From Chiridota heheva (taxonomy: Eukaryota > Echinodermata > Holothuroidea > Apodida > Chiridotidae): 64,000 bases of DNA. The position numbers and the translations under genes were made by a program. Under the pieces are notes generated by a model, which was not told the DNA's origin, searched no databases, and was given only the letters and a program-made list of their open reading frames with translations. Shown one piece after another: positions 1-64,000 of this stretch. Location: assembly GCA_020152595.1 (NCBI GenBank), contig JAIGNY010003850.1, positions 321,001 through 385,000 on the forward strand. Reading direction: 5' to 3'. Each line of letters opens with the position of its first letter. Positions within the stretch are counted from its first letter, which is position 1.

Positions 1-1574
1 CACAAAGAACTGGCTATTTGTGGTGATAGCAATGTGCCACCATGAATAAAGATTACAATCACGATCAGTCCTAGGCAGTCCGACTGCCATCATTGACAAA
101 TATTCATTCAAAGGGACAAAGTCTGACATAAACCTTATTTCATATTATAGAATTAGAAATAAAACATTTTTCTGACAAAGTTTCATACCCCCAATTCAAA
201 CACAGTTTTTGTAAGTATTTAAATCTTAAATGCTTCTACTATGGGAGCCACCATTTTGATTTTAGAACATGGTAGGAATGCTTTGTATTTAATCTATCTC
301 AAGTTTTCTAGCTTATGAGAAATTGTTTTCTTTTTGTCAGGGCCAAGAACATTTTTGTGTATACGTGAAATTATCAAAACAAGCTGTTAAAACTTTGTGT
401 CACATCATTTTGAAATGAAAACTTTAATGCAATTTCTAAAGAAATACGTTATAATTCTTGTACGCATTGCACTTTTTATCTAGGAATTGAAATTTGACAG
501 GAAATTATTGGTTTTAATCGACTAATCTGTGCTGAGATTTACATGTCGTGTGATAAAGCAACAGCAAATTCCCGCTTTGTAATATTTTTAAGAGGGAATT
601 CTGATAAAAGAGGGGGATTCCCTCTCACTGATGTGAACACTTGAGATTTCAATACAGATTTGGACAAAATGGCAGCCTCCATGTGTCACGTCAAATAACT
701 TGAGATAGGAATAAGATTTTGACTCGCTGTTTTTGGTACTTGGTTTAGATTTTAATCCTGTATCATATGAAATCAAGATGGTATCAGACTATGCTTCCCT
801 CTACAACCATATTTAATTCTCCTCTTCCACCCTCTCTCTACTTTGTTTTTGTTTCACCCATGCACCTCCCCCCTCTTGATCACAGCTTTCTGACCTTTTG
901 TTCTTGAATTTCTCTCATTCTCCCCTGTTTCCTTTCCTTCCTATCTCTAGAATGATCTGACCTCTCAGGCACAATTTGACCCTCGTTGTCATGGTGCCAT
1001 TAAGCCCTCATCAAACAAACAAACCAACTTTATGTCTCCTTTAAATACCTAAAGGAAGGAAACTTAAAAGGAAGTTAAATTTTGATGAGATAGTTGTCAG
1101 ACTTGTAGTTTTTCAACAGCCACATGGTAGAGGAGCATTGTCTTTGATTTGTTTTCATATTTCATCAAGCAATATGCCTTCCAAACACATTTTGAACATC
1201 TGTGACACTTTGTCGGTGAAAACATGCAATGATTTGCACTCACGGGAAAACCACGCTTGATACATGTGCTTTCAAACTGAAAATATCTTTTCTACGATAC
1301 TTCCACCAAATTTGCAACAATTTCCTGCACAAATACCCAAGTGAACGTAACGAATTAGGCCTTTAAAGGTGACTGATTTGACACTGACTGTAATGGTAAA
1401 CTGCTTTGTTTCCACCGTCAAGCTGGTTGTTAAGATTTATGCACGTTATTATGACATCATCCCGAATACTCCGATAGAAAGATTTAAGGGGAGGAACGTT
1501 GAAGGAAGATTGATATACTTAAAAAAATTATTTGTATTTTTTTGTAAATACTATAAAATGCATCTCTGCATGAT
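1..1574. other. No gene recognised; AT-rich intergenic or intronic DNA
   Basis: I see no convincing exon, tandem repeat or transposon end here. Open frames are short and lack splice-site support. A pyrimidine-rich patch lies near 800-960. Confidence 0.5.
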
Positions 1575-2137
1575 TAAAGGATTAGTTCAGGGGTCCAGCA
1601 AGTCTATCTCATATGAAAGAAACAAAATAGTGAGAGAAAAAAAAGCATTCAACGATCTTATTTTGTTAAGGAGATATCTTAGTTTAAAATTTGGTATTAT
1701 TTGTGTAGAAACGACTGAAATCAGACTAATTGTGATGTCATAGCCTCAGATTCATCAAAGTGTTTGTAATCTATCATATTTTGTCCTGCGGATTTGTGGC
1801 TCAAAAACCATGGGATTTGTCAACTAGGAAGGGTTTTTCTAATATACCAACCACCTGAAGAAAGTTTAAGGGAAAATAATTTAGATAGTGAAAAAATAAA
1901 ATAAACTTTCTTTAAAATACATTAACACTTGTTAAGAATGTGAGGAGTGAGGATGAAGACACAACCTTCCATAGTAGATTATTACACCAGTCATTTCTTC
2001 ATAGATAAGACCGAGCTTTAAACTTGAATATCTCCTTAATGGAATAAGATTTTTGAATGCTTTCTATACCATTTTGTTTCTTTTGAAGTCCTCTTTCATA
2101 TTCGATGGATATGCTTGACCACTGAAATAATCCTTTA
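1575..2137. mobile_element. MITE-A copy 1, non-autonomous element with long inverted repeats
   Basis: The element begins TAAAGGATTAGTTCAG and ends with the inverted form ..CTGAAATAATCCTTTA. The outer ~140-150 bases on each side are inverted copies of each other; both contain AACAAAATgGTg, an AAGCATTCAA-like run and TTAAGGAGATAT. There is no coding capacity beyond spurious frames. At least four related copies occur in this window (3207, 7843, 21946 and 55722), which establishes it as a dispersed element. The superfamily is not resolved, because the target duplication cannot be read clearly. Confidence 0.8.
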
Positions 2138-3206
2138 ACCCTTTTGCCCATCTTATGTATGCTAGTATGGTGTTTTTCTTTCCCATAAATTTTGATGACA
2201 TTCAGTATTTAATCTGTATTTGAATGACATAACATAAGCTTTGTACAGTAGTTTTGCTATTTCAATATTTCTGTTAACTTTTCTATGCCTTCTTAATCTT
2301 TTCAGTCATGCAAAGACAATAATCTTGTTGTTTTGAATGTTCTGATTGACTAAGGTCCGCATACCTACTGTCGTTAGCACAGAGATCAATTTTGCATGCA
2401 AATAAGAATTTGTCAATTACTTTTCAATAGTTTGGTAACACAATTTCCGAGTGATTGTTTTTTAGCTCAGATATTATTGATATTTAGTATGTTGCATCGT
2501 TTATGATATATTGTAACAAGGGAAATCCAATTTTAGTTTAAAATATTGGATGAAGTATCTAATGCTTATAATGAAATGCATGTTTAGTAATCATGGGTAG
2601 GGTCTGTGGGGGTATGGAAACTTCAGAAAAGAGGCGAGGTACATTGAATGACCATAATAACTGTGCTTGCAAATGCATAGATATTTTGGTGTTTTTTTTT
2701 TTAAGATAAATTTAAATTTCATTTGTTTCACTTTCATTTTGAAAGTGCAGAATAAATTTCATAAAATGGAATTCATATTTGGTTACTAACATTTTTAAGT
2801 TTCCCTTGAAACTGTTTTGGTCATGGAATACTTTAAAAAGCGATAAGCAAATTTAGGAATGTTTTCTCGTATCTGAATTTTAACATTCTGTCATTTAGTC
2901 ATGAATCTTGGGTTTTTATTATTGTTATGAAAGGCAAAGTTTTTTTTTTCTTCTCATATGATTAATTAATCGGCCATTTTTGCCCATTTAAAATAATCTA
3001 TGTTATGCTATGCTTTAAGAAATTGAATTTTTAAAAATGAAAAAAGTGAATTTTTGTGTTAATCTTTATCGTTTGAGTTAGCCAGTCTGTTCTTAATTTC
3101 ATAAGTTTGATTTTAAATTTAATAGTTGTCTGATTTGCAATATTTCACCTGAAGAAGCAGATGTAAGTTATTATGATAAGAATGAGTGGTGTGAGTGTAA
3201 GACAGT
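2138..3206. other. No gene recognised between two MITE-A copies
   Basis: AT-rich sequence with homopolymer T runs near 2690 and 2940. No exon or repeat boundary was seen. Confidence 0.5.
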
Positions 3207-3771
3207 TAAAGGATTACTTTAGTAGTCAAGCATGTCCATTTTATGTGAAAGACTTTAAAAGAAACAAAATGGTGAAGAAACTACTTCAATATCTTATTCC
3301 GTTAAGGAGATAATTCAAGTTTAAAGCTCATCTTATCTGTATAGAAATGACTGGTGTAGTAAGTCTACTATGAAAGGCTAGCGCACTCATCCTCACATTC
3401 TTAACAATTGCAAATGTTTTTAAAATTTATTTTACTTCTTTACTTTTTGAAGTAAGTTTTTCTCAAACTTTCTTCAGGTGGTAAATTATAATTACCCTTA
3501 CTAGTTTCTGTTTGACTACTTTCCTGACATATCCAATTGTTTTAAAGCCACACAACCACAAGTCAAAAAATGATAGAATACCTGAAAGCTGATGAATCTG
3601 AGGCAGTGACATGACAACTAGTCTTGATTTCAGTTTGTTCAACATGAAACCAAACTAAACTTAAATATATCCTAAACGGAATAAGATTTTTTGAATTTTA
3701 AAGGCTTTCTTCATCATTATGTTTCTTTATTATCCTCCTTCATATAAGATTACTACTAAACTAATCCTTTA
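3207..3771. mobile_element. MITE-A copy 2, complete
   Basis: Begins TAAAGGATTACTTTAG and ends with inverted CTAATCCTTTA. At about 565 bp it matches copy 1 end to end, including the central landmarks GTAGTAAGTCTACTATG, CCTCACATTCTTAACAAT and TTCAGGTGGTAAATTATAA. This is the best local reference for the intact length of the element. Confidence 0.8.
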
Positions 3772-4857
3772 ATGTAAAGATTGATCAGTGTTTGTTCTGG
3801 GACATGACAAACTAAAATTGTAAAAAATGACTGCTTTGCAGTAGTGCATAATATTTGTCTTGCTAGTAAAACAATATCATTTTTTTTCTTAAAGGTGCTT
3901 ATTATTTTTAAGGATTAGAAACATCTATTTCCTTTAATTTTTATACTAGAATGATAGAAACAACTTTGGCTTTAAATTAAGAGTTGTTGGAATGTGAAAT
4001 GAAATTTGTTGGGAGTTGAAATTTTTGGAGTAATTTTTAGGATTATGTGACTCTGGTCATAGATAGGTAGAGCCAAATTAAGAATATGGGAGACATACAT
4101 AAGGGAATAATTTACACTGATAGATAAGAAGGGATCAGTAAGGGAAGTTTTTACAAATTTAACTGAATGTATTCCCATGTACTTTAAAAATGGCATGCTG
4201 CATGTACATAAAGCATTGCTTTTTTCGCCGTATAAATACAATTAACATCATTAATGGCTTAAGTTACCAAAAGCAACCAGTGTAAATAAACTTCTTTCAG
4301 TGAAGAGGTGGGGGTCTAGAATGTATGGAGGTAGAAGCATAAAATCTACACCACACCCAAGGTTGTGGCAATCTCATAAGTGTAGGGGAGGGGAAGGTGC
4401 ATATAACATCTCTTACAATTCCACAGTTTAAATAGTAATTAGGGCACAACATATTTGGTTCAAGAAGCCTAGGATTAAAATCTAGGATATAGTTTGGGTA
4501 TCATTGTGATTGGAAAAGATCAATTTTGACAACTTTTTGTGTATAAGATTTTTCATAAATGGAATTTCCAAACTGAACAATATTTGTTTTCTTTTAAGTT
4601 TAAGGTTTGTAAGTCATATACGCATGGAATGTATCAAACTTGGGAGATTTGATGAGATGTCCTCATAATTTAGTATGTTTTGTTTTCTTTCATTGGGAGT
4701 TGGATTTGTTAGAGCAAAAAAAAAAAGTAATTGTAAAATACGCTCAGCATAAGCAGCATGGAGATTGCTTTTACCTCAAATATATTGAGAATTATATTTG
4801 GCCTGTTGTTCCTTTTTCCAAGAGATAATATAATGTCCATTATGTATCAAAAGAGTA
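3772..4857. other. No gene recognised
   Basis: AT-rich sequence with short open frames on both strands but no motif or splice support. It leads directly into the G-rich minisatellite. Confidence 0.5.
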
Positions 4858-6595
4858 CGGTTGGCATGGGGTATAAGTATCCATGGAGAGTGGGTGACCA
4901 TGGGGTGTGGGTTACCATGGGGTGTGGGTGACCATGAGGTGTGGGTGATTATGAGTAGGTGACCATGGGGTGTGAGCAGAGATAAGATATGGGGTGTGGG
5001 TGTCTATGGGGTGTGGGAGACTGGGATGTGGGTGACTATGGGATGTGGGTGTCTATGGGGTGTGGGTGACTATGGGGTGTGGGTGACTATGGGGTGTGGG
5101 TGTCTACGGGTGTGGGTGTCTATGGGGTGTGAGTGACTATGGGGTGTGGGTGTCTATGGGGTGTGGGTGACTATGGGGTGTGGGTGACTATGGGGCGTGG
5201 GTGACTATGGGGCGTGGGTGTCTATGGGCGTGGGTGACTATGGGGCGTGGGTGACTATGGGGCGTGGGTGACTATGGGGCGTGGGTGTCTATGGGCGTGG
5301 GTGTCTATGGGGCGTGGGTGTCTATGGGGCGTGGTGTCTATGGGGCGTGGGTGACTATGGGGTGGGTGACTATGGGCGTGGTGACTGGGGCGGGGTGACT
5401 ATGGGGCATGGGTGACTACGGGCGTGGGTGACTACGGGCGTGGGTGACTACGGGCGTGGGTGACTACGGGCGTGGGTGACTACGGGCGTGGGTGACTACG
5501 GGCGTGGGTGTCTCACGGGCGTGGGTGTCACGGGCGGTGGGTGACTATGGGGTGTGGGTGACTATGGGGTGTGGGTGTCTATGGGGTGTGGGTGACTATG
5601 GGGTGTGGGTGACTATGGGGTTAGGGTGACTATGGGGTGTGGGTGACTGGGGCGTGGGTGTCTATGGGGCGTGGGTGTCTATGGTGCGTGGGTGTCTATG
5701 AGCCGTGGGTGTCTATGGGGCGTGGGTGTCTATGGGCGTGGGTGACTATGGGGCGTGGGTGACTATGGGGCGTGGGTGACTATGGGGCGTGGGTGACTAT
5801 GGGGTGGGTGACTATGGGGCGTGGGTGACTATGGGGCGTGGGTGACTATGGGCGTGGGTGTCTATGGGGCGTGGGTGACTGGGGCGTGGGTGTCTATGGG
5901 GCGTGGGTGACTATGGGGGTGGGTGTCAATGGGGGGTGGGTGTCCATGGGGTGTGGGTGACTGGGGGTGGGTGACTATGGGGCATGGGTGACTATGGGGC
6001 GTGGGTGACTATGGGGCGTGGGTGACTATGGGGCGTGGGTGTCTATGGGGCGTGGGTGACTGGGGTGGGTGACTATGGGGGTGGGTGTCAATGGGGCGTG
6101 GGTGGCTATGGGGCGTGGGTGACTATGGGGCGTGGGTGACTATGGGGCGTGGTGTCTATGGGCGTGGGTGACTGGGGGTGGGTGACTATGGGGGTGGGTG
6201 TCAATGGGCGTGGGTGGCTATGGGCGTGGGTGACTATGGGGCGTGGGTGACTATGGGGCGTGGGTGACTATGGGGCGTGGGTGTCTATGGGGCATGGGTG
6301 ACTGGGGGTGGGTGACTATGGGGGGTGGGTGTCAATGGGGGTGGGTGTCCATGGGGTGTGGGTGTCTATGGGGTGTGGGTGTCTATGAGGTGTGGGAGTG
6401 AATATGGAGTGTGGGAGTGAATATGGAGTGTGGGAGTGAATATGGAGTGGGGGTCACTGTGGGAGTGAATATGGCGTGTGGGAGTGAATATGGAGTGGGG
6501 TCACTGTGGGAGTGAATATGGGGGGTCACTATGGGTGTGAAGGGGTGACCATGGGGTGTGAAGGGGGTGACCATGGAGTGTGAGTGACCACAGGG
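4858..6595 (+). repeat. G-rich minisatellite, ~15-17 bp unit, ~1.7 kb
   Basis: Units read approximately GGGGTGTGGGTGACTAT, with GGGGCGTGGGTGTCTAT and shorter variants. The array drifts from TGTGGG units at the edges to CGTGGG units in the middle. G-runs of 3-4 are spaced by 3 and 7 bases throughout, which satisfies the canonical G-quadruplex pattern on the plus strand. Reading frames crossing the array (for example a His/Thr/Pro-rich minus-strand frame near 6383-6700) follow from the repeat and are not treated as genes. Confidence 0.95.
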
Positions 6596-7327
6596 CCATG
6601 TGTGGGTATGTCTCCTTATAATGATCTTGCTGGGCCCCATAAATTCATCACAATCTGAAGCATGATGGGTGCATCCATACATACCCTTGTGCTGTTCCAT
6701 TATGATAAAGAATAAAAAAATCTATTTGGAAGCAAAACCATTTTCATATCTGGAAAATAAATCTATTGAATACAGTTCTTGAATCACAAATCGAACAAAC
6801 AATAACTAATCAACATTCATTACTGTAAATTGGTAATCCCTGATACAAACTGAAAACTTCAACTGAAAGAAATAATAATTAAGCAAAAAATAGAGCATAA
6901 TACGTTATTTATCTTACTGGAATACATTGCTACTTCAAACCTTTGACTTAACGTTTTGGTAGCACCTGCAGGAATGTTTCTATTTAATGGCTGTCACTAT
7001 GTTTCTGCCCTTCTTTGATAATATAAAAAAACTGAATACAAAATAACCTCTATTTTATTCTAAGAGAATTCAAGATGACCACTGATTACGTGTTGGCTTG
7101 ACCTGTCGTCAATTGTGTATAAAGTGTATAAACAAACAAAAATATCACCCCACCTTTTTACCTATTCACCCTAGTCATAGATGGTATGCAGAGGAAACTC
7201 CTCCAACCCCTCCCTGTACCCTATCCCCCAAATATTATACTTTTGGGTATATTTGCAAGCAAAATTTGAGAAAATTTATGCTCGGTTAGTTGGGCAATTT
7301 CCATTTGCCCCCAACAAAATCCGACCC
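6596..7327. other. No gene recognised
   Basis: AT-rich unique-looking sequence between the G-rich minisatellite and a MITE. Nothing here is supported as coding. Confidence 0.5.
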
Positions 7328-7709
7328 TAAAGGCCGTAACACACTGAACGCAACGCGGCGAGCGAATTTTTAAATAATCATACAGGAAACAAAAGCTTTG
7401 ACTTTTTGCTTACACACAATCGGAAGTTCACAATTGAGGATTTCTGATGATACTGGAAAATTTGCTAAAAATGCTTTTTGTTCAAATTGGAGAAAATCGC
7501 TTTAGTGGGGCGCGATTTTCTGTCGTGACGCAAATTTTGCTTAAATGGCCGTAGAAACGCCCTTTCAATTAGTTTTTAGTTATCATCTGAATAGCCATAC
7601 GATGACAATCCTCTAAAAATGAGGTCAAAATATTTCTTTTCTTTTGTTTTATTCAATTTTGTTTAAAAAATCGCTCGCCGCGTCGCATTCGGTGTGTAAC
7701 GGGCCTTTA
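7328..7709. mobile_element. Short MITE with ~42-bp terminal inverted repeats
   Basis: The left end TAAAGGCCGTAACACACTGA continues through CGCGGCGAGCGA. The right end carries the inverted counterpart, TCGCTCGCCGCGTCGCATTC followed by GGTGTGTAACGGGCCTTTA. The arms are GC-rich in an AT-rich setting and bound about 300 bp of AT-rich non-coding interior. Size and structure fit a MITE. Confidence 0.8.
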
Positions 7710-7842
7710 TGCCTATGTTGGTAACTTCCCCTCAGAAGATTAATTGCAAAATTTAACAAACAAACTGCTGCCAGGATAACTTTACATCCAGAAAACATTT
7801 CACCACATTATTCAAATATTATAATAGTGACTTTATCATTCA

Positions 7843-8563
7843 ATAATTAGCTCAGTGGTCAAGCAATTTATCTCATATGAAAGAGGACTTTAAAAGAAAC
7901 AAAATGGTGAATAAAATATTGAAACTTGAAGTTTAAAGCTGTTGTCTGTGTAGAAATGACTGGTGTAGTAAGTCTACTATGGGTGGATGGTTCTCTCATC
8001 CTCTCTTAACAATCATCAAAGTATTTAAAAGGAAATTGATTTTACTATTGAATTTGTTTTACTTTAAATCAGGTGGTATATTAAAATTTCCCTTACTAGA
8101 TTCTGTTTTACCACTTTCCTGACATATCCAATGGTTTTAAAGCCATAAAATCGCAGGATAAAATATGATAGAACACATAAAGACTGAAGAAACTGAGGCT
8201 ATGACATCACATCTAGTCTGATGTTAGTCATTTCTACACAAATTATACCAAACTTCAAACTTAAATATCTTCTTAACAATATAAGATTTTTGAATGCTTT
8301 CTTCACCATTTTGTGTCTTTTCAAGTTCTCTTTCTATAAGATGAACATGCTTGACCCTTGAACTAATCCTTTAATCGAATAATATTTTTGAATGCTTTCT
8401 CCACCATTTTGTGTCTTTTAAAGTTCTCTTTCATACAAGATGAACATGCTTGACCCTTGAACTAATCCTTTAACCGAATAATATTTTTGAATGCTTTCTC
8501 CACCATTTTGTTTCTATTTGAAGTCTTATTTCATATAAGATGGACCACTAAACTAATCCTTTA
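7843..8563. mobile_element. MITE-A copy 3 with triplicated right terminus
   Basis: The left arm (ATTAGCTCAGTGGTCAAGC..) and the centre match copies 1 and 2. The right terminal segment is present three times in tandem, starting near 8281, 8379 and 8478 (period 98-99 bp), each ending ACTAATCCTTTA. The three units differ slightly, so the amplification is not recent. Confidence 0.8.
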
Positions 8564-9094
8564 ACAACTTGGAATACTGAATGGTGGTAGGTAATGAACA
8601 AGGTATGCATAGACATCCCTTCTCAAAATAAGGTCCATTTTTAAATTAAAATTATATACTTTAAAATTATCAAATATAATTATTTTAAAGAATAAATGTA
8701 TTTACAGTTGAAATGAGTATATACAACATTTCTTTATTCAAACAAGTATGCGTGACTTGGATTGCAACATCCAGTAACTTACAACTTGAATTGGCTAGAA
8801 GACTCCCAATTAAACTTTATTACTAGAAAGTATTACATAACTTAATTCTTAATTTATCATGAGATGGGATGAATACTAGTTATGGATTGTGTGTGACACT
8901 TCAATTCAGCCCTTTTTAAGACAAACACTTGACTTATTATGAAGCAAATTTACAATTTGCCACAACCAACCAGTCATATCTAAAAATAATAATAGTAATA
9001 ATGATAATAATAATAATATTGTGTTCTGCTACTACATGCAACACTTATCTCTCATTCAAGCATATCCTTTCTTAACCTGTCCCATATACCTGAA
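8564..9094. other. No gene recognised
   Basis: AT-rich sequence with a short ATA/ATAATA run near 8985-9018. No gene support. Confidence 0.5.
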
Positions 9095-9842
9095 CTCCAG
9101 ATCACACCTCTCCAACTCACACCTCTCCCCTCCAACTCACACCCTCCTTCAATTCACACCCCTTCCCCTCAAATTCACACCTCTCCCCTCCAACTCACAC
9201 CTCTCCCCTCCAACTCACACCTCTCCCCTTCAACTCACACCTCTCCCCTCCAACTCACACCTCTCCCCTCCAACTCACACCTCTCCCCCTCCAACTCACA
9301 CCTCTCCCCTCCAACTCACACCCTCCCCCTCCAACTCGCACCTCCCCTCCAACTCGCACCTCTCCCCTCCAACTCACACCTCTCTCCCTCCAACTCACAC
9401 CTCTCCCCTCCAACTCACACCTCTCCCCCTCCAACTCACACCTCTCCCCCTCCAACTCACACCTCTCCCCTCCAACTCACACCCTCCCCTCCAACTCACA
9501 CCTCTCCCCCTCCAACTCACACCTCTCCCCTCCAACTCACACCTCTCCCCTCCAACTCGCACCTCTCCCCTCCAACTCGCACCTCTCTCCCTCCAACTCG
9601 CACCTCTCCCCTCCAACTCGCACCTCTCCCTCCAACTCACACCTCTCCCCTCCAACTCACACCTCTCCCCTCCAACTCACACCTCTCCCCTCCAACTCAC
9701 ACCTCTCCCCTCCAACTCACACCTCCCCCTCCAACTCACACACCTCCCCTCCAACTCACACCTCTCCCCCTCCAACTCACACCTCTCCCCCTCCAACTCA
9801 CACCTCTCCCCTCCAACTCACACCTCTCCCCCTCCAACTCAA
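9095..9842 (+). repeat. C-rich minisatellite, ~18-20 bp unit, ~0.75 kb
   Basis: Units read CTCCAACTCACACCTCTCCC with one- or two-base length changes in the C-run and a CTCGCACC variant. The array is strongly strand-asymmetric. It opens long frames on both strands (Ser/Pro/His/Leu repeats on plus, Glu/Gly/Trp repeats on minus). These are consequences of the repeat, and no start context, splice site or domain supports a protein. A CT-rich flank extends to about 10060. Confidence 0.95.
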
Positions 9843-10108
9843 TTTCCAATCTTTTCAAGAACAGTCCTACCTCCAACTTCATCACCTTTCTCCACAGCAA
9901 TTTATTCCACCTGATATAAACCTCCCTTTCCTTCCCTTCCCAGCCTTACCTTCCTTTTATTACCTTAACTTCTTTCCCTTATTCATCTTCTCTCCCTCCT
10001 TCCCTCTATCCCACCTCTCTGTCCTAACTCAAGCACCTTAGTTTTTAACACCCTCTTGGCACATTTAACTGACTGTCACGGTGCTGTCAAACATCAACAA
10101 ATCAAACC

Positions 10109-10335
10109 ATCTTATATAGTGCTGAATCCTGCACGCTCACAGCGCTTAGAATAGAACGAGGTGGCTGCCACAAAGGGGGCACAAGCCTGTACTATTATCC
10201 TGCTCCAATGCTGAGCACCAGGTGAGAGGACAGCAGGTCCCATGAGTCTTTGGTATGACTCGACCAGGGACCAATCCCATGACCTTCCACCTTGAAAGCA
10301 GTGCTCTACCACATGCAAAGGCTTCGTTGATCAGG
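10109..10335 (-). mobile_element. tRNA-derived SINE (SINE-A), copy 1
   Basis: Read on the minus strand, the head carries an A-box-like TGTGGTAGAGCACTGC and a degraded B-box region (GGGATTGGTCCC). The body follows with GTCGAGTCATACCAAAGACT and ends near CTATATAAGATGG. From memory this layout resembles tRNA-headed SINEs of echinoderms. A related copy lies at 16127-16640. Confidence 0.75.
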
Positions 10336-10609
10336 AAGCATATTTGCAGAACCACTAGTGGATACAGGATTTTCTTTGGCGTTGTGTGGTCCAAGGGCCG
10401 GATAAAGTTCTGATTTCTTGATTAAGTGTTCAATATTCTAATGAAAACTTAAATCCATTTTTAACTTCATGAAAATTAGCAAAATAAACACCCAAACATT
10501 TTGATCGAGAACTCCTAAGATACAATAGAGCATTGTTTAACTTGGTTTGGACGTGGGTGATTTTAATGAGATCCCTAGCAGTGACTTGAGTCCACGACAA
10601 AAAGATTTA

Positions 10610-11190
10610 ACATTTCATAACAAGATGACGGGCTAAGAAGGGTTAGTCACCCCATAGAAAGTCTGAACTAACACCACCACCACCACAAAAATATAAAAAA
10701 TCAAAGACGCCCAGAGTTAGTAAAGAACTTATTAATGTTGACTGAAATTGTGAAGATAATTGGAGCTAAGTACCAACTCGGGCAAACCATTCCACTCATT
10801 TATCTTTGCAAAAAAGCTAAAATGCTGAATAAAAATCCGTGAGAACACTTTAGTGAACTTGAAAACTGTTACCACGTGTCACATGAGTATTAGCTGAAAC
10901 ATGCAAAAAATATCAGGAAGTCAAAGCATCACTACCAGATAGGAATTTAAAAACTTGACCCATATCGCCATTTACTCTTCTCAACTCGAGCATGGTCAAA
11001 CCAAGAATTTGGAACCTAGATTCATAACAGATTCCTCAGGTAATAAGTCTAGTAATTCTTCGCTGAACCTGCTGCAAAATGGTACCTGCTCCAAAATGAA
11101 CTTATCCTTCTCATAAAAGGGACTTCAAGCCTGAATAGCATACTCAAGTTAAGACCTGACTAACTGCTTATACAAATTAAGAACAACCGC
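10610..11190 (-). mobile_element. LINE-B 3' fragment, copy 1
   Basis: On the minus strand this encodes remnants of the C-terminal part of a non-LTR retrotransposon reverse transcriptase: LYKQLV followed by a tyrosine-containing YAIQA segment, QRR-TRLI, and FKFLSG further on, then a final W-N-LPE-like block. It is full of stops and has a small internal duplication near the QQVQRR segment. It aligns by eye with 49707-50700 (plus) and 22247-22433 (plus). Confidence 0.75.
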
Positions 11191-13031
11191 ACTAACAAGA
11201 AAACAATTTGAAATGCATCTAGTGGCTTTTCAGCGTTTTTCTGGTTTATGTGGTAGAATCAGAGAATGTTTATATCTCTGGATGGGAAGTCATCCAATAC
11301 AGTTCAACTATAAGGAACGCACATTTTTAAATGTGTTCACTGATTAAGTGGAACAAAGATTCGTGCCCAGAACACAATTAACTTAACAACATTAGTGTCA
11401 AATAGGTCTAGCAATTATAACCACCCTTTCATATTCCTTCTACAAGTGTTCTTAGCTACACATTCTAGGAAAACAGTTATCGTAATACTTTTACATACTA
11501 TCACAATTTTCAATTCAGTTTTAAATTTACACCCGAACAACCAAACTTGAGTTGAATTTAAATTGAGTTATTAGAAATTCAAGAGAAACATGAGAGAGTA
11601 TTGCACATAATTGAGATACAGTATGAATGGCATTGTTACATAATTAAAGAATTAACTAATTATTTTTTTCTCCTAATTGAAAAAAAAAAATTGTCTTTGG
11701 CACATGAACACTATGGCTAACGGCTGCTGAGGGCAAAGGCTGTGTACAGAAGCAAATATACATGAAGGCACCAAGGAAATCAACCAAAATATAAATTTCA
11801 CTCTGAATCATTAATTTTTAAAAATAAAATATAAAGCACTTGCTATTTAAGATCTATCAATAAGGATTTTTTTTTTTTTAAAGTTCTGAGAAAAACAACT
11901 AAATGACTATATTCTCTACATGTGAAATGCACCTTTCAAATCTTGCAGGATTTACAATTCTCCGCTGGTTACACCAGCCAAAAAGTATGCGAGAATAGGC
12001 GACAGTCTCTGATGATGTACTTTCAATAAACTTGGGAGTAAATATGTTAATGTACTCCCAATAATTAAAAGGCGGAGCACATGACTGAGATACTGTCAAG
12101 TCCAGTGTTCAAAGTTCGGTCAGGTCTAACTCGTTTTTCCACAGCTATGCAGACAAAAATCGCCGAACATTTAAGCGGAAGCATTTCGTCTGTAGCTCCT
12201 ACTCTTCATTCATTTGTTGAGAGAAGTGACAGTGGTTAAATGGTGCACACCATCCTTCAGAGGGGACGTTAAGCCGTCGGTCCCGATGGAAGGACAGCAA
12301 CATCCTACCTGGTTTTCTGAATGCTATTCAAAAACAGAAGCGTGTCAACGCTGTGTTCATTCACTTCCTGTCCCGGTCCAGGCAAGTTTAGGACGCTGTC
12401 TCTAGCTGCAGCCTGAAGGATTTGACTGGCGCACAAAGAGACGATGTAGAATTGTGATATTGTGCATTATAAGAAACCGATTACAAATATCAACCTTAAT
12501 CAACCTTATCTGTAAAGCGTATATATGAGTTGGGAGGAACAGAGGCAGTTTATGTTGAACCGAGCGAGGTAGAAGAGATCCATCATGTCACCATATAATG
12601 GACAAGCTAAGTAATAATAGTATGAGTATATGTCACAAAAACTGCAATCACTAATTAATGCCAATTTTCTAATAGCTAAAAAAAATTCAAATTGGTAATA
12701 GAATTTACTGAAAATGACCTTTATGTCAACATATCCCCCGGCTCTCCTCCCACACTCACACTGTTGACTGAATGGGATGTTTTATGGCAGCCATTCAATC
12801 TTGGAGTGAGCATTCATCAATCACAGGCAAATTTTTCCAAGAAAATTAAATAAGATGAATCATTAAATGAATATGATTACTAAAGAAGGTGTTTCAGCTG
12901 ACATCATGCGGTCACATGACTTTGTTTACATCACCATTTTGTGGGTCAAAACCAAAGTCGTCTGCTGTACACTTAATTAGATTTACATACGTTTGCAAGT
13001 TGTTATATAAGATTATTTTCGTAAGATAATT
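11191..13031. other. No intact gene; repeat-like debris
   Basis: Mostly AT-rich. Positions ~12230-12290 (CCTTCAGAGGGGACGTTAAG..) resemble the tail of a dispersed repeat known from aquatic invertebrates, but I cannot delimit it. Nothing here is supported as a gene. Confidence 0.4.
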
Positions 13032-13209
13032 ATGCCAGAATCTTGCTGTGCCGTTGGTTGCACTAGTTGATGTGTGCCGGGGAATAAAAAGACGTTTTCT
13101 CAATTTCGATCTGATCCTGATCGACGTTTGAAGTGGGTTTCTGCTGTACAGCGCGATGGCTTTCCACCTACGGTTCACACTAGGATTTGCAGCATGCACT
13201 TTATATCAG
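13032..13209 (+). pseudogene. THAP zinc-finger domain exon with a premature stop
   Basis: From the ATG, 59 codons give a THAP-type C2CH DNA-binding domain: Cys at 5, 6 and 10, Trp35, and the diagnostic C53-x2-H56-F57. The segment GFPPTVHTRICSMHF carries the second metal-binding half. Codon 13 is TGA, so the frame is broken in the middle of the zinc module. The exon ends in TCAG followed by GTATGT, a good splice donor, and the domain continues into phase 1. THAP domains occur in host transcription factors and in P-element-type transposases; with no neighbouring coding exon I cannot say which this was. The stop is possibly a CGA to TGA decay. Confidence 0.7.
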
Positions 13210-13359
13210 GTATGTAGGCTGTGTCTGAGTGTAACGAACAATCAGATGGCTTTCACGTAAGTTACTCTTCATATTTCCAGTATATGTATCAAACTTAAGG
13301 AAAATATGAATAAAATGTAATTCATGGATATTAATTAATTCTAAATAACATGCATTCAA

Positions 13360-14030
13360 ATAAATTTTCTATGGTAATTTATAATATGCATAGAATTTTG
13401 ATACATATCACTTACTTTTACTTGAGACATCTAAATAAATCTGGTCTACATCACAGATTTGAAAACTTAAATAAACAAAGAAAATATGTTTTTAGACACT
13501 TGAAATACAACTTCTAAAAAGCACCAAGAATTAAACCAAATTCTGCAACTAAATCTCAAAATAAATCTCAACAAAAAAAGTTACCCTTTTTTTCAACTTT
13601 CAACAAAATTAAAAGGAAGTTCTATAAATAGATGGATCGCACTTAAACTACAACGATCTCTAATATCTCTAAAAAGTGTCCAAATTAAGCAAGTTGACAC
13701 AAGTAACATTATTCCTTACTTTTGAGTTTTGTCCAAGTAAACTTGAAGACCAAAATGCAGCACAAAATGCATTCAATTTACTTTCTTTGGTATTAAACTT
13801 ACAATATGTATAGAATTTGTATGTACATCATTTTTCTTTTACACAAGACCTCTAAGAATGAAAACTATTTTGCAGATTTAAAATTTTTCAATGAAAGGAA
13901 GACTTTAATATCAGACTTAAAGAGTATAACACAAGTCTTGACAAGGCCACTTGAAATATAAATTTGCAGAAAGCACCAAGAACTAATATAAACCAAATTC
14001 TGAAAATAAATCTCAAAAATATAAATTCTT
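13360..14030. repeat. Diverged ~420-bp direct duplication
   Basis: The block around 13360-13570 (ATATGCATAGAATTTTGATA.. AAAGCACCAAGAATTAAACC) recurs at about 13775-14020 (ATATGTATAGAATTTGTATG.. AAAGCACCAAGAACTAATAT). The copies are clearly diverged, and neither codes. Confidence 0.6.
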
Positions 14031-14059
14031 TATCCACTAAAAGTGTTAAAGGTGTGCAG

Positions 14060-14400
14060 CCCACCGAGCGAAAAACATACTTGCAGTATGACAACAATTT
14101 TGATACCCGCAGTATGAAAGAAGTCAATTTTGATACCTGCAGTATGAGTATTGAACGAAAATATTGTGAAAATGGACCAGTAGCACAAAATTAACACAGT
14201 AAAACCTCATTTTTGGGACCTGCACTATGAAAATGATTAAAAAAAAAGAGTTTTTTTTAATATAAAAATAATAATAATAATTTTCAGTACAAATTTTTAA
14301 TATTTTATTTATAGTAAAAAAAGATACCTACACTACGAAAATGGTGCAAAAAAGGCACCTGCTCGGCCAGCACATATACATATACCTAACATATGGAAGT
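14060..14400 (+). repeat. Dispersed repeat F, copy 1
   Basis: Carries TTGATACCCGCAGTATGAAA, AAAATATTGTGAAAATGGAC, GACCTGCACTATGAAAA and CCAGCACATATACATATACC in that order. All four recur in the same order at 20786-21020. No protein is encoded. The family is unidentified. Confidence 0.65.
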
Positions 14401-14574
14401 CCTCCTTCCCCCTCCCCCGGGTTCTTTATCAGCTTAAATGGAAGCTTACAATTTTATAAACGGAAGATCTGTAAATGGATTTTCAAAATTTCAAAAGAGT
14501 CAAAAGAACCCAGGAGAAAATTCCAATCCAAACTGGTCCCAACTGGAAATTTTTCCGACCAGAATTTTGGAAAA

Positions 14575-14750
14575 TCCCAACTTGGATGAACTGGTTCAAG
14601 TTGGAGAATATGGTCAATCCTAGTTGGCACCGGTTAATCCCAGTTGGGAATTTGTTCAATCCAAGTTGGGACCAGTTCATCCCAGTTGGGAATATTTAAT
14701 CCAAGTTGGGACCAGTTCATCCCACTTGGGAATCCCAAGTGGTCTCAACT
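14575..14750 (+). repeat. Imperfect ~30-bp tandem repeat
   Basis: Repeats of the type CCAAGTTGGGACCAGTTCAT / CCCAGTTGGGAAT alternate with related variants. CAAGTTGG/CCAACTTG-type half-palindromes recur. Overlapping short frames in three registers are a by-product. Confidence 0.7.
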
Positions 14751-16126
14751 GGAATTTTCCTCTGAGAAATATGTTGGCCGAGTTCTTATTTATCATCTCC
14801 AGATAAACTAGCTCATTCATTGTAAACAAACAATGTCATGCGTTCTCACTTGAGTGTGAGCTCACGATTAAACTCACTGCAGGTGATCTGAGCGCAGGCA
14901 TGAGTGAATTAGAAGTCGAATGGTCCGTTTGTTTGTTGAGGGCTTAACGGCACCAAAACAACGAGGGTCAATTGTGCCTGAGAGGTCAGAACATTTTAGA
15001 GGTAGGAAGGGAAGGAAACAGGGGGAGAATGAGAGAAATTCAAGAACAAAAAGTCAGAAAGCTGCGATCGAATGGTCCGTCATTGAGATATTCGCGGGAA
15101 AAAATAGAGCAGGTTAACTGTTCACGCGAAATAAACAAGTCATAACAGGATATTGCGTAAATAATGTGATCGCAGGTCACATGATCAGCATTCACATACA
15201 TTTTTTGACAATCTCATTGATGGATCTGATCATGTGCTCCGGATCATGACCCTACCATCGTCTAGGATCAAGATCAAGTATCCGTGATCAGATCCGGTGA
15301 GAATTCTCACAGTGAAAAGCAGAAGCTGATCGCCAGCAGTGGGTCTGATCCAAGCTCGCACTCAAGTGGGAATGCGCCTACGTTGACTGAAGCAACATTC
15401 TGCCTTCCTTCAAAGTTCTGCTCAAGTAAAAACCAAACCGATCAATTTTTCTGTGTCAGAAGAGTATCATAACATTTAGCAAGGTGACCAACTTATAAGG
15501 GCTTCTCACCTAAATAAGCAGGCGTGGATCCAGGAATTTCCGAAAGGAGGGGGAGGAGGGGGGGAGCATTAGTTCTGACTAACTTTTGTTCTGCTGTGCA
15601 TGAGGTTTGATATTCTTTGCGCAAAACTTGCAAAGATGTTATTCTTCTCACACTCTAGCTCTAGACTTATGTAGATATCAACCATAATTTCAATTAGAAT
15701 GGGAACTTTTAGTAAAAGAGACTTAAGTGCAGAGGGTGTATGTGGTCTAAAAGAAGAGGGGGCGCCTTGCCCATGCCACCCTGGATCTGTGCCTGATAAG
15801 GTATCAATATATTTTGATATTGACCATGATGCCAACACAACCCTGGCTACTTTAAAAAAAAAATGATAAATCTCTTAACCAAGTGATGAATAACTTTGAC
15901 AAAAAAGTTTACACAGGTTTGATAACAATCAATTAATTTACCAATTATATCAATTGCTTAATTTCATTATAACAATGTTGATCGAAGTGACCATTCATTT
16001 CAATTCTCGCCTAACTGGTAATTCCAAAATATTTCCAAAATAATTGAAACATTTCATACTGGTACTTTCATTTTCAAATCTTTTGATCAGTATGTAGATT
16101 AATCTTTTAAATACATACAGTCATAG
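14751..16126. other. No gene recognised; GATC-rich patch
   Basis: The stretch 15165-15360 is unusually rich in GATC (ATGATC, GGATCTGATCATG, TCCGGATCATG, GATCAAGATCAAG, GTGATCAGATCCGG). No exon is supported. A G-rich MITE-like tail (GGAGGGGGAGGAGGGGGGGA) lies near 15546. Confidence 0.45.
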
Positions 16127-16640
16127 CTCTTTACAATGCAAACTTTTGAGGCTCGCAGCTGCAGCCACACACACCTGTACTAATACCTTAATCCGATCCC
16201 TTATGTTGAGTGCCAATTGAGGGCAGCATGTTTCATTTTTATAAGTCTTTAGAATGACTTTACCGGGTATCGAATCTGTGACCTTCTAGCAGGAAAGTGA
16301 GTGCTCTATAGCAGTGAAGGAAGATATTTGACATTAGGGGGGCCAGATTTATTTTTTTCCCAACAAACTTATCAAAATGTACGAGACTCTTATATCCAAA
16401 AACTATATATAAGGGGGTGGGGTAGGAAAATCAAGTAAAATTTTACATTTCCAAATATTGAAGAAAGCTTTCCCAAACATGAAGGAAATTTCCCGAAAAT
16501 TGGAAGTAAGACATAAAAGGAATCTCACTCTTCAAAATCAATTCATTTTAACTTCATTATTTAGGGGGCCAAAATTGTATTGGGGGCCTCCCCCCCCCCC
16601 TATCATGGTTCCTACACCACTACTGCTCTACCAATAGAGC
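16127..16640 (-). mobile_element. SINE-A copy 2, split by a MITE insertion
   Basis: On the minus strand, the body at 16127-16318 carries an intact B-box-like segment (AGATTCGATACCC) and GTCATTCTAAAGACTT, matching SINE-A copy 1. The tRNA-like 5' head is interrupted. Its remaining A-box portion (GGTTAGCTCTATTGGTAGAG) lies at about 16613-16640, beyond a ~290-bp insertion. Confidence 0.7.
16319..16612. mobile_element. hAT-like MITE inserted in SINE-A
   Basis: Ends are CAGTGAAGGAAG on the left and ..CCTACACCACTACTG on the right, i.e. the CAGTRGYGTAG terminal style. The interior has repeated CCCGAAAATTGAAG-like phrases shared with 24530-24935, 31240-31390 and 45060-45290. The flanking SINE shows a partly matching 8-bp duplication (CTCTATAG / CTCTACCA), consistent with hAT-type insertion. 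No coding capacity. Confidence 0.6.
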
Positions 16641-16660
16641 TAACCACTAAACTTAGGCAA

Positions 16661-16697
16661 TGAAATGAATGGACATCATTAATGTCCATTCATTTCA
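16661..16697. other. Perfect 16-bp stem hairpin beside the minisatellite
   Basis: TGAAATGAATGGACAT and its exact reverse complement are separated by the 5-base loop CATTA. The hairpin abuts the first unit of the 20-bp array. If the minus-strand gene is transcribed through the array, this hairpin would lie downstream of it in the 3' UTR. Confidence 0.8.
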
Positions 16698-16700
16698 ATG

Positions 16701-17900
16701 TGTGTATCATACAGCAAATGTGTGTATCATACAGCAAATGTGTGTATCATACAGCAAATGTGTGTATCATACAGCAAATGTGTGTATCATACAGCAAGTG
16801 TGTGTATCATACAGCAAATGTGTGTATCATACAGCAAATGTGTGTATCATACAGCAAATGTGTGTATCATACAGCAAATGTGTGTATCATACAGCAAATG
16901 TGTGTACCATACAGCAAATGTGTGCATCATACAGCAAATGTGTGTATCATACAGCAAATGTGTGTATCATACAGCAAATGTGCGTATCATACAGCAAATG
17001 TGTGTACCATACAGCAAATGTGTGTATTATACAGCAAATGTGTGTATCATACAGCTAATGTGTGTATCATACAGCAAATGAGTGTATCATACAGCAAATG
17101 TGTGTATCATACAGCAAATGTGTGTATCATACAGCAAATGTGTGTACCATACAGCAAATGTGTGTATTATACAGCAAATGTGTGTATCATACAGTAAATG
17201 TGTGCATCATACAGCAAATGTGTGTATCATACAGCAAATGTGTGTATCATACAGCAAATGTGTGTATCATACAGCAAATGTGTGTACCATACAGCAAATG
17301 TGTGTATTATACAGCAAATGTGTGTATCATACAGTAAATGTGTGTATTATACAGCAAATGTGTGTACCATACAGCAAATGTGTGTATTATACAGCAAATG
17401 TGTGTATCATACAGTAAATGTGTGCATCATACAGCAAATGTGTGTATCATACAGCAAATGTGTGCATCATACAGCAAATGTGTGTATTATACAGCAAATG
17501 TGTGTATCATACAGTAAATGTGTGCATCATACAGCAAATGTGTGTATCATACAGTAAATGTGTGCATCATACAGCAAATGTGTGCATCATACAGCAAATG
17601 TGTGTATCATACAGCAAATGTGTGTACCATACAGCAAATGTGTGTACCATACAGCAAATGTGTGTATTATACAGCAAATGTGTGTATCATACAGTAAATG
17701 TGTGCATCATACAGCAAATGTGTGTATTATACAGCAAATGTGTGTATCATACAGTAAATGTGTGCATCATACAGCAAATGTGTGTATCATACAGCAAATG
17801 TGTGTATCATACAGTAAATGTGTGTATCATACAGTAAATGTGTGCATCATACAGTAAATGTGTGTATCATACAGCAAATGTGTGTATCATACAGCAAATG
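16701..17900 (-). repeat. 20-bp minisatellite, 60 units, probable 3' UTR of the minus-strand gene
   Basis: Exactly 60 consecutive units of TGTGTATCATACAGCAAATG (plus-strand form) occupy 1200 bp without a single insertion or deletion. Variants are substitutions only (TACCAT, TATTAT, GCATCAT, AGTAAATG). Units carrying TATTAT recur at 17021, 17161 and 17301, giving a 140-bp higher-order period in part of the array. The unit length is not a multiple of three, so all plus frames stay open and give Cys/Tyr/His/Gln-rich frames; I regard these as spurious. In minus-strand orientation each consensus unit holds TGTATGATA, a PUF-type 9-mer, and the first unit contains the gene's stop codon. Confidence 0.95.
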
Positions 17901-18789
17901 GATTCTGAATAATATCTGAAGCAAATCCATTATTGGTGCCATTCAGAGATTTCTCACTGAACTGGTACCCTGTCCCTTGCTCAATCTGCCCCGACGGCTT
18001 ACTCTTACGCTTCATATGAATCTCCATCTGAAAACTATTCTTCCTCGAAGTCTTACTTTTTCTGTTCTTGGGGGACATCCTCATTTTCTTTTTTGGATGA
18101 GCATCCTCTCCCTTCTTAGGGTTATATGTCTTTTCAGTGGGAAGATTTCTTCTGTGATTCTTTTCTGGATTTTCAGATGAAATGAAAGATGATGAGTGAC
18201 CATTAAAACTCAAGGAAGAGAGCTTGTGATCTATGCCCTCCATTTCATCCGCTATGCCATGTGCATCTCTTCCTCGTTTAATAGACGTGACCCTTTTGAC
18301 CTGCTGTTGACCCCTTTCATCTATTCTACGTTCAATAATTTTGAAAGACTGATTGTCTTTTTTAGGATCAACACCTTCATTTGCATAAACAATGTTTTGA
18401 GATAGTTGACCACCTTGTCCTGAATAGACATTAACAGCACCATTTAGTTGTGGTACCCCTGAACTGGATACCCTAGTCTCTTGGTCCTCACCCGGTACTC
18501 TAAGTACCATGGTGGTAATACCATGTTCATTTCTTTCACTTTGACTAATTGCACTACTGGATGAATTCTGCACCATATCATTTTGCTGAACAAAATACTG
18601 TGGTTCTTCCTGATATGGGACAGCCCCTACCGCCATGACAACCTCCATCGGTGTTGCATCAGTGGTATAAACGGATTTATTGGAATGGGGCACCAAGTCG
18701 GTGATAGAGCTTAGGCATGGAGGGAGATCAGAGAGGGTTGCTAAATCTGGGAAGTCTGTCTGCTGTTGGAATGAATTTCTGTTGCTTTT
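17887..18789 (-). CDS. Terminal coding exon: cytoplasmic tail of an unidentified single-pass membrane protein
   Basis: The exon follows a strong acceptor (TTACTTGTTTCTTCCACAG) and runs 300 codons to TGA at 17889-17887. The in-frame ATG at 18804 lies in the intron, so it is not the start. The product is hydrophilic and rich in Ser, Asn, Gln and Lys. A basic stretch in its last third (AHPKKKMRMSPKNRKSKTSR) resembles a nuclear localisation signal. The protein ends NPFAV, a C-terminus compatible with a class II PDZ ligand (hydrophobic at -2 and 0). The acceptor phase is 0, matching the end of the 21327-21462 exon. The codons for PFAV and the stop are part of the first minisatellite unit. I do not recognise the family. 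Confidence 0.65.
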   Translation of the reverse strand, partial: KSNRNSFQQQTDFPDLATLSDLPPCLSSITDLVPHSNKSVYTTDATPMEVVMAVGAVPYQEEPQYFVQQNDMVQNSSSSAISQSERNEHGITTMVLRVPGEDQETRVSSSGVPQLNGAVNVYSGQGGQLSQNIVYANEGVDPKKDNQSFKIIERRIDERGQQQVKRVTSIKRGRDAHGIADEMEGIDHKLSSLSFNGHSSSFISSENPEKNHRRNLPTEKTYNPKKGEDAHPKKKMRMSPKNRKSKTSRKNSFQMEIHMKRKSKPSGQIEQGTGYQFSEKSLNGTNNGFASDIIQNPFAV

Positions 18790-19359
18790 CTGTGGAAGAA
18801 ACAAGTAACAAACAGTAAGGTTCCTTCATCTAAAATATAATTCATAAGCATTAAGGCATTGCATACAAATTTTCTGGAATCAGGAATGTTTTCAATAATC
18901 AATAATTTTCTGCTTCATTTTTGCTATAATTGAATCATTTCCATTAAATATTGGGTAAACATTTGGCAACCTATGTAAAAGACAATCTCTGAATATCCAT
19001 ACTAAAAGAAAGTCTACACATATGATCTTCCAAATTAAAAACCAAGGCGGAACAAATCATATCAAATAATAATAACAACAATATTTTAAATATTTTTCAA
19101 CTTTTTTTGGTTTCTTTTAAGGCTTAACATTGGTTAGTTTGGTAACAACTTATGAAACTCCTAAATTTGAATCTATGTAAATGTTGCTCCCATGCATTCA
19201 CCAAACATTAACAAAACTTCAACTTATGCTTCTAGTTGTTGTATCATACTGGTATCATGAATGTTAATAGATACAAACTAGAACGGTAAATACGGTTATG
19301 GTTCGCATGCCCATGCAAATTGACACCCATATCATATGACCTGCCCAATTATAACAATG
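18790..19359. other. Intron of the minus-strand gene, no other feature
   Basis: AT-rich sequence between the terminal-exon acceptor and the CCACATGG minisatellite. No exon signals were seen. Confidence 0.5.
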
Positions 19360-20735
19360 GCATCCCACATGGCATTCTATGTCCCACATGGCATCCCATG
19401 TCCCACATGGCATCCCATGTCCCACATGGCATCCCATGTCCCACACAGCATCCCATGTCCCACATAGCATCCCATGTCCCACATGGCATCCCATGTCCCA
19501 CATGGCATGCCATGTCCCACATGGTATCCCATGTCCCACATGGCATCCATGTCCCACAAGGCATCCCATGTCCCACATGGCATCCCATGTCCCACATGGC
19601 ATACCATATCCCACATGGTATTCCATGTCCCACATGGCATCCCACCCCATGTCCCACATGACATCTTATCCATACCTTGTACCACAGGCATTCCACCATA
19701 TGTCCCACATGGCATTCCACCATATGTCCCACATGGCATTCCACCATGTCCCACATGGAATTCCACCATGTCCCACGTAGCATCCCATCCTATGACCCAC
19801 ATGGCATCCCAATATATGTCCCACATATGGCATCCCATCCTATGTCCCACATTATATCCAATCATATATCCCACATAGCACCCCTCCTAATGTCCCACAT
19901 GGCATTCCTCCCTGTATCCCACATGGCTCCCACCTGATGTCCCACATGGCATTCCATCTTATGTCCCACATTAAATCCCACTATATGTTCCACATGGTAT
20001 CCCTCCCCATGTCCCAATGACATCCCACTTTATTTCCCATGTGACATCACATCCCATGTCCCCATGGCCTCCTACCTTACGTCCCACATGGCCTCCTACC
20101 TTATGTCCCACATGGCCTCCTACCCTATGTTACACCATGGAGGTACCACTTTAGCCACACTTGTGTTACTCGTGGCATCCCACCCCATGTCCCACACAAT
20201 ATCCCATCCCATGTCCCTTATGGCATCCCACCCCATGTCTCAAATGATATCCCACACCATCCCATGTCCCACATGGCATTCCACCCTATGTCCCACATGG
20301 CATTCCACCATATATCCCAATGACATTTCACCCTGTCCCACATAGCATCCCACCTTATGTCTCACATGGCCCCATCCTATGTCCCACATTATATCCAACA
20401 TTATATCCAACCATATGTCCCACATTGCATCCCACCCCATGTCCCACATTGCATCCCACCCCATGTCTCAAATGATATCCCACACCATCCCATGTCCCAC
20501 ATGGCATTCCACCCTCTGTCCCACATGGCATTCCACCATATATCCCAATGACATTCCACCCTGTCCCACATAGCATCCCACCTTATGTCTCACATGGCCC
20601 CATCCTTTGTCCCACATTATATCCAACCATATGTCCCACATTGCATCCCACCCCATGTCCCACATGACATCCCATAGGCTCCATACATGACATCCCATAG
20701 GCTCCATACATGACATCCCATAGGCTCCATAAGCA
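19360..20735. repeat. CCACATGG minisatellite, ~19-20 bp unit, ~1.4 kb, intronic
   Basis: Units read ATGTCCCACATGGCATCCC, well preserved at 19360-19640 and increasingly diverged to the right. A higher-order duplication of about 240 bp is visible: ATGTCTCAAATGATATCCCA.. starts at both ~20235 and ~20464. The end shows three copies of GACATCCCATAGGCTCCATA. The near-palindromic CCACATGG core keeps frames open on both strands (Met/Ser/His/Pro on plus, Trp/Asp/Met/Cys/Gly/His on minus). None has gene support. The array lies in the intron between the last two coding exons. Confidence 0.95.
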
Positions 20736-20785
20736 GTCTCGTCCTAGCTATCAGTCCATATCCACAGTCCAATGACAGATTGTTT

Positions 20786-21020
20786 GGTACCTGCAGTATG
20801 GAATTATACAATTTTGATACCCGCAGTATGAAAGAAGTCCATTACCTGCAGTATTCAAATATTAAGTGAAAATATTGTAAAAATGGACCAACAGTATGAA
20901 ATTAACAGAGTAATACAGCAATTTTTTGGGGACCTGCACTACAAAAAGGTTGAAAAAAGACATGTGCATTACAAAAATGATGCAGAAAAAGTACCTGCTA
21001 GGGCAGCACATATACATTAC
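20786..21020 (+). repeat. Dispersed repeat F, copy 2
   Basis: Shares TTGATACCCGCAGTATGAAA, TGAAAATATTGTAAAAATGG, GACCTGCACTACAAAAA and CAGCACATATACAT, in that order, with 14060-14400. Its right end merges into a TA-rich microsatellite. Confidence 0.65.
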
Positions 21021-21058
21021 ATATATATATATGTGTATGTATGTATGTATGTATGTAT

Positions 21059-21140
<82 letters not shown>

Positions 21141-21235
21141 ATATATATATACACGTATATATATATATATATAAATTATATATATATATATTATATATAC
21201 ATACACACACATATATATATATATATAACCTCACA
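21015..21235. repeat. TA/TGTA microsatellite
   Basis: A (TATG)n run passes into about 70 bp of uninterrupted (TA)n, followed by TA/CA-mixed blocks. Repeat copy F at 14060-14400 ends in a short version of the same motif (ACATATACATATACC), which suggests the microsatellite grew from the element's tail. Confidence 0.9.
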
Positions 21236-21326
21236 TATTGACCCCCCCCCCTCCCCCTTCCCAACCTGGGGTTACAAGTGCTTTAAGCTGATAGATAAAA
21301 GAATAACCCAATGGTCTGCCACAAAC

Positions 21327-21462
21327 CTGTATGGCTTGATTGACATAACTCCCACCAAATGGAAGACTGTGGAATGCTGGATTTGCATAAAAGTTCCCGT
21401 AGACTTCTTGAGGGGCTGATGTTGTTGTTGAAAATGAGGAACGCCTGCCACGTCGAAACTTC
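21327..21462 (-). CDS. Internal coding exon: juxtamembrane cytoplasmic segment of the membrane protein
   Basis: Bounded by a pyrimidine-rich acceptor (GCTGTTTATCTGTCCAG) and a donor CAG|GTTTGT, the 136-nt exon has one frame that fits both neighbours. It completes an Arg codon, then reads 45 codons beginning [10 protein letters not shown] and ending VNQAIQ in phase 0. The basic KFRRGRR directly follows the predicted membrane helix of exon 29552-29681 and acts as a stop-transfer and positive-inside signal. [10 protein letters not shown] is a Tyr/Asn-Pro-containing tail segment that could be a docking site, but that is inference. Other frames of the region lack in-phase partners. Confidence 0.65.
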
Positions 21463-22246
21463 CTGGACAGATAAACAGCAAAATAACAATAAAACTATCT
21501 TTACTTATAAATTTCATATAGTGTATTTCACAAATATTTTCCTTAAAATAATTCATATTTTTAAAGCTACATTCCATAATAAAGCATGCCCATTTTATTT
21601 TTAGTGGAATAATGCACTTGTCAGTTGTATGACTCACCCCTACTACCCCCGGCAATGTCAGTCAAAGGTAAGTCATTGTACCAAATTGGGGTGGGTCTAT
21701 TTACTTCAGACCCATTGACTTTGTACAGAGGTGATTAATTTTACTTCAGACCCATTGACTTTGTACAGAGGTGAGTGATTTGGGGTAAGTCATTTCACAA
21801 AATATGTCAGTCACCTAAGTGACTGAGGGGTGCATCAATGTACATGTTTTGTCCACCCACTTTGGTGCAATGACTCACCTTGTCCGGGAGTGTAGGGATG
21901 AGTCACACAATTGACAAGTGCATAATATCCACAGCAACGTGTTGTTAAAGGATTAGTTCAAAGAACAAGCAAATTCATCTTATGTGAAAGAAGACATTAA
22001 TAGAAACAAAATGGTGAAGAAACTACTTCTATATCTTATTCCATAAAGGAGATATTAGAGTTTAAAATTTTGTCTCACCTGTGTTGAAATGACTGGTGTA
22101 GTAAGTCTACTGTAGGTTGGCACCCTCGTCCTCACATTCTTAACAATTGTTATTTTTTTATTTGAATTGTTTTTCCGCAAACTTTTTCAGGTGGTAAATT
22201 ATAATTACTCATACTAGCTTTTGTTTTACTCTTTTCCGCCATATAG

Positions 22247-22433
22247 ATAGATATTCGGCATTTTAGCTTTTCGCAAAGAGTTGTTAATGAGTGAAATGGT
22301 TTGCCTGAGTGGGTAGTTAGCTCCAATTCTGTTCACAATTCAAAGTCATTTTATTTTATTTTTTTGTAGTGGTGGTGTTAGTTTGGGCTTTTCATGGGGT
22401 GAATAATCCTTCTCAGCCCCCAATAACGTTATG
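22247..22433 (+). mobile_element. LINE-B 3' end, 5'-truncated copy
   Basis: Carries the LINE-B tail with GCATTTTAGCTTTTCGCAAA, GAGTTGTTAATGAGTG and TTTGCCTGAGTGGGTA (remnant F-x-QRVVNEW-LPEW). It ends near ATAACGTTATGTTATATC as in the 50.7-kb copy. Only about 190 bp is present, typical of a 5'-truncated insertion, and it sits inside MITE-A copy 4. Confidence 0.75.
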
Positions 22434-22446
22434 TTATATCCAATGG

Positions 22447-22557
22447 TACAGTATTTAAAGGAATATTACCCAACCCAGGCTTGAACCCAGGGCCTCGTGG
22501 TCTGTAGACAGGTACTGTATGATAACCGCTACACCACAGTAGGTAGATGATGTTATA
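22447..22557 (-). mobile_element. Short tRNA-like SINE with 13-bp target duplication
   Basis: On the minus strand the A box TGGTGTAGCGG (22526-22536) and B box GGGTTCAAGCC (22478-22488) are correctly spaced for RNA polymerase III. The acceptor arms do not pair, so it is a tRNA-derived retroposon rather than a working tRNA. Perfect 13-bp direct repeats, TTATATCCAATGG, flank it at 22434-22446 and 22558-22570. Confidence 0.7.
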
Positions 22558-22570
22558 TTATATCCAATGG

Positions 22571-23138
22571 TTTTTGGCAAATATATTCATATGCATTCGA
22601 AAGAGCATACTTTTAGAGCCAACTTAATACAAAAATCAGGTTGATATCATTTTCTGTTCAAGAAATATGAATTTTTAACAATTTCCCAATTGCATTTTAA
22701 ATTTTTGTACAGTATGATGAATTTGTGTTTCATGATGTCATAGCAGCAATTCCATTGCAAATGTTTATGTATTTCTTTGAATGTTAATTGGTTGTTTTTG
22801 TATGTTTAGAAACAATTTTCCAAAAGTTATTGAAGTAAAGGATATTTGGCAATGTATATATAAATATCTAATTTTCATCAATTAATTTTTCTAGCAGGTT
22901 TTACTAATAAATAGGGATGATATATTTTAATGAACTACATATTCTTTGTGGGAGAATGTGTTGCTGTAATGTCATACTGAGCCTTTTCCATTTCGTTTAT
23001 TGGCATTTTTTGTGAATTCAAAAATGAGAAAATATCTGGTAGGAATAACATATCAACATGATTTTTGGACTAAATTGTAGCTAAAATTGTTCTCTTTTCT
23101 TATGAAAGGTTACACAAAAACTGGGAATATTCCTTTAA
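22571..23138. mobile_element. Element E, copy 1 (contains the empty site for T)
   Basis: Sequence blocks CAGGTTGATATCAT, CCATTGCAAATGTTTATGTA, TCTAGCAGGTTTTA and GAATGTGTTGCTGT, and the end GGGAATATTCCTTTAA, are shared in order with the split copy at 32395-39298. Here GTAATGTCA (22966-22974) is present once with nothing inserted. It is non-coding. Confidence 0.7.
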
Positions 23139-23357
23139 GCCGCAAATTTTCAAGAAAACGTATGAAAGAATACATTCATTTTGAAGAATCTGAGATTGTG
23201 ATATCACAACTAGTCTGAATTCAGTCGTTTCTACACAAACTTTAAACTTAAAATATCTCCTTAATGGAATAAGATTTTTGAATGCATTCTTCACCACTTT
23301 TGTTTCTTTTAGTTCCTTATTCATATAAGATGAATTTGCTTGACCACTGAACTAATC

Positions 23358-24529
23358 TGGTTCAGCTAGAAGTTTGGGTCAGCATTGCCATTTTATGATG
23401 GCACCTCCTTACTTATGTTAACTTATTTCCTCAAATAACAATATTGTGTCAGTAGTACACAAATAAAACACAAACGGAATGTCATTACAAAAAACTTCAA
23501 TTCTACTTACAAAGTTTCAGATCTTGGAAATCCACACTTATTTGCACACAATTTAACCAAATATTCCGCCATGACCAAAACACCACTAAAGGAACTAAAG
23601 CATTTCCTCCATAGAATCTACTTTGTAATACTGAACAAAGGACACCAATACATGTGCATGCAGCCAAAAAGTATATCTACCAAAGCATAACAAAGTGTTT
23701 CTGTACATTTTAAGGTGTCCAACCCACGCTTGAACTTGATGAAATATATGGCGTCCACGGCGTTATCAATATTTCTAGTTAGGTATGTTAATGCTGCATC
23801 ATTTGGTCTTGCTTAGAAGCACAAATACAATGAATTCCACTTCAATGCTATAGCTTTATGCAAGTCTAATCTCTATTATTAATAGTTGAAAATACCTGCA
23901 ATGAATCCAGCTGAGCCCTCTTTGTGTGTTTTTGTTTTTGTTTTTTTGAATCCCGAGTGAGAATCACAGACGGGCCACTGGGGTCTAAAATAATAATCCA
24001 CCAATGCAAATAAGAATTTACCAATAAACAATCCAATTATCCTTTTGTTTAAATAAATGTTTTTTCATTAAATGAATCCTACTGTAATGTTGAATTCCTG
24101 TGTTTTTGCTCTTTTGGACAAATAATTTTTCCTAAACTTTTCATCTCGGTCCACAGAATGAAATAACAAGAACCAAAAGTGCTCTGTGGTTCCGATGCTT
24201 TTTCTTCCATCAGCTGATTGATTTGCAAAATTTGTATTAACTGTCATAACCAGGGGCATAGCGACCAGGAAAAAAAGAAGGGGGGGGGGGGGAGTGTCAC
24301 ACCACCAATCCACGATTTTTGTCAGGAAAATTGTGACTTTGTCGGGAATTTTTCACTGATCTTTCTTACAAGATAAACAATCGGAAATAAAAGCCATAAA
24401 AAAAATAGTCATGTCGGGGAAATTTGAACTTTGTTGGGATATTTAATTATTTATAACCTTACAAGAACAACCCTTTAAAAAAAGGCTGTCTTGGCATTTA
24501 ATTTTTTGTATGAATAGTAATAAAGAAAG
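23358..24529. other. No gene recognised; intron of the minus-strand gene
   Basis: AT-rich. A G-run with a MITE-like GGGGCATAGCGACCAGG end lies near 24252-24300. No exon was seen. Confidence 0.45.
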
Positions 24530-24935
24530 CAGTGGCGTGTCTTGGAGAAGGTGCTCGCCCCTTAAAAATATAATAGCCCCCACCCCCAAAAAAATATTCT
24601 TCAACTTCTGCAAAAGTTTCATTAATTTAAAGTTAATCTTTGTCAATTTTCGGAAAATCTTCATTTTGGGGGAAATTTCCTTGAAGCTCAAAGCTCTTTG
24701 GTGAAATTTTCTTCAATTTACAGGAAATTTTCTTCAATTTCCAGAAAAATTCTTAACTTTCCAGGAAAGCACTGTCAATTCGAGAAATTTTCAGGAAGTG
24801 TTGCCAAAATCGAACAAAATTTCCAACAATTTTATGCATTTTTCATCACTTTTATGTTAATATCACACTTTCATCAAAATAAAGCATGTATACAACCGGA
24901 AAATAAAACCCTTTTTCCTTACCTCCTACGCCTCT
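24530..24935. mobile_element. hAT-like MITE, CAGTGGCGTG family
   Basis: Left end CAGTGGCGTGTCTTGG, right end ..CCTCCTACGCCTCTG (inverted CAGAGGCGTAGGAGG). The interior is a string of GAAATTTTCttcaattt-like phrases, related to the insert at 16319-16612. No clear 8-bp duplication was found. Confidence 0.6.
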
Positions 24936-26265
24936 GTCCTCCCTAATCTGAAAACAGCCTTCAGGGGTCTTTTTTTTTTGGGGGGGGGGGAACTATGGGG
25001 GCGCTTCAGTTAGACACAGCCCTTAAAGAAAAAGAACAAACTTATGTAGGTTTTTATTCCTTATAAAATTAAATAGATACAATAAATAAAGACGATCTGC
25101 AACTTGGTTCTCCTGAATAAATTCTACACAAGCAGAATTTGACAGGTGGCAAGATTACAGTGTGCACGTGATGGATGCTTAAACATTTTCTTAAACCTAC
25201 TAACTCAGCTCTTTAAGTTTCAGGACCGCATCCAGTATAGTCTACAATCTGACCGTATTATACGCTATAGCCACTACATGGCTGCTATACAAGTACTGCA
25301 GGTATTGTCTACATGTAGCATGTATTGCATCAGGCTACAAAGTGAGGTGTATATCGCACTACATCTGGTGAGACTAGCCTCGTTCATTTTAAATAATATC
25401 ATTGCCCTTCACTATCTCTTTCTGACTCTTCAAAAAACATTTGTGTAATAAATATTTTCTATTATGTTTCTGAAACAGTAAAAATGTCTAAATAATACCA
25501 TTCTTTATATCACTTTTTAGACCTGGCTATTAAAATATTGGATTGGCACTGGAAGTGTTCAACTACATTCCTCACTGTTGCCAATTTACATGACTTATGC
25601 GAATAAAAACAACGTTATAAATTTCTATTATTAGCGTTGCTGAAATTGATTGTAGCATAGTAACCATTGAAATACAACCTTCAATAAATAGCACTTAATT
25701 TGAAGTCCATATTCTCTTCATTTAATATCAATTTAAAATATAGTTCTCAATTAAAAGATGGCGGATTTTGAGCATGGAGTTTACAATACTGGACCTGTCG
25801 CTTCCCAAGGGCCACGACAGAACAACAAAACTTCTTCAAGTCATGTTCATCGCTAATCAATGCACATTTAAATTTCTGTGTTCTCAATTGACAGAAGAAA
25901 AAAATATATATTCACATGATTAAACAGACACACACACACCAACTAACTCCTTGTCTGTACAAGACTGCAGATCTTGTTTTGAACTTGTTGAATTGACTGA
26001 TTGAATCAGGAAAGTGCAATTTGCACTTTCCTGATTAAATCACAATTGAAGCATGCAGTTGTCATTGTTTCAACCAGTGAGGCGAAAGGTAAGAGATCAG
26101 ACAACACCCTGTCCCTTATAACCATGGCAACTTGTGTCTGCTGCAAGTTGGGAGAGGATCTCCAAGTCCCACTTTTCATCAACTACATCAGTTTCATTTA
26201 TTCGAATGGTATGATCATAAAAATTCCTGGTATAACAATTACTAGAAAGTTTTGTCACGGTCAGG
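24936..26265. other. No gene recognised
   Basis: Mixed AT-rich DNA with a G-run near 24970-24990 and an inverted GAATCAGGAAAGTGCAAT / GCACTTTCCTGATT pair near 26004-26036, which could form a hairpin. No exon support. Confidence 0.45.
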
Positions 26266-26555
26266 ATGGAGGAAAAACGCAAAAAACCTGTCAGAACTAA
26301 GTAACAATGTGGACTGTGTAACCGACAATTTGATGATGACTATTTAAAAAACCGTAATGTGAAATACCATAAGGATCTATTTTCAAAAGGAGTGCATACA
26401 TATACCATTTGAAACTGTCAATGCCCCAGTTATTCCATTTGTGGCAGACGCAGCTGCATCAAGATTTGAAAAGAGCACGAAAGTTACGGAAGTCAGTACC
26501 AATGAAGCTCATCATTTTACCTGTAGGCCTACCAAGTACCAGCAGGACCCAGACT
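26266..26555 (+). pseudogene. Decayed zinc-finger-like coding fragment
   Basis: From ATG at 26266 the frame reads a Lys/Arg-rich start, a TAA, then QCGLCNRQFDDDYLKNRNVK followed by a His, a C-x2-C..H arrangement like the N-terminal finger of some transposase-related proteins. After a frame change it continues ECIHIPFETVNAPVIPFVAD. At least one stop and one frameshift are needed, so it is non-functional. Which element or gene it came from is unknown. Confidence 0.3.
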
Positions 26556-26670
26556 GGGGATGTTGAGGCAGAAATCCTTACTGAAGCAAGAGAGGATCCT
26601 CCCAGAAAGTCTCAAACTGATGTCGTGAATGAGGTGTTGCTATTATTTAGTTAAGAATTTCATACAACAA

Positions 26671-26951
26671 CAGACCTGCCAACCTTTAGAATCACCAAAC
26701 TGTATACTGGAACTACAAAAGTTGTATTTTTGATAAAAAAAACTGTACTCTTTAAACAAAATGTACAAAACAAAGGTTTACTGTGGGTGAAAGAAATTAC
26801 CACTGTACTTTCAGTTTCTCTTATTGTACGAATCTGAATCTAAATCGGTTAAGTCAGCAAAATCAATCCTTCAAGAGGACATGAACGCCAACCGAGCATA
26901 AAAAGTATGAGTAAAAAAAATAAAGAAAAATAATATTAAAAAAATAAAATA

Positions 26952-26982
<31 letters not shown>

Positions 26983-27068
26983 GTATTCTGGTGCCAAAAA
27001 ACGTACAATTGTATTCTCAACATTTTCCTGTATTAAATACAGCAAAATCGTACTAGTTGGCAGGTCTG
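26671..27068. mobile_element. MITE-C copy 1, perfect 6-bp target duplication
   Basis: Terminal inverted repeats CAGACCTGCCAAC / GTTGGCAGGTCTG bound 398 bp. CAACAA flanks both ends exactly (26665-26670 and 27069-27074). The interior holds AAAACTGTACTCTTTAAACA, a long A/T-rich run, and TTTTCCTGTATTAAATACAG. A longer version lies at 38408-39011. Confidence 0.85.
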
Positions 27069-27187
27069 CAACAATGGCTTCCATCATTAATTGTGAACAA
27101 GCTGACTGGTACAAGATAAAGTCAACAAGAGTGTTTGTAGAGATAACCTAAAACTAAATATTTGTGGGTCAATAGTGACGAGAAAAA

Positions 27188-27765
27188 CAATTAAAAAATG
27201 TATTTTGCATGTTTTTACTTCTTCTGTAGTTCATAACAAATGGTACCTAAATGAATGTCAGTGTTTCAGTTTTAAAACAAAAAAGTTCCCATGAAAAATG
27301 GAAACGCATAGGGGCCTAAATGGTTAAGTTTCCATGCTATTTTGGGGTGATATTACTGTGTAAATCTGTGTTGATTTTAGATAAAATATCAGCCATAAAA
27401 TGCCTAAAATTGCAGAGCTCCGGGGGGGCTTCGCCCCTGGACCCCACTAGAGGCCCTAAAGGCGGGCTTCTAGACCCCATGCCATTTGGGAACAACAATT
27501 AAAAAATGTATTTTGCATTTTTTCTTCTTCTGTAGTTCATAACAAATGGTACCTACATGAACGTCAGTCGGTGTTTCAGTCTTTAAACAAAAAGTCCCCA
27601 TGAAAAATGGAAATGTATAGGGACCTAAATAGTTCAGTTTCCATGCTGTTTTGGGGTGATATTGGCGTATAAATCTGTATTGATTTTAGATCAAAGATCA
27701 GCTACAAAATGGCTAAAATCGCAGAGCTTCCGGGAGTAGAACTTCACCCCTGGACACCATGGTCA
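27188..27765 (+). repeat. ~306-bp direct tandem duplication
   Basis: ACAATTAAAAAATGTATTTT begins both units (27188 and 27494). Both continue through TTCATAACAAATGGTACCTA, CATGAAAAATGGAAA and TTTTGGGGTGATATT to GCAGAGCTYCGGG. Neither encodes a recognisable protein. Confidence 0.8.
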
Positions 27766-27949
27766 TGTCATTGCATATCATGAAATATTTGTATCACGAT
27801 ATTTATTCATAAGCCACACCCACCATGCAGATCAATAAAAATGTTGACAACATTAGCATTTGCACAATAATTAACAACATTATCATAGCAAGTATGATGC
27901 AAAAACGGTTGCTCATTTATCCTATTTCAAGAATTTGTCGGTAAGCCCG

Positions 27950-28500
27950 GCGTACTCATTAATATTCATGACATCACTACCACAACATTAGAACATATGT
28001 ACAGACCATGACCCATCTGTGTACGACATATGGCATAAATCCAATATACCGTTCATAAGATACAGTATGGTGTTTACATCCTTCAGCACACACACACACC
28101 CACACACACACACACCCACACATTAAGCCACGCCTACCATGCATATTAATGACATCTGTTGATAACACAAGCATGTACACAATAACCAACAATATCATCA
28201 TGCCCAATATGATGCAAAACGGACATACACTTGCTTTTAATCACTTTTTCAACATTTTCACTTAAGCCCTGCCCATTTCTACGTTTCGTCCCGCCTACTA
28301 AATAATATGCATGACATCACTGTCAAAAACAATAGGGCACATCTACGGACCATGGGCTATATGTGTACAACATATAAGATGAATCCACTGTATCGTATAG
28401 AGATATCGCGTTTACAAACTGGTCGTTACAAACACACACCACCCACACACACACCCATACCCACATACACATATACAGAACACACACACACCATTATCAC
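27950..28500 (+). repeat. Diverged direct repeat with CA-rich tails
   Basis: Two ~170-bp blocks, at ~27955-28120 and ~28295-28470, share ATGACATCACT, CATGACCCATCTGTGTAC / CATGGGCTATATGTGTAC and ACACACACACC tails. Confidence 0.65.
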
Positions 28501-28505
28501 TGCAT

Positions 28506-28645
28506 ACCGTATTTTCTCTAATAAACGCCCCCTCTAGGTCCTACTTTTAGGATGCTATGGCATCAGAAAAGGCTGTAAGTCGAACGTAAACAGAAAATAT
28601 GCAAAAAGTATATTCCATTAATAATCCATATAATGTTAGCTTTGC
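28506..28645 (-). mobile_element. Element G, partial copy
   Basis: ACCGTATTTTCTCTAATAAA, CGCCCCC, AAAAGGCTGTAAGTCGAACG and TATATTCCATTAATAATCCA are the reverse complement of the insert at 50005-50288 in LINE-B, in the same order. Only part of that insert is represented. Confidence 0.65.
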
Positions 28646-29551
28646 CTAAAATCAAATAAAATTAAAGGCATTTATAGAGAAAATGGACTGATGTGGCATC
28701 AACACCGAAACCATGCAATACTATAATGTTAGCTTTGATCAAATAAAATTAAAGGTATATGGACATGTAACGGCAACATGAACTAAGTTACTTTAAAATC
28801 TATCACAAAACCATCATAGTAGCAAACAATTTCATTAAAATCAATTAAACAATGACCCCTTTACAGCGTTTTTACATCTCAAGGATCAATTTGCATATTT
28901 TATGCAAAATTTGTTATGTTCTACAAAGGAACCCAAACCCCAAGCTTGATCTAACAAGGGGCAGTGCTTGATTTATTGAGGAGCACATTAATGTGCATGC
29001 GAAGCGCTGCATCTTTTAGGGTGGGGTCCAGGGGCCTCTTAAGGCTTAATCATACCTCAGAATGAAACTATTCTGACTGATTAGGTCCCATTCATGAGCC
29101 AAAGAGGACAATTTCTTATGTTATTGTTATCATTCTGTGTTCTGTATCTATGTAAGGTATTTCATTTATGAGGTTAAATAAGATTACTAAGTTTTAAAAG
29201 AATTATTTTTCAATTTGAAGTCTTTTTTTCTGAGGGCAGGTTGAGCCAAAATGGGGCAGGGTGGGCCAAAAGAGGGACTGAGAGGGGCAGGACATGGCAG
29301 GGTGGAGCCGCCCCTCTGACAGAGCAAATCTAGAGCACTGCAACCTATGCATTTTTTTGTGTAAATTCTTTGTTTTTAGTGTCTGTAGATCATAATGTTT
29401 GAAGTGGTGCTGTAGCACCAATTCTGACCTAACGTTTCTGAGCCTTTGCCACGCGCCACGCCCCTAACAAAATTCTAGTTGGAATAGACTTTCTTATAAT
29501 TCTCACTGACTATAAACATTTAGGAAAGAAACTTAAAGAATTATGTCTTAC
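28646..29551. other. No gene recognised; intron
   Basis: AT-rich with patches such as GGTGGGGTCCAGGGGCC (29020-29040) that recur in dispersed repeats elsewhere (27425-27450, 53215-53225). No exon seen. Confidence 0.45.
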
Positions 29552-29681
29552 CTGAAAAATGAACACATAGCAAGAATGAAAGACAGAGATACTACACATC
29601 CCAAGAAAGAGCTGACACCATGCACCACTCCAGGAGTCACATGTCCGGCCCCTGGACCCACCAATCCAGAGCCTTTGTATC
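29552..29681 (-). CDS. Internal coding exon: transmembrane helix of the membrane protein
   Basis: Acceptor (T-rich tract, then TTCATAATCCAG) and donor CAG|GTAAGA frame a 130-nt exon. It starts by completing a Gly codon and reads YKGSGLVGPGAGHVTPGVVH, then a ~24-residue hydrophobic run (GVSSFLGCVVSLSFILAMCSFF). It leaves two bases (AG) that join the G of exon 21327-21462 into Arg. The membrane helix is therefore followed at once by RKFRRGRR. This phase agreement and the logical topology (Gly/Pro-rich stalk, helix, basic anchor) are the main reasons for calling these exons one gene. Confidence 0.65.
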
Positions 29682-30010
29682 CTGGATTATGAAGATGGCA
29701 CAAGAAAAATGAAAAAAAAAAAAAATTGCTTTCACTAAGTTTTTCTACATAATTAAATCAATACTGTACATAATATAAATGCGAAAGAAAATTCACGAGA
29801 ATGTTTCATTAATAAATTAAGTGCAATACAGATTTTCACTCATTTGATTTCATGTAAATAATCTGAAGTTTAAACATACCTTCTGATTATTTACAAGATG
29901 TTATTTGGTAATTTCACTCAGCAATGTATATTAATAGATATTCCCAAGGAATATAAACTGTTGGAAAAAATTGTATTTCCTGAAAAATTTTCTTCGCAAG
30001 AAAGAACTAC

Positions 30011-30180
30011 TACAATAGTAAGAACTACTTCACAATAGTAAGAACTACTTCACAATAGTAAGAACTACTTCACAATAGTAAGAACTACTTCACAATAGTA
30101 AGAACTACTTCACAATAGTAAGAACTACTTCACAATAGTAAGAACTACTTCACAACAGTAAGAACTACTTCACAATAATA
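30011..30180 (+). repeat. 22-bp tandem repeat, ~7-8 units
   Basis: Unit CACAATAGTAAGAACTACTT plus CA, almost perfect, with a CACAACAG variant near the right end. It lies in the intron just upstream (in minus-strand sense) of the membrane-helix exon. Confidence 0.9.
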
Positions 30181-31079
30181 AGAATCCAGGTTTAAATCTA
30201 TTTTTTACTGCCTTGCAAAGTTCTACTATATGTAGCAATGAAATACCTTTTCTCACAATTCCCACACCTTCTCCAGACTCCTAATAAACAAATTAATTAC
30301 TTTAAAATCTACATTCCATCTGGTCCAAAACAAAAGGATTTTTAAGACAAGATTGAAAATAATCACTTGCTTACTTTTTAACCTCGAAAACTTCACTGTT
30401 CTTTTGTTTTATTGGCAATAACAGAGTATTTTGGATTAATACTTCTAGCAAAACATGCAATCCTGATCAATGATCTCAGTTTACAGAAGATAACAATAAA
30501 AGTAATTGTCAGTCACAATACAACACATTCCAACTCCACAATCCTGGTAATTGTACCCCAAAAACAAAGGGTGAGTAAGGTTGTATCCTTGGTAACTTCC
30601 AGGTTCACTAGACGCCCTTTTGACTCTGCACAGTTTTTGAATGCTACGCTCAGGTTTTGTAGTGCAGTTCCACAATAATATTTAAAGTCCTGACAGAAGA
30701 AGAAGACTTGAATGCAATTTATACAGTAAAATGGACAAGTGCAGTTTCAAGTACACAGCACCCATAACTTGTGTCCAGAACATCCATTATCATTCCTATC
30801 TGGACCATGCTAATTGATGGCTATCTGTTGACCTATATTGACACTTACATTTGAACCTCAAACACTTGATACAATATGTCAACACTGCAATTCTAGATTT
30901 ATTATGGGCATGGCACTTCAATTGTTTACAGAAGGGAACTCTAAAGCAGGTGGCCAATGAGGGTTGGTGCTGCATGACTGATTTCAGCAGGGTAGAGGTG
31001 GGGGTGGGCCTAGACAAGATTGATTTTTGTCCTAACAAACTCATAAAAAATGTATGACCCACACCAACTTATTTTCAAA
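30181..31079. other. No gene recognised
   Basis: Unremarkable AT-rich sequence with short frames on both strands and no splice or motif support. Confidence 0.45.
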
Positions 31080-31390
31080 GTCATTTGTAAAGGGAAAGGG
31101 GGAAGGGGTAGGGGAAGGTAGAAGGGGAAAGGGGGAAAGGAGAGGAGTGGAAAGGAGGAAAGGGGGAGGAAGGGAAACATTTTGTAAAATCATTTGAAAT
31201 TTTGGAACAAATTGGCAACATTTCATGACAACTGAGGAAGAAAAAAAATCCCTAAAATGAAGTAAATTTTCAGAAAATTAAAAACTTCCCGAAAATTGAA
31301 GGAAATGAAGAATATTTCTGGAAAATTGAAGCAAATTTAACAAAAATGAAGGAAATTCCCAAAAATACAGAATATTCAAAAATTTGTTTT
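31080..31390. mobile_element. GA-rich tract plus MITE interior fragment
   Basis: A purine run of GGGAAAGGGGGAAGGGG type (31090-31172) precedes CCCGAAAATTGAAGGAAA and related phrases, the same interior vocabulary as the hAT-like MITEs at 16319 and 24530. Ends are not definable. Confidence 0.5.
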
Positions 31391-32394
31391 AATCATGCAC
31401 ACTTCGGAATAAGAAAAATATGTGAAGGGACTTTTACACTTTAGAATAGATTCGTCAGATGCTTATTATTAATGCCACTGGATTTGTACTTTCCCCAACT
31501 GGATTTTTATCTACATCCATGATTTCACCTTCCCGGTTGCAAACTTTCTTTTGCTTGGGATGTAGTAAAACAAAATTTAAGACTTTCAAAATTCAAGAAA
31601 ATTTTACTCAAAAATGAGATTGAGATTTCTCAAAGAGAAGCAAGCAACATTTGATGGAAACATAATTTTCCAGTTCAATTTTTTTTTTGTAGGTGGTTCT
31701 TTCCACCTGAAGGGTGACCCTTCCTATGGCCCTGATGGCTTGTGGAGTAGGGGATGCTGTACATATTTTTATTTTTTTCTTTTCTAGATATAGTACAATG
31801 CTAAAACATCTGTGAAATGAGAAAGACGATGGCCCTTTTTCATTTTTTTGACTTTCCAGAAATAAATCTAGGCCCCTAGTTTCGCTTTTTCCCTAGGGGT
31901 GCTCCACCCTGCTCCTTTTCACTAAGCACTCTATATTTTGTTCACAAAAACATACTTTTAAGAACTATTTTGCCTTCTTTTCATTCTGATTTAAATTCCC
32001 CAATTGATGCTTTATAAATGCTATGTTTGGTCAGCGACACCCTGCCCCTTTCTAAATCAAGCTCTAAATGTTTAAGAAACATAATTTTTTGCAATTAACA
32101 AATTTCATCTGGAAGATTTGGGGAGGAATTTGTCAATTGCATTTGTCCACTAACACCCTACACCTATCTATTTACATGTGGCTAATCCCCCCAAGCTAAA
32201 GTGGCTACAAATTTCCGAGCAAAAAAGTAATACAATTTTATTTCAAATGAAACTACATCAAAGAAAATAATTGAAACACTAACAAAATGTTGAGCTTTCT
32301 TAAAGTAGAACATCAAGTAAACAATAATTATGCTTTTGGGGTTGGCAGAAATGGACAGAAACTGTTTAAAATTGAAGTCATTCTTAAGGCACTA
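31391..32394. other. No gene recognised
   Basis: AT-rich sequence leading to element E; no exon or element end identified. Confidence 0.45.
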
Positions 32395-32788
32395 TTAAAG
32401 GATTTCATATTCTCATGGTTTTCTGTCAAATTTTATTTAAAAGATCATACATTTAGAGCCAATTTGTACACAAATCAGGTTGATATCATATTCCGTTCAG
32501 TGGATTTTTAAATTTTTAAATTGCATTTTAAAGTTTTTGCATTTGAATTTGTTTTTGTACAAGTCCATTGCAAATGTTTATGTATTTCATTGAACGTTAA
32601 TCGGTTGTTTCTGTATGATTAAAAACAATTTCCCAAAAGTTATTGAAGTAGGGTATATTTGGCAATGTATATAAATACTTAACTTTCATCAATTTATATT
32701 TCTAGCAGGTTTTATCAATAAAAAAGGATGATAGATTTTAATGAAACATCAACATCAACTTTGTGGAGAATGTGTTGCTGTGATGTAA

Positions 32789-33970
32789 ACCAGGAGCCCA
32801 GACAGTTTATTCAGCTGAAAAATTACAAAAGGTTTTAATGTCAGGTCATGTCCATCTGGACCCAGGACTCACTAATCAATGTTGTTGCTGGGTCACATCC
32901 TGTACCAGTAGCCAGGGGGCACAAGATAGGGGGCCAAAAATTATTCAGCCGAAGAGATACAAGGAGAAAATTTGTTGGATTATGCTCCCTTCAGTGACCC
33001 TTTTTTAAATAAAGGTTGGAAACAGTTGAAATAAAAGGTTTTTGGTTTTAGATTGAAATAGAAGGTTTATGCCTGAATAAATTTTCCAAGGACATATTCT
33101 GGGGCAAAAGGCGATAGCCTTAACATGAAAATGGGTCCCTACTTTTTAAAGAGAACAGTTATTCATTAAAAAAATACATGGCTAAAATGAAATTTCTTCT
33201 TCTTTAAAAATAAAGGTTTTTAAAGATTTTAAAGGTTATTTTGGAACCATTCAATTTGATAAAGGGTTTCAGCCCTGTTATAAGTACCCAATGGACATGA
33301 CAGCAACTTATGCCTGTACCAGGACCCAGACAGTAACCTTAAAGGGGGCCCCTCAAGCCATTTATTCAGCCTAAAAGATACATGGATGAATCTTCTTCTA
33401 TTAGAACCATTATACCTTGGAAATCACATAAATACAAATAAAGCAACTTCATCCTGTACCAGGGACCAGACAGTAGCCTTAAAGGGCCCCTGTCCCTCAA
33501 CTCATTTATTCAGCCTAAAAGATACATGGATGAATTTTCTTTATAGAACTACTGTACCTTGGGGTCACAAAAATACAATGACAGCAACTTTATTCTGTAC
33601 CAGTGGACCAGACAGTAGCCTTAAAGGGCCACTGTCCCTATTAACTAATTTAATTAGCCTAAAAGATACATGGATGAAACCATTTTCCTTTAACCATTAT
33701 ACCGGAGGTCACAAAATGTCAATGACAGCAATTGATTTTGTACCAGGGACCAGACAGTAGCCTTAAAGGACCTATACATAGTGTGTTATTAAGTCGAAAA
33801 GATACATGGATCAATTTTCTTCCATTTGAGGTTTTATGCATGCTTGTTGCAATGATACCACTGTCAGCTACTTTGCCCTGTATTAGGACCCAAACAGTAA
33901 TCATTAAGGGTTGAATGGCCCTACAGATAATTGAGTTGAAGCTATACGTGGGTAACACTTTTACGGAACT
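32789..33970 (+). repeat. Left inverted arm of T with ~140-bp tandem subrepeats
   Basis: Subrepeats start at about 33313, 33453, 33595, 33738 and 33877, each with CCTGTACCAGGACCCAGACA, GTAGCCTTAAAGG, TTATTCAGCCTAAAAGATAC and ATGGATGAA. The outermost segment is a related but more diverged unit. Short frames here are by-products. Confidence 0.8.
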
Positions 33971-34246
33971 ATTGCACCATTACTTAACAAAAATACGAAA
34001 TTATTGTTACCAAGACATGGTCGGAAGATACAGGAACCCTTTAACGAAGTAAAATTTTTGATGAAAACAACATTCTGACAAATTACTTCAGTGGTAAAAA
34101 ATTTATTGAAAGTGTAACTTTTAACTTTCAAAAATATGGTTTTCTCTTACAACAGAAGAAAATAAAAGTGTGCCCAAAGTGAACGTGGATGTAGGCATTA
34201 TTTACAACAAATTGTATGCCTGTTATAATAAAAGAAATAAAGAATA

Positions 34247-35022
34247 CCCAAAGCTGGGTGGGTCAGTTTTGCTTGAACTATTAACAACTCTAGATTGAAC
34301 TGTTTTGTTTGCTTTTGGAGGGGAGAGGGGAGAGGGTGGCTGGAGTTAATGTGTTAGAAATCAATTTCAAAAAACGAAATAATTGTACTGTTTGCAATGA
34401 TAAAGGAAGCATAATAAATCTTTTATTTGTGCTTGATAAATAAGTTGTGGGTATGGTTTTTGATAAATATGATTTTTTTCATCTCACGGTGAATTATGAA
34501 TGAAGCATTTGTGTTTGACAAATATTTCCAAAAAATAAATAAATATTAATTGCCCAAAGCTGGGTGGGTAAGTTTTGTTTAAACTATTAACAACTCTAAA
34601 TTGAGCAACTGTTTTGTTTCTTTCTTGAGGGGAGGGGTGGGGGGATGGAGGCTGATGGTGAGGGTGTTAAAGGCAATGCTATGAAGTTATTTTGAAGATG
34701 AGCATTTTTTGTACCCTCCATGATTTTTGAGTTGAAAGCCTCTCCCTCTTCATGTCCAAACCTATCAAATAGAAGCTAGAGAATGGTTGTGTATATATTC
34801 TAGCATTCAAGCAACCTTACCCCTAAATATTGATATTCTTTACAGTCTTAGAAAATAACAAGAAAATAAAATAATTTTGTGTGTTTGCATTAATATAGTA
34901 AACATAATAAATCCTTTGTCTGTACTTGGCGAATAAGTTGTTGGTATGGTTTATGTTAAATAAGATTTTTTCATCTCACAGTAGTATTAATGAATTATGA
35001 ATGAAGCATTTTGGTTTTAGCC
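34247..35022 (+). repeat. Direct repeat inside T, 306-bp offset
   Basis: CCCAAAGCTGGGTGGGT opens both units (34247 and 34553). Both share ACTATTAACAACTCTA, ATAATAAATC and TGAATTATGAATGAAGCATT. The second unit is longer by an internal insertion of roughly 165 bp. Confidence 0.75.
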
Positions 35023-35034
35023 ATTTATAAAACT

Positions 35035-37600
35035 GTCAAATGAATCAAATTCAGTAGAGTACAAATTATGGATGGTATCATAACAAATAAGCAATGGCTT
35101 CTGTGCAATAACAAATAAGTTCATAATAAGTTCTTCTTCTTCCTCCCATTCGCTGTCACAATCAACACTCCATGGCCGGTCATTCAAGTCAATATTATTG
35201 TCCAAGATCATCAATGAAAGTGTCTTCAAAATTACATGGATCGCTTTTTGTGTCAAAGGGCACGGCATGTTCTAGCTCTGGGTCGTCATCACTGATCATG
35301 GTGTCCGGAAGAGATGATCCTGCAAACCAGTAAGGAACATAGCAGACATCCTCATTAGTGACCCATCTGAAATTCAGTGGATGTAAGTCTTTCGTTGGTT
35401 GAGAGGTATGAGCTCATCTCCACATCATAGCTTTATAGTTAGCACATGACAGATGTTGCGCTACTGCTTTTTCACAGGGTGGTAAGGACAAACAATTGAT
35501 TCTTTTCACCTGGACATCTTTCTTCTTGTTGCCTGTCATTTTGATGAAAGACTGGTACCTGGCCTCGTTGATATTACTTAATTGCTTAAAGCCATACATT
35601 CTGCACACATACGCAATGATCGCAGGTTTATCTATGACATCATGACACAATGACCTACTGTAAGTGCTAAAATGTGATTTCTGTCAATCTCCAAATAACT
35701 GAATGGTACTGACTTGCCTTTTCTGTTTCTGGCATTTTTGATGCAAGCGCTACCAGAATGACGAGTACATCAGTATCAGACGATTAAACTATTACCTGTT
35801 TGTCTATTCTGTAAGTATGGAATGCCATGAGTGTGTCAGCCTCTTCATGCCTTCCCTGAAACTCTGCTGGTTCTTCAACTATCAGCATGCCCATTGAGTT
35901 TACATTCAGCTTGAGACACTTGCCACCATGGGAAACATAGACAGTCTTGCTACCAAAAATACTCTTTTCCCTGGATCTCCTTCAACAGGAATTGAGCAAG
36001 TCTTAATGCACCATGGTTCAGCAAGTGGATGCCTTTTCTCTGCTGCTGTTGTTCCACCTCTGTAATGATGAATGTGTTCATCTCATTATTTGTAGAACCT
36101 CTACTCAGCCTTTCAACAGCTTTGATAGATAGCTCTTCATCTTCATACTTATCCAGCAATAGATGAACAGAATCCCCACTGGCAGAACACACCTTCACCA
36201 TGATATCTTCAACCATTTTGCCATTGGTTGATTTGTTATGACGGGGCAAAACTTTATGGAGAAGAAGTCCATCATCGAAAAGGGTGGCATCGAACCTGGA
36301 ACCTAAAGCATTATCCTGGTTTGATTTTGGTAGCTTGGATTCTAGGAGCTTGGTGAGGTTTGCTTTATCTGTTTTCGTTGGAGTGCCATCAGCACGTGTG
36401 AGAGCGAGTGGAATCTCAGTGATTGGGAAACAAAGTACATCATGTAGATCGATGTTAGACTTCGATAACAGATAGCTGAATGCATCACGGACACCTTCAG
36501 CTGCTGCTAGACCCTTCTTATCTCTTGAGGCTTTTCTTTTTGTATTTGCTGCAGTAAAGTTCTGAACCTTCACGCGCTTGACAGTCATCAGAAATTGGTT
36601 TCATCAGATGCACTCTTTATGGAACTCCTGCCTCACTTTTGCTCCTCTCTGCAGTGTTCCTAGAAGGTAAATACTGGTCCTTGGAGTAGCAGCCTTTCCA
36701 GTGGCAATCAATATTCACTTATGTGGTTGGTGCTTCAATTACGAATGGATCACATGTAGAGCGAAGCACTTTGAGGATCTTTTCTGCATCATTATTGTCC
36801 TGCCGAATCCTCCACTTTTGCGTAACTGGTTAGCTGGGGTTTCACCATGTTGAATGCCACTCATCTCTTCCATCTCAGTCACAGCCATACCTCATTGAGT
36901 CAGTGTAACACACCAACGATGGAACGCGCTTTCGGAATTAGCAAAATGGGTTATTCCAGTTGCAGAAGATACCGTGTCTCTGTTGACTGTCTGCTTGAGT
37001 GTAAAATTGATTGGACTCCTGGAATATGGCTTCTTTGTTCGTCTTGTTGAAAACGCACCAGCTTTAAGGATGTCCATTGCCTCCTTGTTCAAGTGATTCA
37101 ACCTTTCAAGAAAATGTGAGCCCCAGCGAGCATAATTTGGTCGGTTCAAAGCAAAAAATACATCAATCATAGATGGCAGGACTTTGATATACAGCTCCAC
37201 ATTATTTGCCCTCACAGCACAGCAGCTGGAATTCAATACAAAATGATTGATAATTAGATGCATGTAAATTGCCCAAAATGCTGCAGTTTTACCCAAGCTC
37301 ACCCCTAATGGACGATGGAAAAATCTTCATAGTCATTAAAGCAGCTTTGGAATTCTTCAGTATCAGCAAGATTGCTCTGAACCTCAGTGTCTTCCTTTAG
37401 TATGTCCTTGATATGTTGTACCACGTCCTTGTGTTCCTCGCTGCATTCAGTGCATTAGAAAGCGTTCAAACAATGCTTTCTCAACTGCACTGGCAGTTAC
37501 CTGATGTATCCTTTGTACATCTGTTGTATAGTTTCTCTTTAATGAAACCATTTAGTAATCCCTCTGCAAGTACATCAAATTCTGTTAGCAGATAAAAAGG
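35035..37600 (-). pseudogene. Decayed gene of a multi-copy EADT/SSDTDV protein family inside T
   Basis: Read on the minus strand, pieces in several frames follow the order I recall for an uncharacterised, highly duplicated family in aquatic invertebrates: an N-terminal part (37600-37300), NYARWGSHFLERLNHL and FSTRRTKKPYSRSPINFTLK with QTVN (37302-36892), TEMEEMSG..QLRKS (36890-36800), an LTRADGTPTKTDK segment and VHLLLDKYEDEELSIK (36588-35950), EEADTLMAFHTYRI (35846-35805), SSDTDVLVIL (35783-35754), then YGFKQLSNINEARYQSFIK (~35590) and an acidic end. The paired acidic motifs suggest a PIN/FEN-like nuclease fold, which is inference. Frameshifts and stops (for example TGA at the end of the 36892 block and TAA just before SSDTDV) make it non-functional. 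Confidence 0.6.
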
Positions 37601-37724
37601 CCTGAATCATTAATGTACTGTAGGTTCCAACAGCTCCAAAAAAAAGCCATTTCAACATGGAAATGACCAAGCAAAATGATAAATCTGTCAAAAATTGGTG
37701 ATTTCAAGGCTTGAATGGAATATG

Positions 37725-39124
37725 CCTTTTATGCTACTGCAAGGTCATACATGTATGTGACAGGATGGTATGGCATTTTTTTCCGTCTGCAACTTTCAAA
37801 AATCATGGCATGGTCTCCTGTACAGGTGCGGACCTTATTTGGGTCTACTGTCTGGGCTGGGCCACCGTACAGGATGAAATTGCTGTCACTGTAGTTTTGT
37901 AACCACTTATGTATAATTGTTTCAAATGAAGATGATTCACCCATGTATCTTTCAGCTGAATAAACAAGTTGAGGGACAGAGGCCATTTAAGGCTCCTGCC
38001 TGGGCCCCAGTACATGATAAAGTTGCAGTCAATGGTATTTTTGTGACCCCCAAGTTTCCATGAAAGAAGATTCATCCATGTCTCTTTTCGGCTGAATAAA
38101 CGAGATGATGGACAGGGGCCCTTTAAGGCTACTGTCTGGGCCCCAGTACAGGATAAAGTTGCTGTCATTGGTATTTATGTAACCCCCAAAGTATAATGGT
38201 TTCAATAGAAGATTCATCAATGTATTTTATTTTTTTAGCTGAATAACCCCCCTGAGTGGGTCCCTTTAAGACTACGGGTCCTGGTACAGGCATCCATGTA
38301 AGTTGCTGGCATGACTATGGCCAGCATGAGTACCCTTTTAGAAGCATAATCCAACAAATTTTGTCAGCATTTTTTTGGCCCCGTATCTTGGATACTGGTA
38401 CAGGATGCAGACCTGCCAACCTTTAGAATCACCAAACTGTATTCTGGAACTAAAAAAGTAGTATTTTTGATAAAAAAAACTGTACTCTTCAAACAAAATG
38501 TACAAAACAAAGGTTTGGCTGAAAAAAATTACCACTGTACTTTCAGTTTCTCTTATTGTACGTTGCAGTTGCCTTTTTGCATTTCTAGAGTGCTTTTTTT
38601 TTTAATGTACGTTGATGGGATGGAATCCCTGCTGCTTGCCAATAGATCTTGCTAGTTAAACAGTCTGATAGAACTGGAGTACTTAAGTTTGATCGGAACT
38701 CTGTTGCAGGTACAGTGTGGGTTGCCTTATGCATAATTAATTTGTAAGTCTACACTTTTTAGCGGCAGCCGCAAATGGTTATAAATCGTATTCTGAATCT
38801 GAATCTGAATAGGTTAAGTCGGCAAAAATCCTTCAAGAGCACATGAACGCCAATCGAGCGTAAAAAAGTATGAGTAAAAAAAAATAAAAAATATATAAAA
38901 AATATATAAAAATATTTAAAAAAATGTATTATGGTGCTAAAAAATGTACAATCGTATTTTCAACATTTTCCTGTATTAAATATGGCAAAATCGTACTAGT
39001 TGGCAGGTCTGAAGATGTGACCCGGCAGCAACATTGATTAGTGAGTCCTGGGTCCAGATGGACATGACCCAACATTCAAACCTTTTGTACCTTTTTAGCT
39101 GAATAAACTGTCTGGGCTCCTGGT
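37725..39124 (-). repeat. Right inverted arm of T
   Basis: Carries the reverse complement of the left-arm subrepeats (TCCATGTATCTTTCAGCTGA, AAGGCTACTGTCTGGGCCCC, CAGTACAGGATAAAGTTGCT). It is interrupted at 38408-39011 by MITE-C. The outer ~110 bp pairs best with the left end. Confidence 0.8.
38408..39011. mobile_element. MITE-C copy 2 (long form) in the right arm of T
   Basis: The same CAGACCTGCCAAC inverted termini as the 26671 copy, flanked by AGGATG (38402-38407) and AAGATG (39012-39017), a 6-bp duplication with one change. The left arm of T shows the unoccupied sequence (GTCACATCCTGTACCAG), confirming the insertion point. It is ~200 bp longer than copy 1 in the middle, including CTTTTTAGCGGCAGCCGC. 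Confidence 0.8.
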
Positions 39125-39298
39125 CTAATGTCATACTGAGCCTTTTCCTATTTGTTTATTGGCATTTTTTTGTGAACCTTAAAATTTGAATATCTCTTCA
39201 TAGGAATATCAAATCAACATGAATTTTGTACTACATTGTTTCTAAAAAAATTCTCTTTTTATGAAAGGGTACAGAAAAACATGGGAATATTCCTTTAA

Positions 39299-42176
39299 GT
39301 ACAGTACATTCCAACATATCAAAGTGCTACTCAAATCAACTCCTATGTACTGTAGATACATGTAAGACATGGCCAGGTGTATATCTTAAGTGTGCATAAC
39401 CCAATAAACCTTGTACCTCTGATACCAGTATTAAACAGACAGTAATACACAATGATAATGTGTATGAACAGTACATGCAGTGACTATTTAACTGTACATT
39501 AACTGAGGGTTGATTTAAGGAAGGCATGCCATTACTGTACTGTACATGTACCTGTGACATTATTCAGGAAATGTTGTTTTGCTAAACTTAAGGATCCAAC
39601 CTTAATTGATTAAGGGAACCTGAAATTAACCCACCATTACACTTGCATAGTCCTTTAGTTGTAAATGCCCCTTATGGTTTTCAAGTGGTACCGGCCCAGG
39701 CACATAGCCAGGGGAAAGCCAACAAATCACAGCTTCCCCCTCCCTTGCCAAATGTTGATTTTTTTTTGCATCTTTTGAATGATCTGCACAGAATATATAA
39801 ATAAGAGAATCTCATTTATATAAATCACTCAGGAAGCCCTTCAAATTATTTTCCAGGTCCAAATTATTTTTCATAGAGGTTCCTCCCCCACCCTTAAAAT
39901 TTCTAGCTACGTGCCTGACCCGGCCCTTTCTGGATCAAGCCAAGGTTTTGCCTTTGACATCACACACTTGCAATTTTCTACAACTACATTATGAGATCAA
40001 TTTTAAAGGGCAGTTTCTTTGAATTTCAAATGTTTCTTTGATTTTCAAATGTTACATGTATGTACATACTGTCTACTGTAGGTTCCCCTTTTTGTTGAAG
40101 GTATGTACATACTGTACATACATGCAGTACATGTAGGTATATGTATGTACAACATTGACTAAGGTAATTACTAAATTACTTTAAAACATAAAACAATCAT
40201 GAAAGTGGCAAAAGATTTCATCAAAATCAGTTTAAAATGATCCATTTTACAGTACACTGTATATTGAAATGTGATGCATCAATATTTGCAAATTTTTATG
40301 GAAATCTGTGATGTATTACAGGGCAACCTTGGTATATTCTTTTATTATTTTTTTTTTTTTTTAATTCCTATCTTACAGTAATTCTTTTACTATAAGAGGT
40401 GCAACAAAATTAAACAAAATTTGCATACCCAAACAACCCATCATTTTCACTGCCTGAGATTACGATTTGTTTTTAAAAGAATTATAAAGGTTTTGAGCCA
40501 TCTGTCTGTCTTACAGTGCTGTACTTAATCATAAATTAAGCATTAATTACAAATTGATCGAAATTAGATCAGCCATAACTCAAGAAGTAACAAGAGCCCA
40601 AGGGCACTATGGTTCCTTGCTACAAAATGAAATTTTGGGGCAGATGGAGGTCATCCGTAACTCCAGAACCAGGCATGCTATTTAAGTGGGGAAATGGCTC
40701 ATTCTTTGCAACTCATCAAGGTCTATCACATACCAAAAAATTATTAACTTGTTATTATAGCCATTTTTCTCCCAAAATAAGCATAATTTTACAGATTTGA
40801 CTATTGACCTTTTGACCTCTAGTCAAATGTAACTTGACACTCTGATTCCAAAAACAAAAAGGCAAGTCCGTACAACCATCCTAAGTAGACTTAAGAAATT
40901 TTGACCTCCGATAACTCCGCACATGAAGGTCGTACAGGAATCAACCAATTGCCTTTTTTGATCGGAAGGTACTTTTGAAATCCGAAAATGGGGTCAAAAT
41001 TATCGAAATACCACAAAAAAATGTTAACATAAGAGGTCACCAGAGGTCAAAGTCAATATAAAGCGGAATGGCAAGACAATTACACTGGTGCAACTCCCAC
41101 TCCTAACTGACATCCTCTTCAGTTAACCAACCCTAATTCTATGATTGGCCAATTGTTAATATGCAAATGAGCAAAACTTGTGATACTCTTCACTTAACCA
41201 CCACTGGCCAATTTTTATTATGCAAAAGAGTAAAACTTGTGGATAACGTGATTGGTGTTCTAACAGTCTTGGTTTTAAACAAGGTGCAGTGTAATTGGTT
41301 GATTCAGGGATGTGTTCATTACACATATCTTTGGTTGATTAAATAGTGTATCTCTATGGTTAGTATTTGCCTCATAAGTGACCTTCTACATTTTATTGCA
41401 TGGAGAAAATGTCTGTAGACACATGGAGGTAGACAACACACAGTAAATTCCCTTTCTAAGGTAAACAAATACAGGTGGCAAAGAAAACAAAACAGGTCAG
41501 CAACATGGACCAATGACTTTCTGTTGACATCTTTATGACTTTTTTTTTAATGCAACAGGTGGGGTGAATTATATATTTCTCAGGTGTCTGTTTTTTTTAC
41601 ATAAAAGATGATAAGCAGCCATCAAAACTGAAATAGCTTTTAGGCTCATTGGTCTTTATACTTTGTGCATTTAGTATTGAACCCTGGATTGTAGTATGTC
41701 AGTGGCATTCAAGATTTAATCACACTTCAGGAATTTGTATTTTTACTATATCACACTGATGGGGTCTGCTAGACAGAAATTCTATTCTTAAGAATATATA
41801 TAAACCAATAATACAACCCACTGGAATGCATCATTCATACCACCTCACAAAAGATATCCATAACACTTGAAATGTAACTTCACAATGAGACAGAGCGAGG
41901 TCAATGTTATAAAAGTGTATTATGTAATAGCAAAATAGAATGATAGTTCCTGGCCTTGCTGATGTGAAACCACACTAGTCTTTCAACAGCTCTTAGGGTA
42001 TCATGGCATGGACTCTGGGCTTCTATTTATACCATTCCATGTATTCTTATCAAAAACTGTGTTTAATGGAAAACAAGTAAACTTAATTCAAGTAAATCAT
42101 AAAAATAAATTATATCATTTGTTCTTCAAATCAATAACTATTTGGCGTCAAGCTTATTTTCATTATTTTATTATTG
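39299..42176. other. No gene recognised; repeat-like intergenic or intronic DNA
   Basis: Contains a GTAC-rich palindromic patch (40050-40150), a MITE-like unit bounded by CAGGCACATAGCCAGGGG and TAGCTACGTGCCTG (~39697-39916), and phrases such as TTGACCTTTTGACCTCTAG common in dispersed repeats. No exon could be supported. Confidence 0.45.
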
Positions 42177-42680
42177 TTTTTGACCCTGACCATGACCTTC
42201 AATCACATGACCGTTTTGTTAAAAATATTCCCTACTCTATACACAACTTGTCTCAAATATCAAATGTACAGAATCTTGGCACTAAGAGTTGTTATCATTG
42301 TCAAATTCGAGTCCAATGTCCATAGTCCAATGTCTAAGTCCAAATTCAATATTATGCACTTTGACAAAAAATTGCTTTTGACCCTGACCTTGACCTTCAA
42401 TCACATGGCCATTTTGTATGAAAATATTCCCCTACTCCATACACAACTTGTCCCAAAATATCATATGTACAGAATTTTGGCACTAAGAGTTATTGTCACT
42501 AAAAGTTTTTCCATGCACTTTGACAAAATATTGTTTTTGACCCTGACCTTGACCTTCAATCACATGGCCGTTTTGTATGAAAATATTCCCCTACTCCATA
42601 CACAACTTGTCCCAAAATATCAAATGCACAGAATGTTGGCACTAAGAGTTATTGTCACTAAAAGTTTTTCCATTTTGGCC
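42177..42680 (+). repeat. Three direct repeats (~160-200 bp) with TGACCTTGACCTT motifs
   Basis: Starts near 42177, 42379 and 42538, each with TTTTGACCCTGACC, ACCTTCAATCACATGGCC, TACACAACTTGTC and GGCACTAAGAGTTATTGTCA. Frames spanning the array are repeat by-products. TTGACCTTGACCTT in units 2 and 3 contains tandem nuclear-receptor half-sites (reverse complement TCAAGGTCA). Confidence 0.8.
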
Positions 42681-42689
42681 GATATCTGA

Positions 42690-43312
42690 CCCCAGGTGAC
42701 CCCTACGGGCACCGAAAACAATAGGGCACATCTTCACAATATGGCGGACCTACCTGCCAAATGTGACTCTATACCGATTTTCCTATCTTGAGTTAGAGCG
42801 TACCTAAGCAAGTGTCACAGACACACACACACACGCCAAGTTGAATACATAGGTTCCTTTGCTAACGCAAGTAACCAAAAAGTGTTTATCAAATTTCAAA
42901 AACTGATCTGCCTCAGATTTTAATACTCTTTCAACCAATATAAAATTGCTAAACATGACACAAAATGTCACATTAAATTTCAAATTTGTCACATAAATGT
43001 CACATCATTTTTGGCACCTTTGGCACAGAATGTCACATCAGTTTTGCCTTTATCACATTTGATTGGCCTAGATTCACACATCATGACCAGTGATACTTAT
43101 AGAAAGGATCATTTGGTTGTGTCTGTTTTATGAACCATGGAATCCACCACTAAATTGCAACATCAAATTACCAATGAGTACGAGTGAAGGGGTAAAACAT
43201 GTCACAAAATGTCAGACAGAAGTTCATTTTGTGACAAAATTTTCCAAATTAAACAGAATGTCACAGAATTTTGGACAATGAAATTTTGTCAAAAAAATGT
43301 CATCTCACCAGT
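42690..43312. other. No gene recognised; CA-rich and TGTCACA-rich patch
   Basis: A short CA run near 42822 is followed by repeated ATGTCACA words at 42955-43270. Nothing codes here that I can support. Confidence 0.45.
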
Positions 43313-43461
43313 AGTGTAGCTAGGGCCCTTCGGGCCGGGGACGAGTGGGGCCTGCAGAATATAGATATGATATTTGTTCACGGGTACCCCATATAGAGCC
43401 TGGGCTGGCCCATTTTAAGGGGGTTGACTGCCCCCTTCCCCCACCTCAGTTACGCCACTGC
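43313..43461. mobile_element. Complete 149-bp hAT-like MITE
   Basis: CAGTAGTGTAGCTAGGG on the left; CCTCAGTTACGCCACTG on the right is its inverted partner. Flanking 8-mers CATCTCAC and CATGTCAT match at 6 of 8 positions, the duplication length expected of hAT elements. GC-rich interior, no coding. Confidence 0.75.
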
Positions 43462-43625
43462 ATGTCATGGATGCTCTATATTCTCTAAAATTCATATACA
43501 GTGGTTAATATGAAAATCTAAATTAAATATCAACATGCGTTTTTTTTAACAGTTTTGTTTCTTTAATAGTCCTCTTGTCATATAAATGAAAATTCACAGG
43601 AAATAATGAAATAGTTTTGACTCAC

Positions 43626-43662
43626 CTTTATGATACATGATGGCAAGTCCAAAGAAATCTGC
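43626..43662 (-). CDS. 37-nt candidate exon of the membrane protein (pre-membrane segment)
   Basis: Acceptor TTTATCTTCAG and donor AAG|GTGAGT (strong) bound 37 nt reading ADFFGLAIMYHK and leaving one G. That G plus the first two bases of exon 29552-29681 gives Gly in phase. An in-frame TAG lies 10 codons upstream of the acceptor, so the segment must be spliced. Very short exons are easy to predict falsely. Donor strength and phase agreement are the support, and there may be other exons in the 14-kb gap. Confidence 0.45.
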
Positions 43663-44046
43663 CTGAAGATAAACACCCGCCTCCTAACAACACCATAAAA
43701 TCTCCTCGGTATAACTAGCTTGCAAAGTCAGATTCTCAATCCACAGTAAGGGTCCCTTTGACCAGTAGCCATCATAGGAGGTGCCATACACGCCACTGCA
43801 AAATCTCAGCCACTACAAGCTTTACGACAAGTGATATGTGGACTACTTGCACAATCATTTAATTTACTGCATGATAGCACACCTGACACTAAACCATTCT
43901 CTCACTATTTTCTTTTACGCTTCTTCAACAAGATCAATAAAGAGTCTTGTTTGTTCTTGATAGTGCAAACGTGACTGGGGGAAATTTTTCTAAACAAACT
44001 TTGTTTGTACGAGTCCCACAAAACTTTCCTTTGAAGAACAATTTAC

Positions 44047-44156
44047 GACATGAATAAACAAAGGTGGACGAATGTACTGCGTGGGATGTTCTCTATGTTG
44101 TAACTTCACATGGAATGGCGATGCAAGAACATTTGATATAATAGCTCTTCCGATAA
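44047..44156 (-). CDS. Possible exon of unknown role
   Basis: A 74-codon minus-strand frame (44214-43990) contains a protein-like stretch, SPFHVKLQHREHPTQYIRPP followed by LFIHV. An acceptor (TACAATATTGCAG) and a donor (GTC|GTAAAT) would define 110 nt ending in phase 0, compatible with the start of exon 43626-43662. The splice signals are weaker than those of the other exons. It could equally be chance. Confidence 0.25.
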
Positions 44157-44223
44157 CTGCAATATTGTATAATGACTCTTTGTGACAGCTCTTTTTGAAA
44201 AGAAGATGCATCACTTCTTTAAG

Positions 44224-44301
44224 CTAATTCACTTCTGGATGCACAGCATGTTGATAAAAGAGCCTGAGGTTTACTACACATCCATTAAATCTGGCGAGAG
44301 C
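44224..44301 (-). CDS. Candidate exon with a very strong acceptor, laminin-G-like motif
   Basis: The acceptor TTTTTTTTTCCTTTTCAG is the best in the region. Only one frame is open: ALARFNGCVVNLRLFYQHAV plus HPEVN and a stop at 44226-44224. FNGCVVNLRL fits the closing strand of a laminin G domain (F-x-G-C-V/I-x-N/D-L-x-L). Two readings are possible: a terminal exon of a separate minus-strand gene, or an internal exon using GAA|GTGAAT at 44233, which would join exon 43626-43662 in phase 0 (..HPE-ADFFG..). I cannot decide between them. Confidence 0.4.
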   Translation of the reverse strand, partial: ALARFNGCVVNLRLFYQHAVHPEVN

Positions 44302-45059
44302 CTGAAAAGGAAAAAAAAACCTAATGGATAATTTCATTGATCATATATTATGTTATAAAATGCTATGGAGTATTTTATTGTTAAGACCCGTGCATTTAAA
44401 TACCATCAATGCACAACCATTATTATTTGGTTTATTCCATTTCAAAAAAAGGTAATTTTTTTAATAAAACGATAAAATATATGAAAACTTTTCTCGTTTT
44501 TCATTCGTCTTAGTTGTTATTTATACATTTTAACATGAAAATTTTATAAAAAGATTGTTTTTGGCATCGTGTTTATATGTGTATTTAATGCATGGTTAAA
44601 AACTTTACACTCGCGAATGACCCTCCTAAAGTCGGGCCATTCTACTTGGGCCAATGTCCTTTGCCCGTGCATTTAATGCATATAAACACTCTGCCTCAAC
44701 ATTAATATTTAATTATAAGATAGAGGGCTCAAGAGACAAACAGAACTGCAAGTTAGTCTGACACAGTGACATGAACTGTATATGCCAGCCTGAGACTAAC
44801 ATCAGTCTGAAAGAAGCTTTCTGCGGAGTTGGAATTAATTATGAAATTTCCCACGGTTCTAAATAAAGGTATCAAAAATCTTCCCACAGAAAATGGCAAC
44901 AGAAATAATAACAATGTGGTGAATACATCTTTATATACTTCCCTCTTTTGCAATTTAATGTACTTTTCATCGCGGCAAAGCAAGATTCACCTCTCGGGGC
45001 GGTGAGAACCCCAAAATTTCCAGATTAAAATTGGAAAAATGCACTGGTCAGTTCATTTT
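44302..45059. other. No supported gene
   Basis: AT-rich. A minus-strand frame at 44983-44753 is open for 76 codons but lacks convincing splice signals or a recognisable domain. Confidence 0.4.
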
Positions 45060-45290
45060 CCATCAAACAATGCTGCTAGTCGGGATATCTCACTAAATTT
45101 TGGGGAAAATCTACTTAATTTTTTTGATTTTTAATTTTGTTCAATTTTCTTTAACTATTAAGGAATTTTACTTTATTTTCGCTAAATTTTCTTCAACTTT
45201 CGGGAAATTTTCCAAAATCTTATCAACATTTCTATCAATTTTTTTCAATTTGACTTCCAGTAAGTTCTCAATTTTACCTCCCAACCGGGA
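45060..45290. mobile_element. hAT-like MITE interior fragment
   Basis: Repeated TTTTCttcaactttcgGGAAATTTTCC-type phrases match the interior of the elements at 16319 and 24530. Termini were not found. Confidence 0.45.
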
Positions 45291-47308
45291 AGGAAGCATG
45301 CAACCAGGAAGGTGAAATCCTCTCAGGGGGGCCTGCAGTATAAAAAGAGCTATACAGTATATAGCTGAAACTTTGTATATGAAAAGTATAATAGTTTATC
45401 CATCTCTGGGCCAAAAATGAAAATGCTTTTAATTTAGAGCATTTTCAATTTCACAGTCAAATTATTCAAAAAATGTGATTTTTTTGAGATTTTATGATAA
45501 AAATATAACTTCTTAGCCATGTGTAATACCAAAAATAGCATTACAATCTAAGACTATGGTATATGGAGTAACAATATCTCAAATTTCACAGCTCTAGATT
45601 GGATATTTGATTTTTAATAGCATTTTCAATGTCATTTACTTAACATACAGTATGTCAACATATTGACATTGGGGTGGATTTTGGAGGATTATTTATCTTT
45701 AAAAATTGTAATGTACAGTAGCACAAATTAGTGCTGTCATGACATGTCAATTATCGCGATATCTCTTTTCCCACGACATGAAATATGCCTCTCAACACAT
45801 CGCGATACCAAAAACTAATACAGAACTAAGAAATTTTCGCGCAACTATGTTAGGCTACTTCGTACATTACAGTACAAACGTTACGGTAGTGAATCTAAAA
45901 GTCATGTTTAGACCATTAAAAATGTGCAAAAATAATCGTGAAACATAAAAATAACTAATTAAAAATCGTGCTCCATAACCACACACTGGCGCGTCAATGT
46001 AAGTTGGCAAAAAGACCAAAAATTAGTCCAGAATGTGCCACTCAGGCTCTCACTTCGATGATTCATAGTCATGTTGGCTGAATTACCAAACATACGTGAT
46101 ACGTGATGAACGTAATAGTCACGCAATAATGTCGTCTGTTAGATCTGCAAATCATTTTTTCTTGCGTTCATCATATCATGGAGTAAATTGTAACTCCATG
46201 ATCATCGTTAGTGATATTAACAATTTGTGTTGTGAGTCTGTTTCATGAAAAGTTTCCCGATATACGATATATCGCGATATTTTTCTCCACAATAATTGAT
46301 ATGTAATAGAGCCATGTTGTGACAGCACTACTGAAGATAAGCTGAAAAATGGTCTTGGCAAATGAACAATTAGCCCTTGAGATTATCTATTATAAGCATT
46401 ATGTTATTTTCTACCGAAGTGAAGATGAATGAGAGTGTTTTGAAGATTCAGGGTGAATAATTGTGGTTTCCTTTTGGAAAATATTACTCAGAATAGGGTT
46501 AGTGGTATTTTGATTAAAATACTAGTTTTTAAGTATTTTCTTGTGTAAGTTGAGACAACTCGTCTTACTGTATGTGTAGGTTTAGCTCGACCATATGTTT
46601 CTAAGTTTTTCTTAATATTAGGAGGAGACAGTAAGACTGCCTCTGGAAGTACCTGTTCTTTGTCAGATTTGCCACAAAATTGACAGACGGCCTTCAAAAT
46701 CTGTTCTCGGAAATTGAGGTAATTTGTCCATTACCTAATTATTGACCAATCATAGTTATAATGAATATGTATGATAATCATCTCTAGGAAGATGGTGACC
46801 AATGGTACGAGTGGAATCATTATGGGATGGTGCTGCTAAATGTCTTGGTTTAAAAATAGGTGCAACACGCCCAGAAAGGCAGTCTTCGATAGTATATTCT
46901 TGGCTCATTTGTACATAGTTTATTATAAATTCCACCTTGCGGCTGCCACATTCTAAATTTCTGACTTAAAATATTCTGAGATATTCTTGAATGTAAAACA
47001 ACTCCAGATTGTAATTCATTTTGACTCAATACAAGTATCAAAAATGAATCTGAAACTTTGTGACTATATCATTGCTGTGCAAATAGTGAAAGGCAGTTTG
47101 CAATCAATTTCTGTTATTTTAATATTGCTTAAAGTTGTTTGAAACAACTTGAAACTGTTAAAGTACCATAGTATGTACAGTATTCCTGATGTAGTTCCTA
47201 AAAAGAAAAGAAGAAAACTACCAAAAGAAACAAAGTTCCCGAAAACTGTTCAAATCAAATAAAAGTTCCTGTTGAAATAAACTGTTATTAACTTTGTCAA
47301 TGCTGTTA
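45291..47308. other. No supported gene; one cysteine-containing open frame
   Basis: The minus-strand frame at 46697-46488 reads MKAVCQFCGKSDKEQVLPEA and stays open for 69 codons, with upstream in-frame extension through ..REQIL. It looks more protein-like than its surroundings but has no recognisable family. The rest is AT-rich. Confidence 0.35.
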
Positions 47309-47640
47309 GAGGTGTTGCGGCTCAGTAGGTAAAGAGTTATGCTCGTATTCCACAGGTACCGAGTTCGAACCCGTCATAAGCCTGTGCCCTTGAGCAAGAC
47401 AATTTACTCTACTTGTTTCAGTCCACTCAGGTGCAAAATGAGTACCAGTACTGCTGGGGAATTAATCTGCGATGGACTGGCAGGGGGAGTAATGTACTCT
47501 CATCCACTTGCGCCATGGAAACCGAGGATAAGCACCGGCTCAATGAAGCTAAAGGCTCGAATGGATTTAGCTTTTTAAATACAAATACTGAATATTATTC
47601 TTTAGGTCTAACATGCAAGTTTAAGACAGAAATTTCAGAA
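47309..47640 (+). mobile_element. tRNA-derived SINE
   Basis: The A box region TGCGGCTCAGTAGGTA (47315) and B box GAGTTCGAACCC (47361-47372) are spaced for RNA polymerase III. The body includes CCCTTGAGCAAGACA, TTTCAGTCCACTCAG and TGCGATGGACTGGCAGG, phrases I recall from invertebrate SINEs. The head differs from SINE-A. The 3' end is uncertain, and overlapping short frames are not genes. Confidence 0.7.
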
Positions 47641-48150
47641 AAGCTGTAAACTTAATCAACTGTTCCTGATATTCAAGCTAAATTTGAGCCATCCAGCATA
47701 ATTAATTGTCTTTGTTTGAATCCTCAAAGAATTTCTTTGAGCACTCATTTTGCTGTGGACAAATGTTGTGTTATTCTTTCCCCTAGATATCCAGTACATT
47801 TGTGAAACTGTTACTTTTGTTATATATAGATTTAGCGAATAATCAGTAAACCAGCCGTAAGTCTTCATCCGCAATCCTATTTCCAATACCAACCACGCAA
47901 ACTGTAAGCAACTCTTTTTTTAACTTGTCAGAGACCCTTGAGAGATTCTGAAAAAGTGACTCTTGCAACTTGGAAAAAGACTGAACTTTAAAGAAATAGC
48001 GAAAGTTAGCCCGGCAGAACATTATTAATATTATCTGGCCAAATTTAGAAGTGCACATGTTTTTGTAACTTAAGTTTGGAATTTATTTGAATTATATTAT
48101 TTGAACCAAGTTTGCAATAACTTTGAAAGTATTCCTAAACTAGAATTATA

Positions 48151-48768
48151 GCACTCTGTAGACGCATACAATCACCTCTGTTCTTTCCCCACCGGAATAC
48201 AATCTACCTCAGAAACCCTCAACCCACCAGGTTACTGCATAACCCCAAACAATTTCTTCTCACTGTTGATCTGTTTTGCCATTTACATTCTAAACACTTG
48301 AGGATCATCACTTGTGATCATTGTTTTCAGTTTAATTCAGGCAAAGCATTCTTTGTTTGAGCTCTATAAGGGTACTTCACATTCCATCATTTTCATTCAT
48401 GGCAGAAACCAATTGTTTTGGTTTCTTTGATACCAGAGACCACTTCACTTGATTTTCTTTTGAGTCCAGAAAATTGATTGTATGGCTGTTCTTCCATGGC
48501 ATGAGCTCATTGTTCAGCACATTCCACTGGAAAGCTTCAACTAAGTCTTGATAAATCGTGACCTGATATATCCCCACCTCTCCATTTCTACTCTCCTTGT
48601 TCCAGTAAGTCCCATATTTTGATCATTTCTTCCTTATGCAGTAACAAAACCACACACCAAATTTAATCAACATCCAAGCATCAGTTATTGAGATATCTTG
48701 ATAACAAACAGACAAACAGAGGCAAAAAAATAACTTCCGTCCAACTTTGTTGGCAAAGGTAATTATAT
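48151..48768 (+). mobile_element. Dispersed repeat D, copy 1
   Basis: Begins GCACTCTGTAGACGCATACA, contains TTGTTTTCAGTTTAATTCAGG, TTGTTCAGCACATTCCA and TTGAGATATCTTGAT, and ends TAACTTCCGTCCAACTTTGT. The same landmarks occur in order at 54359-54964. No protein is encoded. Confidence 0.7.
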
Positions 48769-49706
48769 GCATACTTTGTCTTAATTGTATTCACTATTTT
48801 GTTGCTTGTTTGGTAATTAAATTTATCCCAAACTCAAACCATTTAAATTGTGATGAGTAAAACAGCTGATTATTGCTAGATGAAAGTTTCATGTTACTTA
48901 GTTTTGTTAATGTTTTCTTGTGCTCCAGAAGGTCACATTAGAATATTTTGTTGTGATTTACCCTGGCTCTTGGTTAGTTGTAATGGTAAAAAACCTTTTC
49001 ATGGCCTTATGAGTAACTGGTATTCAGAGATTGTTGAATTGCTATAGTATTTGTGTATGAATGTTAATATACATGTTCATGGCATGAGGGATTTCATTTC
49101 TCATGACTTTGATTGAATATAACATTTATGCAACCATAAATATTTGTTTATTGTCATTATTTGCTACTGTACCGAGTGCAAGCTCTGCATATATAACTTG
49201 GCCCTTGCTCATAAATATATTTTGTAATCCAAAACAAGTTGAATATTGCTCTGGCCGCTGCAGATACTTTCTGTCGGGGCAATCAGAGTTTTATTGGGTA
49301 AAAACGTAAGCACCCCCTCCTACCCCAGTCATCGGACCTTGAGTTACGCCCTGACTGTACTGAGCTTCAGCATATTCATGGTCGAGGTCAATGCCGCGTG
49401 ACTTCGGAACCGTACTGCCCTCTGGAACTTGTAAGTGAACCAGTAAAAGTATTTAATATCTCAAGGCACACTGAACAATTTTATCTGCTAGGCCTACAGT
49501 ATGTGGACCAGCTGAGCGAAAAGACCAGTTCCAAGGAAAACGTTCAGAAAAATGTTCATAGAAAAATTACCAATACCAACAAAAATTTGTAAAATCTATT
49601 GCTTTCCACCTACAGTATAACAAGCATCGATATTGTTTTCATTTAAGTATTCAAGAAATTGTAAGGCTATTTTTGTTGATATATATATATAGTTCAAACC
49701 TTGGTT

Positions 49707-50700
49707 GTGTTGATCAAGAAAGGGATCTAGGTGTTGTCATTACTAGAATCTGAAGCCTTCTAAACAGTGTGCTTTAGCAGCTGCAAGGGCAAATAGGATA
49801 CTTGGTTTGATTAGAAGAAATTTTTGTTTTTTTGGTAGAGGTTGTTCTTAATTTGTATAAGCAGTTAGTCAGGCCTTAGCTTAAATATGCTATTCAGGCT
49901 TGGAGTCCCTTCTATGAGAAGGATAAGTTCATTTTGGAGCAGGTTTAGCGAAGAGCCACTAGACTTATTCTTGAAGTAAGGAATCTCTCTTATGGGGCGT
50001 TGCATTTGGAAAACAGGGGGGCGTTTATTTGAAGGTAAAGTATGAAGAAAAAAATGTAATTTACAAAAGAACGGCAATTTCTTTAAGGCCTATGATATTA
50101 GAGCGATTTTTGTGTTTTTAGCATTATGCATGGATTATTAATGGAATATACTCTTTGCATATTTTCCACTTGGTTACGTTCGACTTACAGCCTTTTCAAG
50201 GTAAGTTAAAGCGTGACGTTGTTACATCCTGGAAGTATGAAAATGACGGGGCTATTAGAGGGGGCGTTTATTAGAGAAAATACGGTAGGTTGCAAATTCT
50301 TGGTTTGACCAAGCATGAGTTGAGAAGAGTACGTGGCGATATGATTCAGGTTTTTAAATTCTTATCTGGTGGTGATGCTTTAATTTCCTGTAATTTTTGC
50401 ATGTTACAGCTAAACCTCATGTGACACATGGTATCAGTTTAAAGTAGACCAAAGAATTTTCAGGGATAGATATCCAGCGTTTTAGCTTTTCGCAAAGAGT
50501 TGTTAATGAGTGGAATGATTTGCCTGAGTGGGTAATTAGCTTGAATTATGTTCACAACTTTAGAGTCAACATTGATATGTTCTTTACTAACTCTGGGCGT
50601 CTTTGATGATTTTTTTTTTTTTTTTTTTTTGTGATGGTGGTTAGTTTGGGATTTTTATGGAGTGATTCACCCTTCTAAGCCCGGCACCGTCATCTTGTTA
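49707..50700 (+). mobile_element. LINE-B fragment, copy 3, split by element G
   Basis: Remnant reverse-transcriptase C-terminus: ERDLGVVIT, ALAAARANRILGLIRRNF-like pieces with stops, VVLNLYKQLVRP, YAIQAWSPFYEKDKFILEQV, RRATRLILE. After a 284-bp insert it resumes at RLQILGLTKHELRRVRGDMI and QVFKFLSGGDALIS. The end of the reading frame (QRVVNEWNDLPEW) and a T-rich 3' UTR follow to about 50700. The RT core, endonuclease and 5' part are missing. The style (GVxxxxSLKPS.., YA-x-Q-x-WSPY) is that of CR1/Jockey-type LINEs. Confidence 0.75.
50005..50288 (+). mobile_element. Element G inserted in LINE-B
   Basis: The interruption falls between codons of SYG..RLQIL, where the flanks share GTTGCA (49999-50004 and 50289-50294), a candidate 6-bp target duplication. 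GGGGGCGTTTATT occurs near both ends in direct orientation. A reverse-complement relative lies at 28506-28645. Confidence 0.65.
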
Positions 50701-53700
50701 AGTTGTTATGTTATGTCATTTGTGAGGGTGTTTTTTCTAGCCATACTGCCATGTTGTCTGTTTACTCATAACTTTACTCAGAAACTTGGAAATTATTAAT
50801 TATTTGTTCTTTGCTAAGTTTTTCTTTATAACAGGAAGAACTGCAATTATGTTTTCTGTCTACCAGTGTAAATTTAATTTTTTTGATATTTTGTCAAGAT
50901 TTTATTTTAAGTTTAATTTTTTAGTTCTACTAAACATTTTAGTCCCAAAATGTGTTAAATGGAATGTTATGTCGTGCTCACAGAGAATGATAGAATTTGT
51001 CGTTACACACACCATTATTCTTGTGTCACCTTAAGACATTAAGGATAAATTGACTTACATGGGAGTAAATGTTAAGCCCTGCCTATGAAGCCTACAAGTT
51101 ATGCAAAAATATTGGTGATCAAATTAATTTGGGTGCTCTTTTGATCAAAATTGAATGAAAATAACATAAAATGCCTTGAAAAATTGTACATGGTAAATGT
51201 AATTGCAAATTGTTCTGCAATCCTAAAAACTACAAATATGGGACAATTAAGGAATTATGAAATTTAAAAATACATTTTCCCTTGGAACTGGTCCACATAC
51301 TGTAGACCTAGCCTAACACTTTCCATACTAACCTGTGGGGTGTGGGTATGGTATGGAGGTGTTTACACAGTATTAAATTGAACCAGAACCATCGACTCCA
51401 AATTCCTATCATCATGTTTAAAGAAAAAAGCTGTAGGCCCTAGGCCCTATGTTACAACTGTTGAGGGCGATTTTTACAAGAATCTGCAAAAGTGGCTGTA
51501 GCCTTAGTGAGATAAACACCCCACTCAGTAGGGCACTACTTGTAAGGCAATATTTGCAAACTGAGTGAGACAATGCATAATACACTCCTAATGTTAAAAA
51601 CCACCATCAGACAACAACAAATAACATAATCATTAAATAAAAACCTTTCTCAAAACTGACACAGGTACTTACGAGCTATGATTTTGATTTTATTAGCGTC
51701 TTGAAACTTTAAAGTATCTTTCAAACTTAGTTACAAATGAAATGATGAACATTTTGTACATAAAAAACATCTAAATTACGGAAGAAATGACATTCCCATT
51801 ACTTCGCAAATCCCTTTAGGACACGCGCACACAATTAGTGTGCGTATCACCCGAGAGCGCTGGCACTGCTATTTTGAACAAATTCGTCAGTAGATGCACG
51901 CAGTGTTTGATATAATGCTATACACACGTTGACTTCACCGCCGCTCTATTGTTCGACAACTTTCAACTAATTCCATACATCCACCCAAGGCGCTGTTTAA
52001 AACTAAGTCAGTAGCGAAGACTCTTATACAAAACAGCAACTTTTCAGTTTTCTTTATTAAACTCATGCACAAAACATAAGTGAACGTCTCAATATAGTAT
52101 CATTGCATATAATCTATTTATTTTGTATTACGTAAAAGTGATCCATGATGATAAAAGGCATTGTCAAAAGTTGACCTGCAATCGTCACGGAAAGGCATAC
52201 TTTTCTGACTGTGTATTGAGGTCGGACATACAGGAATGTTGTGGTGCACGGTGACGTCCCAACAATGCTTTTTTGACAATCTCGATTTTCAGTCAAAGGG
52301 GAAAACAAACAGTCAGTTATTATTGCAGTCAATGGGAGAAAAACCCATTTTTTGTCATTTTGCTAAAAATACTTGACATAATTTATTTTTCTTAACAAAT
52401 GTTGTGTATTACTGTAGATAATCAATAGTTTCCAACATATATGAGTACCAATAATTTTCGCTGACAGGCTAAGGCAACACAAGTATTCATAAAAAATATC
52501 CCATTGACTGTAATGATAAAGTTTCCCCTTCAACTTGGCAAAGCCATACTGAGCCCGTATACGATTACGTCAGCAGCCATGTAGTGGTTATAGCGTATAC
52601 TACAGTCAGATGTTATCTAACTACTGTAGCCTAGACCCTAATGATAAGTGACCCCTAATGATTAACGTTAGACTGGGTCAGCTTTAGTTTTTTTGCAGAA
52701 GAATGTTTACCTCAGTCAGAGGCTATTCCTACCTCTTTGGCTTGTCATTTAATTATTAGACTCAACCTGCTGAATTCAGCGACAAATCATTCAAAGATTA
52801 AAAAATATAAAAAAGAGGAAATTAATCCTTACCAGCAATCCTGTGCTAGAACTTAAAAGTTGAAAACTGTTTTCGCCGTTTCCCGGAAAGTTTTGACTTC
52901 ATTATGTTTACCAGCGCTGCAACACAAATAGTGTATAGCCCCCTCTTTTGCCACGACCATAGCCCTATTAAAATGCTAAGAAATTTTTATGTCCACAATT
53001 TAGTTCGCACCAGTCAGCCAGTGACGTCTGAGCGGGCACGGGGACCATCTCCCCAATTTTGTACTGTGCCCACTTAATAAATAACCGGTATCAAATAATT
53101 TCACAGATGACTTCCATATTTAACCAGTGGCATAAATCCGCTTGAAAAAGTTTGGGGATGATAAATATTATGACCCATTAGGTGTCGTCAAAGGCATGTG
53201 GTCGTGGGTTCTTGGTGGGGTCCAGGAGTGAATTCCCGTTAGGGGTCCAGAGGGAGAAGCCCCCGGAAGCTCTTGCAAAATTCACATTTTAAGGGCAAAA
53301 AATACGTCACAACATATAGGGAAAAGGTGTATTTAGAGGGGTAAGATACAAATCCAAATTTATGTCAAACTGTGTACATCTATACCCAATATACCAAAGA
53401 AAAGATGAAAATCATGAAAACGCAATGTGAATATAAAAAGATTTTAATTGTTAATGTTTCTGTGGATGTAGGTCTATGATCACTTTTTGATGATTATTTT
53501 GTAGTCATAAAGAAAAATCTTTGATAAGTTTTCAATAATTTACTATGAACTTTTCTGAGTACTATGTTTTTTTTCTTCTTTTTTCTTCAAACTATTGAAC
53601 CTGTTTTGTATCCCCCTTTCTTTCTTAGTTCCTGTGTTGATTACAATATCGCACAGAGTGTATAGAATATACTTTATATTTTATACATTTTCAAACTTTT

Positions 53701-54358
53701 CTCTGAAGATTATTTTAAGGAAATCTGAGTGAAGTCTGCTCTTTAATATATATGAAAACTCAACTTTACCACGAAAGTTTCAAAATAAAACGAGCAATTT
53801 GAAAGTTTAAAAAAAGCTGGAGGTCTTACTGGGCAATGTTTGGTGATTTTTAAGAAAACGTACAAGTGAGCGAACTAAAAGTTCAAATTCCTAATGAATT
53901 CTGATTTTCTCAAACATTAATCTCAAATGGATATGCATTTGGTGAAGAACAATATACTTAATTGTCTGAAATTTTTAGAAAATAAGTCTATCTGCTTTCA
54001 GGCAGTAAAAATGATGTTTAAAAACATGACCAGGAACAGAGAAACGGAACTGATTAGGATATTTAAACCAGGCTGAGTAAAGAGACATATTGTTAAGTGC
54101 AACAATTATAAATTTTCAAAAATGCCCGACGAATTGTAGACATGGGACTACTATGGGAAACAAAGTCGTTGTTAATTCCACGATGTCAATGATCACATTA
54201 AGTTTGAATTTGTGGACGTGGGACAGGCTATGTCATTGTTGACCTTAGCCATGTTTTAATTGTCATAAGGCGGACAAACTTCTCGAGTCAAACCCAGAGA
54301 ACGTCACTGGGCACACTCGAAGTATAGTAAAACCAAATCTTGAAGAACTAGAAAGTTA
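50701..54358. other. No supported gene; one CpG-richer patch
   Basis: Mostly AT-rich and featureless to me. 51825-51965 is richer in CpG (ACACGCGCACAC, CACCCGAGAGCGC, TTCACCGCCGCTC) and could be a promoter or 5' exon for the minus-strand gene; that is speculative. A minus-strand GCTG|GTAAGG near 52830 is a donor-like site next to CG-containing sequence. 53210-53280 resembles low-copy repeat debris (GGTCCAGGAGTG.. GGGGTCCAGAGGGAG). Confidence 0.35.
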
Positions 54359-54964
54359 GCACTCTGTAGAGTGCATATACCTCCGCCTGCTTGATAATTC
54401 CAACAAGCCTAAACATCTCAGAAATCCTAGACCTACTCAGTTTTATCCCCAAATCTCTTCCTCACTTTCAATCAGTATTTGTCATTTGCATTATAGACAC
54501 TTCAGGGTTATCTACCTTTATTGTTTTCAGTTTTATTCAGGCTAAGCATTCATTGTTTGAGTTCTTTTCAGGTAAGTTTCATATTTCATCCTTTTCCATT
54601 CTTTAGTCCAGAAAATTCATTGTTTGGAAATCGTTTCAGGGCAAGAATTCATTGTTCAGCACATTCCATTGGAAAGTCTGAATTAGAAATATTGACAGAT
54701 CTCATCCCAAAACTTCCCCCACCACTCCATTTGTGCCCTTCTCCTGTTCCAATAATAATGTCTCAAATGTTCCAATAATAATGTCTCAAATGTTCCAATA
54801 ATAATGTCTCAAATTTTAATCACCTTTTCCTTTAAGCAGCAAACACAATTTTTAATCCAAATTAGTTCTTAAGATATCTAGATGGTAAACAAATAGAAAA
54901 ACAAACGCAGGCGAAAACATAACCTCCGTCCAACTTCGCTGGCCAGCTGGCGGACGTTAATAAT
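54359..54964 (+). mobile_element. Dispersed repeat D, copy 2
   Basis: Matches 48151-48768 in order: GCACTCTGTAGAGTGCATAT, TTGTTTTCAGTTTTATTCAGG, TTGTTCAGCACATTCCATTGG, AAGATATCTAGATGG and TAACCTCCGTCCAACTTCGC. A three-fold AATAATGTCTCAAATGTTCC minirepeat (54753-54812) is private to this copy. The ends include ACCTCCGCC and an inverted GGCGGACGT. Confidence 0.7.
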
Positions 54965-55721
54965 TATGGTCATCCTTGTCTCAGTGGACTTGCATCGGTA
55001 TGCTCGGTTTGCTTCTTGGAGTGAGAATGCTCCCGTCGAATATTGGAATATCATATCGCCATCTGGTTGGCAAACGTATCCTTTCTGAATTTCAGGTTAC
55101 TTGGTTACAGAACTATTACTGCCTTCTCTACTTGTCTCGTTATCAACATGTAGAGATTCTAACAATCAATATTCTGAAAACTCCCAACTTATTTGAGTCG
55201 TATGCCCTATCTCCCAACGAGAATGCATGTATCACGTCTTCAAATTGGTATCATGACCTGTGGTTATTCTTGAGTCGGGCAATTATATTGCTGGTCCAGA
55301 AAGAAAAAAAAATCCTTTTTTTCCCCAATATCATACGGAACTATAGGCGTTCGAGGCAGGTATCAGGCGCCCCCATCCTATCAAATTCAAAGCATACCTA
55401 TTCGGGCAAAATAGCTAGACATATTCATATTTAAAATTTAAAACAAAAGGAAAAGGAAAATTCTGACATAATAAACTGATAAAGGAATAAAGAAGGTCTA
55501 ACAAATTGATTTTTTAGGAATATCCGAAGTTTTCGCTCAAAATGACCGACTTTTCCCTTAAGATTTCCGGTAACAGGGGGAGGGGGTAGCTTGGATTCGG
55601 ATTTTGTATTATTTGGCCCCCCTGCAAAAAAAAAAGTCCAGCTACGCCACTGACTACAAATACCTGATTATGAATTAATAGGTTTAAAACATGGCTTGGA
55701 AAATAAGATAACCATTGGCTA
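54965..55721 (+). other. Unexplained 152-codon open frame, no supported gene
   Basis: The plus frame 54976-55434 is unusually long for this AT-rich DNA and has hydrophobic stretches. It lacks recognisable motifs, and neighbouring frames show equally suggestive hydrophobic pieces, so it may be a decayed coding sequence or chance. A hAT-like MITE end (CCAGCTACGCCACTG) lies at about 55638-55652. Confidence 0.25.
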
Positions 55722-55925
55722 ATCAAAGGATTAGTTCAGTGGTCAAGAATGTTCCGTCATCTGAGGAGTCAAAATAAAAAACACAATGGTGAAAAAAACA
55801 TTCAAATATCTTATTCCGTTAAGGAGATAGTGAAGTTTAAAGTTTGGTATCATTTGTGTAGAAACGACTGAAATTAGACTAGTTGTGATGTCACAGCCTC
55901 AGATTTCTCAAAGTCTTTATGTATC
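55722..55925 (+). mobile_element. MITE-A copy 5, left half only
   Basis: AAAGGATTAGTTCAGTGGTC through TTCCGTTAAGGAGATAGTGA and TGTGATGTCACAGCCTCAGA matches the left arm and start of the centre of copy 1. The right arm is missing. Confidence 0.75.
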
Positions 55926-56437
55926 TTAGAGAAAGTTTATTTAATTTGTTCTTTATTTAAATTATTTTCCCTCAAACTAGGCTCAGATTTCAGTTGACTG
56001 AGGGAGCACCTGTGTCTTACGTCATTCTTCCCGTCAGCGCGATGAACGTGAAGCAAACGTGCGTAATATTTGTCGTACTGGAATGCCTTCATTAGCCTTT
56101 GTCTTGTGAAACAGTATGTCAATTTGTAAGTGTCGTATCTTTCAAGGGTAAGCAGTTCAATAACGTTGTTTGTCATTTTATCTTCGTTTGAATTTAATTA
56201 ACTCGACCTTCCCCATCACTTACATTTTTCTGTACAGTTCATCTTATGTTGTAGTTGCGCGAATACCAGGGGTAGCCCTTTATTTATTGTTCTTTACCAT
56301 TGAGACGTCAGATGGGGATTTTCTTGTCATCGTTCATTGTTTTCTCCCATCATTTCTTATAAATGTGTACACTTCACAGGATTTTGAAAGCCCTACACTG
56401 GCGAATTCAGCTTTTTGTGCCACTGCCAGGAAGGAAG
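55926..56437. other. No gene recognised
   Basis: Moderately AT-rich sequence with overlapping short frames on both strands and no motif support. Confidence 0.4.
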
Positions 56438-56801
56438 GGGGTGGAAGGGGGAGACACTGGAAAGTTAGTTTTCTTCACACCAAAGATTCACACCAGAGAA
56501 TTTTAAAACCTTGTTTCGTTACGCCAAGGGTCCTGTAATAACAATACTTTGAATGGGGTGGAAGGGGAGGGGGAGACACTGGAAAGTTAGTTTTCTTCAC
56601 ACCAAAGATTCACACCAGAGAATTTTAAAACCTTGTTTCGTTCGCCAAAGGGTCCTGTAATAACAATACTTTGAATGGGGTGGAAGGGGAGGGGGAGACA
56701 CTGGAAAGTTAGTTTTCTTCACACCAAAGATTCACACCAGAGAGTTTTAAAACCTTGTTTCTTTATGCCAAGGGTCCTGTAATAACAATACTTTGAATGT
56801 A
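56438..56801 (+). repeat. 122-bp tandem repeat, three units
   Basis: AAAGTTAGTTTTCTTCACAC recurs at 56461, 56583 and 56705. Each unit begins with a G-rich GGGGTGGAAGGGGAGGGGGA block and ends CAATACTTTGAAT. The copies differ at only a few positions, so the expansion is recent. Confidence 0.95.
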
Positions 56802-57488
56802 TATATTTATTAATTAATTGTGAAGAAAATCAATGTTTGAAGCTCATCCCTATCTTCAAAAACTGTTTTTGGTGATTTTAGTTCATTTTATCAAAGCATT
56901 TGCTGGATTATGTTTCTTCACATAAAATTTGACTGAAGGGTCGTCCGGAGCATGGTCAAAGTTCAAACATTGCTATCTGGGCTATAACATTTTAATTTGG
57001 GTAATATATTTTTTAAGTTTGAAGAAAAAATTAATATAATACTTACAAATTACTATTATATTGTCTAAACATTTCTTGATGTTTTATTTTAATTTTTGTT
57101 TTTTCGCACACAATTTACTGACTAAAGCTATCTGATTAAATTATATGAACAAAAAAAATGTTATCAGCGAAAAAACAACCTGCAATTTCGTGGAACATCC
57201 TAAATCCTAAAATGTATTTGCGGAGGTTTGAATAGTTGAAAACATATGTGCAGTGACTAGGAAAAATGGCCACCAAAACATGAATCTGAGAACTTTTATC
57301 CCGTCGTGGTGTCAAATAGGTAAAGAATTAAGGTCAATTTTTTGGAAAAGTGCATCATTTAGACTAATTGGTATAAGTATTCAAAAAGTAAGTTATTTTT
57401 CAATCATCAGTTTTCTACAACGTGTGAATTCTCAAAAACATAGGAAATGTATGCTATCTATAACAACCCTCATACGACAATCCTGATA
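56802..57488. other. No gene recognised
   Basis: AT-rich, nothing supported. Confidence 0.45.
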
Positions 57489-57570
57489 TCAATCTGAATC
57501 TGAATAGGTTAAGTCGGCAAAAATCCTTCTAGAGGACATGAATGCCAACCGAGAATAGCAAAAGTATGGG
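57489..57570. mobile_element. MITE-C internal fragment
   Basis: AATCTGAATCTGAATAGGTT and AATCCTTCTAGAGGACATGA match the middle of MITE-C (26840-26890 and 38800-38860). Termini are absent. Confidence 0.6.
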
Positions 57571-57733
57571 GAAAAAAATAATAATAATAAATATTTATAC
57601 AAAATAAAAAAATTGTGCTGAGGGGTATGTATAATAACTAGAGGGAGGGGGCAACTAAATGGTAAATATCAGAAAATGTATGTATGTACAATAACCTGAT
57701 ATTTTGATTTTTTTCTAAATGCTAAAAGCCCCA

Positions 57734-58165
57734 ATGAAACTATGACATTCTCTTGATGAAGCTGTGACGTATCCAGCGTAAGCAGCCAGGTGGGAGGTAG
57801 TGAGATAAAAACCTCACTCAGTAGGCACTACTTGCCAGGAAATTAATACTGAGGAGCTATGTAGTGGCTATAGCATACACGGTCTGACTATGTGAGAGGG
57901 GGTCATACTGGAAAGTTGAGCAGTTTACCTGCAGATCTGTGGCATATGAAAATATACGGCACAGATATGAGGGGCGGGGAGGGGATAAGTGTTAATTATC
58001 GGAAAAATGTAACTTGATAATCTAATTTGTTTTCAAAATGCAAAAAGCCTCAATGAAGCTATGACGTTCTCTCGATGGTGCTGTGACGTATCCAGTGTTA
58101 GCAGCCAGGAGGGAGGTGGCCATACTGCAAAGTTGAGCAATTTGCTCACAGATCTGTGTGACGTT
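57734..58165 (+). repeat. ~320-bp direct duplication, diverged
   Basis: The block GCTGTGACGTATCCAGCGTA.. GCAGCCAGGTGGGAGG (57760-57800) recurs as GCTGTGACGTATCCAGTGTT.. GCAGCCAGGAGGGAGG (58079-58118). Flanking TGAAGCTATGAC and CATACTGGAAAGTTGAGCA also recur. Confidence 0.65.
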
Positions 58166-58832
58166 CCTGCTGCTAGCATAGGCTACCCACATTGGTAACT
58201 TTGGGGTTTCCAATATTATGAGTGCAGCATGGTTCAAGCATATTTACACATTGCCGCTAGGAAAAGTAAAAGTAGGATTCTCGTGTGATCAACATTTCAA
58301 TAGGAAAGTTGTATTATGCATATGCAAATTTTTGACAAACTAATCAATTGCAATTAGATTGGAAACATGTACTTTTTATAAGATTTTGCTAGCTACATTA
58401 CAAGATTGCCATAGGGAAAAAATAATAACGATTTGTGACCCGCTGAAAGTTTCTTACAATGTTAACATGAGAAGTGCCGTTTTCAACTTGACATCATTAA
58501 AAAGGCTTATTTGCTTCACAAAAAAATAACTTCTTGTTGTGTAAAACGTTTAAACTGAAAACGTTGGAACCCTATAGTTTTGCGCCCTTAGCTGGCTGCA
58601 CGCAGTTATATCGAGCTCTACATAGTTCGCTGTTTTTCACCTGAATTATTATTTAGTTATGCTTTTTGTAAGGTACTGCATGAACTTAATGTACTTTTTG
58701 ACACCAGTAACACCGATTTTTGGACTTTCTAAGTGTTCCATGTGTGTATTCTCTACTGTTTTTTGACGTTTCTCTGATAACCTTGCTATATGGTTTCGCG
58801 AATCAGGTATTAATCATGTACTGTACTTAACC

Positions 58833-61800
58833 TTGTTATGGAATTCTTGGTCATTAATGGAGCCGTGTATAATATACAATAGAAAGGAAGTATTCGAGAT
58901 TGGACAAAAGCTTGTTAAACACAATGGTGCACGTATTGACCACGGTCTCTGGACACACTTGAAAGAACTCGACATAGCTAAAAAGATAAAGCGAGGATGC
59001 CGTGGTGGTAGAAAGAACCATCGCATTGAGGTAATCATCAACAATAGAGTTTGCCGAAATCTCCAAAGTAGCGTCACATTACCAAGACAACGACAACTTG
59101 TTCATGTTCCGATAGTTCGTTGTGCTACTGATAAACTAAAATCTGTTTATCCCAAAGCTCGTTTCGCCACATGGAATGCAAAATCTATAAAACGCTTTGG
59201 AAAAACAGCGTCAATATGTGACTTAATCATTGAACATAAACTGGACATTCTTGCGATCACTGAGAGTTGGTTGACTGGGGATTCTCGTGATAATCGAGCA
59301 CTTGCTGACATTTCAATACATTACCAGACTTTCATGTTTTTCAAAATCCCCGAAAAAATCGTACTGGAGGTGGAATTTGCATTATTCTCCGAAAAGGATT
59401 TCATGTCTCACTGAATAAGACAGCTCCATGCTCTTCATATGAACTTATGGATATGACAGTCTCGTCAAACAGACAGCAACCTTTTAGGCTGATTACCATT
59501 TACAGACCCCCGCCATCCAAGCGAAATAAAATGAATAGTGCAACATTTTTTAATGAGTTCACTACGTTGTTGGAAGAAATATCAATTGTTCAGTGTCAAG
59601 TATTATTCGCTGGTGATTTTAATCTTCATATGGATGATGAAAACGATTGTGATGGCCGCCGTATGCTTGATATTCTTCAGTCAGTTGGTTTTCAACAACA
59701 TGTGACTGGCAGTACTCATAATAAGCAGCACTCACTAGATTTGATCATCTGTCGTGATATTGATCCTTTTGTATCAAAGATCACAATCATTAATGGTCTT
59801 CCATCAGACCATTCAGCAGTTTAATTGTGATCTTGATGTTGCTCGACCAGAAGCGACCAAAACCATCTTGTGTCAACGGAATTTGAAAAGAATTGACCTC
59901 GTTTTTACGTAAGGATGTGTTAGATTCGCCATTGTTTCAAACGCCTGCTGAAGACCTTGATGCGCTTACAGACCAGTACAACACGGTCTTGCGTAAGATT
60001 CTTGACCATCATGCTCCCGAAAAAAACAGGAAATCACAAATCGTCCCCACACACCTTGGTATGATGACAGTCTTCGCATGATTAAACGGAACAAGCGTTC
60101 ACTTGAGAGAAAATGTAAAAAGTCCGGTTTGGTAATAGACAAACAGATCTTTCAGCAAAGTTGTATTAAATACAAGCGGCTCCTTGACAGTGCCAAACAG
60201 AAACATCACCAGTCAGTTATTACCAACTGTGACCAGAGGCAACTGTTTAAAGTGATCGATAGATTATCAAATGTCCAATCATCTACAACTCTACCATCGA
60301 GCAATTCGTCAATAGATCTTGCAAATGCGTTCCGGGCGTTTTTCGAAGAGAAGATTCTTAAGATACGACATTCATTGGAATTTGACTCTCCACCTGTTTT
60401 CTCTGAAATCATCCACCGGACTTGCAATAGTTCTTTTGCGAATTTCAAGAGCGTCACTGAAAATGAGGTTCGGGAGGTTGTGCAGAAAGCAGCAAAAAAG
60501 TCTTGCATACTTGACCCACTGCCAATGACATTGTTTCTTTACTTACTTGAGGACCTTTTACTGGTTCTTACAAGGATTGTAAATAAGTCTCTATCCTCGG
60601 GTAGGTTCCCCAACAGCTACAAAGTTGCTCGTGTAAAGCCTCTAATCAAAAAACAGTCTCTTGATTGCGAAGTAATGATGAATTATTGACCAATTTCCAA
60701 TTTACGTTTTGACTCTAAGCTTGTTGAACGGATTGCGGTCTTACAACTTCAGGACTACTTGAGAGAGTTTGGATTACATGCAAATAGGCATTCGGCGTAT
60801 AGGCAAGGCTGTAGTACGGAAACAGCGCTTTTGCGGGTGTATAATGGCCTTTTGCAGACGATAGACAAAGGTGATGAAGCTGTTTTGATCTTACTCGACT
60901 TCTTCGCAGCATTCGACACCATTGACCATCGGGTATTAATTGCTCGCCTCGAGGAGCGTTTTGGAATCACCGGAAGGGCTTTGGAGTGGTTTACGTCTTA
61001 CTTGAAGGATCGCAAACAAGCTGTTAGTGTAAACACAACCCTATCAGATCCGATTCAACTACATTATGGCGTTTCACAAGGATCGGTCGCTGGTCCCGTT
61101 ATGTTCACAATGTACAGTGCTCCAGTTGAAGATATAATAGAGTCAAACGGAATTCAGTGTATGTCATACGCTGACGACACGCAGTTGTACATCCCTATGA
61201 AACCATCCGATAGAAACACTTGTATTGCCAAATTGGAAAAAGTCTTGTTGACATAAAAGCTTGGACCATTAGCAATAAACTTAAACTGAACGATAGCAAG
61301 ACGGAGATTCTTCATATCACGTCGCGCAATGTCAAATCAACCAATATTGCTGGCATTCAAGTAAATGGAACTGTAGTGGAACCTGTGCAATCAGCTCGCA
61401 ATCTCGGTGTCATTTTTGACAAGCAGCTGTGCATGACACAAGACGTTAACAACATTTGCAAAAACGCCACACACGCAATCAGATGCATTGGTCGAATCAG
61501 ACACTATCTTGAAAATGACACTACCGTGAAACTAGTACATGCTTATGTGACTTCTAGGTTGGATCAGTGTAATTCCCTTTTATACGGATTGTCTGATATC
61601 GAGATCATGAAATTGCAACGAGTCCAACATACCGCCGCCCGACTTGTAACACGCTCGAAAAAGCACGAGAGTATTTCCGAGATTTTGCGAAGACTCCATT
61701 GGTTGACCATTCGTCAGAGGATTGCCTTCAAGAATAATCTACTCACCTACAAAGCGCTTCACGCACTGACACCATCATACATATCAGATCTTGTTACACA

Positions 61801-61837
61801 ATATGCCCCATCCCGGTCCTTACGTTCTTCGTCGTAA
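58833..61837 (+). pseudogene. Broken endonuclease/reverse-transcriptase ORF2 of LINE-A
   Basis: Frame pieces are 58833-59360 (pre-domain and endonuclease start), 59360-59822 (endonuclease), 59826-59880 and 59893-60050 (linker), 60078-61240 (RT, with an internal TGA at 60687-60689 where R-PISNL normally carries Arg) and 61220-61837 (thumb and C-terminal part). The TGA is what one C-to-T change in CGA would give. The RT box 2 sequence has Phe where Ser is common (FFAAFD versus LSAAFD), another sign of decay. Confidence 0.8.
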
Positions 61838-62268
61838 AACCTTATCAAGCCCCTACATGTCGTTTCGCACTTCTTATGGAAGACGTTCTTTCATGGAAGC
61901 CGCACACCGAATGGAACAAACTGCCTTTGCATGTTAAACTTGCATCTTCAATAATTGTCTTCAAATCCAAACTTAAGACTTTTCTTTTACACAATGACCG
62001 TAGATCTATATTTTTGTATTCTGTATATACCATATTCATTTTTACTCTTTTACACCTATTTCTACATAAATGTTTTTTAAATCTGCATTTCCATTTTAAA
62101 TTTGCATTCCATTTTAAATATGCATTTCAATTTTAATGTTCGGTACTTTGTAACTTATGAATTTTAAGTTTTTTTGTTTTGTTTATTCTCTTTCATTTTT
62201 ATTGTATTGTACAGCGCTTTGAGATTCTTCTGAGTTAAAGGCGCTTTATCAGCTATTATTATTATTAG
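58833..62268 (+). mobile_element. LINE-A: 5'-truncated, decayed CR1/L2-like non-LTR retrotransposon
   Basis: An ORF2-type polyprotein is readable across several frames. A basic pre-domain (KRGCRGGRKNHR) comes first. The apurinic-type endonuclease follows, with ATWNAKSI, LDILAITESWL, GDFNLH and SDHSAV. The reverse transcriptase has LDFFAAFDTIDHR, GVSQGSVAGP and SYADDTQLY, and then a C-terminal TEWNKLPLHV block. The 3' end has GCGCTTTGAGATTCTTCTGA, AAAGGCGCTTTATCAG and an (ATT)n tail at 62255-62268. That tail and YADDTQLY point to the CR1/L2 group. Frameshifts lie near 59360, 59820, 59880, 60050 and 61240, and stops at 60687 and 61835; ORF1 is absent. It cannot be active. Confidence 0.85.
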
Positions 62269-62599
62269 TGTGCATCAAACGAATAATCTACTTTTTATTT
62301 GGGCTTCATATTGCCAATTTGACACCGTAGTAGGCCCTGCACTTGTATGTGGCCCCCAATTGTGCAAATCTCTGCTTATATCTTATTATATTTTAAATTG
62401 AACAGTGTATTATGAAAGGGACTCTCTTGTTGGTATATGGAAGCGTGAAGAAAATGGCGCAAATCTGTGGCTTGTGAAAAACTAACTTTCCACTATGAGG
62501 AAGGGTGGAGAGGCAGAGTCATTAGCAAATTGGAGGCGATATTTAAAAAAAGTCATCACCAAATTTGTGCAAAATTTAACCTTATATATGTATGTTGTA

Positions 62600-62935
62600 C
62601 AATTCGTCCCTCTTTCCGCATACTGACAAATGTTTTATTTAGTTGAAATGAAAATTGGCACGAAATACTGAATTATTATTTCCGCATACTGACGAATGTC
62701 TTTGAAGCTTCATGAATAATAAGATTTTGCTTGAAGTATCTTTATTGTAAGTAATATTGTCAAAAGAATAGCGTTTTCTCTTTACAGTGATAGATAAAAC
62801 TATATAATACATTTACTAAGTTTTATTTCATTAAGCTTTAAATTTTTCCAGACATTCGTCAGTATGCGGAATTAATGATTTCAATTTTGCGTTCGTCACT
62901 ACACATGACATTCGTCACTATGCGAAAAAACGGAC
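62600..62935. repeat. Nested inverted repeat, MITE-like
   Basis: TTCCGCATACTGACGAATGT (62680) has an exact 22-bp inverted partner at 62850-62871. Outside it lie a second, imperfect pair: TTTCCGCATACTGACAAATG near 62614 and GACATTCGTCACTATGCGAA near 62911. The four sites are arranged forward, forward, reverse, reverse around about 150 bp of AT-rich DNA. Confidence 0.75.
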
Positions 62936-63364
62936 GATTTTATTGCCCGAATATGTATAGCACATTGTATACTAATATATCCCACTGCCTTCACTATGGT
63001 AAAATTTTACTTACGAAATTTTGCCAGGTGGGCAAAATTCCCCTCCCTCCCTTCCTTCCACCTGATTACACCACTGCCCTACATCTGTAATCAACTCCTA
63101 ATTCATTTGTAGGTACATGAAGGATAAATCATATATGCGGCCAAGCACTGTTAAACCCTTGTATCACTGAACTGATGACATTATTCCAACTGAATTTTAT
63201 ACTGTACATTGAAACAAATATTTTTGTTTGCAATTTTTTAGCAACTGCTTGATCCTCCATCCACTATTTCTCTTGTTTTATTTATTGTTCTTTTGCCATT
63301 TTAGAGTGCAACAGATCTTATTTATTTATGTATTTCATTTTTTTTTACTTAATTACTTCCACAG
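62936..63364 (+). other. 5' flank or leader intron of COX18
   Basis: Contains the end of a MITE-like unit (ACCTGATTACACCACTG, ~63060) and a pyrimidine-rich stretch ending TTACTTCCACAG at 63364, a good splice acceptor 11 bases before the COX18 ATG. A 5' UTR intron is therefore likely; its donor was not identified. Confidence 0.5.
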
Positions 63365-63375
63365 ATAACAAGAAG

Positions 63376-63993
63376 ATGGCAAAGTTATTATTGACTAAAG
63401 AACAAATTGGAAGATGCCTTCTGTGTGGAAGGCGGTGGAAGTTGAGTTTGTTTTCCCCTAAGCAATCTACAATAAACCAAGCATCTTCGGGGCTGAGATT
63501 CCTTACTCTTGAACAGCAATCTGACATAATCCCATCAGAAACAACCTATAAACATTATGGAACTTTCCTCAGAGTAAGAAAAACTCCTGAGAGAAATACA
63601 CTCGTTGGGATTTTTTACAAAAATCAGAGTTTCTTATCACCGACAACTTCATTAAGAACATGCAATGTACGACATGTGTCTACCGAACCCTCCACATTTT
63701 ACGAGCGGATGTTAGCCTCTGATCAAATTCATTTTTTTCAAACAACACTCGAGAACTTTCACGACCTAACTGGTTTACCATGGGGTGGAACAATTGTGAT
63801 ATCGGCTTTGTGTCTACGATTCATTCTTACGTTTCCTGTGGCTGTTTTCACGGAGTTCAATCATGCAAAAGTAGACTCTCTTCAGCCGATAATTCTCGGG
63901 AGAGCCAAGTATGCATTCTACCATCAATTTGCTATGAGGGTCAAGAATGAAAAATGGCCTCCAAAGAAAATAGAGAAAGTCTTCACTCATGTG
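63376..63993 (+). CDS. COX18: COX18 first coding exon (mitochondrial inner-membrane insertase), partial
   Basis: The exon runs 206 codons from ATG to a GTG|GTAAGT donor at 63993/63994 and leaves the window. COX18 is the Oxa1/YidC/Alb3-family protein that exports the C-terminal domain of the COX2 subunit across the inner mitochondrial membrane during cytochrome c oxidase assembly. Residues 1-30 are basic with almost no acidic residues, as in a matrix-targeting presequence. From residue 134, LPWGGTIVISALCLRFILTF and then AKVDSLQPII mark the first conserved helix and the loop typical of COX18 rather than OXA1L. The ATG at 63376 is preferred over the in-frame ATG at 63328, which lies in the pyrimidine tract before the CACAG acceptor at 63364. 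Later helices must be in exons to the right. Confidence 0.85.
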
Positions 63994-64000
63994 GTAAGTC

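Follow-up and report, generated by a model that had tools for sequence, protein, structure and literature searches.

What is the 6.3-kb inverted-repeat element in the middle of a 64-kb stretch of Chiridota heheva contig JAIGNY010003850.1 (the window, by which we mean the whole 64,000-nucleotide stretch that was analysed), and how is it related to the single decayed gene that lies within it? The initial annotation did not recognize this gene as a known transposase, and suggested that the element, T, would represent a new transposon class or carry a new type of cargo if the gene's family is generally found between such arms. We arrive at a different view, in which the gene appears to encode the transposase of T itself, with an XPG-type nuclease at the C-terminus, as in the AcademX layout. 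T is a decayed copy that can no longer move on its own. It probably comes from a family of DDE-type cut-and-paste transposons for which AcademX, in the Academ superfamily, is the most likely identity, an assignment made by layout and duplication length and not by direct homology.

Ends and target site

T comprises 6342 bp at 32786..39127 and has the ends TAAACCAGG...CCTGGTCTA. Copies of these ends across the host genome mostly read TAG-ACCGGGAGCCC...GGGCTCCCGGT-CTA, or close to this, and TAG and CTA are therefore part of the element. T itself has TAA at its left end, where most other copies have TAG, and CTA at its right end. The element originally placed at 32789–39124 is thus real, but its TAA and CTA ends shift both limits. 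Flank comparison identifies a 3-bp target site duplication, ATG, on the plus strand at 32783..32785 on the left and at 39128..39130 on the right. The proposal that an unoccupied relative of the target exists elsewhere in the window holds up: such a relative is found on the plus strand at 22544..23139, it reads GTTGCTGTA-ATG-TCATACTGAG across the empty site (ATG at 22969–22971), and the joined flanks of T match 22668–23139 at 79% over 490 columns. The target is itself a repeat (22544–23139; 32395–32785 with 39131–39300), and its two halves are in part inverted copies of one another, ~72–74% alike.

Flanking 3-mers agree in 10 of the 11 elements for which both ends are resolved (the window T, L011, L012, L013, L014, L016, L018, L021, L025, L038 and L040), compared with 6 of 110 mismatched left–right pairs used as a control (Fisher p 7e-10, a rough value since the control pairs are not independent). 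The exception, L013, is one of six gene-bearing elements in this set, the other five of which have the 3-bp duplication. Twelve of the 20 regions fetched from the host genome (L009, L010, L015, L017, L019, L020, L022, L023, L024, L026, L027 and L028) were left out of the count because one of the two ends was absent, broken or beyond the limits of the fetched sequence. At lengths of 4 to 10 bp the flanks agree in none of the 11 elements. The 9-bp duplication first claimed for T does not stand: its flanking 9-mers match at six of nine bases and take in terminal bases of T itself, and 0/11 elements have a duplication of that length.

Inverted repeats, subrepeat arms and a nested element

The ends of T form an outer inverted repeat that is 92.7% alike over 110 bp (32790–32899 and 39014–39123). 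On the left this repeat extends past the 110-bp core (32786..32986, plus strand), and its right-hand partners flank a nested element that cuts off the inner part (38343..38407, minus strand) from the right terminal inverted repeat (39012..39127, minus strand). Inside the outer repeats lie the left arm, made of tandem ~140-bp subrepeats in which a 21-bp core points inward (33297..33910, plus strand), and the right arm, made of ~136-bp subrepeats (37857..38313, minus strand). The matching inverted ends and long arms of tandem subrepeats reported from the initial reading are thus borne out.

The 21-bp subrepeat core, TTATTCAGCYKAAAAGATACA, has nine matches with up to three mismatches in the 64-kb window, against a mean of 0.01 in 100 shuffles. 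All nine are located within the arms or outer repeats of T and point inward, with six on the plus strand on the left and three on the minus strand on the right, showing that the terminal repeat and the arms have one repeated inward-pointing site in common. These subrepeat arms with repeated inward sites are the least familiar feature of an otherwise ordinary element. Between the left arm and the gene there is also a tandem duplication of ~300 bp (34230–34516 and 34532–35017, 76–80%), and overlapping matches suggest a duplication of the same type in several other T-type elements.

The nested element (38408..39011, 604 bp) is a foreign inverted-repeat element and not part of T. It is flanked by AGGATG and AAGATG, a 6-bp duplication with five of six bases alike, and has the ends CAGACCTGCCAAC...GTTGGCAGGTCTG. 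A second copy at 26671–27068 is flanked by CAACAA on both sides, a partial copy is present at 57491–57613, and the copy in T has ~230 extra bases at 38563–38794. Elsewhere in the window, open frames on the plus strand at 58833–61837 resemble by eye a LINE endonuclease and reverse transcriptase (YADDTQLY), and long repetitive open frames of minisatellite-like character occur in several frames at 16669–17857, 19264–20345 and 9021–9914.

A decayed gene between the arms

The presence of one gene remnant with EADT and SSDTDV motifs inside T, as first described, is confirmed. The remnant lies between the arms on the minus strand at approximately 35198..37749, is interrupted by many frameshifts and stops, and is spread over all three frames. 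Comparison with relatives allows motifs to be assigned to its pieces, all on the minus strand. A stop-free piece at 36895..37326 carries an NYARW motif and the region of a candidate third catalytic residue. A second stop-free piece at 35953..36600 contains an upstream region and an XPG-N-like part (FDDG, LLDKYEDEELSIKAVERLSRG). An XPG-I-like part with HEEADT and SSDTDV follows at 35670..35981 and has one internal stop, and the C-terminal remnant occupies 35198..35683, with a HALTGCD segment missing just upstream of it.

The alignment of T to the relative L039 starts only just before the second candidate Asp, indicating that the region of the first is missing in T. At the candidate third residue T reads LKQ, as against LEQ in L039 and L032; L030 likewise has Lys. 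In T a stop also precedes SSDTDV, and the HALTGCD segment of L010 and L039 is absent. Because of these frame breaks, missing regions and the Lys at the candidate Glu position, T is dead and non-autonomous, and could move now only with protein from another copy. No Pfam family scored above cut-off for the pieces of T or for the relatives scanned, a match of one T piece to DUF4928 being weak and below the Pfam cut-off (E 0.0016–0.018), and single-sequence fold prediction of T's read-through gave a pLDDT of 32.

An XPG-type nuclease is predicted in the C-terminal half

The nature of the EADT/SSDTDV half is indicated by its relatives. In an alignment of seven of these, the conserved positions are, in order, the Asp of a DG motif (DA in one row), the Asp of (T/F)D.Y (Ala in one row), K..ER..R, the acids of EE.D in (H/Q)EE(A/T)D, those of D.D in S.D(T/S)D (the first Asp lost in one row), the Asp of TG.D and finally KGK. 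The acidic columns match those of XPG nucleases in the same order in six or seven of the seven rows, and we take them to correspond to FEN1 D27, D80, E152/E154, D173/D175 and D236.

The intact relative L043 was modelled with AlphaFold2 on the basis of five aligned rows, and the mean pLDDT of the model is 53. Residues 231–410 reach block pLDDT values of mostly 73–93, with dips to 53–66; elsewhere, TGCD part included, the values do not exceed 60. A Foldseek comparison of this model with the PDB returned 312 matches at E <= 10, of which four, namely Rad2 and three entries for the T5 flap nuclease, have E <= 0.001. All of ranks 1–23 are 5'-nucleases of the FEN/XPG/Xrn group (T5 FEN, Rad2, Xrn1/Xrn2/Rat1, a mycobacterial flap nuclease, Exo1, GEN1, XPG and FEN1), superposed loosely (TM by target up to 0.47, r.m.s.d. 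7–22 Å, identity 10–16%). Two PDB profile searches placed Exonuclease 1 in four of nine and four of six listed places and GEN1 in one more, at E values of 0.2–0.4 (Exonuclease 1 at 0.2–0.3); in both searches a ribosomal protein with no relation to nucleases ranked higher. An earlier PDB profile search gave no matches, and hhalign profile–profile comparison with four FEN1 proteins was insignificant (probability 1.6–2.8%). The predicted fold and the order of the acidic columns together indicate that this half is an XPG/FEN1-type 5'-nuclease, and that the EADT and SSDTDV motifs would contain the acidic catalytic residues of the nuclease. The protein family was originally called uncharacterized; this stands in so far as no Pfam model matches it above threshold, but not for the nuclease half, which is XPG-like by predicted fold.

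A candidate DDE region in the N-terminal half

The N-terminal half contains the motifs WDN(Y/F), (Y/F)DL(A/G)V and LE(Q/E)(S/T), a candidate D-D-E triad identified from one eight-row alignment in which half to most rows are partial. The triad is common to L039 and to the group of L037, L038 and L040, L039 being 24% identical to this group; in T and L030 its third residue is Lys. The same half of the relatives shows a weak match to DUF6589, below the Pfam cut-off, and a CxxC...C...H pattern is visible by eye upstream in L038 and L039, with no Pfam match. The long N-terminal region of L038, L039 and L040 is followed by the nuclease part, with both on one strand. From these sequence features we infer a transposase role for the N-terminal half.

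The gene is a regular content of T-type elements

We asked what lies between T-type ends in the 1.10-Gb host assembly. The 201-bp T end has at least 40 matches there (86–100%; 40 scored of 177 candidates), and 20 regions (L009–L028) lying inward of such ends were fetched. Gene pieces are present inside the ends in nine of the 20 (L010, L013, L016, L019, L020, L021, L023, L024 and L026), and five of these (L013, L016, L020, L021 and L024) show an end at either side of the gene, the other four a single end. The 11 regions that lack the gene (L009, L011, L012, L014, L015, L017, L018, L022, L025, L027 and L028) include three that contain gaps (L009, L022 and L025) and two that hold ~0.6-kb miniature elements (L011 and L014). 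These miniature derivatives of T (L011:9325–9917 and L014:298–901) have 3-bp duplications, and in L014 the terminal CTA is changed to CCA.

Gene matches lie within 10 kb on the inside of 12 of the 40 T ends, T's own included, and on the outside of none, although both gene searches scored only part of their candidates, so that absence near an end shows little. This count used 74 of the 95 nuclease-half matches and three of the 150 matches to the remnant piece; the three were picked for their nearness to T ends, and the other rows, compared by eye, showed no match on the outside of a T end at a distance of 10 kb or less. These counts, together with the fetched regions, make the gene a regular component of T-type elements. 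As the initial annotation expected, other copies of T carry the gene between such arms, in nine of the 20 fetched regions, and the opposite outcome, the gene family lying outside paired arms, was not seen within 10 kb of the 40 ends. In the T read-through and the L038 and L039 proteins, no Pfam transposase scored above cut-off.

The gene family extends beyond T. A 144-aa piece of the remnant has at least 150 matches in the host genome (150 scored of 613 candidates), many of them ~32–33% identical and with long open frames, and the nuclease half of L039 has at least 95 (80 scored of 1079 first-look candidates). Two relatives, 32% (L038) and 33% (L040) identical to the 144-aa piece, have long open frames within inverted-repeat elements of 5553 bp (L038; duplication TTT/TTT) and 5201 bp (L040; duplication TAC/TAC). 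Both elements have TAG...CTA ends that are unlike those of T beyond the first bases, and contain the same kind of gene. In L039, 44% identical to the 144-aa piece, inverted subrepeats flank the gene left and right, and the ends of L039 are outside the fetched stretch. L037, L038 and L040 make up a second, apparently younger family, with long open frames, three copies that are ~97% alike and arms that hold repeats of the ATGGCGTCCAAAATGGCG type. Nothing useful came from searching IMG/VR, GTDB genome contigs, plasmids and phages for further relatives. The position of the gene inside inverted-repeat elements, seen in the T copies and in the L038 and L040 elements, explains the high copy number of the family, as the initial annotation had anticipated. 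A heavily duplicated protein family with no above-threshold Pfam model thereby gains an identity: the copies examined are transposon coding sequences and not host genes.

Placement of the element

The Academ nuclease is of the XPG type, and Academ proteins have a Cys8 zinc finger and a DDE domain. The Cys-rich pattern seen by eye in relatives and their candidate D-D-E triad would fit this definition. In the part of Kojima 2023 available to us (PMC10045372), AcademX duplications of 3–4 bp and AcademH duplications of 9–10 bp are related to the encoded nuclease and helicase, respectively. Beyond that paper, the Academ literature searched, including PMC9783078, PMC10799480 and PMC9004415, gave mentions at most, and our literature search found no single paper with both Academ and XPG. 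The reading in which a gene not known as a transposase marks a new class or cargo is not supported, the predicted layout being that of the known AcademX group.

Other placements can be weighed against the same evidence. It is conceivable, but we hold it only tentatively, that T belongs to a distinct DDE+XPG lineage in which multiplication of the predicted binding site of the transposase has built up the long arms of tandem subrepeats at either end, in a foldback-like manner; if so, the additional arm sites could raise transposase loading and drive high copy number in the 1.1-Gb genome. An undescribed DDE+XPG superfamily, whether related to Academ or independent, is improbable: it would account for the lack of above-threshold Pfam matches to the gene family and draws on the indirect basis of the Academ identity (domain layout and duplication length), but a nuclease combined with 3–4-bp duplications is what the available text of PMC10045372 describes for AcademX, and the Cys-rich finger and DDE domain also belong to Academ. 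We regard it as very unlikely that the XPG-type gene is captured cargo and that T was moved in trans by a different transposase. This reading gains from the absence of an intact transposase in T, from the 11 of 20 T-end regions without the gene, from the scope of the protein scans (T read-through and relatives) and from the candidate status of the DDE fold, but in L038, L039 and L040 the candidate D-D-E region and the nuclease part follow one another on the same strand, and the same kind of gene sits inside terminal-inverted-repeat elements whose ends differ from those of T.

Rehavkus duplications are 8–9 bp long. A Mutator/Rehavkus-like element, or a new one with the 9-bp duplication first proposed, finds some support in the flanks of T, which agree at six of nine bases, but can be set aside, because none of the 11 elements has a duplication of 8 or 9 bp, or of any length from 4 to 10 bp, against 10 of 11 at 3 bp, and no MULE transposase model was found in the T read-through or the L038 and L039 proteins. 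Nor do the parts of the Mutator/Rehavkus literature available to us, including PMC13359780, lend it support.

Under the AcademX assignment, a single gene would encode a large protein whose layout is read from relatives: it is Cys-rich at the N-terminus, contains a candidate DDE region and ends in an XPG/FEN1-type 5'-nuclease. The transposase would bind the inward-pointing sites that recur in the outer repeat and the arms, cut at TAG/CTA and insert the element with a stagger of 3 bp at the target, and flaps of the cut ends may be trimmed by the nuclease domain.

Comparison with known systems

The predicted nuclease resembles XPG/FEN1/Exo1 5'-nucleases in its best fold matches and in the order of acidic catalytic positions, but differs in forming the C-terminus of a transposon protein and in a glutamate motif that reads EEAD here and EGEA there. 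T and its relatives resemble AcademX, a nuclease-encoding transposon with 3–4-bp duplications in the available part of PMC10045372, in their terminal inverted repeats, in the 3-bp duplication (10/11 elements; control 6/110) and in the nuclease, which is recognized in intact relatives by acidic columns and by the XPG-like fold predicted for L043, T's own copy being broken. AcademH belongs to the same superfamily by name, but differs in its helicase and 9–10-bp duplications (same source): no duplication of that length occurs among the 11 elements, and Pfam scans of the T read-through and the L038 and L039 open reading frames detected no helicase. Foldback/TU-type elements have long inverted arms of tandem subrepeats, and T is like them in arm architecture only.
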